Of a stretch of 64,000 nucleotides of DNA, positions 1 through 64,000 are shown piece by piece. Every line of letters begins with the position of its first letter. Position 1 is the stretch's first letter. A model generated the notes under the pieces. It was given only the letters and a program-made list of their open reading frames with translations, was not told the DNA's origin and did no database searches. A program made the translations under genes and the position numbers. This DNA comes from Candidatus Purcelliella pentastirinorum (lineage in GTDB: Bacteria > Pseudomonadota > Gammaproteobacteria > Enterobacterales > Enterobacteriaceae), in assembly GCF_028748785.1 (NCBI RefSeq), contig NZ_CP110496.1, positions 186,001 through 250,000 on the forward strand, given 5' to 3'.

Positions 1-2
1 GA

Positions 3-332
3 GAAATATCAAAGTTAATGGTAGATGCAGGTTTAATAGTCTTATCCACTTTTATATCTCCTCATAAATTAGAGCGTGAAAAAATAAGATATATGTTAGA
101 AAATAATAAATTTATAGAAATATTTGTTGATACACCATTTAATATATGTAAAAAAAGAGATGTTAAAGGTTTATATAAAAAAGTTTTCAATAAAAAAATA
201 AAAAATTTTACTGGTGTTGATTCTATATATGAATCACCGATTAATCCTGAAATTATTTTGAATGGAGAACAAGATGTATTGACATCTGTAAATAAAATAA
301 TTTTATTATTAAGATCTATGAAAATTATTTAA
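3..332 (+). CDS. cysC: Adenylylsulfate (APS) kinase, C-terminal part (5' end outside window)
   Basis: CysC phosphorylates adenosine 5'-phosphosulfate to PAPS in the cytoplasm, the second activation step of sulfate assimilation. The frame is open from the first bases of the window, so the P-loop half lies upstream and an internal Met at position 18 is not the true start. The visible 109 residues carry family hallmarks: KLMVDAGLIVLSTFISPH, then FVDTP, DVKGLYKK, FTGVDSIYE and the terminal NGEQ. The fragment reads cleanly to its stop. It converges on valS and the two stop codons overlap by a few bases. Retention implies that sulfate reduction to cysteine was kept, provided the other cys genes exist elsewhere (inference). 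Confidence 0.93.
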   Translation, partial: EISKLMVDAGLIVLSTFISPHKLEREKIRYMLENNKFIEIFVDTPFNICKKRDVKGLYKKVFNKKIKNFTGVDSIYESPINPEIILNGEQDVLTSVNKIILLLRSMKII

Positions 333-2950
333 TTTATAAAAAAAATTTTATTTGTAATATTATTATTAAATGTAGATTTGATATCTTTTGTTATTATTAA
401 TATCTCTTTTATATTTACCATTTTTTTTATAAAGAAACCTAAGTTTTTAATTCTTTTTTCGATAAAATCATCTTTTTTAAAAATTATTTTTATTTTTTTA
501 TTGAATCTAATTTTTTTTTTTGCTCTGAAATTTCTAATTTGTATAATAGTATTTTTTAACCATATTATATCAATGCTTAGTTTTTTATTTACAAATTTAT
601 TATTGTATTTTGGAAATTTTTCCATTGTAATACTATTAAATTTATTGTTAAGATTATATCTCATTAATTTTTGCCATATATACTCTGTAATAAACGGTAT
701 AATTGGATGTGCTAATTTTAATATTATTTTTAGTACATATAATGATGTATTTATAGTACTTATAAAATTATTTTCATTACATATATTAATCAGGGGTTTA
801 ACAAATTCTATATACCAATCACAATATTGATTCCATATAAAACTATATAATTTATTGGCTATAATATCAAATCTATAATTATTTATAGATTTTTCAAATT
901 CATTAATGACAATATTTAATTCACTTATAATCCATTTATCTATTATTGAAATATCATTTTTATGTGATGAAAATTTAATGTTTTTACTTTTATTTATAAC
1001 GAATTTACTGGCATTCCATAATTTATTACAAAATTTTTTATACCCTTCTAATCTATTCATATCCCATTTTATTAATCTGCTAGTTGATGATAAAGAGGTA
1101 ATTGTAAATCTTAAAGGATCTGCTCCTGTTTCTTTAATTCCATAAGGAAATTTTTTTTTGGTATTATTAATTATTTTTACCAATGATTTATTTTTTATCA
1201 TATTTTTTGTTCTTTTTTCAATAATATCATTTAATGATATTCCATTTATTATATCTATAGGATCAACAATATTTCCTTTAGATTTTGACATTTTTTCACC
1301 ATTTTCATCGCAAATTAAACCAGTAATATAAATATTTTTAAAAGGAATTTGTGGTTTATTTTTTTTATCTTTAACGATATACATTGTTATCATGATCATT
1401 CTAGCAATCCAAAAAAATATTATATCAAATCCAGAAACAATAACATCAGTTGGATGATATTGTTTAAATATTTTTTTTGATTTAGGCCATCCTAATGAAG
1501 AAAAAGTCCACATACTTGCGGAAAACCATGTATCTAATACATCATCGTCTTGTTTGAGTTTTTCTTTTTTTGGTATTTTATATTTTAGTCTTATTTTTTT
1601 TTCATTTTGGCCTACATAAATGTTATTTTTTTTATCATACCACACTGGTATACGGTGCCCCCACCATATTTGACGAGATATACACCAATCTTTTATTTTT
1701 TTCATCCATGAAAAATAAATATTTTTATATTGTTTATGAATAAAATTTATATTTCCATTTTTAACAGCATTTATTGCTAATTTAGTTAATTTTTTTGTTT
1801 TAATATACCATTGATTTGTTAGCATGGGTTCTATAATAGCTCCACTACGTTCATTATATGGTATATAAGTATTATATTTATATTCTTTTTTTAGTAATTT
1901 TTTTATTTTAAGTTTTTTAATTATTTTTTTTCTAGCAACATAACGATCAAGATTATGAAATGATTTAGGTATTTTATTACTATAAAATATTGAAGTATTT
2001 CCTTTGCTATCAAAAACATTAGCACAAGGTAACATTTTACCATCATATGTAAAAATATTTATCATAGGTAAATTATATTTAATTGCTATTTTATAATCAT
2101 TAAAATCATGAGCCGGGGTTATTTTTACACACCCACTACCTTTTTTTATATCCGTTTTTATATCACTAATAATAGGTATAATACGATTAATTAAAGGAAC
2201 TTTAACAAAATATCCTATTAAGTTGTTATAACGTTTGTCTTCAGGGTTGATCATAATTGCAGTATCACCAAAAATTGTTTCAGGACGAGTTGTCCCTATT
2301 AATAAATATTTTTTACCATCCTTTGTTTTTATGTTATTTAATAATTTATATTTTATATACCACATAGATACTTTTTTATTTTTATGTTTTATTTCTAAAT
2401 CTGAAATTACTGTATTTAGTTCAGTATCCCAATTAACTATGCTTTTGGTTTTATAAATTAAATTATTTTTATATAAATTAATAAAAACTTTTCTTACAGT
2501 ATATGAAAATTTTTTATCCATGGTAAAACGCTCTCTATTCCAATCTATGAAATATCCTAAACGTTTCATTTGATTTTTTATTATTTTTCCATATTTTTTT
2601 TTCCATTTTAAAATTTTTTTGATGAAAGCATTTTTATCATAATTTTTTATATCATAACCTTCTTTTATTATTTTTTTTGTAATAAGAATTTGTGTTGCAA
2701 TTCCAGCATGATCTATTCCAATCTGCCATAATGTATTTTTTCCTTTCATACGATTATAACGTATTAAAATATCCATTAACGTATGTTGGAATGCATGCCC
2801 CATATGCAATGTGCCGGTTATATTAGGAGGTGGTAATGTTATACAATATTTTTTTTTAGAATTTTTTTTATTGAATTTAAAGTAATTATTTTTTTCCCAT
2901 AGACTATAAATTTTTTTTTCAATATAGTTAGGATCGTATTTTTTTTTCAT
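329..2950 (-). CDS. valS: Valyl-tRNA synthetase, lacking the C-terminal coiled coil
   Basis: Class I aminoacyl-tRNA synthetase that charges tRNA-Val and edits misactivated threonine. The 873-residue product has the HIGH-type motif (PPPNITGTLHMGH, near residue 40), the editing insertion with TTRPET and TPAHDFNDY, the WWGHRIPVWY segment, and the KMSKS loop (GEKMSKSKGN). E. coli ValS is about 950 residues. This one ends shortly after the anticodon-binding domain, where the terminal coiled-coil tRNA arm would begin. It lies 45 bp downstream of pepA on the same strand; in E. coli holC sits between them and is absent here. Its 3' end overlaps the end of cysC. Confidence 0.97.
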   Translation of the reverse strand: MKKKYDPNYIEKKIYSLWEKNNYFKFNKKNSKKKYCITLPPPNITGTLHMGHAFQHTLMDILIRYNRMKGKNTLWQIGIDHAGIATQILITKKIIKEGYDIKNYDKNAFIKKILKWKKKYGKIIKNQMKRLGYFIDWNRERFTMDKKFSYTVRKVFINLYKNNLIYKTKSIVNWDTELNTVISDLEIKHKNKKVSMWYIKYKLLNNIKTKDGKKYLLIGTTRPETIFGDTAIMINPEDKRYNNLIGYFVKVPLINRIIPIISDIKTDIKKGSGCVKITPAHDFNDYKIAIKYNLPMINIFTYDGKMLPCANVFDSKGNTSIFYSNKIPKSFHNLDRYVARKKIIKKLKIKKLLKKEYKYNTYIPYNERSGAIIEPMLTNQWYIKTKKLTKLAINAVKNGNINFIHKQYKNIYFSWMKKIKDWCISRQIWWGHRIPVWYDKKNNIYVGQNEKKIRLKYKIPKKEKLKQDDDVLDTWFSASMWTFSSLGWPKSKKIFKQYHPTDVIVSGFDIIFFWIARMIMITMYIVKDKKNKPQIPFKNIYITGLICDENGEKMSKSKGNIVDPIDIINGISLNDIIEKRTKNMIKNKSLVKIINNTKKKFPYGIKETGADPLRFTITSLSSTSRLIKWDMNRLEGYKKFCNKLWNASKFVINKSKNIKFSSHKNDISIIDKWIISELNIVINEFEKSINNYRFDIIANKLYSFIWNQYCDWYIEFVKPLINICNENNFISTINTSLYVLKIILKLAHPIIPFITEYIWQKLMRYNLNNKFNSITMEKFPKYNNKFVNKKLSIDIIWLKNTIIQIRNFRAKKKIRFNKKIKIIFKKDDFIEKRIKNLGFFIKKMVNIKEILIITKDIKSTFNNNITNKIFFIN

Positions 2951-2995
2951 AAGGAGTTCATTGACAATATTTATATGAAAGTAATTTATGTATAT

Positions 2996-4516
2996 TTATT
3001 TTCTATTATATAAAGATGAATAATTTATTAAAAATTGTGATATTAACTTAACTGGACGTCCAGTAGCATAATTTCTTTTACTATAATGCCATGCAGTACC
3101 TGCTATATCTAAATGTATCCATGAAATTTTTTTACTTATAAATTTTGATAAAAAACATGCAGCATTAATAGCACCAGCTCCTCCAATACCTGTATTTGTC
3201 ATATCAGCAATATTAGATTTTAAGTTTTTATGATATATTTTAGAAATAGGTAAATTCCACGCTAAATCTCCAGTTTCTATGGATGCTTTAATTATTTGTT
3301 TAATTAATAATTTATTATTTGACATAAATCCACTCATGTGATGTCCTAATGCAACTACACAAGCGCCTGTTAAGGTTGCAATATCTATAATTATTTCCGG
3401 GTTAAATTTTTTAACATAATGTAATATATCACATAAGATTAATCTACCTTCAGCATCAGTATTTAATATTTCTACTGTTTTACCAGACATAGTTTTTATT
3501 ATATCTCCTGGTCTATAAGATCTTTCACTTATCATGTTCTCACATACTGCTGATATACCAATTACGTTTAGTGGAATACCCATTTCGGATATAACATGCA
3601 TTATCCCGTATACAGAAGCAGCACCACACATATCATATTTCATTTCATCCATTTTAGATGATGATTTAATTGATATACCTCCGCAATCAAATGTTACTCC
3701 TTTTCCGATTATTACTATTGGTTTAATTTTTAAATTGCTATTTCCATTATATTTAATAATTGATATCATGGGTTCATTTATAGAACCATTACTTACTGAT
3801 AAATATGCATTCATATTTAGTCTTTTTATTTCATTTTTTTTTAATATTTCTATATCAATTTTATTTTTATGTTTATTTGCGAAATTATATGTTTTTTTTA
3901 TTAAATAATTAGAATTACATATATTTGGAGGCATATTTGATAAGTTTTTCACATATTCAACAGCATTTGATATTATTAATGCATCTTTTATTGCATTATT
4001 ACATATTATTTTATTTTCATTTGATTTTATAGGAAATATTATTTCTTTGGACGTGGAAAATAACGAGGAATTTATATTATTTTTGAATTTTTTAAATTCA
4101 TACATATACTCTCTAAAATATTCTATTCCTGAACGTATTTTCCAATATTCATCTTTATTTGTAATATTTATATTAGATATAGAAAAAAATATTTTTTTAT
4201 AAGAAACATAATTTAATGTATTAACAATAGATTTTATTATTTTTTTATATATATATTCATCATATTTTTTTTCTTTACCACAATACACTAATAATACTTT
4301 TGTAAATGGAAGGTTAGGCAAATAATTTAAAAATAAAGATTGGCCTATTTTACAATTTTGAAAAATATTCTCTTTAAATAAGGAACTTATATAGTTTTTT
4401 GTAAGGACATCAATTATTTTAGTAAATTTTGATAATTTATATTTTTCAAATATTCCTGTTATAATGTAAATATTTTTCTCTTTTTTAATATCAATATTTT
4501 TTATATTAAATTGCAT
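2996..4516 (-). CDS. pepA: Leucyl aminopeptidase (cytosol aminopeptidase A)
   Basis: A two-metal M17 aminopeptidase that removes N-terminal residues from peptides. In E. coli it also serves as an architectural protein in Xer recombination and carAB control (family knowledge). The 506-residue length matches the E. coli protein. Metal and active-site motifs are visible: GKGVTFDCGGISIK, MDEMKYDMCGAA, and NTDAEGRL followed by LCDILHYV, plus the downstream ATLTGACVVALG. The N-terminal domain is more divergent, as is usual. It is first in a two-gene pepA-valS unit and is divergent from mutS across a 195-bp AT-rich spacer that probably holds both promoters. Confidence 0.96.
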   Translation of the reverse strand: MQFNIKNIDIKKEKNIYIITGIFEKYKLSKFTKIIDVLTKNYISSLFKENIFQNCKIGQSLFLNYLPNLPFTKVLLVYCGKEKKYDEYIYKKIIKSIVNTLNYVSYKKIFFSISNINITNKDEYWKIRSGIEYFREYMYEFKKFKNNINSSLFSTSKEIIFPIKSNENKIICNNAIKDALIISNAVEYVKNLSNMPPNICNSNYLIKKTYNFANKHKNKIDIEILKKNEIKRLNMNAYLSVSNGSINEPMISIIKYNGNSNLKIKPIVIIGKGVTFDCGGISIKSSSKMDEMKYDMCGAASVYGIMHVISEMGIPLNVIGISAVCENMISERSYRPGDIIKTMSGKTVEILNTDAEGRLILCDILHYVKKFNPEIIIDIATLTGACVVALGHHMSGFMSNNKLLIKQIIKASIETGDLAWNLPISKIYHKNLKSNIADMTNTGIGGAGAINAACFLSKFISKKISWIHLDIAGTAWHYSKRNYATGRPVKLISQFLINYSSLYNRK

Positions 4517-4711
4517 AAATTGACCTTTATAAATTTAATTTGTATTGTTTATTGTGATTTATTATAATATATAAAAGTTGTTTATAAAATTAAGATGTTT
4601 ATTTTAATGTCTTATATTGTATGAGAATATCTTAAAAGTCAATTACTAATAATATAATTTTATTTATGAAAATATATTTTAATTAAAACCATAATTTTAG
4701 TTTTTTTATTA

Positions 4712-7102
4712 ATGAATAAAAAAATATATACACATACTCCTATTATACAACAATATTTATTTATTAAAAAAAAGTATTTTGATATTTTATTATTTTATCA
4801 AATGGGTGATTTTTATGAATTATTTTATGATGATGCAAAAAAAATTTCTGTTTTGTTGGGTATTACTTTAACAAATAAGGGTGTATCAGGTGGTAAAATA
4901 ATTCCTATGGCTGGAATTCCATGTAGAACAGTAAATAATTATTTATATAAGTTGATTTCTTTAGGAGAATCAATAGCATTATGTAATCAAACAGATAATA
5001 TTTGTAAATGTAGTGGTTTAATAGAAAGAAAAGTTATAAAAGTTTATACACCAGGTACCATTATTGAAGAAAACCTTATAGAAGATAAAGAAAATAATAT
5101 TTTAGCAGCTATATGGCAAAATGAAGGGTTTTATTTTGGTTATTCAACTATAGATATTGGTTCTGGTGATTTTTTTGTTTATGAATTATTCAATCTTAAA
5201 TCTACTGTTGATATAATAGAAAAAACAAACCCTGTAGAATTAATATACCCTGATAATTTTAAATCGATGGATTTAATTAAAAAAATAAACTGCACAAAGT
5301 GTGTGCGTTATTGGGAGTTTGATTTAGATACAGCAATAAAACAATTAAGTTTACAATTTTCTACAAATGATTTATCAGGTTTTGGTTTAAATATTACAAA
5401 TTTTTCTTTAAGATCTGCTGGTTGTTTATTACAATATATTAAAAATACTCAATGTACTATTTTGCATCATATTAAAAATATAAAAATTAAATATGAGAAC
5501 GAAAATATTATGATTGATGCTTCTACACGTAAATCTTTGGAAATTACCCAGAGTTTATCTAATATAAAAACTAACACATTATCTTATATATTGGATAGAA
5601 CTGTAACGCCTATGGGAAGTAGAATGATAAAAAGATGGTTGCATTCTCCTATTAAAGATATAAATTTAATTAAAAATAGGCAAAAGAGTATATTATCATT
5701 AATGGATGTATATCCAAAATTACAATCAATATTATCTAAGATTGGTGATTTTGAAAGAATTTTAGCTAGAATTTTTTTAAAAACAGCTATTCCTAAAGAT
5801 TTTGTTCATATTAGAAATATATTTAATACTATACCTAAAATTAAATATATCTTGATTAAAAGAGAAAATTTATATTTAAAAAAAATATATTGTAAAATAA
5901 ATAATTTTGATAAACTTTACTTAATTTTGAAAAAAGCTATATATGATAACCCCTCTTCCTCTATTAAGGATGGTGGAGTTATTGCAACTGGTTATAATAA
6001 AAAATTAGATAAATTAAGAAAATTAAATTATTGGATGAATAAATATATAAAGAATTTAGAAAAATCTGAACGTAAAAAATTAAATTTAAATTCTTTAAAA
6101 ATAAGTTTTAATTTAATAACTGGGTATTATATACAAATCAGTAAAATACATAAACATTTAGTGCCTATCCATTATATACTTAAACAATCTTTAAAAAATG
6201 TAGAACGATATATTACACCAGAATTAAAAAAATATGAAAATAAAGTTTTTTTTTCAAAAATTAAAACTTTATCTTTAGAAAAAAAGATATATAACGAGTT
6301 GTTTGATATATTTTTACCATACATAAACTCCTTAAAAAAATCTTCAAAATATCTTGCTGAATTAGATGTATTATTAAATATGTCTGAAAGAGCAACAACT
6401 TTAAATTATTGTTGCCCTATTTTAAGTTATAATCAAAAAATAGTAATTAAAAATGGTAGACATCCTATTATTGAATATAATATGAATAAACCATTTATCA
6501 CAAATTCTTCAAAATTTAATAAAAAAAATCGTATGTTAATAATAACAGGACCTAATATGGGAGGTAAAAGTACTTATATGAGACAAATAGCATTAATAGT
6601 ACTTATGGCATGGAGCAGTAGTTTTGTTCCAGCTAATTATGCTAAAATAGGTTGGTTTGATCAAATATTTACTAGAATTGGTTCCATTGATGATATTTCA
6701 TCAAATCGTTCCACTTTTATGGTTGAGATGTCAGAAATGTCTAATATTTTAAATAATGCTACGTCTAAAAGTCTAATATTGATAGATGAAATAGGTAGAG
6801 GAACATCACCTCAAGAAGGATTGGCTATAGCATGGGCATGTGCTAATTATTTAATAAATAAAATTAAAGCTATTACTTTATTTGCAACACATTATTTTGA
6901 ATTAACCAAATTAAAAAAAAATAATAAAAATGTATGCAATATTAGTTTTAATGCTATTATAAAAGATAAAAATATAGTTTATTTATATGAACTAAGAAAT
7001 AAACCATCCAATAAGAGTTTAAGTTTTTATGTAGCTAAATTAGCAGGAATTCCAAATAAAGTTATAAATAATGCAATTGATATATTTAAAAAAAATAAAT
7101 AA
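4712..7102 (+). CDS. mutS: DNA mismatch repair ATPase MutS, C-terminal tail absent
   Basis: MutS binds mismatches and small loops and recruits MutL. The mismatch-reading motif is intact near the N terminus (QMGDFYELF). Residues 300-560 form the core and clamp. The ABC-type ATPase carries Walker A (GPNMGGKSTYM), the signature region (STFMVEMSEMSNIL) and Walker B (LILIDEIGRGTS), followed by ATHYFELT. The product is 796 residues against about 853 in E. coli and stops soon after the helix-turn-helix that follows the ATPase. The segment bearing the beta-clamp motif and the tetramer-forming tail is therefore missing. No mutL or mutH is in the window. It stands alone between pepA and a DedA gene. 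Confidence 0.96.
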   Translation: MNKKIYTHTPIIQQYLFIKKKYFDILLFYQMGDFYELFYDDAKKISVLLGITLTNKGVSGGKIIPMAGIPCRTVNNYLYKLISLGESIALCNQTDNICKCSGLIERKVIKVYTPGTIIEENLIEDKENNILAAIWQNEGFYFGYSTIDIGSGDFFVYELFNLKSTVDIIEKTNPVELIYPDNFKSMDLIKKINCTKCVRYWEFDLDTAIKQLSLQFSTNDLSGFGLNITNFSLRSAGCLLQYIKNTQCTILHHIKNIKIKYENENIMIDASTRKSLEITQSLSNIKTNTLSYILDRTVTPMGSRMIKRWLHSPIKDINLIKNRQKSILSLMDVYPKLQSILSKIGDFERILARIFLKTAIPKDFVHIRNIFNTIPKIKYILIKRENLYLKKIYCKINNFDKLYLILKKAIYDNPSSSIKDGGVIATGYNKKLDKLRKLNYWMNKYIKNLEKSERKKLNLNSLKISFNLITGYYIQISKIHKHLVPIHYILKQSLKNVERYITPELKKYENKVFFSKIKTLSLEKKIYNELFDIFLPYINSLKKSSKYLAELDVLLNMSERATTLNYCCPILSYNQKIVIKNGRHPIIEYNMNKPFITNSSKFNKKNRMLIITGPNMGGKSTYMRQIALIVLMAWSSSFVPANYAKIGWFDQIFTRIGSIDDISSNRSTFMVEMSEMSNILNNATSKSLILIDEIGRGTSPQEGLAIAWACANYLINKIKAITLFATHYFELTKLKKNNKNVCNISFNAIIKDKNIVYLYELRNKPSNKSLSFYVAKLAGIPNKVINNAIDIFKKNK

Positions 7103-7307
7103 ATTCAATTTTTGAAATGATTTTTTATAAAATAATAATTTTTTATTAGTAAATTATTATGATAATAATAAACAAAATATTTTTTTTATTTTAATAAAAA
7201 TATTAAAATTATTAAATTTTAGATATATAAAATTATTTAGTTATATTTGTATTTAATTTATGAATATTTTTATTTTTAATTGTGTATAAATAATATTTAT
7301 CAATATA

Positions 7308-7820
7308 ATGTTAAAAGAAATTATAGTGTTTTTGCAGTTTCATAAAAATTGGTTGCCACCAATTGTATTTTTTTTATCTTTTTTTGAATCCATAGCTTGT
7401 TTTTCTTTATTTTTTCCTGCAACTATTTTATTACTTACTTGTAGTACATTTATTAAATTTTTTAATTTTTCATTTGCAATATTTTTTTTTATTATTGCAT
7501 CAGGAGCTTTTTTAGGAGATTGGTTATCTTGGATTATTGGTAGTCATTATAAGAAACGTATTATAAATTTTTGGCCATTAAATAAATATCCAAGATTTTT
7601 AATTAATGGTAAAATATTTTTTAATAGATGGGGTATGTTTGGAATTTTTATAGGACGTTTCTTGGGTCCACTAAGAGCAACAATTCCATTAATAGCTGGC
7701 ATGTGTCAAATGTCATTATGGAAATTTCAAATAGCTAATTTTTTTTCATCAATAATTTGGTCAATAATTATTTTAATGCCGGGATTATTTGGCATGTATT
7801 GGTTTAATGTATGGATTTAA
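7308..7820 (+). CDS. DedA-family membrane protein, shortened (YabI-like)
   Basis: A 170-residue hydrophobic protein of the DedA superfamily, thought to act as proton-dependent lipid transporters or scramblases of the inner membrane. Family signatures are present in order: an N-terminal hairpin with FESIACFSLFFPAT, then GAFLGDWLSWIIG, and the re-entrant motif GRFLGPLRATIPLIAGM with its two conserved arginines, then a last membrane segment ending in PGLFGMYW. E. coli YabI and its relatives are about 220-255 residues, so the C-terminal membrane region is absent. Similarity is closest in feel to YabI, but I cannot exclude YohD or DedA. It is convergent with argS across a 48-bp gap that includes a 14-bp AT palindrome (7842-7855). 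Confidence 0.85.
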   Translation: MLKEIIVFLQFHKNWLPPIVFFLSFFESIACFSLFFPATILLLTCSTFIKFFNFSFAIFFFIIASGAFLGDWLSWIIGSHYKKRIINFWPLNKYPRFLINGKIFFNRWGMFGIFIGRFLGPLRATIPLIAGMCQMSLWKFQIANFFSSIIWSIIILMPGLFGMYWFNVWI

Positions 7821-7868
7821 TATTTTTAATAAAACCTGTTTAACATATATATGTTTTCTTAAATGTTT

Positions 7869-9596
7869 TTATATTTTATCAACAGTTTTAATTCCTAAGA
7901 TATTTAAAGATTGTTTTATGATTCTAGAGACTAAAATAGATATTTTTAATCTATTTTGACCTATTTCATTTTTTATCATTTGAATTATTGGATATCTTTG
8001 ATAATATTTGGAAAATAAATTAGTTATATTGTAAAGATATTCACAAAGTATATGATATTTACCTTGTTTAGCAGATCTTACCAAAATTTCTTCGAATTGA
8101 AGTGTTTTAAATATTATTTTTGCCTCTAAACCATTAGTTATTATTAAATTATTTTTTTTATTAAATTTATATTTTTTTGATTTATTTATTATTGATTTTA
8201 TTCTTGCATAATTATATTGTATATACAGAGCAGTGTTTCCTTCAAAAGATAACATTTTATCTAAATTAAAAACATAATTAATTTTTCTATCTTTAGATAA
8301 ATCATAATATTTTATTGCACCAACAGCAATAATATTAGCAACATGATCAATTCTTTTTAATGATTTTTTATTATTTTTTTTTATAATTAATTTTTTAGTT
8401 TTTTTTATTACTTTATGTATTAAATATAATAATTTTATATTATCACCATTTCTTGTTTTAAATGGATGATTGTTTTTATTTAAAATCATACCAAAAAAAT
8501 GGTATTCTATTTTTATATTTTTAGGAATATAGCCAGCTCTTAAAGAAATTTCATAAACTTGATCAAAATGTTGTTTTTGTCTTGAATCTACATAATATAT
8601 AATATGTTTTGCTTTTAATTCATTACAACGATATTTTAAACATGCAATATCAATTGTTGTATATAAATACCTACCATCTTTTTTTTTAATTACAATACCT
8701 AAATCATTATTATTTTTATCTTTAAATTTTTGTGAAAGAACAATTGTTGATCCATTATTTTTAATCGCTATGTTTTTTTTTATAAGATCATTTACAACTA
8801 AAGAAAGTTTATCATTATAAAAACTTTCTCCTAAAATATTCTTTTTTTTAAGGGTTATATTAAGTAAATGATATATATTTTGATTATAATTTATAGTAAT
8901 TTTAGTTATTTTTTTCCATATTGAATAATATTTAATATTTTTTTTTTGTAGTTTAACTACACATATTTTCGTTTTTTTTTCAAAGTCTTTGTTTTTTTTG
9001 TATTCTTTCTTAGCTAAACAATAATATTTTTCTAATTTTTTTAATGTAATTTTGTTATTAAATGGTATATTATTTGTTTCTAAATAAGCAATTAGCATAC
9101 CGAATTGAGTACCCCAATCTCCTATATGATTTACTTTTATAACTTTATATCCTAAAAATTTTAAAATTCTTACAGTTGTATCTCCTAATATAGTAGAACG
9201 TAAATGTCCCACATGCATTTCTTTAGCAATATTTGGAGATGAATAATCGATTATAACGGTGTCTGTTTGTTTTTTGATATCAAAATTGATGCTATTAAAC
9301 ATTAATTCTGCTTGATTAGCTAACCATAATCTGTGTATAAATAAATTTATAAACCCAGGTTGAACTATTTTTATCTTGTATAAGATATTTTTTATATTTA
9401 AATTATTAACTATATTTTTTGCTATAAATCTTGGTGTCTTATTTAATTTATTTGCTATCCTGATAATACCACTTATTTGATATTCTCCAAATATTTCTTT
9501 ATTAGAGTGTCTTAATGAAATATGATTGATATCATCAATACCAGATATAATTGCAGCTTTAATAACTTTTTTATACAAATAATTTTTTAAATTCAT
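7869..9596 (-). CDS. argS: Arginyl-tRNA synthetase
   Basis: Class I synthetase that charges tRNA-Arg; like GlnRS and GluRS it needs bound tRNA to activate its amino acid. The 575-residue length matches E. coli (577). Visible features are the N-terminal Add-1 domain, the nucleotide-binding motif SSPNIAKEMHVGHLRSTILGD split across residues 110-135, HIGDWGTQFGML, the DIACLKYR/YYVDSRQKQHF core, and the DALR anticodon-binding domain with YIQYNYAR at the C terminus. As is typical for many ArgRS there is no strict KMSKS. Monocistronic, on the minus strand, followed (in chromosome order) by a 559-bp gene-free spacer. Confidence 0.97.
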   Translation of the reverse strand: MNLKNYLYKKVIKAAIISGIDDINHISLRHSNKEIFGEYQISGIIRIANKLNKTPRFIAKNIVNNLNIKNILYKIKIVQPGFINLFIHRLWLANQAELMFNSINFDIKKQTDTVIIDYSSPNIAKEMHVGHLRSTILGDTTVRILKFLGYKVIKVNHIGDWGTQFGMLIAYLETNNIPFNNKITLKKLEKYYCLAKKEYKKNKDFEKKTKICVVKLQKKNIKYYSIWKKITKITINYNQNIYHLLNITLKKKNILGESFYNDKLSLVVNDLIKKNIAIKNNGSTIVLSQKFKDKNNNDLGIVIKKKDGRYLYTTIDIACLKYRCNELKAKHIIYYVDSRQKQHFDQVYEISLRAGYIPKNIKIEYHFFGMILNKNNHPFKTRNGDNIKLLYLIHKVIKKTKKLIIKKNNKKSLKRIDHVANIIAVGAIKYYDLSKDRKINYVFNLDKMLSFEGNTALYIQYNYARIKSIINKSKKYKFNKKNNLIITNGLEAKIIFKTLQFEEILVRSAKQGKYHILCEYLYNITNLFSKYYQRYPIIQMIKNEIGQNRLKISILVSRIIKQSLNILGIKTVDKI

Positions 9597-10155
9597 ATGA
9601 ATATATAATATATTACTTAGTATTTATTAAATAATAATTCAATGTATTTAGTAAAGTTTAATAAAATTTATTAATAATTTTAAAAATAATTATTTTATAA
9701 TATATTCGTATTATGTTAAATATATTTATTTTTTTATTTAAATGAAATTTAAAAATATATTAATTCATAATATCTAAGTTTATTTAAACTATACTAAACA
9801 TTAATTTATATATCAAGATATTAAAAATAAATATAATAGTTTATTTATTCTTAAAATTTAATTATTGATAAATTAAAAATGAGATTAATTACATTTATTA
9901 AAATAATTTAAAAAATTTATTATTAACAATTTTTAGATAAAAAAAACACAAAATAAATTATTTTCATAATATTTAAAATTTGAAATACTAAAATAAACAT
10001 GTTATATTACTATGAAATTTTTGTAGTAAAAATAATATTTAATTTATTAAAAATAAAAAAATGTAATTTTACATTAAATGTCATTTCATTTAATGAATAT
10101 TAATAATTTATTAAAATATAAAAGTTTAATTTTTAATTTTATCAGAGAGGATTAT
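9597..10155. other. 559-bp spacer between argS and grxD, no gene seen
   Basis: Almost pure A/T sequence dividing two divergent genes, so the promoters of argS (minus strand) and grxD (plus strand) should both lie here. I see no tRNA, no conserved reading frame and no recognisable pseudogene remnant on either strand. An in-frame ATG at 10078 would extend GrxD by 26 residues with no family similarity and is not used. The only structured signal I can point to is the putative promoter at 9980-10008. Confidence 0.5.
9980..10008 (+). promoter_or_regulatory. Putative sigma-70 promoter upstream of grxD
   Basis: A TTGAAA -35-like hexamer at 9980-9985 and a TATATT -10-like hexamer at 10003-10008 are separated by exactly 17 bp. 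Initiation would fall near 10015, leaving a leader of about 140 nt before the grxD start at 10156. In such AT-rich DNA -10-like hexamers are abundant, so the support is only the near-consensus pair with ideal spacing. Confidence 0.35.
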
Positions 10156-10491
10156 ATGAATACAATTGATGAAATTAAGGATCAAATAGCAAATAATCCT
10201 ATTATATTATATATGAAGGGTACCCCTAAATTTCCTAATTGTGGATTTTCAGCTCAGGCCGTAGAAATATTATCTATTTGCAATCAACATTATGCTTACA
10301 TAGATATTTTAAAATTTCCATTAATCAGAAAAGAATTACCTAAATATGCTAATTGGCCTACTTTTCCTCAATTATGGGTAAATGGAAAACTAATAGGAGG
10401 GTGTGACATAATCGTAGAAATGTTTAAGAGTGGTAAATTACAAATTTTATTAAAAAATATAAACGAAAAAAATAATATTGATAATAAATAG
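10156..10491 (+). CDS. grxD: Monothiol glutaredoxin 4 (Grx4/GrxD)
   Basis: A CGFS-type monothiol glutaredoxin that binds and relays [2Fe-2S] clusters with glutathione, usually partnering BolA-family proteins. The 111-residue product shows LYMKGTPKFPNCGFSAQA with the single active Cys, then the glutathione-binding ANWPTFPQLWV and GGCDI. The start at 10156 is chosen because a strong Shine-Dalgarno (GAGAGG, 10145-10150) precedes it and the protein then aligns end to end with E. coli Grx4; the upstream in-frame ATG at 10078 adds unrelated residues. Convergent with rnt, 7 bp apart. A possible BolA-type partner, ibaG, is present at 56965-57207. Confidence 0.96.
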   Translation: MNTIDEIKDQIANNPIILYMKGTPKFPNCGFSAQAVEILSICNQHYAYIDILKFPLIRKELPKYANWPTFPQLWVNGKLIGGCDIIVEMFKSGKLQILLKNINEKNNIDNK

Positions 10492-10498
10492 TTAATTG

Positions 10499-11161
10499 TT
10501 AAAAATTTAAAATATTTTTTCTTCTTTTTACTATATTTGAAGGCCATCCTCCTAATTCTTTCCATTTGTTTATGATAATACAAAATAGATTTGCAGTTTG
10601 CATTGTATCATAAATTGCAGAATGAGCTTTTTTATTATCAAAAATTAAACCTAAAGCCTCGCAGGCTTTTGCTAATACAGTTTCACCCACTGCTAATCCA
10701 CTTAAAGTTGCTGTATCAAATGTAGTAAATGGGTGAAATGGATTGTTTTTAATAAATGATCTTGCAGCTGCAGCCATAATAAAACTGTGATCAAATGTTA
10801 CATTATGTCCTACAATTATTGCTTTACTACATTTATTTAAATCTATTTTTTTATTAATCATTTTAAATATTGTTTCTATTGCATTTATTTCCTGTATAGC
10901 TTTTCTTGAAGGATTCATAGGATCTATTTTATTAAAAGCAAGTGCGGATGGTTTAAGAATAGATCCTTTAAATGGCTTAATATTAAAATGTAAAATTTTG
11001 TCTTTTTTTAACCATCCCTTTGTATTCATTTTTAATGTAATTAACCCTATTTCTAATATTGCATCAGTAAATGGATTAAAACCCGCTGTTTCTACATCAA
11101 TCACTACAGGATAAAAACTACGGAAACGATCTTTTATAAAATTTTTGTTAATATAATACAT
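10499..11161 (-). CDS. rnt: Ribonuclease T
   Basis: A homodimeric DEDDh 3'-5' exoribonuclease that trims the 3' ends of tRNAs and other stable RNAs and turns over the tRNA CCA end. At 220 residues it matches the E. coli enzyme. The first exonuclease motif is [21 protein letters not shown]; the second Asp lies in [15 protein letters not shown]; the terminal motif is [13 protein letters not shown], supplying the catalytic His and Asp. [16 protein letters not shown] is the characteristic central segment. Adjacent and convergent to grxD; the two genes are also close neighbours in E. coli, so an ancestral cluster is preserved. Confidence 0.96.
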
Positions 11162-11278
11162 ATTATATCCAAGATAACATAAATAATGTTATTATTTTTT
11201 TTTAGAACGGATTAAATTAATTAAATCTTTTTTCAATTTTATTAATATACTATTAAACAATATTAAATTAACTAATTC

Positions 11279-11905
11279 TTATTTAATTATATTTGATATA
11301 TAATTTTTTATAAATTTTTCAGTAGTATCCACAACAATTTGTACATTATTATCTATTTCTATATTAACAATATCATTTATTTTTTTATGTAAAAAAATAG
11401 TACGTTTTAATGTATCTGGTATTAAAAATACACAAAAACTATTAGATCTTAATTCAGAAATAGTTAAACTCACACCGTCAATAGAAATAAAATTTTTTAT
11501 AAATATGTATTTCATAAAGTAAATATCATTAAGTTTTAAATATAATTTAAAGTTATTTAAATTATTTTTTATATTAATGATTTTTGCTGTACATATAACA
11601 TGTCCTGAAATTAAATGACCACTTATTCCATCTTGTAATGTTAAAGGTTTTTCAATATTAATATAATCACCCATTTTCAAGTTTTTGAAATTAGTTTTGT
11701 TAAACGTTTCATTAATTACATCAAAACTTATATAATTTTTATTTATTTTAACTACACTTAGGCAACAGCCATTACTAGAAATAGATGATCCTAATGATAA
11801 ATTTTTAATAATGTTATTAGGAAAAATGAATGTGTACGTTCTACATTTTTTTTTTATTATAATTGATGAAAGTTTAGCAGTACCTTGTACTATACCATTA
11901 AACAT
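11279..11905 (-). CDS. ribE: Riboflavin synthase, alpha chain
   Basis: Dismutates two 6,7-dimethyl-8-ribityllumazine molecules to riboflavin, the last step of vitamin B2 synthesis (named ribC in older E. coli usage, ribE in many genomes). The 208-residue product consists of two tandem lumazine-binding barrels: the first begins MFNGIVQGTAKL, the second begins near residue 98 with GHLISGHVICTA. Conserved segments include SNGCCLSVV, FDVINETFNKTNF, and IDGVSLTIS. Divergent from mdtK, its neighbour in E. coli too. It works with ribD and ribH at the far end of this window; ribA and ribB are not in view. Confidence 0.95.
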   Translation of the reverse strand: MFNGIVQGTAKLSSIIIKKKCRTYTFIFPNNIIKNLSLGSSISSNGCCLSVVKINKNYISFDVINETFNKTNFKNLKMGDYINIEKPLTLQDGISGHLISGHVICTAKIINIKNNLNNFKLYLKLNDIYFMKYIFIKNFISIDGVSLTISELRSNSFCVFLIPDTLKRTIFLHKKINDIVNIEIDNNVQIVVDTTEKFIKNYISNIIK

Positions 11906-12039
11906 TTTTACCTCAATAGTATTTAATTAATCTTAATATTTTGAAAAAAATATTTTTTTTTTACTAAAAGAATAAATTTAATTTTATTACCATAGGTTAT
12001 GGTATAATTAATATTATCTAACATAAATAAAGTTATATT

Positions 12040-13422
12040 ATGTTTGTATTACATAAATATGTTTTTGAAACAAGAAAATTATTAATTATCGCTATACCTG
12101 TTATATTAACACAAATTACACAAACAGCTATGAGTTTTGTAGATACAATTATGACAGGTGCCGCAAGTAATATTGATATGGCTGTTATTGCTGTAGGAAG
12201 TTCAATTTGGTTTCCAACAATTTTATTTGGCCATGGATTACTATTATCTTTAACTCCTGTTATTGCTCAATTGCATGGAGCTAATAAAAATAATAACATG
12301 TTTAATAAATATATAAATCAAGCATATTGGTTAGCTATTTTTACTTCATGTTTAATAATGTTGATTTTATGGAATAGTTATTATTTAATAAAAATAATGC
12401 ATAATATAAATTTTTCATTAAAAATAAAAGTAATTAAATATTTAAGAACTTTATTATGGGGTGTTCCAGGATATTTATTTTATCAAGTAATGAGAAATCA
12501 ATATGAAGGGCAATCTTGTATAAAACCAGGAATGATAATTAGTTTTATTGGATTAATTTTTAATATAATTATAAATTATACTTTTATATATGGTAATTTT
12601 GGCATGCCAGCAATGGGATGTATAGGTTGTGGTATTGCAACATCCTCTGTTTATTGGATCATGTTTATGATAATATTAATATGGTTTTATTATAATCGTG
12701 GAACTGCAAATATAAAAAAAATTTTTACAAAATTGCCGAATATTAAAATTTTATTAAATTTAATCAAATTAGGTTTGCCAATCGCACTTTCTTTAATGTT
12801 TGAAGTTAGTTTATTTGCTATTGTAGCTATTTTATTGTCCCCTTTGGGAATTGTAGAAGTATCAGGGCATCAAATTGCTTTAAATTTTAGTTCTTTATTA
12901 TTTGTTTTGCCTTTTTCTATTGGTATTGCTTCAACAATAAGAATAGGATATAATATAGGTAAGAAGAAAATTAATGAAGCTTTTATTACCACTTATTGTG
13001 CACATATAATTGGAATTATTTTAGCTTTATTTACAGCAAGTTTTAGTGTTTTTTTTAGAAATAAAATTGTTTTTTTATATAGTAATAATTTAAAAGTTAT
13101 TGAATTAGCAACTAAATTAATATTGTTTTCTGCAATATATCAATTTCCTGATGCTATACAAGCAATTGGAAGTGGTGTTTTAAGAGGTTATAAAGATACA
13201 AAAACAATTTTATTTGTAACATTTTTTGCTTATTGGATTATTGGATTACCTATAGGTTATATTTTTGCTTTAACTAATGTAATTTTTCCTGCTATGGGAC
13301 CAGTTGGTTTTTGGTATGGTTTTATTATTGGATTGAGTATTGCTGCTATTATGATATTTTTACGTATAATAAAATTACAAAAATTACCAAATGAAATAAT
13401 CAAATTAAGCATAAAAAATTAA
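12040..13422 (+). CDS. mdtK: MATE-family multidrug/cation antiporter
   Basis: A 460-residue inner-membrane protein with about 12 hydrophobic segments arranged as two homologous six-helix halves, the layout of NorM/MdtK sodium- or proton-coupled efflux pumps. The N-terminal half holds ILTQITQTAMSFVDTIMTGAAS; the second half shows LGLPIALSLMFEVSLFA and SGHQIALNFSSLLFVLPFSIG with GVLRGYKDT, all strongly MdtK-like. Full length compared with E. coli (457). It keeps the ancestral ribC-mdtK-tRNA-Val order. In an intracellular symbiont its natural substrate is unknown; drug or toxic metabolite export is a family inference only. Confidence 0.94.
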   Translation: MFVLHKYVFETRKLLIIAIPVILTQITQTAMSFVDTIMTGAASNIDMAVIAVGSSIWFPTILFGHGLLLSLTPVIAQLHGANKNNNMFNKYINQAYWLAIFTSCLIMLILWNSYYLIKIMHNINFSLKIKVIKYLRTLLWGVPGYLFYQVMRNQYEGQSCIKPGMIISFIGLIFNIIINYTFIYGNFGMPAMGCIGCGIATSSVYWIMFMIILIWFYYNRGTANIKKIFTKLPNIKILLNLIKLGLPIALSLMFEVSLFAIVAILLSPLGIVEVSGHQIALNFSSLLFVLPFSIGIASTIRIGYNIGKKKINEAFITTYCAHIIGIILALFTASFSVFFRNKIVFLYSNNLKVIELATKLILFSAIYQFPDAIQAIGSGVLRGYKDTKTILFVTFFAYWIIGLPIGYIFALTNVIFPAMGPVGFWYGFIIGLSIAAIMIFLRIIKLQKLPNEIIKLSIKN

Positions 13423-13498
13423 ATTATAGATTCAAATAAAATAAAATTTATGTCTTTAAAATAATTTTATATATGATGAAATAAATAATTAAATTATT

Positions 13499-13572
13499 GC
13501 ATCTGTAGCTCAAATGGTTAGAGTACTACTATGACATGGTAGTGGTTAGTGGTTCAAGTCCACTCAGATGCA
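13499..13572 (+). tRNA. tRNA-Val (GAC anticodon)
   Basis: A complete cloverleaf: acceptor GCATCTG pairs with CAGATGC, the D-stem is GCTC/GAGT, the anticodon stem CTACT/GGTAG flanks the loop ATGACAT with anticodon GAC, and the T-arm is AGTGG-TTCAAGT-CCACT. The discriminator base is A, and the 3' CCA is not encoded. It reads GUC and GUU valine codons. It occupies the same place after mdtK as the valV/valW genes of E. coli, but only one copy remains. Confidence 0.95.
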
Positions 13573-13611
13573 TATTTAATATCATTTAAAAATAATTAAA
13601 TAAATTTATCA

Positions 13612-13917
13612 TTAAAAACAATGTATAGGTTTAGGTATTCCAGCTATTTTGCTTGCTTGTATCATTATTCCTTTAGGAAATAATATAAATAAGTAAACAC
13701 TATTTTCAAGTGTTGTATTTAATTTAAATGATACTGATTTTATAATAATACGAGTTTTTGGTAATATTTTATAAACAGAATAAAAATTCCTTATAAAATA
13801 TATAATTTTCCAATGATCTTCATTTAATAAAATATTTTCTTTTTTTGCTATTTTATATGCTATTTTTTTATTCCAATCGTAAAAATTTTTTAAATATCCA
13901 GAATAATCAAATTTCAT
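13612..13917 (-). CDS. tusE: Sulfur relay protein TusE (DsrC family)
   Basis: TusE accepts persulfide sulfur from TusBCD and passes it to MnmA for 2-thiolation of wobble uridine in tRNA-Lys, -Glu and -Gln. The 101-residue product shows the DsrC/TusE pattern: GYLKNFYDWNKKIA near the N terminus, EDHWKIIYFIRNFY, LFPKGIMIQASKIAGIPKP, and the functional penultimate Cys in HCF at the C terminus. E. coli TusE is 109 residues. It sits alone between tRNA-Val and trpS, away from any tusBCD or mnmA gene, so its partners must be elsewhere if the pathway works. Confidence 0.9.
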   Translation of the reverse strand: MKFDYSGYLKNFYDWNKKIAYKIAKKENILLNEDHWKIIYFIRNFYSVYKILPKTRIIIKSVSFKLNTTLENSVYLFILFPKGIMIQASKIAGIPKPIHCF

Positions 13918-14156
13918 AAATTTTTTATTTAATAAATATAAAAAATAAAAGTATACATATTATATACTAGATCATATTTTTTTAAAAATGACTATAGCGA
14001 ATAATTAAAATTAAATAAAAAAACCAATAAATTTAAGAAAAACAACATTTAATAAATATTAATAATAATATAAATTATTTACATTTTCATAAAATAATAT
14101 TTTATTAATGTTAATATAAATAAATTTAATTTTTAAAATTTAATAGGTAAATAATT

Positions 14157-15143
14157 ATGAATAAATCTGTTGTATTTAGTGCTGTACAACCTTCAGGAAT
14201 ATTAACAATAGGAAATTACATCGGTGCAATACAACAATGGATAAAAATGCAAGATAAATATGATTGTATATATTCTATAGTTGATTTACATACTATCACA
14301 GTAAAACAAGACCCTTTAACATTACGAAAGAATATATTAAATACTATTGCTATATATTTAGCATGCGGTATAGATCCTAAAAAAAGTATAATATTTATAC
14401 AATCTCATGTACCGGCTCATGTACAACTTAGTTGGATACTTAATTGTTATGTTTATTTTAATGAATTAAAAAGAATGACTCAATTTAAAAAAAAAAAAAA
14501 AAATAGATTTAATAATGGATTATTTACATATCCAGTATTAATGGCATCTGATATATTATTATATAAAACTGATATAGTTCCTGTTGGAAAAGATCAAAAA
14601 CAACACTTGGAATTGAGTCGTATTTTAGCTAAAAGATTTAATAATATATATGGTGATTTATTTAAAATACCTAAATCATATATTATTAAAAATAAATCAA
14701 ATATATTATCTTTATCAAATATTGAAAAAAAAATGTCTAAATCTGATATTAGCAAAAATAGTTTTATTTCTTTGTTAGACACAAAAGATATTATAAAAAA
14801 AAAAATAAGAAAAGCTATTACTGATTCAGATACCCCTCCTACCATTCATTATGACCCAAAATATAAAAAAGGTATTTCTAATTTACTTATTATTTTATCC
14901 AGCATGTCAGAAAAAAATATTTTTCATTTAGAAAAAAAATTTAGTGGTAAAACATATAATTCGTTGAAAAATGAAGTCATAGATATTTTAACAAAGAAAT
15001 TATTTATTTTACAAGAAAAATATTTTTATTATATAAATAACTATAAATATTTAATTGATATTATTCATGATGGAGCAGAAAGAGCTAAATTACGTGCTAA
15101 TAACACATTAAGAGAAATATATAATAAAATTGGTTTTTTTTAA
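14157..15143 (+). CDS. trpS: Tryptophanyl-tRNA synthetase
   Basis: Class I synthetase, 328 residues against 334 in E. coli. The HIGH-equivalent is PSGILTIGNYIGA near residue 12; the tryptophan-binding core includes YSIVDLHTIT and PVLMASDILLY with DQKQHLELSR; the ATP loop is KKMSKSD near residue 195. The C-terminal anticodon-binding helices end in GAERAKLRANNTL. A run of 17 consecutive A residues (14487-14503) encodes a Lys stretch just before the conserved NGLFTYPVLMA segment; the frame is intact as sequenced but the run is a likely slippage site. Convergent with tsgA, 7 bp apart. Confidence 0.96.
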   Translation: MNKSVVFSAVQPSGILTIGNYIGAIQQWIKMQDKYDCIYSIVDLHTITVKQDPLTLRKNILNTIAIYLACGIDPKKSIIFIQSHVPAHVQLSWILNCYVYFNELKRMTQFKKKKKNRFNNGLFTYPVLMASDILLYKTDIVPVGKDQKQHLELSRILAKRFNNIYGDLFKIPKSYIIKNKSNILSLSNIEKKMSKSDISKNSFISLLDTKDIIKKKIRKAITDSDTPPTIHYDPKYKKGISNLLIILSSMSEKNIFHLEKKFSGKTYNSLKNEVIDILTKKLFILQEKYFYYINNYKYLIDIIHDGAERAKLRANNTLREIYNKIGFF

Positions 15144-15150
15144 ATATAAA

Positions 15151-16314
15151 TTAATAATTTTTATACAATTTAATAAAATAAGATAAAATAGATAAAATAA
15201 ATACAATAAAATAAAGGATATTTGACATAATTAATGATGAATATAAACTATTTTTTTCTATAATATAATTACTTATAATAAATGTTAACATAGTACCTAT
15301 TGTTCCAAAAGTTAAAATTATATTTGTATTATTAAAATTATTAATTTTATTATTTAATGACGCAATAGTAATTATAATCATGTAAATACCACTAGAAAAA
15401 AAACCTAAACCTATAATATTTAAATGAAGATATACTAAAATAGTACTTTTTATAAAACAAAACATGAAAATTGTAGATATTCCAGTCATAAATATAAAAA
15501 TTTTTTGTAAAGTTATATATTTTGATAATAAACTGAATACCCACATTCCACACATATAATAAAACCAAAAATTACTTATTAGTTTTCCTGAATACAATAT
15601 ATTCAAATTTAAATATTTATTCATATATTGAGGAATCCAACTTATAAAAGTTAATTGTGCAAAAATATAAAGCATAGCTGATATGGATAACAATAAAGTA
15701 TCTGTTTTAAATATTTTATTAATTTTTAATTTACTAAAATGATTAATTTTTATAATTGGAAATGTTACATTAATACTTAATATTGTTATTAATAAATATA
15801 TGATATTTATTATAAAATATATCCAATACCAACAAATATTTTGTTTTAATATATTTAAAGAAACTATAGGAAATAATATACCAGATAAACTAAAAAATGA
15901 ATCAGTTATCATTAAATGATAACCTCTTTTTTTAAATTCATATAAATTTACTATTAAAAAAGTACAATTAGATATTGTTGTACCACTAATTATTCCTAAT
16001 ACAAACATGCAAAAAGAAAATAGTTTTATGTTATGATTATTCATCATAAATATTGTAATTAATAATACTAAAAAAAAATTAACTACAAATTGTTTTTTAA
16101 ATGAAATAATTTTTATTAACCAAAAATTTAAAAAAATAGATATTAATACACCTAAATTTAAAAAAGTAAAACTATTACTTATTCTTAATATAGGCAACTC
16201 AAAATATTTAGAAATGCTTTCTATTAATATACCACTTACAACTATCAAAGCACCAACAAATGCATAGGATAAATAACAAATCCAAGTTATAATAATACGA
16301 TTAAAATTAGTCAT
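15151..16314 (-). CDS. tsgA: TsgA-like major facilitator superfamily transporter
   Basis: A 387-residue inner-membrane protein with about 12 hydrophobic helices. The match to enterobacterial TsgA (YhfC) is recognisable along its length: RIIITWICYLSYAFVGALIVV, FTFLNLGVLISIFLNFWLI, TDSFFSLSGILFPI, and TFGTIGTMLTFIISNYI near the end. TsgA is an MFS protein whose substrate is not established. Full length against about 393 in E. coli. It also persists in other insect symbionts, which suggests a transport role that matters at the host interface (inference). Convergent with trpS; an ansP pseudogene follows upstream of its start. Confidence 0.9.
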   Translation of the reverse strand: MTNFNRIIITWICYLSYAFVGALIVVSGILIESISKYFELPILRISNSFTFLNLGVLISIFLNFWLIKIISFKKQFVVNFFLVLLITIFMMNNHNIKLFSFCMFVLGIISGTTISNCTFLIVNLYEFKKRGYHLMITDSFFSLSGILFPIVSLNILKQNICWYWIYFIINIIYLLITILSINVTFPIIKINHFSKLKINKIFKTDTLLLSISAMLYIFAQLTFISWIPQYMNKYLNLNILYSGKLISNFWFYYMCGMWVFSLLSKYITLQKIFIFMTGISTIFMFCFIKSTILVYLHLNIIGLGFFSSGIYMIIITIASLNNKINNFNNTNIILTFGTIGTMLTFIISNYIIEKNSLYSSLIMSNILYFIVFILSILSYFIKLYKNY

Positions 16315-16502
16315 AACTTCAATATAATTTTATAAATTAAACAAATATTTAAATTAAATATAAAAAAATTAAATATTAATGAAATATTAAATTGTTTTTA
16401 AACTTATAAGATAACTTTAAATATATAATTTCAAGTAAGGTCATAAATAATATTCCATATAGTTAAATAATAAATTAAATTTTATTAATAAAAGGTATTA
16501 TA

Positions 16503-17913
16503 ATGCAAAAAAAAATATTAAATTAAAATAAAAAAATATTTTACTAAAAAAATAATTAAATTCACATGGTATAGGATATAAAAAACAATTAATAATCGTC
16601 AATTACAAATGATAGCTATTGGAAGATCAATTAGTTCTATATTATTTTTAAGAACTGGAAGCTAATTATAACAAACTGGACCATCATTAATATTTATTTA
16701 TTTAATTTATATTATTTTTCATTTTTATTTTACGGGCTTTAGGATAATTAATATTATATAGACAATTTAGTTGTAATTTTGTGTCTTATTCAAGAAAATT
16801 TTTGGGCAAAAAAACATATTATATAACAGGATGTATGTATTTTATCAACTGAGCTATGACAGGTATTGTAGATATTACTGTAATTTCTATATATATGTAA
16901 TATTGAACTTATTTACTCATATATCTTAATAGATATTTTTATTAATAATATTATTTGTTATAAGTATAATAAATATGCTAAAAATAAAATTGTTTATTGA
17001 ATTAAAATTCTTATTTTAATATAATTAAAATATTAGCAATAATAATTTTTATATTATGTAGAATATTTTTTATAATTATTAACAAACCATTAAAATTGTT
17101 TATTCCCTAAATATTATTTGTTATTAGATTAGGGTTGGTATTTTGCCTTTAGGACCTATTAAATCTATTGCTGTAACTCAAAATATTATTTTTGCATTTT
17201 CATTAGTAAAATTAATAGGTACAACAACAGGTGAATATAAAAATTTTAATATAATTTTACTTAAAGTAATAAATAGTATAATATTTCATATAAGTATATT
17301 TCTATATTAGTTCTATAAAAATATTATTATTATTAATGCCTCTGAGTGGTAATATCATTCTAATCAAAGTCCTTTTGTTACAGTTTTATTAAGTTTAAAA
17401 ATTCTATATGTAGATAGTACAATGAATATTGTAGTATTAACAGCCGCCTTATCTAGTTTAAATTCTGGTTTATATTTAACTAGTATAATTTTACGTTTAA
17501 TATCTATAGGTTAGTCTGTACCAGAATATATGAATATTATAAAAAATAATGGTGTTTCTTATGAGGTGAAATATTAACTATTACTAATATATATTTTATA
17601 GGTGTAATATTTAATTATTATATACAATCAATAATTTTTAATATAGTTTTAAATATTACATCACTGGGTATTTTACCATATTGGATATTTATTATATTAT
17701 ATCAAATAAATTTAAGATTTAAGATAAATAAAGGAAAAGAAAATAAAATTTATTTTAGATTATCATTACCATAAATTTCATGGATAATATTATTTTTTTT
17801 AATATTTATTTTTATTATTATGGTATTTGATTACCCAAAATGGTACTTATACTATTGTATATATACCATTTATTTGTATCTTATTAATTATAAGATGTTT
17901 TTTTGTGAAATAA
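16503..17913 (+). pseudogene. ansP: Decayed L-asparagine permease (APC family)
   Basis: No open frame spans this region, but consecutive fragments match E. coli AnsP in order and at the right spacing. An AAAGG ribosome site precedes an ATG at 16503; NNRQLQMIAIG starts at 16591; SYSRKFLGKK then MYFIN-stop-AMTGIVDIT runs from 16781; IIFAFSLVKLIGTTTGE is near 17190; NIVVLTAALSSLNSGLY lies in a long fragment from 17362; and DYP then GTYTI near 17830 is split by one extra A in a short A run. In-frame stops include a TGA at 16850 where the family has Trp. Multiple frameshifts make it non-functional. It marks a lost amino acid importer between tsgA and fldA. Confidence 0.88.
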
Positions 17914-17940
17914 TATTAAGAAAAGATAGAGAGTTATATA

Positions 17941-18459
17941 ATGAAAAAAATAGGAATATTTTTTGGCACAAATACTGGTAATACAAAAAAAGTAGCAAAA
18001 CAAATTCAAAAACAATTTAAGAAAAATGAATTTAAAGTTAAATTATACAATATATCTAAAAGTAAAAAAAAAGATATTGAATCATTAAATATTTTAATAT
18101 TTGGTATATCTACATGGTATTATGGTGAAATTCAATTTGATTGGGATAATTTTTTACCAAATTTAAAAGAAATTGACTTTTTTAATAAAAAAGTCGCTAT
18201 TTTTGGTTGTGGAGATCAGGAAGATTATACAGAATATTTTTGTGATGCTATGAAAGTATTATATAATATCGTCAAAAAAAATAATGGTCGTATTGTTGGT
18301 AATTGGCCTATAAAAAATTATAATTTTAAAAAATCTAGATCTTTAATAAATTCAAAAGAATTTTTAGGTTTAGTAATAGATGAAGATCGTCAATCACATT
18401 TAACTAAAAAACGTGTATATAATTGGAGTAAAAAATTATTAAAATATTTTAATGAATAA
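17941..18459 (+). CDS. fldA: Flavodoxin 1
   Basis: A long-chain FMN flavodoxin, 172 residues, acting as a low-potential electron carrier in the cytoplasm. The FMN phosphate loop is FFGTNTGNTKKVA at the N terminus; the isoalloxazine loops are STWYYGEIQFDWD and FGCGDQEDYTEYFCDAM; LVIDEDRQ is the long-chain family's terminal motif. A GAGAG Shine-Dalgarno lies about 8 bases before the ATG. In Enterobacterales flavodoxin reduces radical SAM enzymes and IspG/IspH; in this window it can serve LipA and MiaB. It directly follows the ansP pseudogene and may once have shared its transcription (inference). Confidence 0.96.
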   Translation: MKKIGIFFGTNTGNTKKVAKQIQKQFKKNEFKVKLYNISKSKKKDIESLNILIFGISTWYYGEIQFDWDNFLPNLKEIDFFNKKVAIFGCGDQEDYTEYFCDAMKVLYNIVKKNNGRIVGNWPIKNYNFKKSRSLINSKEFLGLVIDEDRQSHLTKKRVYNWSKKLLKYFNE

Positions 18460-18558
18460 AATAATAATTTTAATATAAGTTTTAATTTATAATTTAAATA
18501 TAATTATTTTAAATTTATATATTAAAATTGAAAACAATGAGTCTAATATATATTCTTT

Positions 18559-19449
18559 ATGAACAAAAATTTAAAAAAAACTAATTTTACTTTTCAAAAA
18601 ATAATTCGTTTATTACAAAAATATTGGTCTGGGTATGGATGTCATATTTATCAAGCCATTGATATAGAAGTAGGAGCAGGAACTTCTCATCCTCTTACTT
18701 GTTTAAAAGCTTTAGGTTCTGACCCTTTTTCTGCTATTTATGTACAACCATCAAGACGTCCTAATGATGGTAGATACGGCATGAAAAATAATAGACTACA
18801 ACATTATTATCAATTACAAGTTATAATTAAACCATCACCTAAAAATTTTCAAGATTTATACATTAATTCATTGAAATTTTTAAAAATAGATTTAAATAAA
18901 AATGATCTACGTTTTATAGAAGATAATTGGGAAAATCCTACATTAGGTGCATGTGGAGTAGGTTGGGAGGTGTGGTTAAATGGTATGGAAATATCACAGT
19001 TCACTTATTTCCAACAGGTCGGTTGTATTAATTGTAAACCTATTACGGGTGAAATAACATACGGTTTGGAACGTATTGCTATGCATATTCAGAAAATTGA
19101 AAATATTTACAATATAATTTGGGATAGCAATAAATTTAATAAAATGACGTATGGTGAAATTTTTAAACGAAATGAATTTGAACATTCTATATATAATTTT
19201 GAGTATTCAAATATTAATTTTTTAATAAATATTTTTAATCAATATAAAAAAGAAATTGATCGTTTATTGAAAAAAAAACAGTTATTAATTCACCCAATAT
19301 ATGAAAATATATTAAAAATAATACATATATTTAATTTGCTAGATGCACGAAATGTAATTTCAGTCATAGAAAGACAAAATCATATTTTATGTATAAGAAA
19401 TTTAATGAAAATATTAACAAATAGATTTTATTTAGAAATAAATAAATAA
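18559..19449 (+). CDS. glyQ: Glycyl-tRNA synthetase alpha subunit
   Basis: Catalytic class II subunit of the bacterial alpha2-beta2 glycyl-tRNA synthetase, 296 residues against 303 in E. coli. Clear motifs include [53 protein letters not shown], and [30 protein letters not shown] split between residues 115 and 150. It stands 25 bp upstream of glyS, the beta subunit, with which it forms a conserved two-gene operon. Confidence 0.97.
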
Positions 19450-19474
19450 AAACTTTGATTGGAATTTTTATTAT

Positions 19475-21496
19475 ATGAAAAAAGGGATATTTGTAATAGA
19501 AATAGGTACGGAAGAATTACCTTATAAACAATTAAAAGTAATTTCCAATGAACTTCATATTAATTTTATAAAAGAACTAGATAAGTTTAATTTTATTTAT
19601 AAAAAAATAAAAAATTATTATTCATCTCGTAGAATATCTTTAAAAATATATAATTTAAAATTAAAAAAACATATAAATGAAACATATTTATTAAATAATT
19701 TTAAAATATTTAATAAATATATAGTTAAAATAAATAAAAATAATTATTTCAATAATATAAAAAAAGATAATTATAAATTAATAAAATATAAAAAATATAT
19801 AAAAGAAATATTAGCAATCTTAGTAAACAAGATATTGCATAAAATACAAAAAAAAACATATATGAGATGGGGAAATACAAATAATAGATTTATTCGTCCA
19901 GTACATTCTTTATTAGTAATGTTAGACAAAAAAATTATAAATATTGATATTTTTAATATAAAATCTTCTAGATCAACATTTGGACATAGGTTTATAGGTA
20001 AAAAAAATATAATTCTTAAACATGCTGATGAATATCCTGAAATTTTATTTAATAAAGGAAAGATAATAGTAGAACATAAAAAAAGAAAAGAAAAAATAAA
20101 AAATATGATAGAAAATAAAACAAATAAAATTAACGGTAAAATTAAATCAGAAAATAAATTAATAAATGAAATTGCTGCATTAACAGAGTGGCCAATAGTA
20201 TTAATTGGATCATTTAAAAAAAAATATCTTTATATACCTAAAGAAATATTAATTTATATTATGAAAAATTTGTATAAATTTATCCCTGTATATAATAATA
20301 ATAATATATTAGCACCTTTTTTTATTTTTATAATAAATATAGAAATAAAAAATTATACAAAATTAATAAAAGAACATGAAATTGTTTTGTGTAATCGTTT
20401 TAAAGATGTTGAGTTCTTAATTAACCAAGATTACAAAAATTCATTAGAATATCATTATTTATCTTTAAATAATATTTTATTTCATAATAAATTAGGTACT
20501 ATGTTAGAAAAAACCCAAAGAATAAAAAATATATCTCTTAAAGTAGCTAAAATGATAAATGTTGACACAATAAATATTAAACGTGCGGCAATTTTATCCA
20601 AATGTGATTTATTAACAAGAATGGTGTTTGAATTCCCTGATATGCAGGGTGTTATAGGTATGTATCATGCATTAAAAGATGGTGAAAGCAAAAGTATTGC
20701 TCTTTCTTTAAAAGAACAATATTATCCTACTTTATTTGTAAAAAAAGTACCATCTAGTCGTATATCATTATTATTAGCTATGGCAGATAAAATAGATAAC
20801 TTAGTAGGAATGATTGGTATAAATATATATCCCAAAAGAGGTAATGATCCATTTGGACTAAGAAGATCAGCTATAAGTATAATAAAAATAATTATACATA
20901 ATAAATTATTAATTGATGTAAAAGAAATAATAAGAGAAAATAAATTATTATTAAATCATTATTTATTTAACGTAAATGTGACTAATGATGTATTTAATTT
21001 TCTATTAAAAAGAATGATTAATTTATACAATAAAGAAGGACATAATAAAAATTATATACATGCTATTTTTTGTAAAAATGATAAATTTTTTATTGATATT
21101 GATAAAAAAATTTCTGCAATATCATATTTTTATAAATCAAAGACTTTGAATAAACTAATTTTAACAAGCAAAAGAATATTTAAATTTTTATTAAAATTTA
21201 ATGAAAAAATAAATAAAAAAATTGATACAGAAAATTTACAAAATAAATATGAAATATTACTTGTAAATAACTTATATATATCAAAAAAAAAAATTAAGAA
21301 ATTATTACAAAAAAAAGATTATAAAAATATAATAATAGAATTATATTTTTTAAATTATATAGTTGAAAATTATTTAAAAAACACCATGATAAATGACCCA
21401 ATAAAAATAATAAGAATTAATAGATTAACAATTCTTAAAAAAATATTGAAATTATTTTCTTGTATATGTGATTTGTCTTTACTTAATATTAATTAA
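19475..21496 (+). CDS. glyS: Glycyl-tRNA synthetase beta subunit
   Basis: The beta subunit binds tRNA-Gly and is needed for the charging activity of GlyQ. The 673-residue product (E. coli 689) opens with FVIEIGTEELPYK; conserved core segments include FIRPVHSLLVML, TFGHRFIG, NEIAALTEWPIVLIGSF, KCDLLTRMVFEFPDMQGVIG, and the HD-like stretch LAMADKIDNLVGMIGI. RGNDPFGLRRSA leads into the anticodon-binding C-terminal domain, which is more divergent and Lys-rich. Second gene of glyQS; convergent with xthA 32 bp downstream. Confidence 0.96.
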   Translation: MKKGIFVIEIGTEELPYKQLKVISNELHINFIKELDKFNFIYKKIKNYYSSRRISLKIYNLKLKKHINETYLLNNFKIFNKYIVKINKNNYFNNIKKDNYKLIKYKKYIKEILAILVNKILHKIQKKTYMRWGNTNNRFIRPVHSLLVMLDKKIINIDIFNIKSSRSTFGHRFIGKKNIILKHADEYPEILFNKGKIIVEHKKRKEKIKNMIENKTNKINGKIKSENKLINEIAALTEWPIVLIGSFKKKYLYIPKEILIYIMKNLYKFIPVYNNNNILAPFFIFIINIEIKNYTKLIKEHEIVLCNRFKDVEFLINQDYKNSLEYHYLSLNNILFHNKLGTMLEKTQRIKNISLKVAKMINVDTINIKRAAILSKCDLLTRMVFEFPDMQGVIGMYHALKDGESKSIALSLKEQYYPTLFVKKVPSSRISLLLAMADKIDNLVGMIGINIYPKRGNDPFGLRRSAISIIKIIIHNKLLIDVKEIIRENKLLLNHYLFNVNVTNDVFNFLLKRMINLYNKEGHNKNYIHAIFCKNDKFFIDIDKKISAISYFYKSKTLNKLILTSKRIFKFLLKFNEKINKKIDTENLQNKYEILLVNNLYISKKKIKKLLQKKDYKNIIIELYFLNYIVENYLKNTMINDPIKIIRINRLTILKKILKLFSCICDLSLLNIN

Positions 21497-21528
21497 ATTT
21501 TGTATTATTAAATTAATAAATTATAATT

Positions 21529-22335
21529 TCAAATATCTAATTCAATCCAAATAGGAGCATGATCTGAAGGTTTATTCATATTTCTTATATGATAATCAAT
21601 ACCAGTATTATAATAATATTTAATTAGTGGTTTACTAATTAGTATATAATCAACCCTTAATCCCTTATTTTTTAAAAACCCATAAGATCTATAATCAAAC
21701 CAAGAAAAATTAAAGTGATTATTTATATTTTTAAATCTCCATATATCTATAAACCCTAAATCAAATATTTTTTGCATCCATAATCTTTCTTCAGGTAAAA
21801 AAGAACATTTACCATTTTTTAGCCATAATAAACGATTTTTTTCACCTATTCCTATATCATTATTAGTCATACTTATATTCATATCTCCCATGATAATAAT
21901 AAACTCTTTGGGATTAATTTTTTTTTTTAAAAAAATATTTAAATTTGAAAAAAAAGCTAATTTATTATTAAATTTAATATAATTATTACGATTTTCGCCT
22001 TGAGGTGCATATATATTTACTAAAGTAATATTTCCTATATATGTTGAAATTTTTATTGTAATAATTCTACATTCATTATTTTTTTTACAATTTGGAAAAT
22101 CATTTAAAATATAAAAAGGATATATTTTACTTAAAAATGCTACTCCACAGTATCCTTTTTTACCATAATAATAAGCTTTATATCCTAATTTATATATGTA
22201 ATCTACAGGAAATAAATTATTATCTACTCTAGTCTCTTGTAAAGCTATAATTTCTGGGTTATGTCTTTGTATAATTTCTTTAATTTGATGCAATCTAATT
22301 CTAATACTGTTAATATTAAAAGATAAAAATTTCAT
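21529..22335 (-). CDS. xthA: Exonuclease III (AP endonuclease)
   Basis: Major AP endonuclease and 3'-phosphodiesterase of base excision repair, 268 residues as in E. coli. Catalytic motifs of the endonuclease/exonuclease/phosphatase fold are complete: FNINSIRIRLHQ with IIALQETRVD near residue 35, VNIYAPQGENR, IIMGDMNIS around residue 150, the WFDYRS turn with RVDYILIS, and the terminal SDHAPIWIEL supplying the catalytic Asp-His pair. Divergent from sbcB, another exonuclease, across a 96-bp spacer. Confidence 0.96.
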   Translation of the reverse strand: MKFLSFNINSIRIRLHQIKEIIQRHNPEIIALQETRVDNNLFPVDYIYKLGYKAYYYGKKGYCGVAFLSKIYPFYILNDFPNCKKNNECRIITIKISTYIGNITLVNIYAPQGENRNNYIKFNNKLAFFSNLNIFLKKKINPKEFIIIMGDMNISMTNNDIGIGEKNRLLWLKNGKCSFLPEERLWMQKIFDLGFIDIWRFKNINNHFNFSWFDYRSYGFLKNKGLRVDYILISKPLIKYYYNTGIDYHIRNMNKPSDHAPIWIELDI

Positions 22336-22431
22336 TTTTACAAGTTTTATTATTTTATTTATATAGTTTTTAAAATATAAATATCATAATATATTATATA
22401 AAATAATAAATAAAAATATTATAAGTTTTAA

Positions 22432-23832
22432 ATGATTAAGAATACTTTTTTATTTTACGATTATGAAACTTTTGGGATAAACTCTAGTTTAGATAAACCA
22501 GCACAATTTGCAGCTGTTCGTACAGATTTTGATTTTAATATCATTGAAAAACCTAAAATTTATTATTGTAAATTACCTGATGATTATTTACCAAATCCAG
22601 ATTCCATCTTAACCCATAAAATATCCCCTCAAAAAGCTAATTTATTAGGAGTGTCTGAATCAGAATTTGCAAAATTGATATATAAATTATTTTTAAAAAA
22701 AACAAATTGTATAATAGGATATAATAACATAAAATTTGATGATCTTTTTACTCGTAATATTTTTTATCGTAATTTTTTTCATCCATATATGTGGAGTTGG
22801 TATAATGGTAACAATAACTGGGATGTAATAAATATTATTCGTAGTTGTTATTTATTATGTCCAAAAGATATAAAATGGCCCTACAAAAAAAATGGAATAC
22901 CTAGTTTCCGTTTAGAAGATTTTGTAAAAATAAACAAATATAAAAATATAAATTCACATGATGCAATATCTGATGTATATGCTACTATATTAATAGTAAA
23001 ATTAATTAAACAAAAGAAACCTAAGTTATTTAATTTTTTATTTAATAATAGAAAAAAAAATCAATTATTATCTTTAATAAAAAATAATAAAAATGTTCCA
23101 TTTATATATATATCAAATGTTTTTGATACAAAAAATAATATTGTAAATATAGTTTTACCTAGTAAAATTTACAAAAAAAATGTACTTGTTACACTTAATC
23201 TAATGGAGAATATTTCATTATTTTTATATAAGAATATAAATAATAAAAAAAATTATTTATTTAATAAAAAAAAAAAATTACCCATAATAGAGATATATTT
23301 AAATAAATGTCCAATAATTATACCCATAAACTTATTAAATAAAACTTCTTGTAAAAGATTAAAAATAAATAAAGAAAAATATATGAAAAATATTGATTTT
23401 ATCGATAAATATAAGATTCATAAAAAAATAAAAAACATTTACGATAATCATAAAATAAATTATTTTAAATATGAAGATAATATAGATTGTCAATTATATA
23501 AAAATTTTTTTACTAATAAAGATTATCGATTAATGAAAATAATTAGAAAAACAAATATTAATAAACTAAAACTGATTAATTTAGATAAATATGATGAAAG
23601 ATTTAAAAATTTATTATTTCGTTATAGAGCTCGTAATTTTTATTACACATTAAATAATACTGAGAAAAAAAAATGGAATAAATATAAAAAAAAATGTTTT
23701 AATTTTTCTTATATAAAAAATTATTTAATAAAAATAAAAAAATTGTATTTATATAATAAAAATAATTCAAATAAACAAAAATTATTAAAAAAAATATATA
23801 ATTATGCTAAATATTTAATTAATTTAAATTAA
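22432..23832 (+). CDS. sbcB: Exodeoxyribonuclease I
   Basis: A DEDDh 3'-5' exonuclease specific for single-stranded DNA, with roles in recombination and mismatch repair excision. The 466-residue product (E. coli 475) has exonuclease motif I in FLFYDYETFGINSSLDKPAQ, motif II in IIGYNNIKFDDLFTRN, and motif III in SHDAISDVYATI. The SH3-like and C-terminal helical domains follow and are Lys/Asn-rich but continuous. Its retention alongside mutS and xthA shows a reduced but not empty repair kit. No recombination partner such as recA is in this window. Confidence 0.95.
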   Translation: MIKNTFLFYDYETFGINSSLDKPAQFAAVRTDFDFNIIEKPKIYYCKLPDDYLPNPDSILTHKISPQKANLLGVSESEFAKLIYKLFLKKTNCIIGYNNIKFDDLFTRNIFYRNFFHPYMWSWYNGNNNWDVINIIRSCYLLCPKDIKWPYKKNGIPSFRLEDFVKINKYKNINSHDAISDVYATILIVKLIKQKKPKLFNFLFNNRKKNQLLSLIKNNKNVPFIYISNVFDTKNNIVNIVLPSKIYKKNVLVTLNLMENISLFLYKNINNKKNYLFNKKKKLPIIEIYLNKCPIIIPINLLNKTSCKRLKINKEKYMKNIDFIDKYKIHKKIKNIYDNHKINYFKYEDNIDCQLYKNFFTNKDYRLMKIIRKTNINKLKLINLDKYDERFKNLLFRYRARNFYYTLNNTEKKKWNKYKKKCFNFSYIKNYLIKIKKLYLYNKNNSNKQKLLKKIYNYAKYLINLN

Positions 23833-23894
23833 TTAAATATTTTAATAATTAAATAATATATTAAAATTTTAATTTTAAATTCAAAAAAAATTTT

Positions 23895-26456
23895 ATGAAA
23901 AAAATATATAATCATAAAAAAATAGAAAAATTTGTACAAAATTTTTGGAATAAAAAAGAAACTTTTATAACAAAAGAAGATAAATATACTGAAAAATATT
24001 ATTGTTTATCGATGATACCATACCCATCGGGTAGTTTACATATGGGACACATTAGAAATTATACTATTGGTGATGTTATAGCAAGATATCAAAGAATGTT
24101 AGGTAAAAATGTTTTACATCCTATAGGATGGGATGCTTTTGGTTTGCCTGCTGAAAATGCAGCGATAAAAAATAATAAAAAACCATCTGATTGGACATAT
24201 CAAAATATAAAAAAAATGAAAAAACAATTAAAATCTTTAGGTTATTCATATGATTGGAAAAGAGAATTAATTACATGCAAACCAGAATATTATAAATGGG
24301 AACAATGGTTTTTTATAAAATTATATAAAAATGGACTAATATATAAAAAAAAGTCTTTGGTAAATTGGTGTAAAAATGATGAAACAGTATTAGCTAATGA
24401 ACAAGTAATAAATGGTAAATGTTGGCGTTGCGATGAAAAAATTATACAAAAAAGAATATCACAATGGTTTTTAAAAATCACTAAATATGCAGAAGAATTA
24501 TTTAGTGAATTAAAAAATTTAACATTATGGCCTGAAAAAGTAAAAATTATGCAACGCAATTGGATTGGTAGAACCAAAGGATTAGAAATTTGTTTTAAAA
24601 TTTTAAAAAACAATAAAAAAATAAAAATTTTTATTACTAATCCAAATTTACTTAGAAATTATATATATATTAATATATCTATAAGACATAAATTAACAAA
24701 ATATTTATCAAAACATAATATTTTAATATCAAAATTTGTTAATAAATATAAAAATTATATTAAATTCATTGATGATTCATCTAAAAATAATATTTATGGT
24801 ATAAATACAAATTTATTTGCAATTAACCCTATTAATAAAAATAAAATACCTATTTGGATATCAAATTTTGATGTAACAGATTACAATGATTATGCAAAAA
24901 TATGTATACCAAATAATAATAAAAATGATTATTTATTTGCTAAAAAATATAATATTTTTTTAAATTATTTAACAAAAGTAAAATGTTTAGATAATCAATT
25001 AATTTATAAAAAAAATAAATTATATAATTTTAATGACATAAATAATTTAAAAATAAATAAATTAGATAAATCCATAAAATATATATTATTAACAACAAAA
25101 CAAGGAATAAAAAAAATTAAATATAAACTACGTGATTGGAATATCTCAAGACAACGTTATTGGGGCACCCCAATTCCCATTGCAATATCTAAATCTGGTG
25201 AAATTAAAACAGTACCAGAAAACAAACTTCCAATAATTTTACCAGAAAATATAAAAATAGGAAAAGAAATTGAGAAATTCAAATTGAAATATGAACCTAA
25301 TGAAATTGAAATTAATAAAGAAAAATTTTTTCTTGAAAAAGATACATTAGATACTTTCTTTGAATCTTCATGGTATTATGCTAGATATACCTGTCCTAAT
25401 TACAAAAAAGGTATGTTAGATTCAAAAATGTCAAATTATTGGCTACCCATAGATTATTATATTGGAGGAATAGAACATGCAACGATGCATTTATTATATT
25501 TTAGATTTTATCATAAATTATTAAGAGATTTTGGATTTGTAAAAACATCTGAACCAGCTAAAAGATTATTATGTCAAGGAATGGTTATTTCTGATACTTT
25601 TTATTATATAAACAAAAATAATAAACGTATCTGGATTTCTCCTGAAGATGTAATTATTGAAAGAAATAAAGCAGGTAAAATAACAAATATAAAACATATA
25701 TATGGCAAAAAAATAATTTATGATGGAAAAAAAAAAATGTCTAAATCTAAAAATAATGGAATAAATCCAGAAAAAATAATAAAAAAATACGGCGCTGATA
25801 CAATAAGATTATTTATAATGTTTGCAGCTCCAATTGACATGCCATTAGATTGGAATGAATCAGGAATTATTGGTATGAGTAGATTTTTACATCGTTTTTG
25901 GAAAATAGTTTTTAAATATAAAAAACATAAATATAAAACATCGATAATAACTTATTTTAATGTTGATATAAAAAGTTTTTTTGAACAAAAATTATATAAA
26001 ACTATTAATAAGGTATCAGAAGATATTGAAGTAAAACAAAATTTTAATACAGCTATTTCATCAATAATGAAATTAATTAATGAATTAATAAAAATATTTG
26101 ATCATATAATACAAAACAAAAAATTCATTAAAAAAACAATAACTATAATATTAAAAATGCTTTATCCATTTACACCACATTTTTGTTTCATTTTGTGGAA
26201 AGAAATACATGGTTCATATGATATAGAAAAAACTAAATGGCCCATTATATGTAAAAAAAAGATAATTTGTGAAAATTTTATAGTAATTATACAAATAAAT
26301 GGAAAAAAAAGAGGAATAATAAATATCTCAAATAAATTAAACAATAAAAAAATAAAAGAAATGGCGATAAATAAGATGTATAAATTGTTATATAATAAAA
26401 AAATAAAAAGAACAATATATATTCCTAAAAAGATTTTTAACATAGTTACTAATTAA
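23895..26456 (+). CDS. leuS: Leucyl-tRNA synthetase
   Basis: Class I synthetase with editing domain, 853 residues (E. coli 860). Motifs: MIPYPSGSLHMGHIRNYTIGD near residue 45 (HIGH region), GWDAFGLPAENAA, the editing domain around residues 220-410 (much diverged and Lys/Asn-rich, though a DVTDYNDYAK segment remains), RDWNISRQRYWGTPIP, LDTFFESSWYYAR, and the ATP loop KKKMSKSKNNG near residue 615. The editing threonine-rich peptide typical of LeuRS is not obvious by eye, so editing competence is uncertain. Followed 5 bp later by holA; in E. coli lptE separates them. Confidence 0.96.
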   Translation: MKKIYNHKKIEKFVQNFWNKKETFITKEDKYTEKYYCLSMIPYPSGSLHMGHIRNYTIGDVIARYQRMLGKNVLHPIGWDAFGLPAENAAIKNNKKPSDWTYQNIKKMKKQLKSLGYSYDWKRELITCKPEYYKWEQWFFIKLYKNGLIYKKKSLVNWCKNDETVLANEQVINGKCWRCDEKIIQKRISQWFLKITKYAEELFSELKNLTLWPEKVKIMQRNWIGRTKGLEICFKILKNNKKIKIFITNPNLLRNYIYINISIRHKLTKYLSKHNILISKFVNKYKNYIKFIDDSSKNNIYGINTNLFAINPINKNKIPIWISNFDVTDYNDYAKICIPNNNKNDYLFAKKYNIFLNYLTKVKCLDNQLIYKKNKLYNFNDINNLKINKLDKSIKYILLTTKQGIKKIKYKLRDWNISRQRYWGTPIPIAISKSGEIKTVPENKLPIILPENIKIGKEIEKFKLKYEPNEIEINKEKFFLEKDTLDTFFESSWYYARYTCPNYKKGMLDSKMSNYWLPIDYYIGGIEHATMHLLYFRFYHKLLRDFGFVKTSEPAKRLLCQGMVISDTFYYINKNNKRIWISPEDVIIERNKAGKITNIKHIYGKKIIYDGKKKMSKSKNNGINPEKIIKKYGADTIRLFIMFAAPIDMPLDWNESGIIGMSRFLHRFWKIVFKYKKHKYKTSIITYFNVDIKSFFEQKLYKTINKVSEDIEVKQNFNTAISSIMKLINELIKIFDHIIQNKKFIKKTITIILKMLYPFTPHFCFILWKEIHGSYDIEKTKWPIICKKKIICENFIVIIQINGKKRGIINISNKLNNKKIKEMAINKMYKLLYNKKIKRTIYIPKKIFNIVTN

Positions 26457-26461
26457 AGAAA

Positions 26462-27457
26462 ATGAATTTTTTTTATTCTGACAAATATAAAAAATATATA
26501 CCAAATAAATTTTGTAATAATTATATTATTTGTGGCAATGATATTTTTTTAAAAGAAGATAGTATTATAAATATATTAAAATTAGCAAACAAATTGAATT
26601 TTAATAACACTATAAGAATTATGGTAGATAATAATTTTACATTTGAAATAATATCAAATTTTATAAAAGAAAATGATCTTTTTATAAAAAAAAAAACTAT
26701 AATCTTAACCGTTATTAAACAGTATCATAAAATATTATTTAAAAATATAAGTAAATTAATTACTTTGTTAAATAAAAATATTTTTTTAATAATAAAATCA
26801 GATAAATTTGATAAAAAAGATTTTTTTTTGATAAAAAAAACAAAAATACAAATAAATTTAATAAATTGTAATACTCCTACTGGTATACAATTGTATAAAT
26901 GGATAGAAAAAAAAATTGAAGAATTTAAATTAAATTTAAATTGTAAAATAATTAAATTATTATGTTATTATTATGAAGGAAACGTTTTAGCACTTAATCA
27001 AATACTAAAAATAATTTCAATAATTTCATTGACAAAATCTTTAAATTTATCAAATATTAAAAAAATAATATTTGATCAAGCTATTTTTCATCCGTCACAA
27101 TGGAGTGAATCAATTTTATATGGTAATTGTACTAGATCAATACATATATTGAAACAATTATTTAAAAATAAATATAATCCTATTACATTGATTAGATTTT
27201 TGCAAAATGATTTATTAATATTAATTATTATTAAAAGATATAAACAAAATATAAAAAAAATATTATCTATAAATAGCTATTATATTTATAATATACGTAA
27301 ATTATTTTTTAATAAAATTAAAAATTCATTAGATAATAAAAAAATATATTTAATATTAAAATTTTTAATAAAAATAGAATTAATGATACATAAAGAAAAT
27401 AATGAAAAAATTATTTGGTTACATTTAAAAATTTTATCAACATTTTTAAATAAATAA
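26462..27457 (+). CDS. holA: DNA polymerase III delta subunit
   Basis: The delta subunit is the wrench of the clamp loader that opens the beta sliding clamp; it works with DnaX and delta-prime. The 331-residue product (E. coli 343) is divergent but shows the family layout: N-terminal YIICGNDIFLKEDSI, central LLCYYYEGNVLALNQILKI, then HPSQWSESILYGNCTRSIHILKQL and LIRFLQNDLLILI. It begins 5 bp after the leuS stop, so it is probably translated from the same message. Its partner dnaX lies at 52692-53774. Confidence 0.92.
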   Translation: MNFFYSDKYKKYIPNKFCNNYIICGNDIFLKEDSIINILKLANKLNFNNTIRIMVDNNFTFEIISNFIKENDLFIKKKTIILTVIKQYHKILFKNISKLITLLNKNIFLIIKSDKFDKKDFFLIKKTKIQINLINCNTPTGIQLYKWIEKKIEEFKLNLNCKIIKLLCYYYEGNVLALNQILKIISIISLTKSLNLSNIKKIIFDQAIFHPSQWSESILYGNCTRSIHILKQLFKNKYNPITLIRFLQNDLLILIIIKRYKQNIKKILSINSYYIYNIRKLFFNKIKNSLDNKKIYLILKFLIKIELMIHKENNEKIIWLHLKILSTFLNK

Positions 27458-27560
27458 AATATATAAAATTATTTAATATATTTTAAATAAACAATATAGT
27501 TGTTCATAAAATTATTTGTTTTTAAAATATATTTAAATAAACTAATTAATTAAAATTATA

Positions 27561-28205
27561 ATGAAAAAAAAAAATAATAGATTATATGAAAATATTATAA
27601 TTAAACAATTAGGTTTGAATCATTGGTTAGATATCTTTAAAAAGATGCAAGAATTTACTAATAAACGTGATTACAAAACATTAGATGAAATATGGTTAGT
27701 TGAACATTATCCAATATATACTAACGGTATAAGTGGAATAAATAAAAATAATATTAAAAATATTAATAATATTCCAGTATTATTAAGTGATAGAGGGGGT
27801 AAAATTACTTATCATGCTCCCGGTCAACAAATAGTTTATATGTTAATAAATTTAAAAAGAAGACAATTAAATGTTTGTAAATTAATTAATATAATTAATA
27901 ATATTGTTATACAGACGTTATTTCATTTTTCTATTTTAGCTGAAATTAATACAAATATTCCAGGTATATATGTAAAAAAAAAAAAAATTTGTTCTTTTGC
28001 ATTAAAAATAAAAAACGGATATACTTATCATGGGTTTGCACTTAACGTTAGTATAAATCTTAGACCATTTAATAATATTCATCCATGTGGTAATAAACAT
28101 ATCAAAATGACCAAAATGCAAACTTATAAAAAAAATATAAAATTTAATGATGTTAAAAAAATTTTAATTAAAAAAATTATTAAAAATTTTAATATTAAAA
28201 ATTGA
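27561..28205 (+). CDS. lipB: Octanoyl-[acyl carrier protein]:protein N-octanoyltransferase
   Basis: Transfers octanoate from acyl carrier protein to lipoyl domains, the first step of lipoate assembly. The 214-residue product has VEHYPIYTNG, the substrate pocket DRGGKITYHAPGQQIVYML, the catalytic Lys near the KKKICSFALKI segment, YHGFALNV, and the catalytic Cys in HPCGN. The stop codon is TGA, one of the direct signs that UGA is a normal stop here. Followed 27 bp later by lipA, with ybeF, the usual intervening gene in E. coli, missing. Confidence 0.96.
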   Translation: MKKKNNRLYENIIIKQLGLNHWLDIFKKMQEFTNKRDYKTLDEIWLVEHYPIYTNGISGINKNNIKNINNIPVLLSDRGGKITYHAPGQQIVYMLINLKRRQLNVCKLINIINNIVIQTLFHFSILAEINTNIPGIYVKKKKICSFALKIKNGYTYHGFALNVSINLRPFNNIHPCGNKHIKMTKMQTYKKNIKFNDVKKILIKKIIKNFNIKN

Positions 28206-28232
28206 TATTAATTTTCCATTATATTTATAAAT

Positions 28233-29102
28233 ATGAATATTTTAAAACCTAAATGGTTAAAAATAAAAATACCTAAAAATTATAAAAATATAAATTTTAT
28301 TCAACGTAGTATTAAAAAGAATAATTTACATTCAGTATGTCAGGAAAGTTTATGTCCAAATTTAATGCATTGCTTCAATAAAGGTATAGCTACTTTTATG
28401 ATATTAGGTAATATTTGTACTAGAAAATGTTTATTTTGTAATATAAATAAAGGCAAACCAGATATTGTAGATTTTTCAGAAGCTAAAAAATTATCTAAAT
28501 TAATACATAAAATGAATTTGAAATATGTAGTAATAACTTCAGTAAATCGTGATGATTTAAAAGATGGAGGAGCTATTTTTTTTTCTTACTGTATAAATAC
28601 AATAAGAAAAAAAAATAAAAAAATAAAAGTTGAAATATTAGTTCCAGATTTTAAAAATTGTAAAAAAAAAGCTGTAACAATATTTACTTATAATCCTCCA
28701 GATATATTTAATCATAATATTGAAAGTGTTGAAAGAATACATTCTAAAATAAAACCGGGTGGTAATTATAAATCATCATTAAATTTACTTTATATGTTTA
28801 AGAAAAAAAACCCTACTGTACCTACAAAATCCGGGATTATATTAGGATTAGGCGAAAAAATGAAAGAAATATTAAAAACCATGCATGATTTATATGATAA
28901 TGGTGTATCTATGTTAACTATTGGACAATATTTACAACCCACAAAAAAACATATTTTGGTAAAAAAATATATTACAGTGGAAAAATTTAAAATATTAAAA
29001 AGAATAGGAAAAGAAATTGGTTTTACATATATAGCTAGTGGTCCATTTGTGCGTTCTTCATATAATGCAGAATTACAATTTAAAGGAAGAGAAATCAAAT
29101 AA
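28233..29102 (+). CDS. lipA: Lipoyl synthase
   Basis: Radical SAM enzyme inserting two sulfurs into octanoylated domains of pyruvate and 2-oxoglutarate dehydrogenases. Both clusters are in place: the auxiliary cluster cysteines in CQESLCPNLMHC and the radical SAM CTRKCLFC (CxxxCxxC). Further family segments are TSVNRDDLKDGGA, NIESVERI, KSGIILGLGE, and the terminal SGPFVRSSYNAE with the conserved RSSY serine. At 289 residues it lacks only part of the N-terminal extension found in E. coli (321). FldA is a plausible electron donor. Convergent with ybeY. Confidence 0.97.
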   Translation: MNILKPKWLKIKIPKNYKNINFIQRSIKKNNLHSVCQESLCPNLMHCFNKGIATFMILGNICTRKCLFCNINKGKPDIVDFSEAKKLSKLIHKMNLKYVVITSVNRDDLKDGGAIFFSYCINTIRKKNKKIKVEILVPDFKNCKKKAVTIFTYNPPDIFNHNIESVERIHSKIKPGGNYKSSLNLLYMFKKKNPTVPTKSGIILGLGEKMKEILKTMHDLYDNGVSMLTIGQYLQPTKKHILVKKYITVEKFKILKRIGKEIGFTYIASGPFVRSSYNAELQFKGREIK

Positions 29103-29156
29103 TATTTTAAAATTAAAAATTAATAAAAAATTACTTAAATATAATTTAAATAATAA

Positions 29157-29600
29157 TTATAAATTTAATAAATTTAGAAAATATTTTTCTGCTTTTTTCA
29201 TTTTATTTTCTAACTTAAAATTACTATGATTATATCCCATTAAATGTAAAGAAGAATGTACTATAATATAAGCCCAATAATTTTTTACAGATTGTTTTAG
29301 TAATAAAGATTCATTTTTTATTAATTCTGAACAAACAATTATATCTGAATAAATGGGTAATACTTTAAAAGTAGGAATAATAAAAGGGAAAGTTAATACG
29401 TTAGTAGGATTATTTTTATTTCTCCATATTTTATTCAATTTACGACTAATAGATTTATTGACTATACAAAGAGTAATTTTAATAATTCTTTTGGAATATT
29501 TTTCAAATATAGTATTAAACCAAAATCTTAAAATATTTTTACAAGGAAACCAACTAGGATAATCAATATAAAATTTTATATTTAAAATTATTTTATTCAT
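29157..29600 (-). CDS. ybeY: YbeY, 16S rRNA maturation endoribonuclease
   Basis: UPF0054 metalloprotein required for 16S rRNA 3' end processing and ribosome quality control. The ATG at 29600 gives a 147-residue protein that aligns with E. coli YbeY (155); a TTG 27 bases upstream would overlap miaB and adds no similarity. NKIWRNKNNPTNVLTFPF is the N-terminal signature, and the zinc site is HSSLHLMGYNH (HxxxHxxxxxH) near the C terminus. It lies 13 bp downstream of miaB on the same strand. In E. coli ybeZ, a PhoH-like ATPase that partners YbeY, stands between them; it is missing here. Confidence 0.94.
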   Translation of the reverse strand: MNKIILNIKFYIDYPSWFPCKNILRFWFNTIFEKYSKRIIKITLCIVNKSISRKLNKIWRNKNNPTNVLTFPFIIPTFKVLPIYSDIIVCSELIKNESLLLKQSVKNYWAYIIVHSSLHLMGYNHSNFKLENKMKKAEKYFLNLLNL

Positions 29601-29613
29601 AAATAAAATAATT

Positions 29614-30936
29614 TTAAATTTCACCAAATAACATATTCTTATATAAATTAGTAACTTTTAATTTAATAAATTCACCTATTGTATTAAAATTTCCTATAAA
29701 ATTAACAATTTTATTTGTATGCGTACGGCCAAAATAAAATTTATCATTCCACCTAGATTTACCTTCTACTAAAATAGTTTGTTTTGTACCAACCATAGAT
29801 CCACTCCAAATATTAGTTTGTTTTTTTATTAAATTTTGTAATTTATATAAACGTTTTTGTTTTCTTTGATGAGATACAAGATCATTTATATGATATGCTT
29901 GCGTATATTTTCTTTTTGAATAAATAAAACTATAACTATGATCAAAATTTATTTCTGAAATTAATTGAATTGTTTTATTAAAATCCTCTTCATTTTCACC
30001 TGGAAAACCTACTATAAAATCAGAACTAATACGAATTTCTGGTCTTACAGATATTAGTTTTTTAATTATATTTTTATAATAAGAAATAGTATGCCCTCTT
30101 TTCATTAATTTTAATATTTTATCTGATCCACTTTGCACAGGTAAATGTAAAGAACTCATGATTTTAGGAACATCACGATAAACATCAATAATATCATCTG
30201 TAAAATGTAAAGGATGATTGCTAGTAAATTTTATACGTTTAATATTATGTATTTCTGATATTTTACGTAAAAGCATGGAAAAATTGTAAATTTTACCACT
30301 AGAATCAATACCTTTATATGCATTTACATTTTGCCCTAATAATGTTAATTCTTTTAAACCACAATCAACTAATTGATTAATTTCAAACAAAATATCATCG
30401 ACAGGTCTGCTTAATTCTTTTCCTCTAGTATAAGGTACTATACAAAAACTACAAAATTTATTACAACCTTCCATTATTGTAATAGATGCAATAAAATTAA
30501 AATATTTCAATTCAGGTAAATAATTAAATTTTTCTAAAGTTTTACATTTAATATTTATAATTTTTGTATCATTATTATGTATAAGTTTATTAATCATATT
30601 TGGTAAATGATGTATTGTTTTTGGACCAAAAACAATATCAACAAAACTTGCTCTTTTTAAAATATATTTTCCTTCTTGACTAGCAACACACCCTCCTACG
30701 CATATTAATAAACCATTTTTTTTATTTTTTATTTTTTTCCATCTACCTAATTGATGAAAAACTTTTTCTTGTGCTTTTTCACGTATAGAACATGTATTCA
30801 ATAATAGAATATCTGCATCATTTATATTTTTAGTATGTATATAACCATTTTTTACTTTTAATAATTCTGCCATTTTTAATGAATCATATTCATTCATTTG
30901 GCATCCCCATGTTTTTATAAAAAATTTTCTACTCAT
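29614..30936 (-). CDS. miaB: tRNA-2-methylthio-N6-isopentenyladenosine methylthiotransferase MiaB
   Basis: Radical SAM methylthiotransferase that converts i6A37 to ms2i6A37 in tRNAs reading UNN codons. The 440-residue product has the MTTase N-terminal domain with three cluster cysteines (KTWGCQMNEYDS, NTCSIREKAQEKVFHQ, GGCVAS), the radical SAM motif CNKFCSFC followed by IVPYTRGKE, and a C-terminal TRAM domain. The ATG at 30936 is preferred to a GTG two codons upstream. Electron donor is probably FldA. Its i6A37 substrate needs MiaA, which is not in the window. The tRNA cluster follows immediately upstream, as in E. coli. Confidence 0.96.
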   Translation of the reverse strand: MSRKFFIKTWGCQMNEYDSLKMAELLKVKNGYIHTKNINDADILLLNTCSIREKAQEKVFHQLGRWKKIKNKKNGLLICVGGCVASQEGKYILKRASFVDIVFGPKTIHHLPNMINKLIHNNDTKIINIKCKTLEKFNYLPELKYFNFIASITIMEGCNKFCSFCIVPYTRGKELSRPVDDILFEINQLVDCGLKELTLLGQNVNAYKGIDSSGKIYNFSMLLRKISEIHNIKRIKFTSNHPLHFTDDIIDVYRDVPKIMSSLHLPVQSGSDKILKLMKRGHTISYYKNIIKKLISVRPEIRISSDFIVGFPGENEEDFNKTIQLISEINFDHSYSFIYSKRKYTQAYHINDLVSHQRKQKRLYKLQNLIKKQTNIWSGSMVGTKQTILVEGKSRWNDKFYFGRTHTNKIVNFIGNFNTIGEFIKLKVTNLYKNMLFGEI

Positions 30937-31018
30937 AATCACTTAAAATAAATAAAATATTAAATAAATTTAGCATTAAAATTATATAATTTATATAAGT
31001 TAATAAATTATTTTTTTT

Positions 31019-31089
31019 CTGGGGTACCTGGATTCGAACCAGGGATGCCGGTATCAAAAACCGGTGCCTTACCACTTAGCTATACCCCA
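31019..31089 (-). tRNA. tRNA-Gln (TTG anticodon)
   Basis: Read on the minus strand, acceptor TGGGGTA pairs with TACCCCA, the discriminator is G, and the anticodon stem CCGGT/ACCGG encloses TTTTGAT with anticodon TTG. The T-arm is CCTGG-TTCGAAT-CCAGG. The variable loop appears to be four bases, one shorter than in E. coli glnU/glnW. Third in transcription order of the Met-Leu-Gln cluster, a trimmed form of the E. coli metT-leuW-glnU operon. The 3' CCA is not encoded. Confidence 0.95.
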
Positions 31090-31099
31090 ATAAATTTTA

Positions 31100-31183
31100 T
31101 GTGGGAGACGAGATTTGAACTCGTATTTCATAAAATGAGCCAGAACCTAAATCTGGTGCGTTTACCAATTTCGCCACTCCCAC
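31100..31183 (-). tRNA. tRNA-Leu (TAG anticodon)
   Basis: A class II tRNA with acceptor GTGGGAG/CTCCCAC, D-arm GTGGCGAAATTGGTAAAC region, anticodon stem CCAGA/TCTGG around a loop carrying TAG, a long variable arm rich in A/T, and T-arm ACGAG-TTCAAAT-CTCGT. It decodes CUN leucine codons and corresponds to E. coli leuW. The variable arm has drifted to A/T compared with E. coli, while the acceptor, anticodon and T arms are conserved. Confidence 0.95.
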
Positions 31184-31190
31184 AAAATAA

Positions 31191-31266
31191 TAGCTACGAC
31201 AGGGATCGAACCTGTGACCTCAGCATTATGAGTGCCGCGCTCTAACCAAAACTGAGCTACGTAGCC
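31191..31266 (-). tRNA. tRNA-Met (CAT anticodon, elongator)
   Basis: Corresponds to E. coli metT, the elongator tRNA: 5' GGCTACG with 3' CGTAGCT (a terminal G-U pair), D-stem GCTC/GAGC, anticodon stem CGGCA/TGCTG around CTCATAA, and T-arm ACAGG-TTCGATC-CCTGT. It has no C1-A72 initiator mismatch. The D-loop has two extra T residues before the GG pair compared with E. coli metT (TTTTGG rather than TTGG), an uncommon length. First gene of the three-tRNA transcript. Confidence 0.92.
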
Positions 31267-31546
31267 ATACAATTTTTATGATAAAATTGAAAATTATTAT
31301 ATACTGAATATAATAAACATAAATTTATAATTAATTCAAATTTATTAGCAAAATAATAAAAAGTATATTTAAATAAAAAAAATTTTTTAATTTAATTTGA
31401 TATTTTAATAATTTTATTTCCAAATAAAAAATATTATGATATGTATAAAGAAATAATAATGTAAATTATATTTATATTGAATAATATTAATATAATATCA
31501 AAATTTAAAATCTATTAACTTATATAAATAAAATAATTAATTAATA

Positions 31547-32068
31547 ATGAAAAAAAATAATATATTTCTAATTGGTCCTGTAGGATCAGGTAAAAGTACT
31601 ATAGGAAAACATTTATCAAAAAAACTTAACATGGAATTTTATGATTCAGATAAAGAAATAGAAAAAAGAACAGGAGTGGATATAGGATGGATATTTGATT
31701 TGGAAGGAGAAGAAGGTTTTAGAAAAAGAGAAAATAAAATAATTTTAGAACTAACAGATAAACAAGGTATAATATTAGCTGCAGGAGTAGAAGTAATAAA
31801 AAATAAAAATAATAAAAATAGATTGTCTGCTAGAGGTATAGTAATATATTTAAAAACAAGTATAGAAAAACAATTATCTCGTACTAAACACGACAAAAAA
31901 AAATTATTTTGGAAAAAACAAAATACAATTTTGTATCATAAGTTAAAAAAACTTGAAAAAAAAAATAATTTAATATACAAAGATATAGCAGATTTCACCA
32001 TTTTAACTGACAAATACAATACTAAAAAAATAACACATCAAATCATCAAAATTTTAGAAAATAAGTAA
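31547..32068 (+). CDS. aroK: Shikimate kinase I
   Basis: Phosphorylates shikimate at O3 in the aromatic amino acid pathway. The 173-residue product matches E. coli AroK in length and carries Walker A GPVGSGKST, the shikimate-binding DSDKEIEKRTGVDIGWIF, the EEGFRKRE motif and AAGVEV at the third substrate-binding site (the family has GGG-type glycines there; here AAG). Retention implies chorismate production, possibly for the host (inference). In E. coli it is followed by aroB, damX, dam, rpe; here only rpe remains next to it. Confidence 0.94.
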   Translation: MKKNNIFLIGPVGSGKSTIGKHLSKKLNMEFYDSDKEIEKRTGVDIGWIFDLEGEEGFRKRENKIILELTDKQGIILAAGVEVIKNKNNKNRLSARGIVIYLKTSIEKQLSRTKHDKKKLFWKKQNTILYHKLKKLEKKNNLIYKDIADFTILTDKYNTKKITHQIIKILENK

Positions 32069-32143
32069 TAGTTATTTTTTTTAAATTATTTATAATTGAT
32101 TAAATAAAATATTTTAATAAATGAAGTATGAGAAAATAAATAA

Positions 32144-32818
32144 ATGAAAAAGTTTTTATTAGCACCATCTATTTTATCAGCTAATTTTGCTAAATTAGGA
32201 GAAGATATAAAAAAAGTTATATTAGCTGGATGTGATATGATTCATTATGATGTTATGGACAATCATTATGTATCAAATTTAACTATGGGACCAATGATAT
32301 TAAAAAGTTTAAAAAAATATGGTATAAATGTACCTATTGATGTACATATAATGGCGAAACCAGTAGATAATCTTATAAAACAATTTATTGAAATTGGAGT
32401 TGACTATATTAGCTTTCACCCGGAAACAAGTAAAAATATTTATAATACAATACAGATTATTAAAAAAAATGGATGTAAAGTTGGAATAGCAATAAATCCT
32501 TATACTTCATTAAATTGTTTAAATTATATTATAAATGAAATAGATATGATTTTAATTATGTCAGTCAATCCAGGGTTAGAAGGACAAAAATTTATTCCTT
32601 TTATTCTAAATAAATTGTATGATGTTAATAAATTAATTAAAAAAAATGATCATGATATTTTATTGGAAGTTGATGGAGGTATCAAAATAAATAATATTTG
32701 TAAAATAGCAAAAACAGGAGTAGATATTTTTGTTTTCGGAACTGAAATTTTTAAAAAAAATAATTATAATAAAACAATATATAAAATGAAAAAAGAACTA
32801 AGAAAAATAATTTTTTAA
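32144..32818 (+). CDS. rpe: Ribulose-5-phosphate 3-epimerase
   Basis: Interconverts ribulose 5-phosphate and xylulose 5-phosphate in the pentose phosphate pathway. A 224-residue TIM barrel with the N-terminal APSILSANFAKLGEDI, metal-binding HYDVMDNHYVSNLTMGP (catalytic Asp), DVHIMAKP, SFHPE, MSVNPGLEGQKFIP and VDGGIK with the second catalytic Asp. The neighbour of aroK as a remnant of the E. coli aroKB-damX-dam-rpe-gph-trpS cluster. Works with zwf (48432-49925) and rpiA (60159-60818). Convergent with metK. Confidence 0.97.
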   Translation: MKKFLLAPSILSANFAKLGEDIKKVILAGCDMIHYDVMDNHYVSNLTMGPMILKSLKKYGINVPIDVHIMAKPVDNLIKQFIEIGVDYISFHPETSKNIYNTIQIIKKNGCKVGIAINPYTSLNCLNYIINEIDMILIMSVNPGLEGQKFIPFILNKLYDVNKLIKKNDHDILLEVDGGIKINNICKIAKTGVDIFVFGTEIFKKNNYNKTIYKMKKELRKIIF

Positions 32819-32839
32819 AATAATACTTTGTTATTAATT

Positions 32840-33985
32840 TTAAATTGAAGAGTGCAATATATTTTTTTTATCTATTTTTTCCCAAGGAAATTCATTTCTT
32901 CCAAAATGTCCATAAACAGCAGTATTTAAATAAATAGGATGTAATAAATCTAACATTTTAATTAATCCATAAGGACGTAAATCAAATAAATTGTTAACTA
33001 AATAAATTAAATTTTTTATACTAATTTTTTCTGTACCAAAAGCATCTATCATGATAGATGTTGGTTTAGCAATACCAATAGCATATGATATTTGAATTTC
33101 ACAACGATCAGCTAAACCAGCAGCAACTATATTTTTTGCAATATATCTAGCTGCATAGGATGCGGATCTGTCCATTTTTGAAGGGTCTTTTCCAGAAAAA
33201 GCACCACCTCCATGTCTAGCTGTACTACCATAAGTATCAACTATTATTTTTCTTCCTGTCAACCCACAATCGCATATAGGTCCTCCAATAACAAATTTAC
33301 CAGTGGGGTTAATTAAAAATTTAGTTTTTAGATTTAACCATTTATCAGGCAAAACAGGTTTTATTATTTCATCCATTACAGCTTCTCTTAATTCTTTATA
33401 AGAAATATCTTCTGAATGTTGTGTAGAAAATACAACATTATCAATATTAATAATATTATTATTTTCATATTGAAAAGTAATTTGACTTTTTGCATCAGGA
33501 CGTAACCAAGATAATTTACCATTTTTTCTAACTTCAGATTGACGTTTAACTAATCTATGAGCATATAGAATGGGTGCTGGCATAAATACATCAGTTTCAT
33601 TTGTAGCGTAACCAAATATTGAACCCTGATCTCCAGCTCCTTGATTATACGGATTAATATTATATATACCTCTTTCAATATCTTTTGATTGTTTATTTAT
33701 AATATTAGTTATATTACAAGAATCAGCATTAAAATCTGAATTGGAATCAATATATCCAATTTTTCTAATAGTGTTACGTACTATATCTTCAATATTAATT
33801 GAAGCATTTGTTGTAATTTCACCTCCAACTAATACAAAATTAGATTTTATATATGTTTCACAAGCAACACGAGCTTCAGAATCTTGAATTAAAATAGCAT
33901 CTAAGATAGCATCAGATATTTGATCAGCAATTTTATCTGAATGTCCTTCGGATACGGATTCAGATGTAAAATAATATTTTGTCAT
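32840..33985 (-). CDS. metK: S-adenosylmethionine synthetase
   Basis: Makes S-adenosylmethionine from methionine and ATP, feeding the methyltransferases and radical SAM enzymes. The 381-residue product (E. coli 384) begins [21 protein letters not shown], and has [16 protein letters not shown], the P-loop-like [22 protein letters not shown] region ([10 protein letters not shown] here) and GRNEFPWEK at the C terminus. Convergent with rpe and divergent from glnS across a 368-bp spacer. In E. coli metK lies elsewhere, so this neighbourhood is rearranged. Confidence 0.97.
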
Positions 33986-34353
33986 TTTTTGAATTTTATA
34001 AAAAAAAAAAATAATATATTAATCATTTAAAAATTAAAATGTTTATTAAATTAAATATTTAAAATACTAAAATTTAATTATTTATGATCTAAATGTAATA
34101 AATAAAATATTATAAATAAATACCATATGTAAAATACTAAATAGAAAATTATTTATAATATATAAATATAAAAGAAAATAATAAATGAGTTAAATAAAAA
34201 TTTAATATAAAAAAGATATTTTTCGTTAATCAAAATTTATAATATAATTTATATTAAGTCAAATTTAAGTAATTTAATATATTTTATTAAAATTATGTCT
34301 ATATCTTAAAAAGATATTTTTAAATAAAAACTATAAGAATTGAATAATATTTT
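33986..34353. other. 368-bp spacer between metK and glnS, no gene seen
   Basis: AT-only divergent intergenic region that must contain promoters for both genes. I see no conserved frame, tRNA or recognisable pseudogene. A short perfect inverted repeat, ATATCTT-AAA-AAGATAT followed by TTTTT (34301-34321), lies 33 bases before the glnS start and would form a small hairpin in the glnS leader; its role, if any, is unknown and the pattern could be chance in such biased DNA. Confidence 0.4.
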
Positions 34354-35988
34354 ATGAATACAAATAATTTTATAAGAAAAGTGATAAAAAAAGATTTAAA
34401 TAAAAAAAAATATTTTAAAATTAAAACTAGATTTGCTCCGGAACCTAATGGCTATTTACATTTAGGACACGCTAAATCATTATATATAAATTATAATATA
34501 GCTAAAGATTTTAACGGTAAATGTAATATAAGATTTGATGACAGTAATCCAAGTAAAATAAAAAAAAAATATATAAAATCAATAAAAAAAGATATTAAAT
34601 GGTTGGGATTTAAAATAGATAACGTATGTTATACATCAAATTATTTTTTGAAAATATATAATTATGCAGTTGAATTAATAAAGAAAAAATTAGCTTATGT
34701 AGATGAATTAAATTCTAAAGAAATAAAAAAATATAGAGGAACATTAAAAACTATAGGAAAAAATAGTCCATATAGAAATAGAAGTGTAAATGATAACTTG
34801 AAATTATTTAAAGAAATGAAAGAAGGTAAATTTAAAGAAGGAAAAATGTGTTTAAGAGCTAAGATTAATATGTTATCTCCTATAATGATAATGAGAGATC
34901 CAATTTTATATAGAATAAAATATAAAGAACATATAAAAACTGGAAATGAATGGTGTATTTACCCTATGTATGATTTTTCACATTGTATATCTGATGCATT
35001 AGAAAAGATTACACATTCTATATGTACATTAGAATTTATGGATAATAAAAATTTATATAATTGGATTTTGAAAAATATAACTATAAAAAATAAACCCAAA
35101 CAATATGAATTTTCCAGATTAAATGTAGAATATAATATTATGTCCAAAAGATATATAAATAAATTAATTAATAAAAAAATAATAAAAAAATGGGATGATC
35201 CTAGAATATTAACAATAACGGGGTTAAAAAAAAGAGGATATACACCATTTTCAATAATGGATTTTTGTTCTAGAACTGGGGTGACTAAACAAAATAATAT
35301 AATTGAGATGTCATTATTAGAAAATTGTATAAAAAATGATTTAAATAAAAATTTTCCTAGAGCAATGGCTATTATAAATCCAATTAAAATTATATTAGAA
35401 AATATTCCAGATGGATATGAAGAACGATTAATAATAAATAACCATCCAATTAATAAAAATATGGGAAAAAGAAAAATCTATTTTAATAGAGAAATTTATA
35501 TAGATAAATATGATTTTATAAATATAAATAAGAATAAATATAATCATCCAATTATAGGTAATGAAATTCGTCTAAAAAATGCATATAATATAATTATTAA
35601 ATATATTATAAAAAATAAAGATGGTGTAATTAAAAAAATAATTTGTACATGTAAGCATGAAAAAAATCAAAATTATAAATATATAAAAATAATACATTGG
35701 ATATCAGTATTACATTCTATTCCAGCAAAATTTTATTTATATAAAAGATTATTTAACAAAATAAATCCATTAAAAGAAAAGAAGTTAATAAATAATATAA
35801 ATAAAAAATCTCTAATTATTAAAAATGGATTTGTAGAAGAATCTTTAAAAACAGCAAAAATAGGAAATAAATATCAATTTGAAAGAGAAGGATATTATTG
35901 TTTAGATAAAATTGATAATAAATCAAATAATCTTATATTCAATTTAATTATCAATTTGAACAATAAATATAGAAATAAAAATATTTAA
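34354..35988 (+). CDS. glnS: Glutaminyl-tRNA synthetase
   Basis: Class I synthetase, 544 residues (E. coli 554), charging the tRNA-Gln encoded at 31019-31089. The HIGH region is FAPEPNGYLHLGHAKS near residue 30, followed by RFDDSNPSK; the central segment YPMYDFSHCISDALEKITHSICTLEF is diagnostic, and the second signature is IMSKRYI (MSKR) near residue 265. The C-terminal beta-barrel anticodon domain is complete through FEREGYYCLD. A direct GlnRS makes an amidotransferase route for Gln-tRNA unnecessary. Convergent with nrdB, 18 bp apart. Confidence 0.97.
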   Translation: MNTNNFIRKVIKKDLNKKKYFKIKTRFAPEPNGYLHLGHAKSLYINYNIAKDFNGKCNIRFDDSNPSKIKKKYIKSIKKDIKWLGFKIDNVCYTSNYFLKIYNYAVELIKKKLAYVDELNSKEIKKYRGTLKTIGKNSPYRNRSVNDNLKLFKEMKEGKFKEGKMCLRAKINMLSPIMIMRDPILYRIKYKEHIKTGNEWCIYPMYDFSHCISDALEKITHSICTLEFMDNKNLYNWILKNITIKNKPKQYEFSRLNVEYNIMSKRYINKLINKKIIKKWDDPRILTITGLKKRGYTPFSIMDFCSRTGVTKQNNIIEMSLLENCIKNDLNKNFPRAMAIINPIKIILENIPDGYEERLIINNHPINKNMGKRKIYFNREIYIDKYDFININKNKYNHPIIGNEIRLKNAYNIIIKYIIKNKDGVIKKIICTCKHEKNQNYKYIKIIHWISVLHSIPAKFYLYKRLFNKINPLKEKKLINNINKKSLIIKNGFVEESLKTAKIGNKYQFEREGYYCLDKIDNKSNNLIFNLIINLNNKYRNKNI

Positions 35989-36006
35989 TATGTTTTATTT
36001 AATTAA

Positions 36007-37137
36007 TTATAGTTCAAAATCTTGGAAATCTTCACTATTGATTTCTGAATTAATTTGCCCAATCAAATAAGAGCTTAATTCCACTTCTTGAGGAGCGGAT
36101 TGTACATTATCAGATATTAACCAACTATTAATCCATGGTATAGGGTTATGAGAAATATTATAGGGTGCATCTAAACCTACAGATTTCATGCGTATATTTG
36201 TTATGTATTCAATATATTGACATAAAATTTCTTTATTTAATCCAATCATAGAACCATCGCAAAATAAATATTCAGCCCATTTTTTTTCCTGTTCAGCTAC
36301 AGATTTAAAAAGATTGCTACATTTTGATTTACATTCATCAGCAATTTCATACATTTCATGATCATCTTTACCCTTTCGCATTAAATTTATCATATATTGG
36401 GTGCCTATTAAATGTAAACTTTCATCACGTGCAATTAAACGAATTATTTTAGCATTTCCTTCCATTATTTTTCTTTCAGCAAAAGCAAATGAACAAGCAA
36501 AACTTACATAAAAACGAATAGCTTCTAAAGCGTTTACACTCATTAAACATAAATATAAACTTTTTTTTAATTTATGTAAATTTACATTAATTTTATTATT
36601 ATTAATCTTATGAATTCCTTCACCTAACAAATGCCAATAATTAGTTAAATTTATCAATTTATCATAATATACAGAAATATCTCTCGCACGTTCTAAAATT
36701 TGTTTATTATCAACAATATCATCAAAGATGATCGAAGGATCATGAACTATATTACGAATAATATGAGTGTATGAACGCGAATGAATAGTTTCATAAAACG
36801 ACCATGTTTCAATCCAGGTTTCTAATTCAGGAAGCGAAATTAATGGTAAAAATGCTATATTAGGACTACGACCTTGAATTGAATCGAGTAATGTTTGATA
36901 CTTTAAATTACTTAAAAATATATGTTTTTCATGTTCTGGTAAATTTACAAAATCAACACGATCTCTAGAAACATCAATTTCTTCAGGTCTCCAAAAAAAA
37001 GATAATTGTTTTTCAATCAATTCTTCAAAAATAACATATTTTTGTTGATCATATCTTGCTATATTAACAGATTGACCAAAAAACATTGGTTCGTTTAATT
37101 GATTATTTTTCTTTTCTGAAAAAATTGTATAAACCAT
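36007..37137 (-). CDS. nrdB: Ribonucleotide reductase class Ia beta subunit
   Basis: Houses the diiron-tyrosyl radical cofactor for reduction of ribonucleotides. The 376-residue length equals E. coli NrdB. The radical tyrosine lies in [13 protein letters not shown], iron ligands in this helix and in the [16 protein letters not shown] helix, and the C-terminal tail (YLIGQI...EDFQDFEL) resembles the peptide that docks on NrdA. An AGGA ribosome site precedes the ATG. It follows nrdA by 31 bp on the same strand in the ancestral nrdAB order. Confidence 0.97.
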
Positions 37138-37168
37138 AAGATATCCTAAATAAAATCAATTCAATAAA

Positions 37169-39457
37169 TTATATTTTACATGAATCACTATCACAAGTGA
37201 TATTATTATTAATAGTACACAAATTATTATCCTGTATATCTTTAGTGCCATCACGAGTATTATGATAATAGAGTGTTTTTAAACCTAATTTATAAGAAAG
37301 TAATAAATCTTGAATTAATATTTTCATAGGAACTTTATTATCTGAAAACTTTTTAGGATCATAATTTGTATTAGCAGATATAGATTGATCTATAAATTTT
37401 TGCATTATTCCAATTAATGATAAATAACCTTTATTATTAGGCATATCCCATATTAATTCATAGTTATTTTTTAATTTTTCATATTCCGGTACAATTTGAC
37501 GTAAAATACCATCTTTAGAAGATTTAATAGTAACATAACCTCTAGGTGGTTCTATTCCATTTGTAGAATTAGAAATTTGTGAAGAAGTTTCTGATGGCAT
37601 TAATGCTGATAAAGTAGAGTTGCGTAAACCATATTTTTTTATATTTTTTCTTAACTTATTCCAATTACAGTGTAATGGTTCATCACAAATATAATCTAAA
37701 CATTTTTTATAAGTATCTATTGGTAATTTACCCATAAAATATGATGTTTGATTAAAATAAGCACATGAACCTTTTTCTTCAGCTAATTTATTTGATGAAG
37801 ATAATAGGTAGTATTGTATAGCTTCAAAAGTCTTATGTGTTAATTTATTTGCACTACCATCTGAATATTTTACATGATTCCTTGCTAAATAATATGCATA
37901 ATTAATTACACCAATCCCTAAAGACCTTCTATTTATTGCGCTTTTTTTTGCGGAAGGTAATAAATAATGTTGATAATCTAACAAAGAATCTAATGCTCTT
38001 ACAATTAAATCGGATAAAATTTTTAATTCATTTAATTTATCAATAGCACCTAAATTAAATGCAGATAAAGTACATAAGGCAATTTCTCCATTAGGGTCAT
38101 TAATATTATTTAGTTCTTTTGTAGGTAAAGTTATTTCTAAACATAAATTAGATTGACGAACTGGAGCTAATAAAGGATTAAATGCTCCATGTGTATTGCA
38201 ATGGTCAACATTTTGTATATATATACGACCAGTAGAAGCTCTTTCTTTCATCATAAGAGAGAATAAATCTAATGCTTTTATTTTTTTTTTACGAATATTT
38301 TTAAGATTTTCATAATATAAATACAATTTTTTAAATTCATTTTGATCACAGAAAAAAGCATCATATAAATCCAAAACATCTGAAGGACTAAAAAGTGTAA
38401 TTATTTGATTTTTTAAAAAACGTTGATACATTAATTTATTTAATTGAACACAATAATCTAAATGCCTTACACGATTTTCTTCAATACCTCTATTGTTTTT
38501 TAAAACTAATAAATTTTCTATTTCTAAATGCCAAATAGGATAAAATAATGTAGCAGCTCCTCCTCTAACACCTCCCTGAGAACAAGATTTTACAGCTGTT
38601 TGAAAATGCTTATAAAAAGGTATACAACCAGTATGAAATGCTTCACCTTTTCTAATTGAACTACCTAAAGCACGAATACGGCCGGCATTAATACCTACTC
38701 CAGCTCTTTGTGAAATATATTTAACAATAGCACTAGCAGTAGAATTAATTGAATTTAAACTATCCCCACATTCAATTAAAACACATGAACTAAATTGTCT
38801 AGTTGGTGTTCTTACACCTGCCATAATTGGTGTAGGTAATGAAATTTTAAAGGTAGATATAGCATCGTAAAATTTATATACATAATTCAAACGAATATTT
38901 TTAGGGTAATTTGCAAATAAACATGCTGATATTAATATATATATAAATTGTGCACTTTCATATATTTTACCAGTAACTCTATTTTGTACTAAATATTTTC
39001 CTTCTAATTGTTTTACAGCTGCATAAGAAAAATTCATATCTCTTAAATGATCAATATATTTATCCATATGATCAAATTCCAATTTAGAATAAAATTTAGT
39101 TAAAATAAAATCATATTTTCCTAAATCAATCATATTAACAACATGTTTATATAATTTAGGTGGGTTAAATTTACCATACGCTTTTTTACGTAAATGAAAA
39201 ATTGCTAATCTTGCTGCTAAATACTGATAATCAGGTACTGAACTTGATATTAAATCTGCAGCGGATTTAATTATAGTTTCCTGTATATCAGATGTTTTTA
39301 TACCATTATAAAATTGAATATGAGATTTTAATTCAACTTGAGAAATGGAAATATTATTCAAACCTTTAGAAGCCCAATTAAGAACTCTATGAATTTTTTC
39401 TAAATTAAGATTTTCTTTATTTCCATTTCTTTTGATTACAAATAAATTTTGATTCAT
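37169..39457 (-). CDS. nrdA: Ribonucleotide reductase class Ia alpha subunit
   Basis: Catalytic subunit, 762 residues (E. coli 761). An ATP-cone allosteric domain opens the protein (VIKRNGNKENLNLEKIHRVLNWA). The active site shows QFSSCVLIECGD, the NLCLEITLP and ALCTLSAFNLGA segments, and MPSETSSQISNSTNGIEPPRG. The C-terminal shuttle cysteines are intact as CDSDSCKI. The reductant is expected to be a thioredoxin or dithiol glutaredoxin; the GrxD in this window is monothiol and unsuited to that. Divergent from gyrA, its ancestral neighbour. Confidence 0.97.
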   Translation of the reverse strand: MNQNLFVIKRNGNKENLNLEKIHRVLNWASKGLNNISISQVELKSHIQFYNGIKTSDIQETIIKSAADLISSSVPDYQYLAARLAIFHLRKKAYGKFNPPKLYKHVVNMIDLGKYDFILTKFYSKLEFDHMDKYIDHLRDMNFSYAAVKQLEGKYLVQNRVTGKIYESAQFIYILISACLFANYPKNIRLNYVYKFYDAISTFKISLPTPIMAGVRTPTRQFSSCVLIECGDSLNSINSTASAIVKYISQRAGVGINAGRIRALGSSIRKGEAFHTGCIPFYKHFQTAVKSCSQGGVRGGAATLFYPIWHLEIENLLVLKNNRGIEENRVRHLDYCVQLNKLMYQRFLKNQIITLFSPSDVLDLYDAFFCDQNEFKKLYLYYENLKNIRKKKIKALDLFSLMMKERASTGRIYIQNVDHCNTHGAFNPLLAPVRQSNLCLEITLPTKELNNINDPNGEIALCTLSAFNLGAIDKLNELKILSDLIVRALDSLLDYQHYLLPSAKKSAINRRSLGIGVINYAYYLARNHVKYSDGSANKLTHKTFEAIQYYLLSSSNKLAEEKGSCAYFNQTSYFMGKLPIDTYKKCLDYICDEPLHCNWNKLRKNIKKYGLRNSTLSALMPSETSSQISNSTNGIEPPRGYVTIKSSKDGILRQIVPEYEKLKNNYELIWDMPNNKGYLSLIGIMQKFIDQSISANTNYDPKKFSDNKVPMKILIQDLLLSYKLGLKTLYYHNTRDGTKDIQDNNLCTINNNITCDSDSCKI

Positions 39458-39814
39458 GAATTCTTATACCTATATATTTTAAAATAAAATATTATTATAA
39501 AAATAAAATTTTAATAAAATAAATAAAAATATGTAATTTTAAACTTTAATTTTAAGTATTTAACAAAATAAAAATATAATTAAAAAGAATAATTAAATAT
39601 TTTTCTATTCATTATATATTATAATGCATATTATAAATAATTATTTAATAACAAATATTATTTTTTAAAATAAAAGAAAAAAATAATTTAAATTAACATA
39701 ATAAATAAAAAATTTAAAAAATTAAAATTTTAATGATATTAATATCTAAAATATTAGATCATCTTTAATTAAAATATTTATTAATAGTATAAAAATGATT
39801 GGGAATTAATACAC
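39458..39814. other. 357-bp spacer between nrdA and gyrA, no gene seen
   Basis: Divergent intergenic region with no conserved frame or RNA gene. In E. coli ubiG and other sequence occupy this area; no trace is visible. Two overlapping palindromic elements occur about 70 bp before gyrA: the 12-bp perfect palindrome GATATTAATATC (39735-39746) and ATCTAA-N4-TTAGAT (39744-39759). I recognise no NrdR box pair. gyrA has a GGGA-type ribosome site at about 39800. Confidence 0.4.
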
Positions 39815-42397
39815 ATGAATAATAATGCTAATTTAGCTAAAGAAATTACATCAATTAATATAGAAGAAGAAATTAAAAATTCATATTTAGATTACGCAAT
39901 GTCGGTTATTATAGGAAGAGCATTGCCTGATGTAAGAGATGGGTTAAAACCAGTACATAGAAGAATATTATATGCTATGAAAATATTAAATAATGAATGG
40001 AACAAATCATATAAAAAATCTGCAAGAATAGTAGGTGATGTTATAGGAAAATATCATCCTCATGGTGATTTAGCAGTATATGATACAATAGTAAGAATGG
40101 CACAATCTTTTATATCAAGATATGTATTGATTGATGGTCAAGGTAATTTTGGTTCTATAGATGGAGATTCCGCTGCAGCTATGAGATATACTGAAATAAG
40201 AATGTCAAAAATAGCAAATGAATTTTTAACAGATTTAGATAAAAAAACAATAAATTTTGTAGATAATTACGATAATAGTGAAAAAATTCCAGAAATATTA
40301 CCTACTAAGATACCTAATCTTTTAATTAATGGTTCATCTGGAATAGCCGTGGGTATGGCTACAAACATTCCTCCACACAATATAAATGAAATAATAAATG
40401 CATGTTTAGCATATATTAATAATAGTAATATAACATTAACGAAATTAATGCATTATATACCAGGCCCGGATTTTCCTACAGGAGGTATTATAAATGGTAA
40501 TAAAGGTATAGAAGATGCTTATAATACTGGTAAAGGAATAATATATATACGAGCAAAAAGTAAAATAGAATTAAATAAAAAAACTAAAAAAGAAAAAATA
40601 TTAATTGAAGAAATACCATATCAAGTAAATAAATCAAAATTAATATCAAATATTGTTGAATTAATAAAAGAAAAAAAAATTGAGGGTATTAGTAATATCA
40701 GAGATGAATCAGATAAAAGTGGTATGAATATAGTTATAGATATTAAACGTGAAGCAGTAGCAAAAGTTGTTCTAAATAATTTATATTCATTAACCAAATT
40801 AGAAATATCATTTGGTATTAATATGGTAGCATTATATCAATCACAACCAAGAATATTAAATTTAAAAAAAATAATTAAAATATTCATAAATCATAGACGT
40901 GAAATAATAACCAAAAGAACAATATACGAATTAAAAAAAACAGAAAAAAAAACACATTTATTAAAAGGATTAATGGTTGCATTAACTAATATAGATCCAA
41001 TAATACATTTAATTAAAAACTCAAAAACATTAAATGAAGCAAAACAATCATTAATAAATCGTAAATGGTATTTCAGTATAAATAAAAAAACAAAAAATAT
41101 AAATTTTAATAAAGAAAAATATAAAAACAAAAAAAATATTTATATTAAAAATAATAGATTTACGTATATTTTGACTAAAAAACAAATAAAAGCAATTCTT
41201 AATTTAAAATTACACAAGTTAACTAATATGGAATATAAAAGTATTTTACAAAAATACAATTTTTTAAATGAAGAAATCTGTAAATTTAAAAAAATTTTAA
41301 ATAATGATAACTATTTAATATCAATAATAAGAGAAGAACTTAACAAAATAAAAAAAACATTTGGAGATAAAAGACGTACTAAAATATATTTAAATAAAAG
41401 TAATTTAAAAACAAAAGATTTAATAGATAAAAAAAATGTAATAGTAACACTATCAAATAAAGGTTATATAAAATATCAATTGCTATCGCATTATGAAACT
41501 CAACATAGAGGTGGTAAAGGAAAATCTGCAGCTAAAATTAAAAAAGAAGATTTTATAGAAAATTTATTAATAACAAATACTCATTGTACTATATTATGTT
41601 TTTCTAGTTTAGGAATAATATATTGGATAAAAGTGTATCAATTACCTGAATCAACTCGTAACACTAAAGGTAAACCTATAGTTAATTTATTGCCATTAAC
41701 AAAAAATGAAAGAATAACAGCAATGTTATCAATAGATAAATATAAAAGTAATTTATATATTTTTATGGCTACAGCTTATGGTATAGTAAAAAAAACATCA
41801 TTAACTAAATTTAAAAAAGAAAGAAATAAAGGAATTATAGCAATAAATTTACATGATAAAGATGAGTTAATTAATGCAACATTAACTAACGGTAAAAACG
41901 AAATTATGTTATTTTCTTCCATGGGTAAAGTAGTGAGATTTAAAGAAAAAAACATACGTACAACAAATAGAATAACATATGGAGTAAAAGGTATTAAATT
42001 ATTTAAAAAAGATAAATTAGTTTCACTTATTGTACCTAAAAAAAATGGAGATATTTTAACAGTTACTGAAAATGGATATGGAAAATGTACAAAAACAAAA
42101 GAATATCCATCTAAATCAAGAGCAACACAAGGAGTAATTTCTATTAAAATAAATAAACGTAATGGAAGAGTTATAGGTGCAGTACAAGTTTTAAATAGTG
42201 ATCAAGTTATGATTATAACAAATGCTGCAACTTTAGTAAGAATACCTGTATCAGAAATAAATATAATAAAGAGAAATACTCAAGGAGTAATTTTAATACG
42301 TATAATAAAAAATGAAAAAGTAGTAGGATTACAAAAATTAGAAAAATCTATAATAAATAATATATTTATAGAAAATATAAATAATAGAAAAGAATAA
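39815..42397 (+). CDS. gyrA: DNA gyrase subunit A
   Basis: Breaks and rejoins DNA for negative supercoiling together with GyrB. The 860-residue product (E. coli 875) has the winged-helix core with [19 protein letters not shown], the catalytic tyrosine in [27 protein letters not shown], and the C-terminal beta-pinwheel opened by a GyrA-box QHRGGKG (canonical QRRGGKG, one change). The acidic tail of E. coli GyrA is missing. The residue equivalent to E. coli Ser83 is Leu (local residue 86, codon TTA at 40070-40072), while the Asp87 equivalent is kept. Confidence 0.97.
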
Positions 42398-42501
42398 ATT
42401 TTAGTTTAAAATTAGATATTTAATTATTTAAAAAAATAAAAATGTAATAAAACTTAATTTTATTAATGTAATATTATACATAGACATAAATAACTAAAAA
42501 A

Positions 42502-42966
42502 ATGAAAATTTATAAAAATAAAGGATATTGGATACAATACGCATTAAAATTAGCTGAACAAGCATTAAAAATAGGTGAAGTACCAGTAGGAGCAGTAATA
42601 ACACTAAATAATAAATTAATAGGTGAAGGTAAAAATTGTGTGATAAGCAATAACGATCCTACAGCACATGCTGAAATAATGGCAATAAGAAACGCCGCTA
42701 AATTTAAAAAAAATTATAGATTAACTAACAGTTCAATTTATGTAACATTAGAACCATGTTTAATGTGTTATGAAGCATTAATTTATAGTAGAATAGAAAA
42801 AATAATTTTCGGTACATATGATAATAAAAGTAATATAACAAAAATTTTACAAAGAAAATCAACTAACAATATTAAAAAAAATAAAATAAAAAATAAGATA
42901 TTAACTAAAAAATGTTCTGATATTTTAATAAATTTTTTTAAAAATAAAAGAAAAAATAATAAGTAA
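42502..42966 (+). CDS. tadA: tRNA-specific adenosine deaminase TadA
   Basis: Converts A34 to inosine in tRNA-Arg(ACG), allowing it to read CGU, CGC and CGA. The 154-residue product has the zinc deaminase motifs HAEIMAIRNAA with the catalytic Glu, and PCLMCYEALIYSRI with the two zinc cysteines. GEVPVGAVI is the typical N-terminal motif. The C-terminal tail is Lys/Asn-rich. It precedes prfB by about 54 bp to the latter's frame-0 start and is probably in the same transcript. Confidence 0.95.
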   Translation: MKIYKNKGYWIQYALKLAEQALKIGEVPVGAVITLNNKLIGEGKNCVISNNDPTAHAEIMAIRNAAKFKKNYRLTNSSIYVTLEPCLMCYEALIYSRIEKIIFGTYDNKSNITKILQRKSTNNIKKNKIKNKILTKKCSDILINFFKNKRKNNK

Positions 42967-43020
42967 TATTTTATTTCATGTAAAATAGTATAAATTATAA
43001 ATTTAATCAAATATAAAATA

Positions 43021-44122
43021 ATGCAAATAAAAATAAATACTATTATAGATTGTATGAAAAATTTAAATAAAAAATATAAAAATCTTAGGAGGTATTTTTA
43101 ACTATAAAAAAAATAAAGTAAATTTTATAACAATGAAAAATAAATTACAAAAAATATATTTATCTAAACAAAATAAAGATATCAAAAAAATAAATAAAAA
43201 ATATAAAACTTTAAAAAAAACAATTAATAATATTAAAAGTATTAAAAAAAAAATAAAATATGTTAAAGAATTATTTCAACTTTCAATTGAAATAAGAGAT
43301 AATTCTATACTTGATGATATAAATGTATATATAAAAAATATTAATATAAGAATAAATAATTTAAAAACAAAAAAAATGTTTTGTAAAAAATATGATAAAT
43401 ATAATTGTTATATAGATTTTCAATCAGGATCAGGTGGAATAGAAGCTCAAGATTGGACTTCAATTTTATTGAAAATGTATTTAAAATGGATAGAAAAAAA
43501 AAAATTCAAAAGCAAAATAATTAATAAATTAAATGGTGAAAAATCTGGAATTAAATCAGCAACATTACATGTAACAGGTAAATATGCATTTGGTTGGTTA
43601 CGCACTGAAAGTGGAGTACACCGTTTAGTTAGAAAAAGTCCATTTGATACAGGTAATAAAAGACATACATCTTTTAGCTCTACTTTTATATACCCGGAAA
43701 TACAAAATAAAATTAATATTAAAATTAATCAAAATGATTTACGTATAGATGTATATAAATCATCCGGATCAGGAGGCCAACATGTCAATAAAACTGAATC
43801 AGCTGTAAGAATAACACATATATCTACAGGTATTGTTGTGCAATGTCAAAATAATAGATCACAACACAAAAATAAAAATACTGCTATGAAACAAATAAAA
43901 AAAAAATTGTATAACTTAGAAATAGAAAAAAAAAATATTAAAAAACAAAAAATAGAAAATAAAAAATCCGATATAAGATGGAGTAATCAAATAAGATCTT
44001 ATATATTTGATGATTCTCGTATAAAAGATCTTAGGACAGGTATTGAAATTAGAAATGTTCAATATGTATTAAATGGTAATTTAGATAAATTTATTAAAGC
44101 AAATTTAAATATGAAACCATAA
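43021..44122 (+). CDS. prfB: Peptide chain release factor 2, expressed by programmed +1 frameshift
   Basis: RF2 releases peptides at UGA and UAA. Frame-0 starts at ATG 43021, runs 26 codons to TAA at 43099-43101, and the remainder lies in the +1 frame from AAC at 43100. Joining them gives 366 residues against 365 in E. coli, and the joint falls at the same place (RYF|NYKK here, GYL|DYDA in E. coli). An ATG at 43133 would drop the family N terminus. The GGQ loop ([18 protein letters not shown]) and the [12 protein letters not shown] segment are intact. Followed 1 bp later by lysS, the ancestral prfB-lysS operon. Confidence 0.93.
43084..43102 (+). promoter_or_regulatory. prfB recoding site with AGGAGG stimulator and UAA stop
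   Basis: The sequence CTT AGG AGG TAT TTT TAA C corresponds base for base in layout to the E. coli site CTT AGG GGG TAT CTT TGA C. The internal Shine-Dalgarno-like element is AGGAGG (43087-43092), three bases before the slippery codon. The P-site codon is TTT (43096-43098), which can re-pair perfectly one base forward on TTT. The stop is TAA rather than the usual TGA. The following base is C, giving the poor termination context expected. Confidence 0.9.
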
Positions 44123-44123
44123 A

Positions 44124-45623
44124 ATGGTAAACAAAATGAATCAATCAAAAAATAAAAAAAAAAATCAAGAAATAATATCAAGATTAAATAAACTTTATTT
44201 ATTAAGATATCAAGGTTTTTCTTTTCCTAATAATTTTAATTTCACAGATAATAGTAAACAAATTAAGAAAAAATATATTTTGAAAAAAAAAATATATTTT
44301 GAAAAAAAAAATATAAATATTAAAATTGCTGGTAGAATAACAAATTTGCGTATAATGGGAAAAGCTACTTTTATTATTTTACAAGATGAATATGGTAAGA
44401 TACAGTTATATTTTAATAAAAATTCATTGACTAATAATTCATATAAAGAAAAATGTAAAATATTAGATATAGGGGATATTATAGGTATAAAAGGAAAACT
44501 ATTTATAACAAATACTAAAGAATTATCGATTCATTGTAAAAATATTAAAATACTTACTAAATCATTAAAACCATTTCCAAATCAATTTCATGGGGTTATT
44601 AATAAAGAATTAAGATATAGATATAGATATTTAGATTTGATAAGTAATACAAAAATAAAAAAAAAATTTATAATTAGATCAAAAATAATATATGAAATTA
44701 GAAAATTTATGGAAAAAAAGAACTTCATAGAAGTTGAAACACCTATGATGCAATCTATTCCTGGAGGAGGAATTGCTAAACCATTTGAAACATATCACAA
44801 TGCTTTAAATATGAATATTTATTTGCGTATTTCACCGGAATTATTTCTTAAAAGATTAATTATAGGAGGTTTTAATAGAATATTTGAAATAAACAGAAGT
44901 TTTAGAAATGAAGGTATATCATCTCATCATAACCCGGAATTTACAATGATGGAATTATACATTGCTTATAAAAATTATAAATATCTAATGAATTTTACTG
45001 AAAAATTATTATATAAAATAACAAAAATAATTAAAAAAAAATATAAAATTAAATATGGCAATCATCTTCTTAATTTTAAACCTCCATTTAAAAAAATGAC
45101 AATGCAAGAATCAATTATAAAATATTATCCTAAAATAAATTCAGAAAATATAAATAATTTTAATGAATTAAGTAGAATTGCAAAAGAATTAAACATTAAA
45201 TTAAACAAAAATAACACAAAAGGGTATATAATAAAAAAAATATTTGAAAAAACTGTAGAACGTTACTTAATACATCCTACTTTTATTACAAATTATCCTA
45301 CTGATATATCTCCTTTAGCTAAAAAAAATAATATTAATTCAGAAATTGCAGATAGATTTGAATTTTTTATTAATGGTCATGAATTAGCTAACGGGTTTTC
45401 AGAATTAAATGATCCTGAAGAACAGGAATATAGATTTAAAAAACAAATTAAAAATAATAATAAATATACATTTTATGATAATGAATATATTAAAGCATTA
45501 AAATATGGATTACCTCCAACTGCAGGATTAGGAATTGGAATAGATCGTTTAATAATGATATTGACTAATTCACATTCTATAAAAGATATTATTTTTTTTC
45601 CAGTTATGAAACCACAAAAATAA
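44124..45623 (+). CDS. lysS: Lysyl-tRNA synthetase (class II)
   Basis: Class II synthetase, 499 residues (E. coli 505). An OB-fold anticodon domain (AGRITNLRIMGKATFIILQDEYG) is followed by motif 1 (FIEVETPMMQSIPGGGIAKPF), motif 2 (FEINRSFRNEGISSHHNPEFTMMELY) and motif 3 (LPPTAGLGIGIDRLIMILT). It starts one base after the prfB stop; a second Met four codons in (44136) is an alternative start. A 19-bp tandem direct repeat (44274-44311) lies in the N-terminal coding region but the encoded length matches E. coli. Convergent with tsaB. Confidence 0.97.
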   Translation: MVNKMNQSKNKKKNQEIISRLNKLYLLRYQGFSFPNNFNFTDNSKQIKKKYILKKKIYFEKKNINIKIAGRITNLRIMGKATFIILQDEYGKIQLYFNKNSLTNNSYKEKCKILDIGDIIGIKGKLFITNTKELSIHCKNIKILTKSLKPFPNQFHGVINKELRYRYRYLDLISNTKIKKKFIIRSKIIYEIRKFMEKKNFIEVETPMMQSIPGGGIAKPFETYHNALNMNIYLRISPELFLKRLIIGGFNRIFEINRSFRNEGISSHHNPEFTMMELYIAYKNYKYLMNFTEKLLYKITKIIKKKYKIKYGNHLLNFKPPFKKMTMQESIIKYYPKINSENINNFNELSRIAKELNIKLNKNNTKGYIIKKIFEKTVERYLIHPTFITNYPTDISPLAKKNNINSEIADRFEFFINGHELANGFSELNDPEEQEYRFKKQIKNNNKYTFYDNEYIKALKYGLPPTAGLGIGIDRLIMILTNSHSIKDIIFFPVMKPQK

Positions 45624-45665
45624 AAGTAATATTATTTATAAAAAAAAATAAATTAAAACAAAAAA

Positions 45666-46361
45666 TTATTTAACATAAGTAATATTAGTAAAAAGATAGT
45701 TTGGAATAATATTTTCAGGTAAAAGTAATTTACCTAATTTAAATAAATTTAAAGCAATATGAATCATATTTTTAGATGAAGGGAGATAAACATTTATTTT
45801 TTTGAAATTAATCTTTTTATTTAAATTAAAATCTTTTAGTATAGTAAAAAATGTTTTCCACCCGTTTCCTGCAGCAACCCATGAATTATCATACAAACTT
45901 AATGCATTTAATAATTCTTTAAAAGAAATAATAACTTCATTTCCTAATAAACTTATTTTTTTATATTTATCTAATACATAACTAGCAAAATAAAATTTAT
46001 CGATTTTCGCTTTAATTAAAACAAGTATTTTTTTTTTTTGATATTTTTTATAAACTTTTTCCGCAATTATTAACATAGATGACATAACAACAATAGGAAT
46101 ACCTAATGCTAAACTTAAACCCTGAGAAACATTAATACCAATACGCAAACTAGTAAAATTACCTGGACCAATATTTATAGCAATAACATTTAATTTATTT
46201 ATTTTTAAATTATTTTTTAATAAAATTTTATTTATCATAAATAAAATAAATTTTGCATGGTTATTTTTAGTTTTTTTGTATATAGTATTAATATTATTAT
46301 TTTTTAAAAGACTAATCGAACATATATTAAAAGAAGTATCAATTGATAAAATAGTATTCAT
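45666..46361 (-). CDS. tsaB: tRNA threonylcarbamoyladenosine biosynthesis protein TsaB
   Basis: TsaB is the non-catalytic ASKHA-fold partner of TsaD in making t6A37 in tRNAs reading ANN codons, an extremely frequent codon class in this AT-rich genome. The ATG at 46361 gives MNTILSIDTSFNICSISLL, matching the family N terminus; a TTG ten codons upstream is not supported. NIGPGNFTSLRIGINVSQGL and GIPIVVMSS are the diagnostic segments. It is 231 residues, as in E. coli. TsaC, TsaD and TsaE are not in the window. Confidence 0.92.
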   Translation of the reverse strand: MNTILSIDTSFNICSISLLKNNNINTIYKKTKNNHAKFILFMINKILLKNNLKINKLNVIAINIGPGNFTSLRIGINVSQGLSLALGIPIVVMSSMLIIAEKVYKKYQKKKILVLIKAKIDKFYFASYVLDKYKKISLLGNEVIISFKELLNALSLYDNSWVAAGNGWKTFFTILKDFNLNKKINFKKINVYLPSSKNMIHIALNLFKLGKLLLPENIIPNYLFTNITYVK

Positions 46362-46597
46362 AAAATTAAATAACCTATAAAATAAATACAATTAAAATAT
46401 AAAAAATATCTTTTATTTTAAAAATATAATTAATAAATAATATAAATTATAAAATAATAATAATTATTATAACATAATTATTATTATTAATTTAAATTTA
46501 CCAAATAAAACATTAAACTAATATAAAACATATAAAAATGAAATAATAATATACTTAAAATAAATATAAATGAAAATACAAATGGGTAATTTAAAAT

Positions 46598-48316
46598 ATG
46601 CGTACTGAATATTGTGGTAAATTGAATCTGTTACACGTAAATAAATTAGTAACTATTTATGGATGGGTTAATAATTTTAGAAATTTAGGTAATTTAATAT
46701 TTATAGATGTTAGAGATAATGAAGGAATAATTCAAGTAAAATTTAATATTAAAGAAAAAAAAATATTTAATATAGCATCTAAATTAAGGAATGAATTTTG
46801 TATTAAAATAACAGGTATAATAAAATTAAGAGATAAAAAAAATCAAAATAAAGATAAAAATACTGGTAAAATAGAATTAATTCCTAATAAATTAATTGTA
46901 ATAAATAAATCTAAACCATTGCCTATTAATATATCAAAAGAAAATAGTGAAGATTTAAGATTAAAATATCGTTATTTAGATTTAAGAAGTGAAAAAATGA
47001 CAAGAATAATAAAAATACGTTCTAAAATTATGTATTTGATTAGAAAATTTATGAAAAAAAATAATTTTTTAGAAATAGAAACACCATTACTAACAAAATC
47101 AACTCCTGAAGGAGCTAGAGATTATTTAATACCTAGTCGTATACATAAAAATAAATATTATGCATTACCACAATCACCACAATTATTTAAACAGTTATTT
47201 ATGATATCAGGATTAGATAAATATTATCAAATAGCTAAATGTTTTAGAGATGAAGATTTAAGATCTGATAGACAACCAGAATTTACTCAAATTGATATAG
47301 AAGCATCATTTATTACAGCAAAACAAATAAAAAAAATAACTGAAAAAATGATAAAAATGTTATGGAAAAAAATAAAAAATATAAAGCTAAAAAAATTTAA
47401 AAAAATTAGTTATAAAAAATCACTAAAATTATATGGAACATCTAAACCTGATTTAAGGATTCCAATAAAAATTATTGATATAAAAGATATTATTGAACAA
47501 TCTAATCTAAAAAAAACCCAAAAAAATAATCGTATCGCAGCAATATCTATTCCTGAAGGAATAAAATTAACAAATAAAAAAATTAATTATTATAATTCAT
47601 TTTTAAAAAAATATAACATTAATAAATTATTTTGGATTAAAATTATAAAAATAGAACATCAAAATAATCAAATAAAAACACCACTAAAAAATATTATTTC
47701 TGAAAATATTTTAAATAATATAATTAATAGAACTAAAGCAAAAAACGGAGATATAATATTTTTTATAGATGAAAAATATGATATTGCTACTAAAGCATTA
47801 GGTAAATTGCGTAACAAAATAAGTAAAGATTTACATTTAATAAATCAATCATTATGGAAACCTATTTGGATAACAAAATTTCCATTGTTTAAAATTAATT
47901 CAGATTATACTATTAGTAGTATGCATCATCCATTTACAGCTCCATTAAAAAATATAACAATTAAAAAATTAAAAAATAAACCAAATAAAATTATTTCTAA
48001 TTCCTATGATATGATTATAAATGGATATGAAATTGGGGGAGGATCGGTAAGGATCAATAATATAAAAATGCAAAAAACAATATTTAATATTTTAGGAATT
48101 AACGATAAAGAACAAAATGAAAAATTTGGATTTTTTTTAGATGCTTTAAGATATGGAACTCCCACACATGCAGGAATTGCTTTCGGGTTAGATAGAATAG
48201 TAATGCTACTTGGCAATACCAATAATATACGTGATACAATAGCTTTTCCTAAAACGACCAAAGCTTCTTGTTTATTAACTGGAGCTCCAACTAATATATT
48301 AAACAATAATTATTAA
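46598..48316 (+). CDS. aspS: Aspartyl-tRNA synthetase (bacterial type)
   Basis: Class II synthetase, 572 residues (E. coli 590). The N-terminal OB domain begins RTEYCGKLNLLHV; motif 1 is FLEIETPLLTKSTPEGARDY, motif 2 is CFRDEDLRSDRQPEFTQIDIE, and motif 3 is PTHAGIAFGLDRIVMLL. The GAD insertion domain characteristic of bacterial AspRS lies between residues 285 and 400 and is divergent. The C-terminal extension after the PKTTKASC segment is shortened. Stands alone between tsaB (divergent) and zwf. Confidence 0.97.
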   Translation: MRTEYCGKLNLLHVNKLVTIYGWVNNFRNLGNLIFIDVRDNEGIIQVKFNIKEKKIFNIASKLRNEFCIKITGIIKLRDKKNQNKDKNTGKIELIPNKLIVINKSKPLPINISKENSEDLRLKYRYLDLRSEKMTRIIKIRSKIMYLIRKFMKKNNFLEIETPLLTKSTPEGARDYLIPSRIHKNKYYALPQSPQLFKQLFMISGLDKYYQIAKCFRDEDLRSDRQPEFTQIDIEASFITAKQIKKITEKMIKMLWKKIKNIKLKKFKKISYKKSLKLYGTSKPDLRIPIKIIDIKDIIEQSNLKKTQKNNRIAAISIPEGIKLTNKKINYYNSFLKKYNINKLFWIKIIKIEHQNNQIKTPLKNIISENILNNIINRTKAKNGDIIFFIDEKYDIATKALGKLRNKISKDLHLINQSLWKPIWITKFPLFKINSDYTISSMHHPFTAPLKNITIKKLKNKPNKIISNSYDMIINGYEIGGGSVRINNIKMQKTIFNILGINDKEQNEKFGFFLDALRYGTPTHAGIAFGLDRIVMLLGNTNNIRDTIAFPKTTKASCLLTGAPTNILNNNY

Positions 48317-48431
48317 TATTTTTATTATTTAAAATATATAACATATAAAAAAAAAAAAGAGAAATTTTAAAAAAAATATTTAACTAATCAATTTATTTTA
48401 ATAAAAACATAATAATATTAAATTTGAAAAA

Positions 48432-49925
48432 ATGGAAAATAAAAATATTTTACAAGCATGTAATTTAATAATATTTGGCACTAATGGTGATTTAGCAAAA
48501 AAAAAATTGTTACCATCATTATATCAATTAGAAAAAAAAAATATATTGCATAAAAATACCAGGATAATTGGTGTGGGAAGAATACAATTTAGTAAAGATG
48601 ACTACATTAAAATGGTATATCAATCACTTAAAATCTCTAATAAAAAAAAGCTCAACAAAGTTACATGGAAAAAATTTAATCATCGTCTAAATTTTTGTAA
48701 TATTGATATTAATATTCCATCTCAATTTTTAAAATTAAAAAATATTATAAAAAATAAAGAAAAAATAATAATCAATTATCTTGCAACTCCTCCAAACACC
48801 TTTAAAATTATATGTGATGGGTTAAATTATTCCAATTTAAATAATAAAAATTCAAGAATAATTGTAGAAAAACCTCTTGGAAAATCTTTTATAACATGTA
48901 AAAAAATTAATAATCATATTAAAAAATATTTTACAGAAAAACAAATATTTAGAATAGATCATTATTTAGGAAAAGAAACTATTCTAAATTTATTATCATT
49001 AAGATTCGCAAATACTTTATTTATAAATAATTGGGACAATAAAATAATTGATCATGTTCAAATAACAATAGCAGAAAGCATTGGTATTGAAGGAAGATGG
49101 AAATATTTTGATAAAATTGGACAAATGAGAGATATGGTACAAAATCATTTATTACAGATTTTAACAATAATAGCTATGGATCCTCCAGAAAGTTTGGATG
49201 AAAATCAATTAAGAGAAAAAAAAATATCAATTTTAAAATCTTTACGGCCAATTAATTATAAAAATGTTTTAAAAAAAACTGTAAAAGGACAATATACATC
49301 TAATACTTTACAAAATAAAAATATACCAGGATATTTAGAAGAAAATGAAGCTAATAAAAAAAGTAATACAGAAACATTCGTATGCATAAAAGCAAATATT
49401 GATAATTGGAGATGGTATGGTGTTCCATTTTATTTACGCACAGGAAAAAGATTACCAGTTAAATACTCTGAAGTAGTAATTTATTTTAAAAAACCTAAAA
49501 TAAATCTATTCAAGAAATCATTGATCAAATTACCACAAAATAAAATAACAATAAGACTACAATCCAATGAAGGTATAGATATACAGATTTTAAATAAAAC
49601 CCCAGGATTGAATAATAAAAATGAATTACAAACAATAAAATTAAATTGTAATTATAATGAAGTATTCAATTATTCATATTTATCAGATTCTTACGAATAT
49701 CTATTACTGGAAAGTATGATAGGCACACAAAAACTATTTGTTAAAAAAGAAGAAATAGAAGAAGCTTGGAAATGGATAGATTCAATTATAGATGCTTGGA
49801 AAATAAAAAAACAAAAAGTTCATTTATACCCAGCTGGAAGCTGGGGTCCTAATCAATCATTATTAATGATAAATAAAGATAATCGTAATTGGAATAATTT
49901 TAATAAAAAATATCAGGAATTGTAA
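48432..49925 (+). CDS. zwf: Glucose-6-phosphate 1-dehydrogenase
   Basis: First enzyme of the oxidative pentose phosphate pathway, producing NADPH. The 497-residue product (E. coli 491) has the nucleotide-binding IIFGTNGDLAKKKLLPSLY, the substrate signature RIDHYLGKETILNLLSLRFAN split around residue 180, IAESIGIEGRWKYFDKIGQMRDMVQNHLLQ region, and PFYLRTGKRLP. NADPH from this step could support NrdAB and biosynthesis. Its stop codon overlaps the adk start in TAATG, a junction not found in E. coli, so the two are likely translationally coupled. Confidence 0.97.
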   Translation: MENKNILQACNLIIFGTNGDLAKKKLLPSLYQLEKKNILHKNTRIIGVGRIQFSKDDYIKMVYQSLKISNKKKLNKVTWKKFNHRLNFCNIDINIPSQFLKLKNIIKNKEKIIINYLATPPNTFKIICDGLNYSNLNNKNSRIIVEKPLGKSFITCKKINNHIKKYFTEKQIFRIDHYLGKETILNLLSLRFANTLFINNWDNKIIDHVQITIAESIGIEGRWKYFDKIGQMRDMVQNHLLQILTIIAMDPPESLDENQLREKKISILKSLRPINYKNVLKKTVKGQYTSNTLQNKNIPGYLEENEANKKSNTETFVCIKANIDNWRWYGVPFYLRTGKRLPVKYSEVVIYFKKPKINLFKKSLIKLPQNKITIRLQSNEGIDIQILNKTPGLNNKNELQTIKLNCNYNEVFNYSYLSDSYEYLLLESMIGTQKLFVKKEEIEEAWKWIDSIIDAWKIKKQKVHLYPAGSWGPNQSLLMINKDNRNWNNFNKKYQEL

Positions 49926-50566
49926 TGAATATTGTATTATTTGGTGCTCCAGGTGTTGGAAAAGGAACACAAGCAAAATTTATTTCAAAAAAGTATAATA
50001 TAAAAATAATATCTACAGGTAACATATTAAGAAATGAAATAAATAAAAATACAATTTTAGGAAAAAATATTTCAAATGTAATAAATTCAGGTAAATTAAT
50101 TAACGATAAATTAATAACTAAAATTATAAAAAAATATATTTTAAAAAAAAATATAAAAAACAGAATATTACTAGATGGATTTCCAAGAACTATAAATCAA
50201 GCATATTCAATAGATAATATTGGCTTAAATATTACTTGTGTATTAGAACTAATAGCACCACATAATACTCTAATTGAAAGAATAATAGGTAGAAGAATAG
50301 ATTTATCTGGAAAAATATATCATATAAAAAATATAAAAAAAAAAATAAACAACTCAAAAAATAAATTAATTATTAGAACAGATGATAATATAAAAACCGC
50401 AAAAAAAAGAATAAAAACATACTTAAAAAATCAAAAACAAATAATAGATTTTTATAATAAAAAATCAATAAATAAAGAAATTAAATTTTATAAAATAAAT
50501 TGTAATAAAACAATAAAAGAAATAAACAAAAATATATCAAAAATACTTGATAATTTAAAAAAATAA
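49925..50566 (+). CDS. adk: Adenylate kinase
   Basis: Equilibrates ATP, ADP and AMP. The 213-residue product (E. coli 214) has the P-loop GAPGVGKGTQAKF, AMP-binding STGNILRNE, LLDGFPRTINQA, and GRRIDLSGKIYH at the start of the LID. The LID segment that follows is several residues shorter and Lys/Asn-rich compared with E. coli, but the Arg-Thr-Asp-Asp motif (RTDD) of the closing region is present. The ATG shares a base with the zwf stop. Convergent with htpG, its ancestral neighbour, whose orientation relative to adk is changed. Confidence 0.96.
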   Translation: MNIVLFGAPGVGKGTQAKFISKKYNIKIISTGNILRNEINKNTILGKNISNVINSGKLINDKLITKIIKKYILKKNIKNRILLDGFPRTINQAYSIDNIGLNITCVLELIAPHNTLIERIIGRRIDLSGKIYHIKNIKKKINNSKNKLIIRTDDNIKTAKKRIKTYLKNQKQIIDFYNKKSINKEIKFYKINCNKTIKEINKNISKILDNLKK

Positions 50567-50610
50567 TTAAATAAAAATTTTACTTTATGTAAATAAATTA
50601 CAATTTAATA

Positions 50611-52482
50611 TTATAATTTATTTAATAAAAAATTATTAATACGTTTTATAAAAGAACTAGGTTCACGCAAACTACCATATTCAATTAACATTGCTTGATC
50701 AAATAACAATTTAACTAATTCTATAAATCTAGAATTTTCTTTTATATTTATCAGTTTTTTTATTAAATCATGATTAGGGTTAATTTCAAATATATATTTT
50801 ATATCAGGTACTTTTTGTCCTGTAGAAGCTAATAATTTTACCATTTGAGTATTCATATCATTAGAATCAGTAACTAATACAGAAGGCGAATTAATTAAAC
50901 GATTAGTTATTCTAACATCTTTTATATAATCAAATAAAATATTTTTTATTTTTTTAATAACAGGAGTTAATACATTTTGATATTTTTCTAATTTTTTAAT
51001 ATTAACTTCATCTAATTTATTTAATGATTCATCAAATTTATTAATTGATTGTAATTTTCTATCATTATATTCAGGCAAATAACTAATCATCCATTCATCA
51101 ATACGATCATACAGAAATAAAACTTCAATATTTTTTTTATTAAAAAATTCCAAATGAGGATTATTTTTAGCAGTAATATAACTATCAGATGATATATAAT
51201 AAATTTTATCTTGATTGTCAATCATTTTACTAACATATTCTTTTAAAGAAACTACCTGCTCTTCAACATTACTTTTACTAGAAGAAAATCTCAATAAATC
51301 GGCTATTTTATCTTTATTAATTACATCTTCAACCAAACCCTCTTTAAGAATAATACCAAACGTATTCCAAAATATTTGATATTTGTTTAAATCACTATTT
51401 GCTAAATTATTTAATTTAGATAAAATTTTTCTTGTAAGAGATTTTTTCAATGATTTTACGATATGATTATCTTGTAAAACTTCACGAGATATATTTAATG
51501 ATAAATTGCTAGAATCAACTATTCCTTTTATAAATCTTAAATATTTAGGCATAAATACTTCATTGTTATCCATTATAAACATACGATTAACATATAACTT
51601 TATACCACTTTTATTATTATGCCATATATCAAAAGGTAATTTTTTTGATATATATAATAAACTTATATATTCTTGATTTCCTTCCACATGATTATGCATC
51701 CATAATAAAGGATCTTCATAATCGTGTGTAATATTTTTATAAAATTGTTTATATTCACTATCTGTGATATTAGATTTATTACGAGCCCAAAAAGCAATAC
51801 CCTTATTTACTTTTTCAGATTTATTAATATTATTATTAATAATAGTGCTTATTTCAACTGGAACAGATATATGTTCAGAATATTTAATAACAATATTTTT
51901 TACAAAATCAAAATCCAAAAATTTCTTTTCATTATCACGTAAATATAAACTAATTTCTGTTCCTCTATTATTTTTAATACATTCACTAATAATATAATTA
52001 CCTTTTCCTTTCGATTTCCATAAAATACCATTATTATTATTAAATACACTTTTTGTATGTACAATAATTTTATCAGAAACTATAAAAGCAGAATAAAAAC
52101 CAACTCCAAATTGACCAATATAATTATTTTTATTAAAATCTTTATTTTTACATAATTTAATGAATTCTTTTGTACCAGATTTAGCTATAGTACCTAAATT
52201 ACCTATAACTTCATCTTTATTCATTCCTATTCCATTATCAATAAATTTTATAATACCATTATCTTTATCAATAATAATTTTTATAATAAAAATATCATCA
52301 TGTTCACATAAATCAGGTTTAGATAAAATATGAAATCGTAATTTTTCTATTGCATCAGAAGCATTAGAGATTAACTCACGAACAAAAATTTCTTTATTAG
52401 AATAAAGTGAATTAATCATTAAATGTAAAAGTTGTTGTGTTTCAGATTTAAAACTTTTAGTTTCATATTTTATTTTATTCAT
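50611..52482 (-). CDS. htpG: Chaperone protein HtpG (Hsp90)
   Basis: ATP-dependent homodimeric chaperone acting late in folding with DnaK. The ATG at 52482, preceded by a GAGAG ribosome site, gives 623 residues (E. coli 624); an upstream start adding 21 residues is not supported. The GHKL ATPase domain shows LLHLMINSLYSNKEIFVREL, NASDA, DNGIGM, NLGTIAKSGT and GQFGVGFYSAFIV. The middle domain holds SNLSLNISREVLQ with the catalytic Arg. I see no clear sigma-32 promoter in the upstream region, so heat-shock control may be lost or too degenerate to spot. Confidence 0.96.
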   Translation of the reverse strand: MNKIKYETKSFKSETQQLLHLMINSLYSNKEIFVRELISNASDAIEKLRFHILSKPDLCEHDDIFIIKIIIDKDNGIIKFIDNGIGMNKDEVIGNLGTIAKSGTKEFIKLCKNKDFNKNNYIGQFGVGFYSAFIVSDKIIVHTKSVFNNNNGILWKSKGKGNYIISECIKNNRGTEISLYLRDNEKKFLDFDFVKNIVIKYSEHISVPVEISTIINNNINKSEKVNKGIAFWARNKSNITDSEYKQFYKNITHDYEDPLLWMHNHVEGNQEYISLLYISKKLPFDIWHNNKSGIKLYVNRMFIMDNNEVFMPKYLRFIKGIVDSSNLSLNISREVLQDNHIVKSLKKSLTRKILSKLNNLANSDLNKYQIFWNTFGIILKEGLVEDVINKDKIADLLRFSSSKSNVEEQVVSLKEYVSKMIDNQDKIYYISSDSYITAKNNPHLEFFNKKNIEVLFLYDRIDEWMISYLPEYNDRKLQSINKFDESLNKLDEVNIKKLEKYQNVLTPVIKKIKNILFDYIKDVRITNRLINSPSVLVTDSNDMNTQMVKLLASTGQKVPDIKYIFEINPNHDLIKKLINIKENSRFIELVKLLFDQAMLIEYGSLREPSSFIKRINNFLLNKL

Positions 52483-52635
52483 TTTAGCTCTCAATAATAT
52501 ATAAATTTTAAAGAAACTATAACTATTTATAAAAATTTTATACAAAATCTAAAAACTATAAAAATTAAATTTTTTTTTTATAAAACAGACAATTAAATTT
52601 TATATAAAATAAATGTGAAAAATCGAATAATACCT

Positions 52636-52685
52636 ATATATTGTGTTTAAATAAAAAAAAACAATATATTTTAAACCCAATATAT
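52636..52685. repeat. 16-bp inverted repeat between dnaX and htpG, possible dnaX terminator hairpin
   Basis: The left arm (52636-52651) and right arm (52670-52685) are complementary at 15 of 16 positions, with an 18-base A-rich spacer. On the minus strand the stem begins 6 bases after the dnaX stop codon, and a 9-U run lies in the loop rather than after the stem. It is therefore not a textbook intrinsic terminator, but it is the longest near-perfect inverted repeat I noticed in the window and is well placed to end or stabilise the dnaX message. Confidence 0.5.
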
Positions 52686-52691
52686 CAACAA

Positions 52692-53774
52692 TTATTTTAT
52701 AGAAACATACAAAATAGCTTTCATTAAAATCATTTCTATACCTATTTTATAGGTTGGTGATAAAAATAGTTCTTTTCTACCTATTAACAATGTTTTATAA
52801 AAATATTGAATCATCTCAATTGTTACAAATAAGGATATTTCCTTAAAAAATTTTATTTCTAAAACTGAACAATTATTATTTATATCAGGTAAATACTTCA
52901 TAAGTACAATTTTATTTAATAAAATCAACAATTCTATTAATAAAACATCCCAATCAATATCATAATTAGATATCTTATTTAATAACAACAACATCTTTTT
53001 TATTTTACGAAAAACTAAACATTTAATTAAAGAAAAATAATATTTTTTATCTAAAATACCCAACATTTTAATAATTATATTAGGTAAAATTCGACCATTA
53101 CCTATTAACAATGCTTGTTCAGTCAAACTAATAGCATCTCTCATACATCCATAAGAATAATTGGCTAATAAATCTAAAGATAATAAATTAATAGTTATTT
53201 TTTCTTTTAATAAAATATATTTTAATTTTTCAATTATTTCAAATTTATTTATACTTTTTAAATTAAATTGAATGCATCTTGATATTATCGTTAAAGGTAT
53301 TTTACTAAAATCAGTAGTAACTAATATAAATTTAATATGCTCTGGTGGTTCTTCTAATGTTTTAAGTAAAGCATTAAAACTATGTTTAGACAACATATGT
53401 ACTTCATCAATTAGATAAATTTTAAATCTTCCTTTTAACGGTAAATATTGAGTGCTATCCAATAAATCACGCATATCTTCTACTTTAGTCTTTGACGCAG
53501 CATCTATTTCTAATAGATCAACAAAATGACCATTATCTATATCTTTACAGTTATCACAAATATTACATGGAATAAAAGAAATACCCATTTCACAATTTAA
53601 AGATTTTGATAACAATCTAGCAGTGGTTGTTTTACCAATACCTCTTATACCGGAAAATAACCATGCATGATGTATAAATCCAGAATTTAGACTATTTTTT
53701 ATAGCTAACAATACATATTTTTGACCTACTACATCATTAAATATTTTAGGACGCCACTTATTAGCTAATGACAT
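52692..53774 (-). CDS. dnaX: DNA polymerase III gamma subunit (DnaX), tau-specific domains absent
   Basis: ATPase motor of the clamp loader. The 360-residue product has the AAA+ core: WRPKIFNDVVGQKYV, Walker A GIRGIGKTTTARL, the zinc module with four cysteines (LNCEMG then PCNICDNC), Walker B YLIDEVHMLSKHSFNALLKTLEEPPEH, and sensor 1 TTDFSKIPLTIISRC. It ends within or just after the oligomerisation domain III. E. coli tau is 643 residues and gamma 431, so the DnaB- and polymerase-binding domains IV and V are missing. In E. coli ybaB and recR follow; both are gone here and htpG comes next. Confidence 0.95.
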   Translation of the reverse strand: MSLANKWRPKIFNDVVGQKYVLLAIKNSLNSGFIHHAWLFSGIRGIGKTTTARLLSKSLNCEMGISFIPCNICDNCKDIDNGHFVDLLEIDAASKTKVEDMRDLLDSTQYLPLKGRFKIYLIDEVHMLSKHSFNALLKTLEEPPEHIKFILVTTDFSKIPLTIISRCIQFNLKSINKFEIIEKLKYILLKEKITINLLSLDLLANYSYGCMRDAISLTEQALLIGNGRILPNIIIKMLGILDKKYYFSLIKCLVFRKIKKMLLLLNKISNYDIDWDVLLIELLILLNKIVLMKYLPDINNNCSVLEIKFFKEISLFVTIEMIQYFYKTLLIGRKELFLSPTYKIGIEMILMKAILYVSIK

Positions 53775-53810
53775 AATAATTTAATCATAAAATTATAAAA
53801 TACATAAAAA

Positions 53811-54830
53811 TTAAATTTTAGAAATATTTTTATTTATAAAATTCATAATATCCCAACACAAATTTCTAATTCCAGTATTATTAATAGCAGAAATAATATA
53901 ATAATTACTTTCCCAACGCAGTTTTTTGATAATCATATTTATGGTATATTTAATTTCATTCAAATCAAATAAATCCATTTTGTTAAACAATAACCAACAC
54001 GTTTTATTAGATAACAAATTTTTATATTTTGTTAATTCATGAATAATTATATTAATATTATCTATTATATTTTTTACTTTCATAGAAGATAAAGAAACCA
54101 TATGTAATAAAACATCACATCTTTCTAAATGTTTTAAAAAATCTACACCCATACCAATACCTTTAGATGCTCCCTTAATCAAACCAGGTATATCAACTAT
54201 AGTAAAAAAATTTTTTTCGTTTAAACGAACAACACCTAAATGAGGTCTAATAGTCGTAAATGGGTATAATCCAATCTTGGATTTTACATTTGATATTTTA
54301 GTAACAAAAGTAGATTTACCAACATTTGGCATTCCTAACATACCAACATTAGCTAAAATAATTAATCTAAATAAAAAAAATTGTTTTTTACTTATAGACC
54401 CAATATTTTTATTATTAAATTTTTTTTTTGAAAATAACTTATAACGTATATTTCCCAGACCCTTTTTACCACCTTTCACTAATAATATTTTTTGATTATA
54501 ATTAATTATATCAATTATTGTACTACCTGTATCATAATCTATTATTAAAGTTCCAATTGGTACTTTTATTATAATATCACAACCGTTTTTACCACAACGA
54601 CGATTACTTCCACCATTTTTACCATTAGAAGCAATTATATATTTTTTAAATTTATAATCTATTAAATTACTTAAATTTTTATCTGCTAATAACCATACAT
54701 TACCACCATTACCACCATCTCCACCATCAGGAATAGGGTAATTTATATTTTTATTATGTTTAAAACTAATACATCCATTACCACCGTTACCTCCTGAAGC
54801 ACATATAACAACTTCATCAACAAATTTCAT
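53811..54830 (-). CDS. obgE: GTPase ObgE/CgtA
   Basis: Essential GTPase for late 50S assembly and stress control. The start at 54830 gives MKFVDEVVICASGGNGGNG, the Obg N terminus; an ATG nine codons upstream adds nothing conserved. The Obg domain is glycine-rich (PDGGDGGNGGNVWLLAD); the G domain has G1 GMPNVGKST, G3 DIPGLIKGA and G4 NKMD. At 339 residues it lacks the acidic C-terminal tail of the 390-residue E. coli protein. Downstream of rplU and rpmA in the ancestral rplU-rpmA-(yhbE)-obgE operon, with yhbE absent. Confidence 0.96.
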   Translation of the reverse strand: MKFVDEVVICASGGNGGNGCISFKHNKNINYPIPDGGDGGNGGNVWLLADKNLSNLIDYKFKKYIIASNGKNGGSNRRCGKNGCDIIIKVPIGTLIIDYDTGSTIIDIINYNQKILLVKGGKKGLGNIRYKLFSKKKFNNKNIGSISKKQFFLFRLIILANVGMLGMPNVGKSTFVTKISNVKSKIGLYPFTTIRPHLGVVRLNEKNFFTIVDIPGLIKGASKGIGMGVDFLKHLERCDVLLHMVSLSSMKVKNIIDNINIIIHELTKYKNLLSNKTCWLLFNKMDLFDLNEIKYTINMIIKKLRWESNYYIISAINNTGIRNLCWDIMNFINKNISKI

Positions 54831-54902
54831 ATTCAAATATTCCATAAAAATATACAAAAATTTACATTTTATTTAAATAATATGAATATATTTCTTATAA
54901 AA

Positions 54903-55157
54903 TTAAGAAATAACACTAACATAATTCTTACTCTTAAGACCACGTTTCTCGAATTTTATATAACCATTCTTAGTAGCAAATAAAGTATGATCTCTACCAC
55001 AAGATACATTTTTACCAGGATGAAATTTTGTGCCTCTTTGACGTACTATGATAGATCCAACTAAAACAAAAGCACCTCCAAAACACTTTACACCTAATCT
55101 TTTAGAATGAGAATCTCGACCATTTCTAGTCGAACCACCAGCTTTTTTTTGTGCCAT
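54903..55157 (-). CDS. rpmA: 50S ribosomal protein L27
   Basis: L27 reaches the peptidyl transferase centre with its N terminus. The start at 55157 gives [16 protein letters not shown], the canonical N terminus; a start six codons upstream is not supported. The 84-residue product (E. coli 85) includes [24 protein letters not shown] and the [14 protein letters not shown] block. Middle gene of rplU-rpmA-obgE, 38 bp after rplU. Confidence 0.97.
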
Positions 55158-55195
55158 AAAACATAACCCAAACAATCATTTTAATAAAAAATTAA

Positions 55196-55510
55196 TTAAC
55201 ATAAAACAATACTTAGAATTTTAATATCAGTAAAATATTGTCTATGTCCTTTAAACTTACGATAATGTTTACGACGATTAAATTTTATAATTTTTATTTT
55301 TTTATCTCTACCATGAAATAATATCTTCGCTTTTATAAAAACATTAGATACATACGGAAAACCAATTATTGTATCATTTTTATTAACAAACATCAAAATA
55401 TTATTTATTTCAAATTTTTTTCCTACAGGAAATTCAATCTTATCTACTCTTAATTTAAGACCTTCAAATACCTTATATTGTTTTCCACTATTTTGGATGA
55501 TAGCATACAT
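55196..55510 (-). CDS. rplU: 50S ribosomal protein L21
   Basis: L21 binds 23S rRNA and depends on L20. The 104-residue product (E. coli 103) begins MYAIIQNSGKQYKV and contains VGKKFEINNILM and the basic block RRKHYRKFKGHRQYFTDIKI. A GGGAG ribosome site precedes the ATG by about 8 bases, one of the strongest in the window. First gene of rplU-rpmA-obgE. Confidence 0.97.
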   Translation of the reverse strand: MYAIIQNSGKQYKVFEGLKLRVDKIEFPVGKKFEINNILMFVNKNDTIIGFPYVSNVFIKAKILFHGRDKKIKIIKFNRRKHYRKFKGHRQYFTDIKILSIVLC

Positions 55511-55635
55511 AAAAAACTCCCAAATTCCATTATATTTTCTTTAAAAACATAAATTTTGTATATAAAATAATAAAATTAATAAAAAAATAAACAAAAATTT
55601 TAAAATAAACATAAAAAATATATAAAAACTAATTT

Positions 55636-56886
55636 TTATATACATTCTATAATAGCTCCTAAAGAATTCAATTTATTTTTTATAGATTCATAACCTCTGT
55701 AAATATGATGTATATTTTTAACAACGGTTATACCATCTGCTATACAACCAGCTAAAACTAAACTAATTGATGATCTTAAATCTGTAGCATTTACCTTGCT
55801 ACCTATCAATTTTTTTACTCCACAACAAATAATTTTATTATCTTTAATATTTAAACGCGCACCCATTTTAATAAATTCTGAAACATGCATAAATCTATTT
55901 TCAAAAATATTTTCAGTAATAACACTAGAACCCTTAGAAACAGAATTTAATAAAGTAAATTGTGATTGCATATCAGTAGGAAAATTTGGATATGGAGCGG
56001 TATTAATATTTACAGATCTAGGACATTTACCAATCATATTTAATCGTATCCAATCTTGCCCAAAAGTAATTTTTGCCCCGGTAAATTTTAATTTTTTTAA
56101 CACTATTTTTAAGTTATTAACACAAGTATTATGACATAATATATCCCCTCCAGATACAGCTGCAGCTATTAAAAAAGTACCAGTTTCAATTCTGTCTGGC
56201 ATTATATTATAAATACAACTTTTTAAATATTTAACACCTATAATAACAATTTCATTCTTACCTGCATTTATAATTTTAGCTCCAAGTTTATTAAGGAAAT
56301 TAGCAATATCTATAATTTCTGGATCTCTAGCTGCATTTTTTATAATAGTTGTACCATAAGCTAGCGTTGCAACACTCATAACAGTAATAGTAGCTCCAAC
56401 ACTAATTTTACTAAAATGAATAGTATTACCAATTAATTTATTAACGCTATCAATTTTCAAATGATCGTAATTAAACTTTATTTTTGCACCTAATTTTCTT
56501 AAACCCCAAATATGTAAATCAACAGGTCTATCACCTATAGAACAACCACCAGGCAAAATAAGCTTTCCACTTCTCCAACGTATAATTATAGCAGGTAATA
56601 ACCAAATAGAAGCTCTTATATATTTTATTAATTTACAAGAAAAAAATTTATCACAAATACCTGAAGAATCTATATTCATAAATTTTTTACGATTTATTTT
56701 TACCCCTAATTTAGTTAATATTTGAACAGCAACATCAATATCTTGTATATAAGGAACATTTTTTAATATAATAGGTTTTTCAGTTAATAAGGAAATAAAT
56801 ATTATTGCTAAAGATGAATTTTTAGAACCTGATATCCTAATTTCCCCCTTTAATTTTTTAGGTCCTAAAATACGAAATTTATTCAT
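55636..56886 (-). CDS. murA: UDP-N-acetylglucosamine 1-carboxyvinyltransferase
   Basis: First committed step of peptidoglycan synthesis, adding enolpyruvate to UDP-GlcNAc. The 416-residue product (E. coli 419) has the N-terminal ISGSKNSSLAIIF with the conserved Lys-Asn pair, RASIWLLPAI, the active-site cysteine in LPGGCSIGDRPVDLH, PDRIETGTFLIAAA, PYPNFPTDMQSQFT, and the NATDLRSSISLVLAG segment. The fosfomycin-reactive Cys is kept. ibaG lies directly upstream on the same strand, as in E. coli. Confidence 0.97.
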   Translation of the reverse strand: MNKFRILGPKKLKGEIRISGSKNSSLAIIFISLLTEKPIILKNVPYIQDIDVAVQILTKLGVKINRKKFMNIDSSGICDKFFSCKLIKYIRASIWLLPAIIIRWRSGKLILPGGCSIGDRPVDLHIWGLRKLGAKIKFNYDHLKIDSVNKLIGNTIHFSKISVGATITVMSVATLAYGTTIIKNAARDPEIIDIANFLNKLGAKIINAGKNEIVIIGVKYLKSCIYNIMPDRIETGTFLIAAAVSGGDILCHNTCVNNLKIVLKKLKFTGAKITFGQDWIRLNMIGKCPRSVNINTAPYPNFPTDMQSQFTLLNSVSKGSSVITENIFENRFMHVSEFIKMGARLNIKDNKIICCGVKKLIGSKVNATDLRSSISLVLAGCIADGITVVKNIHHIYRGYESIKNKLNSLGAIIECI

Positions 56887-56964
56887 ATAATATATTTACG
56901 ACAAAATAATATTAAAATACATTTTTTTAATTCAGTAATAAAAGAATGCATTTACTAAAATTAA

Positions 56965-57207
56965 TTAAATAGAACGGTTGGACCATTCTTCTAATGTATA
57001 AGATTCAATAGAAATTGAATGAATTGTATTATTAATAATATAATCTTTTAATGGTTCATATATAATTTGTTGTTTTTCTACATTAGTTAAACCAATAAAT
57101 ATATCACCGACAGCTATAATCTTCATATGATACTCATTGCCACTAACGTGTAATTCACGTAAAGATATCTTATCTAAGATTATTGATTTAACTTTACTAT
57201 TATTCAT
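56965..57207 (-). CDS. ibaG: BolA-family protein IbaG (YrbA)
   Basis: A small stress-related BolA homologue thought to bind a monothiol glutaredoxin and share a [2Fe-2S] cluster. The ATG at 57207 gives 80 residues (E. coli 84): LRELHVSGNEYHMKIIAVGDIF holds the BolA core with its conserved His, then KQQIIYEPLKDYI and HSISIESYTLEEW. It stands next to murA as in E. coli. With grxD also present, the Grx4-BolA pair appears to be retained in this genome, although BolA itself is not seen. Confidence 0.93.
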   Translation of the reverse strand: MNNSKVKSIILDKISLRELHVSGNEYHMKIIAVGDIFIGLTNVEKQQIIYEPLKDYIINNTIHSISIESYTLEEWSNRSI

Positions 57208-57454
57208 TATGGTATAAAACAATATATATTGTATATAATATTATATATAAATCTAATTTAATTATTTTAAAATAATTAAAATAATTCATAAATATTAATT
57301 TATAACTATTACTGTATATATTACAATACAAATTAAAAAAATCAAATTATTAAAATAAATAAAATAATAATAAAAACTAAATTAGCTAATATTTAATAAA
57401 ATTAATAGTAATTAATATTATATAAAATAAAACTTTTAAAAGAGGTAAAAAAAT

Positions 57455-58000
57455 ATGTTTTTTAGAAATAAATATAAACGAACATACTATGGAAAAATAA
57501 ATAAAAAAATATTAAATAAAGCAAAAATAATAAAATTACTTATATGTGATATAGATGGTGTAATGACTGATGGACTAATATCTTTAGATGAAAAAGGAAG
57601 AGAAATAAATGCATTTCATGCAAGAGATGGATACGGTATAAAAATGTTATTAGGTTTCTCAATAAAAGTTGCTGTAATAACAGGAAGAAATACGAAATTA
57701 ATAGAAGATAGATGTAAAATTTTAGGGATTAAATATCTTTATCAAGGTCAACTAAATAAGATAAAAGCATTTAAAGATTTAATAAAAAAAACAAATATAT
57801 CATATAATAAAATTGCATATATAGGTGATGATGTAATTGATTGGCCTGTTATGAGTATAATAGGGTTGAGTGTCGCTGTATCTAATGCTCACCCTTTTAT
57901 TTTAAAAAAAGCACAATATATAACTAATAATAAAGGTGGTAATGGTGCTGTAAGAGAAATATGTGATTTAATTTTAATTGCAAAAAATAAAATAAATTGA
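57455..58000 (+). CDS. kdsC: 3-deoxy-D-manno-octulosonate 8-phosphate phosphatase
   Basis: Releases Kdo from Kdo-8-phosphate for the inner core of lipopolysaccharide. A C0-type HAD phosphatase of 181 residues (E. coli 188): the nucleophile motif is CDIDGVMTDGLI, followed by HARDGYGIKMLL, ITGRNTKLIEDRC, LYQGQLNK and the acidic IGDDVIDWPVM. AGAGGT precedes the ATG. In E. coli it belongs to the kdsD-kdsC-lptCAB-rpoN cluster; here none of those follow, and the next gene is the RapZ remnant, which in E. coli lies several genes downstream on the same strand. Confidence 0.95.
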   Translation: MFFRNKYKRTYYGKINKKILNKAKIIKLLICDIDGVMTDGLISLDEKGREINAFHARDGYGIKMLLGFSIKVAVITGRNTKLIEDRCKILGIKYLYQGQLNKIKAFKDLIKKTNISYNKIAYIGDDVIDWPVMSIIGLSVAVSNAHPFILKKAQYITNNKGGNGAVREICDLILIAKNKIN

Positions 58001-58195
58001 ATTAAATATAAGAAAAAATAATATTTTTTTATAAATATAAAATAATATCAAGTTAAATTATAATATAAAACGTAAAAAAATAAATATATAATATTAAAAT
58101 ACATAATCATTTAATCTAACTAAATAATATATAATTAAACGAAAATAATATAAATATAAAAAAATATTTTTAATATTAAAAATAATAAATAAAAC

Positions 58196-58657
58196 ATGAA
58201 TAAAAAAAATAATAAAAATACAAAAAAAAAAGAAATTGATTGTATCTCAAATACTGTTTTAAAAAAAATTAATAATAAAACATTAAAAATTATTTTTCAA
58301 TCTTTTGGATTTAAATATGAAATTCCATCCCATACAAATTATTTATTTGATGTTAGATTTTTACCTAATCCATATTGGGAAGAAAAATTAAAAAAACTAA
58401 ATGGATTAAATGAAGAAGTAATAAAATTTATAGAAAAACAAAAAAAATTTAATGTATTTATAAAAAAAACAAAAAAATACATTAGTTATCTTATAAATAT
58501 ATCAAAAAAAAATAAATATGAATTAATCATAATTTCTTTTGGTTGTACAGGAGGACAACATCGTTCAGTGTATATTGTTGAAAAATTATGTAATTTATTT
58601 AAAAAAAAGGGTTACAATATCGTAAAAATACATAATTCATTATTAAATAAAAAATAA
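58196..58657 (+). CDS. rapZ: RapZ C-terminal domain protein (N-terminal P-loop domain absent)
   Basis: A 153-residue protein matching only the C-terminal half of E. coli RapZ (284 residues), the adapter that binds the sRNAs GlmY/GlmZ and RNase E and senses glucosamine-6-phosphate. Conserved segments are SFGFKYEIP, YLFDVRFLPNPYW, LNGLNEEVIKFIE and the hallmark FGCTGGQHRSVYIVEKL. The first 40 or so residues are Lys/Asn-rich without similarity to the P-loop kinase-like domain, and no Walker A remnant is visible in the 195 bp upstream. The retained part is almost exactly the known RNA- and ligand-binding domain, so it may be a functional stand-alone product rather than a decaying gene. Confidence 0.85.
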   Translation: MNKKNNKNTKKKEIDCISNTVLKKINNKTLKIIFQSFGFKYEIPSHTNYLFDVRFLPNPYWEEKLKKLNGLNEEVIKFIEKQKKFNVFIKKTKKYISYLINISKKNKYELIIISFGCTGGQHRSVYIVEKLCNLFKKKGYNIVKIHNSLLNKK

Positions 58658-58673
58658 TTTTATTTTAATAAAA

Positions 58674-59066
58674 TTAACGTTTTGAAAATTGTGGACTTCG
58701 ACGAGCTTTACGTAATCCAATTTTTTTACGTTCAACTTTTCGAGAATCACGTGTCAATAAACCTGATTTCCTTAAATTTAAACGATAAGATATATTATAT
58801 TTAATTAATGCACGAGAAATACCATGTCTAATTGCTCCAGCCTGCCCTGATATTCCTCCACCTTTTACAGTAATAAATAAATCAACCTTATTAATTAAAT
58901 CTAATAATTTTAATGGTTGATAAATAATCATTTTAGCACTACCACAATTAAAATATTTTTCTAAAGAACGCTTGTTGATTAAAATATTACCACTACCAAT
59001 ACTAAGGAATACACGAGCTGTAGAAGTTTTACGTCTACCAGTACCATAATTTTTAATTATTGACAT
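58674..59066 (-). CDS. rpsI: 30S ribosomal protein S9
   Basis: S9 contacts P-site tRNA with its C-terminal tail. The ATG at 59066 gives 130 residues, the E. coli length; a TTG two codons upstream is not needed. Segments: [35 protein letters not shown], and the terminal [17 protein letters not shown], all canonical including the final Lys-Arg. Second gene of rplM-rpsI, 15 bp after rplM. Convergent with the rapZ remnant. Confidence 0.97.
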
Positions 59067-59081
59067 ATTCAATCAATCCAA

Positions 59082-59510
59082 TTAAATATTTAAAGTTATT
59101 GGGCATTGAGCCAAATGTTTGTGTTTATTATCAACATATACTTTCAATTTGTTAAATATACGATCATTTAAAGCATTTTTAGGTAACATACCCTTAACAG
59201 CAATTTTTAATAAACGATCAGGGTATTTTTTATATAATTCTTCAAACGATTTACATTTTATACCACCTATGTAACCGGTATGAGAATAATATAATTTATT
59301 TTTGAATTTCATACCAGAAACAATTATATTTTTAGCATTTATGATAATAACATAATCTCCAACATCAATGTGAGGAGAAAAATAAACTTTATGTTTACCT
59401 CTCAATATATTAGCTACAAAACTAGCTAATCTACCTAAAATTTTATTACTTGCATCTATAATGAACCATTGAGGTAATAAAGTATTAGCATTAATCTTTA
59501 TATTTTTCAT
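59082..59510 (-). CDS. rplM: 50S ribosomal protein L13
   Basis: An early-assembly 50S protein. The 142 residues match E. coli in length; key segments are WFIIDASNKILGRLAS, LRGKHKVYFSPHIDVGDYVIIINA, YYSHTGYIGG and VKGMLPKNALNDRIFNKLKVY. It leads the conserved rplM-rpsI operon and follows zapG, its neighbour in E. coli (yhcB). Confidence 0.97.
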   Translation of the reverse strand: MKNIKINANTLLPQWFIIDASNKILGRLASFVANILRGKHKVYFSPHIDVGDYVIIINAKNIIVSGMKFKNKLYYSHTGYIGGIKCKSFEELYKKYPDRLLKIAVKGMLPKNALNDRIFNKLKVYVDNKHKHLAQCPITLNI

Positions 59511-59689
59511 TGTTTTAAAATACCTGTTAAATAAAATCTAAATTTAATTCATAAATTAACAAAATATAATTGACAAAATAACAACTAATCATGATACAAT
59601 TAATTAATAAAAAAACAAATTAATTTGATAAATAATAAAATATAAATAATTTAAAAAAATAATATTTTTTTTTATTAAAACTAAAAATA

Positions 59690-60049
59690 TTAAGAATCAT
59701 CAGAATAATCTCTAGGTGTCTTAACCCATGTATCTTTATGCATTGAATTTTTAAATAAAGATTCATTATTTTTATTATCATTAAATAACAAATCATTTGA
59801 GCTTTGAGACATATGCTTATATAAATTTTTATATTCTTCAGATATATTACTTAACAATTCAGCAGCATGAGAAAAATGATATGTTAATATATTTTTATAA
59901 TTATTTAATTTAATCTCATTATTAATAAAAAAATCAGATGAATGATTAATCTTTAATGTTTTTTTATTTTTTAAGTAACTAATAAATAAACCCATACATA
60001 TACCAACAAATAAATTAATTATAGATATAAAACAATACTTTAAAAACAT
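59690..60049 (-). CDS. zapG: ZapG/YhcB-like inner-membrane envelope protein
   Basis: A small single-pass membrane protein linked in E. coli to coordination of cell division and envelope growth. The 119 residues begin with one transmembrane helix (residues about 5-25) followed by a Lys/Asn linker. The diagnostic stretch YHFSHAAELLSNISEEYKNL then YKHMSQSSNDLL aligns with YhcB, and the C terminus keeps PRDYSDDS. E. coli YhcB is about 132 residues. Its position beside rplM-rpsI matches E. coli and supports the call. The degQ/degS genes that lie near it in E. coli are not seen. Confidence 0.88.
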   Translation of the reverse strand: MFLKYCFISIINLFVGICMGLFISYLKNKKTLKINHSSDFFINNEIKLNNYKNILTYHFSHAAELLSNISEEYKNLYKHMSQSSNDLLFNDNKNNESLFKNSMHKDTWVKTPRDYSDDS

Positions 60050-60158
60050 TCATAACTCCAAAATATTTTAAAATTTTATAAAATAAAAAGTAATCCAAAA
60101 TTTTAATAAATAAATAAAATTTTATATACATTAAAAAATAATAATCAATAAAAATATA

Positions 60159-60818
60159 TTAACAACATATTTTTTTAACACCGTTTTCAGTACCAATAAG
60201 TAACAAATCTGCTTTACGATTTGCAAATAATCCAACAGTGACAACTCCATCAATTAAGTTAATTAAATTTTCTAATTTAACGGGATCATAAATTTTTAAA
60301 TTATGAATATCAATAATAATATTTCCATTTTCAGTAATTACATTATTTCTACATTTACATATACCACCAAATTTCTTTAATCTATTCATAACATAATTGC
60401 ATGCTATAGGTATAACTTCTACAGGTAAGGGGAAACCACCTAAATGTTTTACATATTTAGACTTATCAACAATACAAATAAATTTATGGGCAACAGATGA
60501 AATAATTTTTTCTCCAGTTAATGCAGCTCCTCCACCTTTAATCATCTGTAATTGATGATTTATTTCATCTGCTCCATCAACATATACCAAAATATTATTT
60601 ACACTATTTAGATCATAAATTGAAAAACCCAAATTTTTTAATTTTAAAGTTGAAGAATAAGAACTAGAAACTACACCTTTAACTAAATGTTTTATAGTAC
60701 TAAGAGCATCAATAAAATAAGAAACAGTACTACCTGTACCTATACCAATAATAGTATTAAACGGTATATATTTTAGTACATACCAAGCAACTTTTTTCTT
60801 CAATTCATTTTGATTCAT
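60159..60818 (-). CDS. rpiA: Ribose-5-phosphate isomerase A
   Basis: Interconverts ribose 5-phosphate and ribulose 5-phosphate, supplying nucleotide synthesis. The 219-residue length equals E. coli. Motifs: [24 protein letters not shown] with the catalytic Asp pair, [14 protein letters not shown], and [15 protein letters not shown] near the end. Together with zwf and rpe it gives most of the pentose phosphate interconversions. Divergent from gpmA. Confidence 0.97.
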
Positions 60819-60947
60819 AGAATAATATTACATCTATAAAATAAAAAAATATTTACTGAATCCAAAATTTTAACACAAATTTACAATTGATTGACAAGTT
60901 TATTAAAAAATATAATAATATATAAAAAAATAAAAAAAGTAAAATTT

Positions 60948-61646
60948 ATGAAAAAAAATAAAGAAATAATACTTATAAGACATGGAGAAAGTATATGGAA
61001 TAAAGAAAATAAATTTACTGGATGGCAGGATATTGATTTATCAAAAAATGGAATTATTGAAGCAAAAAAGGCTGGAAATTTATTAAAAAAAAAAAAATAT
61101 TTTTTAGATATAGCATATACTTCAATGTTAACTAGAGCAATACATACATTATGGATAATATTAAAAACACTTAACCAGGTATGGTTACCTGTATATAAAA
61201 CATGGAGATTGAATGAAAGACACTATGGAAATCTAGAAGGTATGAACAAAGATAAAATAAAAGAAAAATATGGAATTAAACAAGTAAATTTATGGAGAAG
61301 ATCACTTAATGTATCACCGCCAAAAATGGATGAAAAAGATAAAAGATTTTTAATCAATGATATTAGATATAAAAAATTAAAAGAGAAATATATACCTAAT
61401 GGTGAAAATTTATCTTCCACAATAAAAAGAATAATTCCATACTGGGAAAAAAATATTATAAATCAATTAAAAAAAAATAGGCGTATTATTATTGTAGCAC
61501 ATGGTAATTCCTTAAGGGGTTTAATAAAATATATTAGTAATTTAAATGAAAATCAAATCAGCAAATTAAATATACCAACCGGTATTCCCATGATTTACGA
61601 ATTTTCTAACAAAAATAAATTAATAAAAAATTATTATTTAAAATAA
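60948..61646 (+). CDS. gpmA: 2,3-bisphosphoglycerate-dependent phosphoglycerate mutase
   Basis: Glycolytic interconversion of 3- and 2-phosphoglycerate. The ATG at 60948 gives 232 residues (E. coli 250); an upstream start adding 19 residues has no family support. The phosphohistidine motif is LIRHGESIWNKENKFTGWQD; also visible are RAIHTLWIIL, LNERHYGNLEG and VAHGNSLRGLIKYI with the second catalytic His. The C-terminal tail of E. coli GpmA is trimmed. A 13-A run lies in the Lys stretch at about 61085-61097. Confidence 0.96.
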   Translation: MKKNKEIILIRHGESIWNKENKFTGWQDIDLSKNGIIEAKKAGNLLKKKKYFLDIAYTSMLTRAIHTLWIILKTLNQVWLPVYKTWRLNERHYGNLEGMNKDKIKEKYGIKQVNLWRRSLNVSPPKMDEKDKRFLINDIRYKKLKEKYIPNGENLSSTIKRIIPYWEKNIINQLKKNRRIIIVAHGNSLRGLIKYISNLNENQISKLNIPTGIPMIYEFSNKNKLIKNYYLK

Positions 61647-61691
61647 ACAAAAAATAATATTAAAATTTTGAAAAATTATTAACAAATAGAA

Positions 61692-62810
61692 ATGTACAAA
61701 AAATATTATATGAATCATGCTATAAAATTAGCTTGTCTTGGTAAATATACAACTTCGCCTAATCCAAATGTAGGATGTGTAATTGTAAAAAATAATAATA
61801 TTGTAGGAGAAGGATGGCATGTTAAAGCAGGTAGTAATCATGCTGAAATAAATGCATTAAAAATGGCAGGATATAAATCAAATGGAGCTACCGCTTATAT
61901 TACCATGGAACCATGCAATCACTACGGGAAAACACCACCATGCTGTAAAGAATTAATAAAGGCCGGTATAAAAAAAGTTATTATTCCAACATTGGATCCT
62001 AATCCTAAGATATCAGGAAGAGGTATATTAGAATTAAAAAAAAATGGTGTTATTGTAGAAACAGGATTGCTAGAAGAAAAAGCAAAAAAAATAAATAAAG
62101 GATTTTTTAAAAGAATGAAAAAAGGAATGCCATTTGTACAGTTGAAATTAGCAACATCTATAGATGGTAAAACAGCATTAGCTAATGGTAAAAGCAAATG
62201 GATAACATCTGTAACATCTCGTAATGATGTTCAAAATTTTAGAATGTTAAATGATGCTATATTAAGTACAAGTAAAACAATACTATCAGATAATTCTAAA
62301 TTAGTAATTAAAAAAGAAAAATTTAGTAATAAAAAAATATTGATTTCTACTAATAAACACATTAAAATTAATATTCCACAACCATTAAGAATTATAATAG
62401 ACAGTAAAAATCGTATTACACCTATGTATAATTTATTTAATTATAAAAGTGAAATTTGGTTAATACGTTTAAAAAAAGATAATAATATTTGGCCAAAACA
62501 TGTAAAACAAATAATTTTAAATTCAAATAATAAAATTATAGATTTAGTAAAATTAATGTATATGTTTGGAAAAACAAATATAAATAATTTATGGGTTGAA
62601 TCAGGAGCATTATTAGCTGGATCTTTAATAAAATTAAAACTAGTCGACGAATTAATATTATATGTAGCTCCTAAAATTTTGGGTAATTTATCAAAAAGTT
62701 CATTTATAATACCTGAAATAAGAACGATATCTGAAGGATATAAATTTAAATTTGATAACGTAAAATATATAGGATCAGATTTAAGAATGATATTAACACC
62801 AAAATATTAA
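61692..62810 (+). CDS. ribD: Bifunctional riboflavin biosynthesis protein RibD
   Basis: Performs the deamination and then the reduction steps of the pyrimidine branch of riboflavin synthesis. The 372-residue product (E. coli 367) has the zinc deaminase with PNPNVGCVIVKN, NHAEINALKMAG and MEPCNHYGKTPPCC, then the reductase domain from about residue 150 with QLKLATSIDGKTALANGKS, WITS and LWVESGALLAGSLI. First gene of ribD-ribH-nusB, matching E. coli order; nrdR, which precedes ribD in E. coli, is absent. Confidence 0.97.
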   Translation: MYKKYYMNHAIKLACLGKYTTSPNPNVGCVIVKNNNIVGEGWHVKAGSNHAEINALKMAGYKSNGATAYITMEPCNHYGKTPPCCKELIKAGIKKVIIPTLDPNPKISGRGILELKKNGVIVETGLLEEKAKKINKGFFKRMKKGMPFVQLKLATSIDGKTALANGKSKWITSVTSRNDVQNFRMLNDAILSTSKTILSDNSKLVIKKEKFSNKKILISTNKHIKINIPQPLRIIIDSKNRITPMYNLFNYKSEIWLIRLKKDNNIWPKHVKQIILNSNNKIIDLVKLMYMFGKTNINNLWVESGALLAGSLIKLKLVDELILYVAPKILGNLSKSSFIIPEIRTISEGYKFKFDNVKYIGSDLRMILTPKY

Positions 62811-62847
62811 CTTTAATAAAATATACATTTTAAAATTAAAAAAAACT

Positions 62848-63324
62848 ATGAATATTATAAAAGTACCATTAACAGCATCATATGCAAAAATAGCAATAAT
62901 AATATCAAGATTTAATGAGTTTACAAATAAAAATATATTAGAAAGTGCAATAGATGTTTTAAAAAGAATAGGTGAAATACAAGACAAAAATATAACAGTA
63001 ATCTGGGTACCAGGAGCTTGTGAATTGCCTATAACCTGCAAAATAATTGCAAAAAATAAAAAATATCATGCAATAATAACATTAGGAACAATAATTAAAG
63101 GAGAAACATTACATTTTAAAAGTATTTCTAGTATAGTTAATAAAGAAATAGCAAATATCAGTATAACTCACAACATACCAATTATTATTGGTGTAATAAC
63201 CGCAAATAATATAGAACAAGCTATAAACAGATCAGGTATGAAATTTGGTAATAAGGGATGTGAAGCAGCATTAACCACATTAGAAATGATAAATATAATA
63301 AAAAAAATAAACTCTCAAAAATGA
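62848..63324 (+). CDS. ribH: 6,7-dimethyl-8-ribityllumazine synthase
   Basis: Condenses the pyrimidine and butanone-phosphate precursors to lumazine, the substrate of riboflavin synthase (ribE in E. coli nomenclature, ribH elsewhere). The 158-residue product has ISRFNEFTNKNILESAIDVL, VWVPGACELPI, TLGTIIKGETLHF with the catalytic His, and NRSGMKFGNKGCEAALT with the phosphate-binding Arg. The stop is TGA. Followed 7 bp later by nusB. Confidence 0.97.
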   Translation: MNIIKVPLTASYAKIAIIISRFNEFTNKNILESAIDVLKRIGEIQDKNITVIWVPGACELPITCKIIAKNKKYHAIITLGTIIKGETLHFKSISSIVNKEIANISITHNIPIIIGVITANNIEQAINRSGMKFGNKGCEAALTTLEMINIIKKINSQK

Positions 63325-63331
63325 AAATCAA

Positions 63332-63745
63332 GTGAATATTTTATATCGTAAATCAGCAAGAAAAAGAGCTGTACAAGCATTATATAGTTGGCAAATATCA
63401 AACAATAACATTAATGATATTGAACATCATTTTTTAAAAAAAAAAAATAATAAAATAGATATAATTTATTTTAAAAAAATATTTAATGGAGTAACAAATA
63501 TAGTAAAAGAATTAGATGAAATTATAAAATTATACATCTTAAGAAAAATAAATACATTATCTTTAATAGAAAAAACAGTATTAAGAATTTCATTATATGA
63601 ATTAAAAAATTGTAACGAAATTCCTTATAAAATAATAATAGATGAAGGTATTGAATTAGCTAAAATATTTGGATCAAAAAATAGCTATAAATTTATAAAT
63701 GGAGTATTGGATAAAATAGTTGTTAAAATGAAATTAAAGAATTAA
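63332..63745 (+). CDS. nusB: Transcription antitermination factor NusB, GTG start
   Basis: NusB joins NusE (S10) on boxA RNA for rRNA antitermination. The product is 137 residues (E. coli 139): ARKRAVQALYSWQIS, IEKTVLRISLYEL, IPYKIIIDEGIELAKIFG, and FINGVLDKIV are diagnostic. No in-frame ATG lies between the ribH stop and the conserved N terminus, so initiation must be at the GTG 63332-63334, an exception in this window where the other genes begin with ATG. thiL follows nusB in E. coli and is missing here. Confidence 0.95.
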   Translation: MNILYRKSARKRAVQALYSWQISNNNINDIEHHFLKKKNNKIDIIYFKKIFNGVTNIVKELDEIIKLYILRKINTLSLIEKTVLRISLYELKNCNEIPYKIIIDEGIELAKIFGSKNSYKFINGVLDKIVVKMKLKN

Positions 63746-63862
63746 AAATGTATTTTAATAAAATTGAAAAAAGTAGTTTAAAAATGTAAAAAAATATTGT
63801 TTTTTAAAATTAAATTTATTAACTAAAAAATTAAATATATTTTATATAAATAAAATAAAATA

Positions 63863-64000
63863 ATGAAAAAAATAAATAATTTAGCATATATACTAGCAAT
63901 AGGCGGTGGTATAGGATTAATACCAATTATGCCTGGTACATTGATCTCTTTACTAACAATACCATTATGGTCTATAGTAAATTTTTTTTTTAAAATTAAA
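63863..64000 (+). CDS. pgpA: Phosphatidylglycerophosphatase A, N-terminal part (3' end outside window)
   Basis: The 46 visible codons stay open to the window edge and match PgpA, the inner-membrane phosphatase that makes phosphatidylglycerol. The residues AIGGGIGLIPIMPGTLISL correspond to the E. coli segment GFGSGLSPIVPGTMGSL, and IPLWSIV follows. PgpA is downstream of nusB-thiL in E. coli, so its place 117 bp after nusB, without thiL, supports the call. Catalytic motifs lie beyond the window. Confidence 0.85.
   Translation, partial: MKKINNLAYILAIGGGIGLIPIMPGTLISLLTIPLWSIVNFFFKIK

Follow-up and report, generated by a model that had tools for sequence, protein, structure and literature searches.

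In the window, the 64,000-nucleotide stretch of DNA analysed here, prfB (the gene for RF2) is divided between a short frame-0 leader and a body in the +1 frame (Table 1). The leader starts at ATG 43021, the codon that would follow the slip in the +1 frame is AAC (43100-43102), and the body is open to a stop at 44120-44122; it also matches the prfA model TIGR00019 below the cut-off, as a paralogue. These coordinates bear out what the first-pass annotation had described, namely a 26-codon leader with AGGAGG three bases before TTT TAA C, a UUU slip codon combined with a UAA stop, and an RF2 body in the +1 frame that gives a joined protein of 366 residues. The flanking genes, from a reading of their ORFs, are presumably tadA on the 5' side and lysS on the 3' side. 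The window, with a GC content of 20.4%, spans positions 186001-250000 of a genome that consists of one contig (483,447 bases) and has a tRNA count of 31. Candidatus Purcelliella pentastirinorum, a planthopper symbiont, is listed in an excerpt of PMC12505427 with 481 kb, 21.7% GC and 31 in the tRNA column, a similarity of size, GC and counts.

Table 1. Features of the prfB locus (positions are those of the window).
Feature	Positions	Strand	Basis or remark
prfB, whole	43021-44122	+	26-codon leader and 340-codon body, 366 residues joined
prfB frame-0 leader, 26 codons and TAA stop	43021-43101	+	ORFs; aligned leader in sister G001
Internal Shine-Dalgarno (SD)-like AGGAGG, 3 bases 5' of slip codon	43087-43092	+	Pattern search, reading of bases
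Spacer TAT	43093-43095	+	Between AGGAGG and TTT
Slip codon TTT (tRNA-Phe), can re-pair with UUU in +1 frame	43096-43098	+	Reading of bases
Internal stop TAA, then C	43099-43102	+	TAA 43099-43101, C 43102
RF2 body, +1 frame, 340 codons and stop	43100-44122	+	GGQ and SPF motifs; Ser at 246 position
Alternative 329-codon ORF, first ATG of body frame	43133-44122	+	Rival start; lacks an SD-like sequence immediately 5'

The locus carries the features of a prfB frameshift motif in the broad sense of an excerpt of PMC12421855: an early in-frame stop ahead of a +1-frame body, a slip codon with an SD-like stretch three bases 5' of it and a matching 16S tail, an internal stop that RF2 can read (UGA or UAA but not UAG, here UAA), and a C directly 3' of that stop. 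With the E. coli-type prfB (AGGGGG UAU CUU UGA C) it shares the short leader, the UAU spacer, the distance from SD-like stretch to slip codon, the C after the stop and the one-base shift into a body in +1, but it differs in having UUU instead of CUU, UAA instead of UGA and AGGAGG instead of AGGGGG. Both the slip codon and the RF2-only stop of the canonical CUU UGA C cassette are thus replaced. The AGGRGGTATYTTTRAC pattern, with up to two mismatches, occurs once in the window and exactly, against 0.23 occurrences expected from shuffles. As AGGAGG by itself is no rarity in the window (13 against 3.7 expected), it is the placement and frame of the prfB AGGAGG that carry the weight. This over-representation would suggest that SD-like sequences are kept in this AT-rich genome. 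Among ordinary TAA stops in the window, 2 of 49 have C as the next base (+4).

Each of the two changes is already known singly. An excerpt of PMC12421855 reports internal prfB stops in 8,164 of 12,753 genomes, of which 98.6% are TGA, 1.4% TAA and none TAG (over 99% TGA according to its Discussion); there TAA at this site is described as poorly tolerated and random in its distribution, and TAA sites are argued to stay sensitive to RF2. Those CTTTAA sites share UAA with the window but have CTT where the window has TTT. The TTT slip codons in the same excerpt (TTTTTGA; 21 genomes of Aquificota and Gammaproteobacteria) share the UUU read by tRNA-Phe and the low GC, but all of them keep TGA, whereas the window has TAA. 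Few species have UUU_U, which in E. coli shifts far less efficiently than CUU_U (excerpt of PMC5009743). The UUU-UAA pair is not described in the excerpt of PMC12421855, and older work may have it. The pair makes the locus a variant form of the established RF2 frameshift cassette; what is new here is that UAA is common in reduced genomes of the window's GTDB family. A scan of GTDB-220 contigs with AGGRGGTATYTTTAAYTAY, from which the window's own genome may be absent, returned 55 stretches, 12 of them leading into a +1-frame RF2 and all 12 CTT TAA, while the other 43 are not RF2. These 12 come from two Serratia symbiotica, four purple sulfur bacteria by name (for three of which the family is our assumption), a Neisseriaceae, a Comamonadaceae, a Lysobacterales, a Marinospirillum, a Sumerlaeia and a gammaproteobacterium, which shows UAA outside reduced genomes as well. 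In purple sulfur bacteria, where CTT TAA prfB sites are seen at L077, L117, L126 and L129, UAA may have become fixed in a part of the group.

The gene for RF1, prfA, which the first-pass annotation had proposed to look for, is present, with an open frame of 358 residues that contains the GGQ and PAT motifs, and looks intact. In the whole genome prfC (RF3) was not found, the best match to its model scoring 168.7 bits (cut-off 466.95) and none appearing at E 1e-100; this best match, 705 residues long, we take for EF-G by its length. The 16S 3' tail GGATCACCTCCTT is present in G000 and in G001, a sister species of the same genus, and the tRNA genes found in the genome include one tRNA-Phe(GAA), tRNA-Leu(GAG) and tRNA-Trp(CCA). 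Gene stops in the window are TAA in 49 of 54 cases, with four TGA and one TAG. RF2 itself carries Ser just before SGSGGQ, at the position that we number, by assumption, as equivalent to 246. In bacteria other than E. coli K-12, residue 246 of RF2 is Ala or Ser, and the Ser/Ala form has a major part at UAA; loss of RF3, in turn, raises frameshifting at prfB (all from an excerpt of PMC5373646). Having Ser and not the weak Thr of K-12, the RF2 of the window should still act at UAA.

How widespread such sites are was surveyed in 95 reduced genomes (at most 2.4 Mb) of the window's GTDB family, taken from a relatives sample and from a listing of 295 genomes; in that listing, genomes were picked by hand according to size, and individual inspection was confined to the smaller ones. 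A frameshift was read in 55 of the 95, and 54 were kept after G594 had been dropped as spurious. The other 40 (about 40%) were read as having no frameshift, a class in which G612 (CTT TGA, no ATG leader found) was kept. G431 and G559, both CTT TGA, were added late, and G058 (of another family, read as no frameshift), G028 and G052 stand outside the counts. Slip codon and stop were CTT TGA in 28, CTT TAA in 16, TTT TGA in six, TTT TAA in three and GTT TGA in one, which places UAA at the internal stop of 19 of the 54 frameshift-keeping genomes and in 15 of 33 genera. The first-pass annotation had held UGA to be nearly universal at these sites; this is right for the overall record cited above but incomplete, UAA being already in print and common in the reduced genomes of this family. 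For comparison, 44 genomes of 1.7-5.5 Mb were taken from the relatives sample; three had no frameshift and 41 had frameshift sites, 40 of them CTT TGA by script and one (L267) CTT TGA by eye. With genomes treated as independent, UAA at 19/54 against 0/41 gives p 4e-6, and 19/56 with the late additions gives p 1e-5; by genus it is 15/33 against 0/41 comparison genomes.

Eighteen genera have TGA only, ten TAA only and five both (g224, g209, g200, g140 and g141), so that at least five changes from UGA to UAA took place within genera, provided that genera are monophyletic and UGA is ancestral; the TAA case of g200, G579, has a degraded SD-like stretch. The UUU-UAA pair occurs in two genera, and G443, from the second of these, does not group with G000 and G001 in a tree of 41 RF2 proteins that is mostly unresolved and whose bootstrap is not settled. 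A pattern search over 394 genomes of the order yielded 86 rows in 85 genomes, 83 of them CTTTGA; TAA stood in G000, in G029 and, as a bare pattern match, at a second G245 site. At L201 (G498) the prfB slip codon is GTT before TGA, and two congeners have TTT TGA.

Several candidate causes of the changes were tried and rejected. Locus GC does not predict TAA over TGA sites (p 0.24). Loss of a CUU-reading tRNA does not account for the UUU slip codon, tRNA-Leu(GAG) being retained. Loss of the A37 modification of tRNA-Phe was rejected as well, with miaA in 54/54 genomes, miaB present in G000 and G001, and miaB absent from 5/9 TTT genomes against 15/45 others (p 0.27). Reassignment of UGA to Trp in the window's genome is contradicted by the lack of a UCA-anticodon tRNA-Trp among the tRNAs found and by the 4/54 window ORFs that end in TGA. 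Elsewhere, an RF2 match in a 300 kb genome of g201 (G649:C1:6850-7797, its start covered by L247) has three in-frame TGA, and two other g201 genomes and three 200 kb g177 genomes gave no RF2 match at E 1e-75; this pattern could mean UGA reassignment or RF2 decay. An RF2 match with one in-frame TGA lies in an 800 kb genome (G494:C1:617582-618547).

The base after the internal stop, where it is C or T, is the third base of an Asn (UAA) or Asp (UGA) codon in the +1 frame, and C against T is therefore a synonymous choice there. C stands at 11 of the 18 UAA sites with C or T, against 3.0 expected from each genome's own AAC/AAT use (P 1.4e-5), and at 10 of 14 against 2.56 expected with one site per genus (P 1.0e-5); for UGA sites it is 18/28 against 4.4. 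An SD-like stretch with at least three G is found at 18/19 UAA sites and 30/35 UGA sites (fewer than three in 6/54). As C at +4 makes for weak termination and exceeds the synonymous expectation, the UAA sites look used, and together with SD-like retention this would speak for sites kept for weak termination. The excess of C may in part be ancestral inertia. The internal stops of the 54 genes (TGA 35, TAA 19, TAG 0) can be set against their final stops (TAA 40, TAG 6, TGA 6, two not read): internal TGA in 35/54 lies far above final TGA in 6/52 read (p 1e-8), so UGA is still favoured at the internal site, more than mutation and normal stop usage would account for, while UAA is tolerated and recurring. 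The absence of UAG from internal stops fits a need for a stop that RF2 can read, but it also fits AT bias. RF3 was found in 4/19 UAA against 18/35 UGA reduced genomes, with p 0.043 uncorrected for testing or kinship.

The prfB site is most probably (roughly 75%) a +1 programmed frameshift of the known kind with two AT-ward changes, CUU to UUU and UGA to UAA. Its architecture, its presence in the sister, its recurrence and its retained weak +4 C are direct observations. A ribosome reading the leader would come to UAA in the A site while its P site holds tRNA-Phe on UUU and AGGAGG is paired to the 16S rRNA tail. Where release is slow, tRNA-Phe would slip by +1 from UUU to UUU, and RF2 would be made. 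Release at UAA would be brought about by RF2 in its Ser246 form and also by RF1, and low RF2 would therefore still favour the shift while RF1 would dampen it. RF2 would thus still feed back, with RF1 as a second brake, and slower termination in the absence of RF3 may make up for the poorer UUU site. That the shift happens, how efficient it is and how it responds to RF2 and RF1 are deductions from sequence. The poorer performance of UUU_U relative to CUU_U and a loosely constrained leader peptide count against the reading.

Homopolymer context makes sequencing or assembly error a natural suspect for the TTT TAA site, and an indel at the 5-T run had been raised by the first-pass annotation together with slippage on the transcript. 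The comparison of prfB with sister symbionts, which that annotation had suggested, bears on this point: G001, a separate species whose RF2 is 89% identical, carries the identical AGGAGGTATTTTTAAC (the same AGGAGGTATTTTTAACTAT) at the prfB site, and G443, a third genome from another genus, has AGGAGGAAT TTT TAA C, so that an error is very unlikely. Transcript slippage at the 5-T run spanning the site could also restore the prfB frame, but it would be useless for the 16 reduced genomes that have CTT TAA at the same place and no such T run, and the 167 runs of at least five T within 27 genes of the window would all suffer from it; we give it little chance. Site conservation was itself set aside as proof of selection, as the sisters, about 93% identical over the RF2 body (differing at about 7%) and sharing 22/23 bases of the site, are too close to be informative.

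A weightier alternative, which we regard as plausible though not favoured, is that the shift happens but senses total release capacity, RF1 and RF2 both acting at UAA, or is constitutive. RF1 is intact, the predominance of TAA among the window's stops leaves little work for RF2 alone, and TAA sites go with RF3 absence at the uncorrected p value given above; however, the Ser246 form of RF2 is active at UAA (PMC5373646, excerpt), UGA is kept at most internal sites of the family although ordinary stops are mostly TAA, and TAA sites have been argued to be RF2-sensitive (PMC12421855, excerpt). Alternatively, leader and shift site could be vestigial and a shorter RF2 could start at ATG 43133. This ATG is kept in the sister, 40/95 classified reduced genomes lack a frameshift by our reading, and the leader and post-shift stretch differ between the sisters by 11 amino-acid-changing and one silent codon differences, against 38 changing and 30 silent in the body from 43133 (p 0.024); the leader peptide is thus loosely constrained, which counts somewhat against strong constraint. 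Yet there is no SD-like sequence before 43133, the frames are open in both species, and the whole series of AGGAGG, spacing, slip run, stop and C is present despite a GC content of 20%, which makes a start at 43133 unlikely. The best reading is AT-biased drift of a shift that would still be working, in which RF2 could still quench and RF1 now could too; the classic RF2-only logic would most likely be weakened, not abolished.

The RF2 cassette is a textbook case of autoregulation, and the logic of the loop depends on RF2 being the only factor that reads UGA. While UAA is rare and random in the excerpt of PMC12421855, here it is concentrated in reduced genomes and stands beside UGA sisters within genera. 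The stop has changed repeatedly in the family sample, and a functional conversion may have gone with it. Perhaps, and this is offered tentatively as a somewhat doubtful extension, the RF2 thermostat of shrinking AT-rich genomes has repeatedly been turned from an RF2-only (UGA) into a total-release (UAA) sensor as UGA stops and RF3 fade, with the genus of the window furthest along, its slip codon also being UUU. The loop seems to be lost in about 40% of the classified reduced genomes, and close pairs (e.g. in g209, g224, g140 and g141) are natural experiments in which it may be retuned, loosened or drifting before loss.
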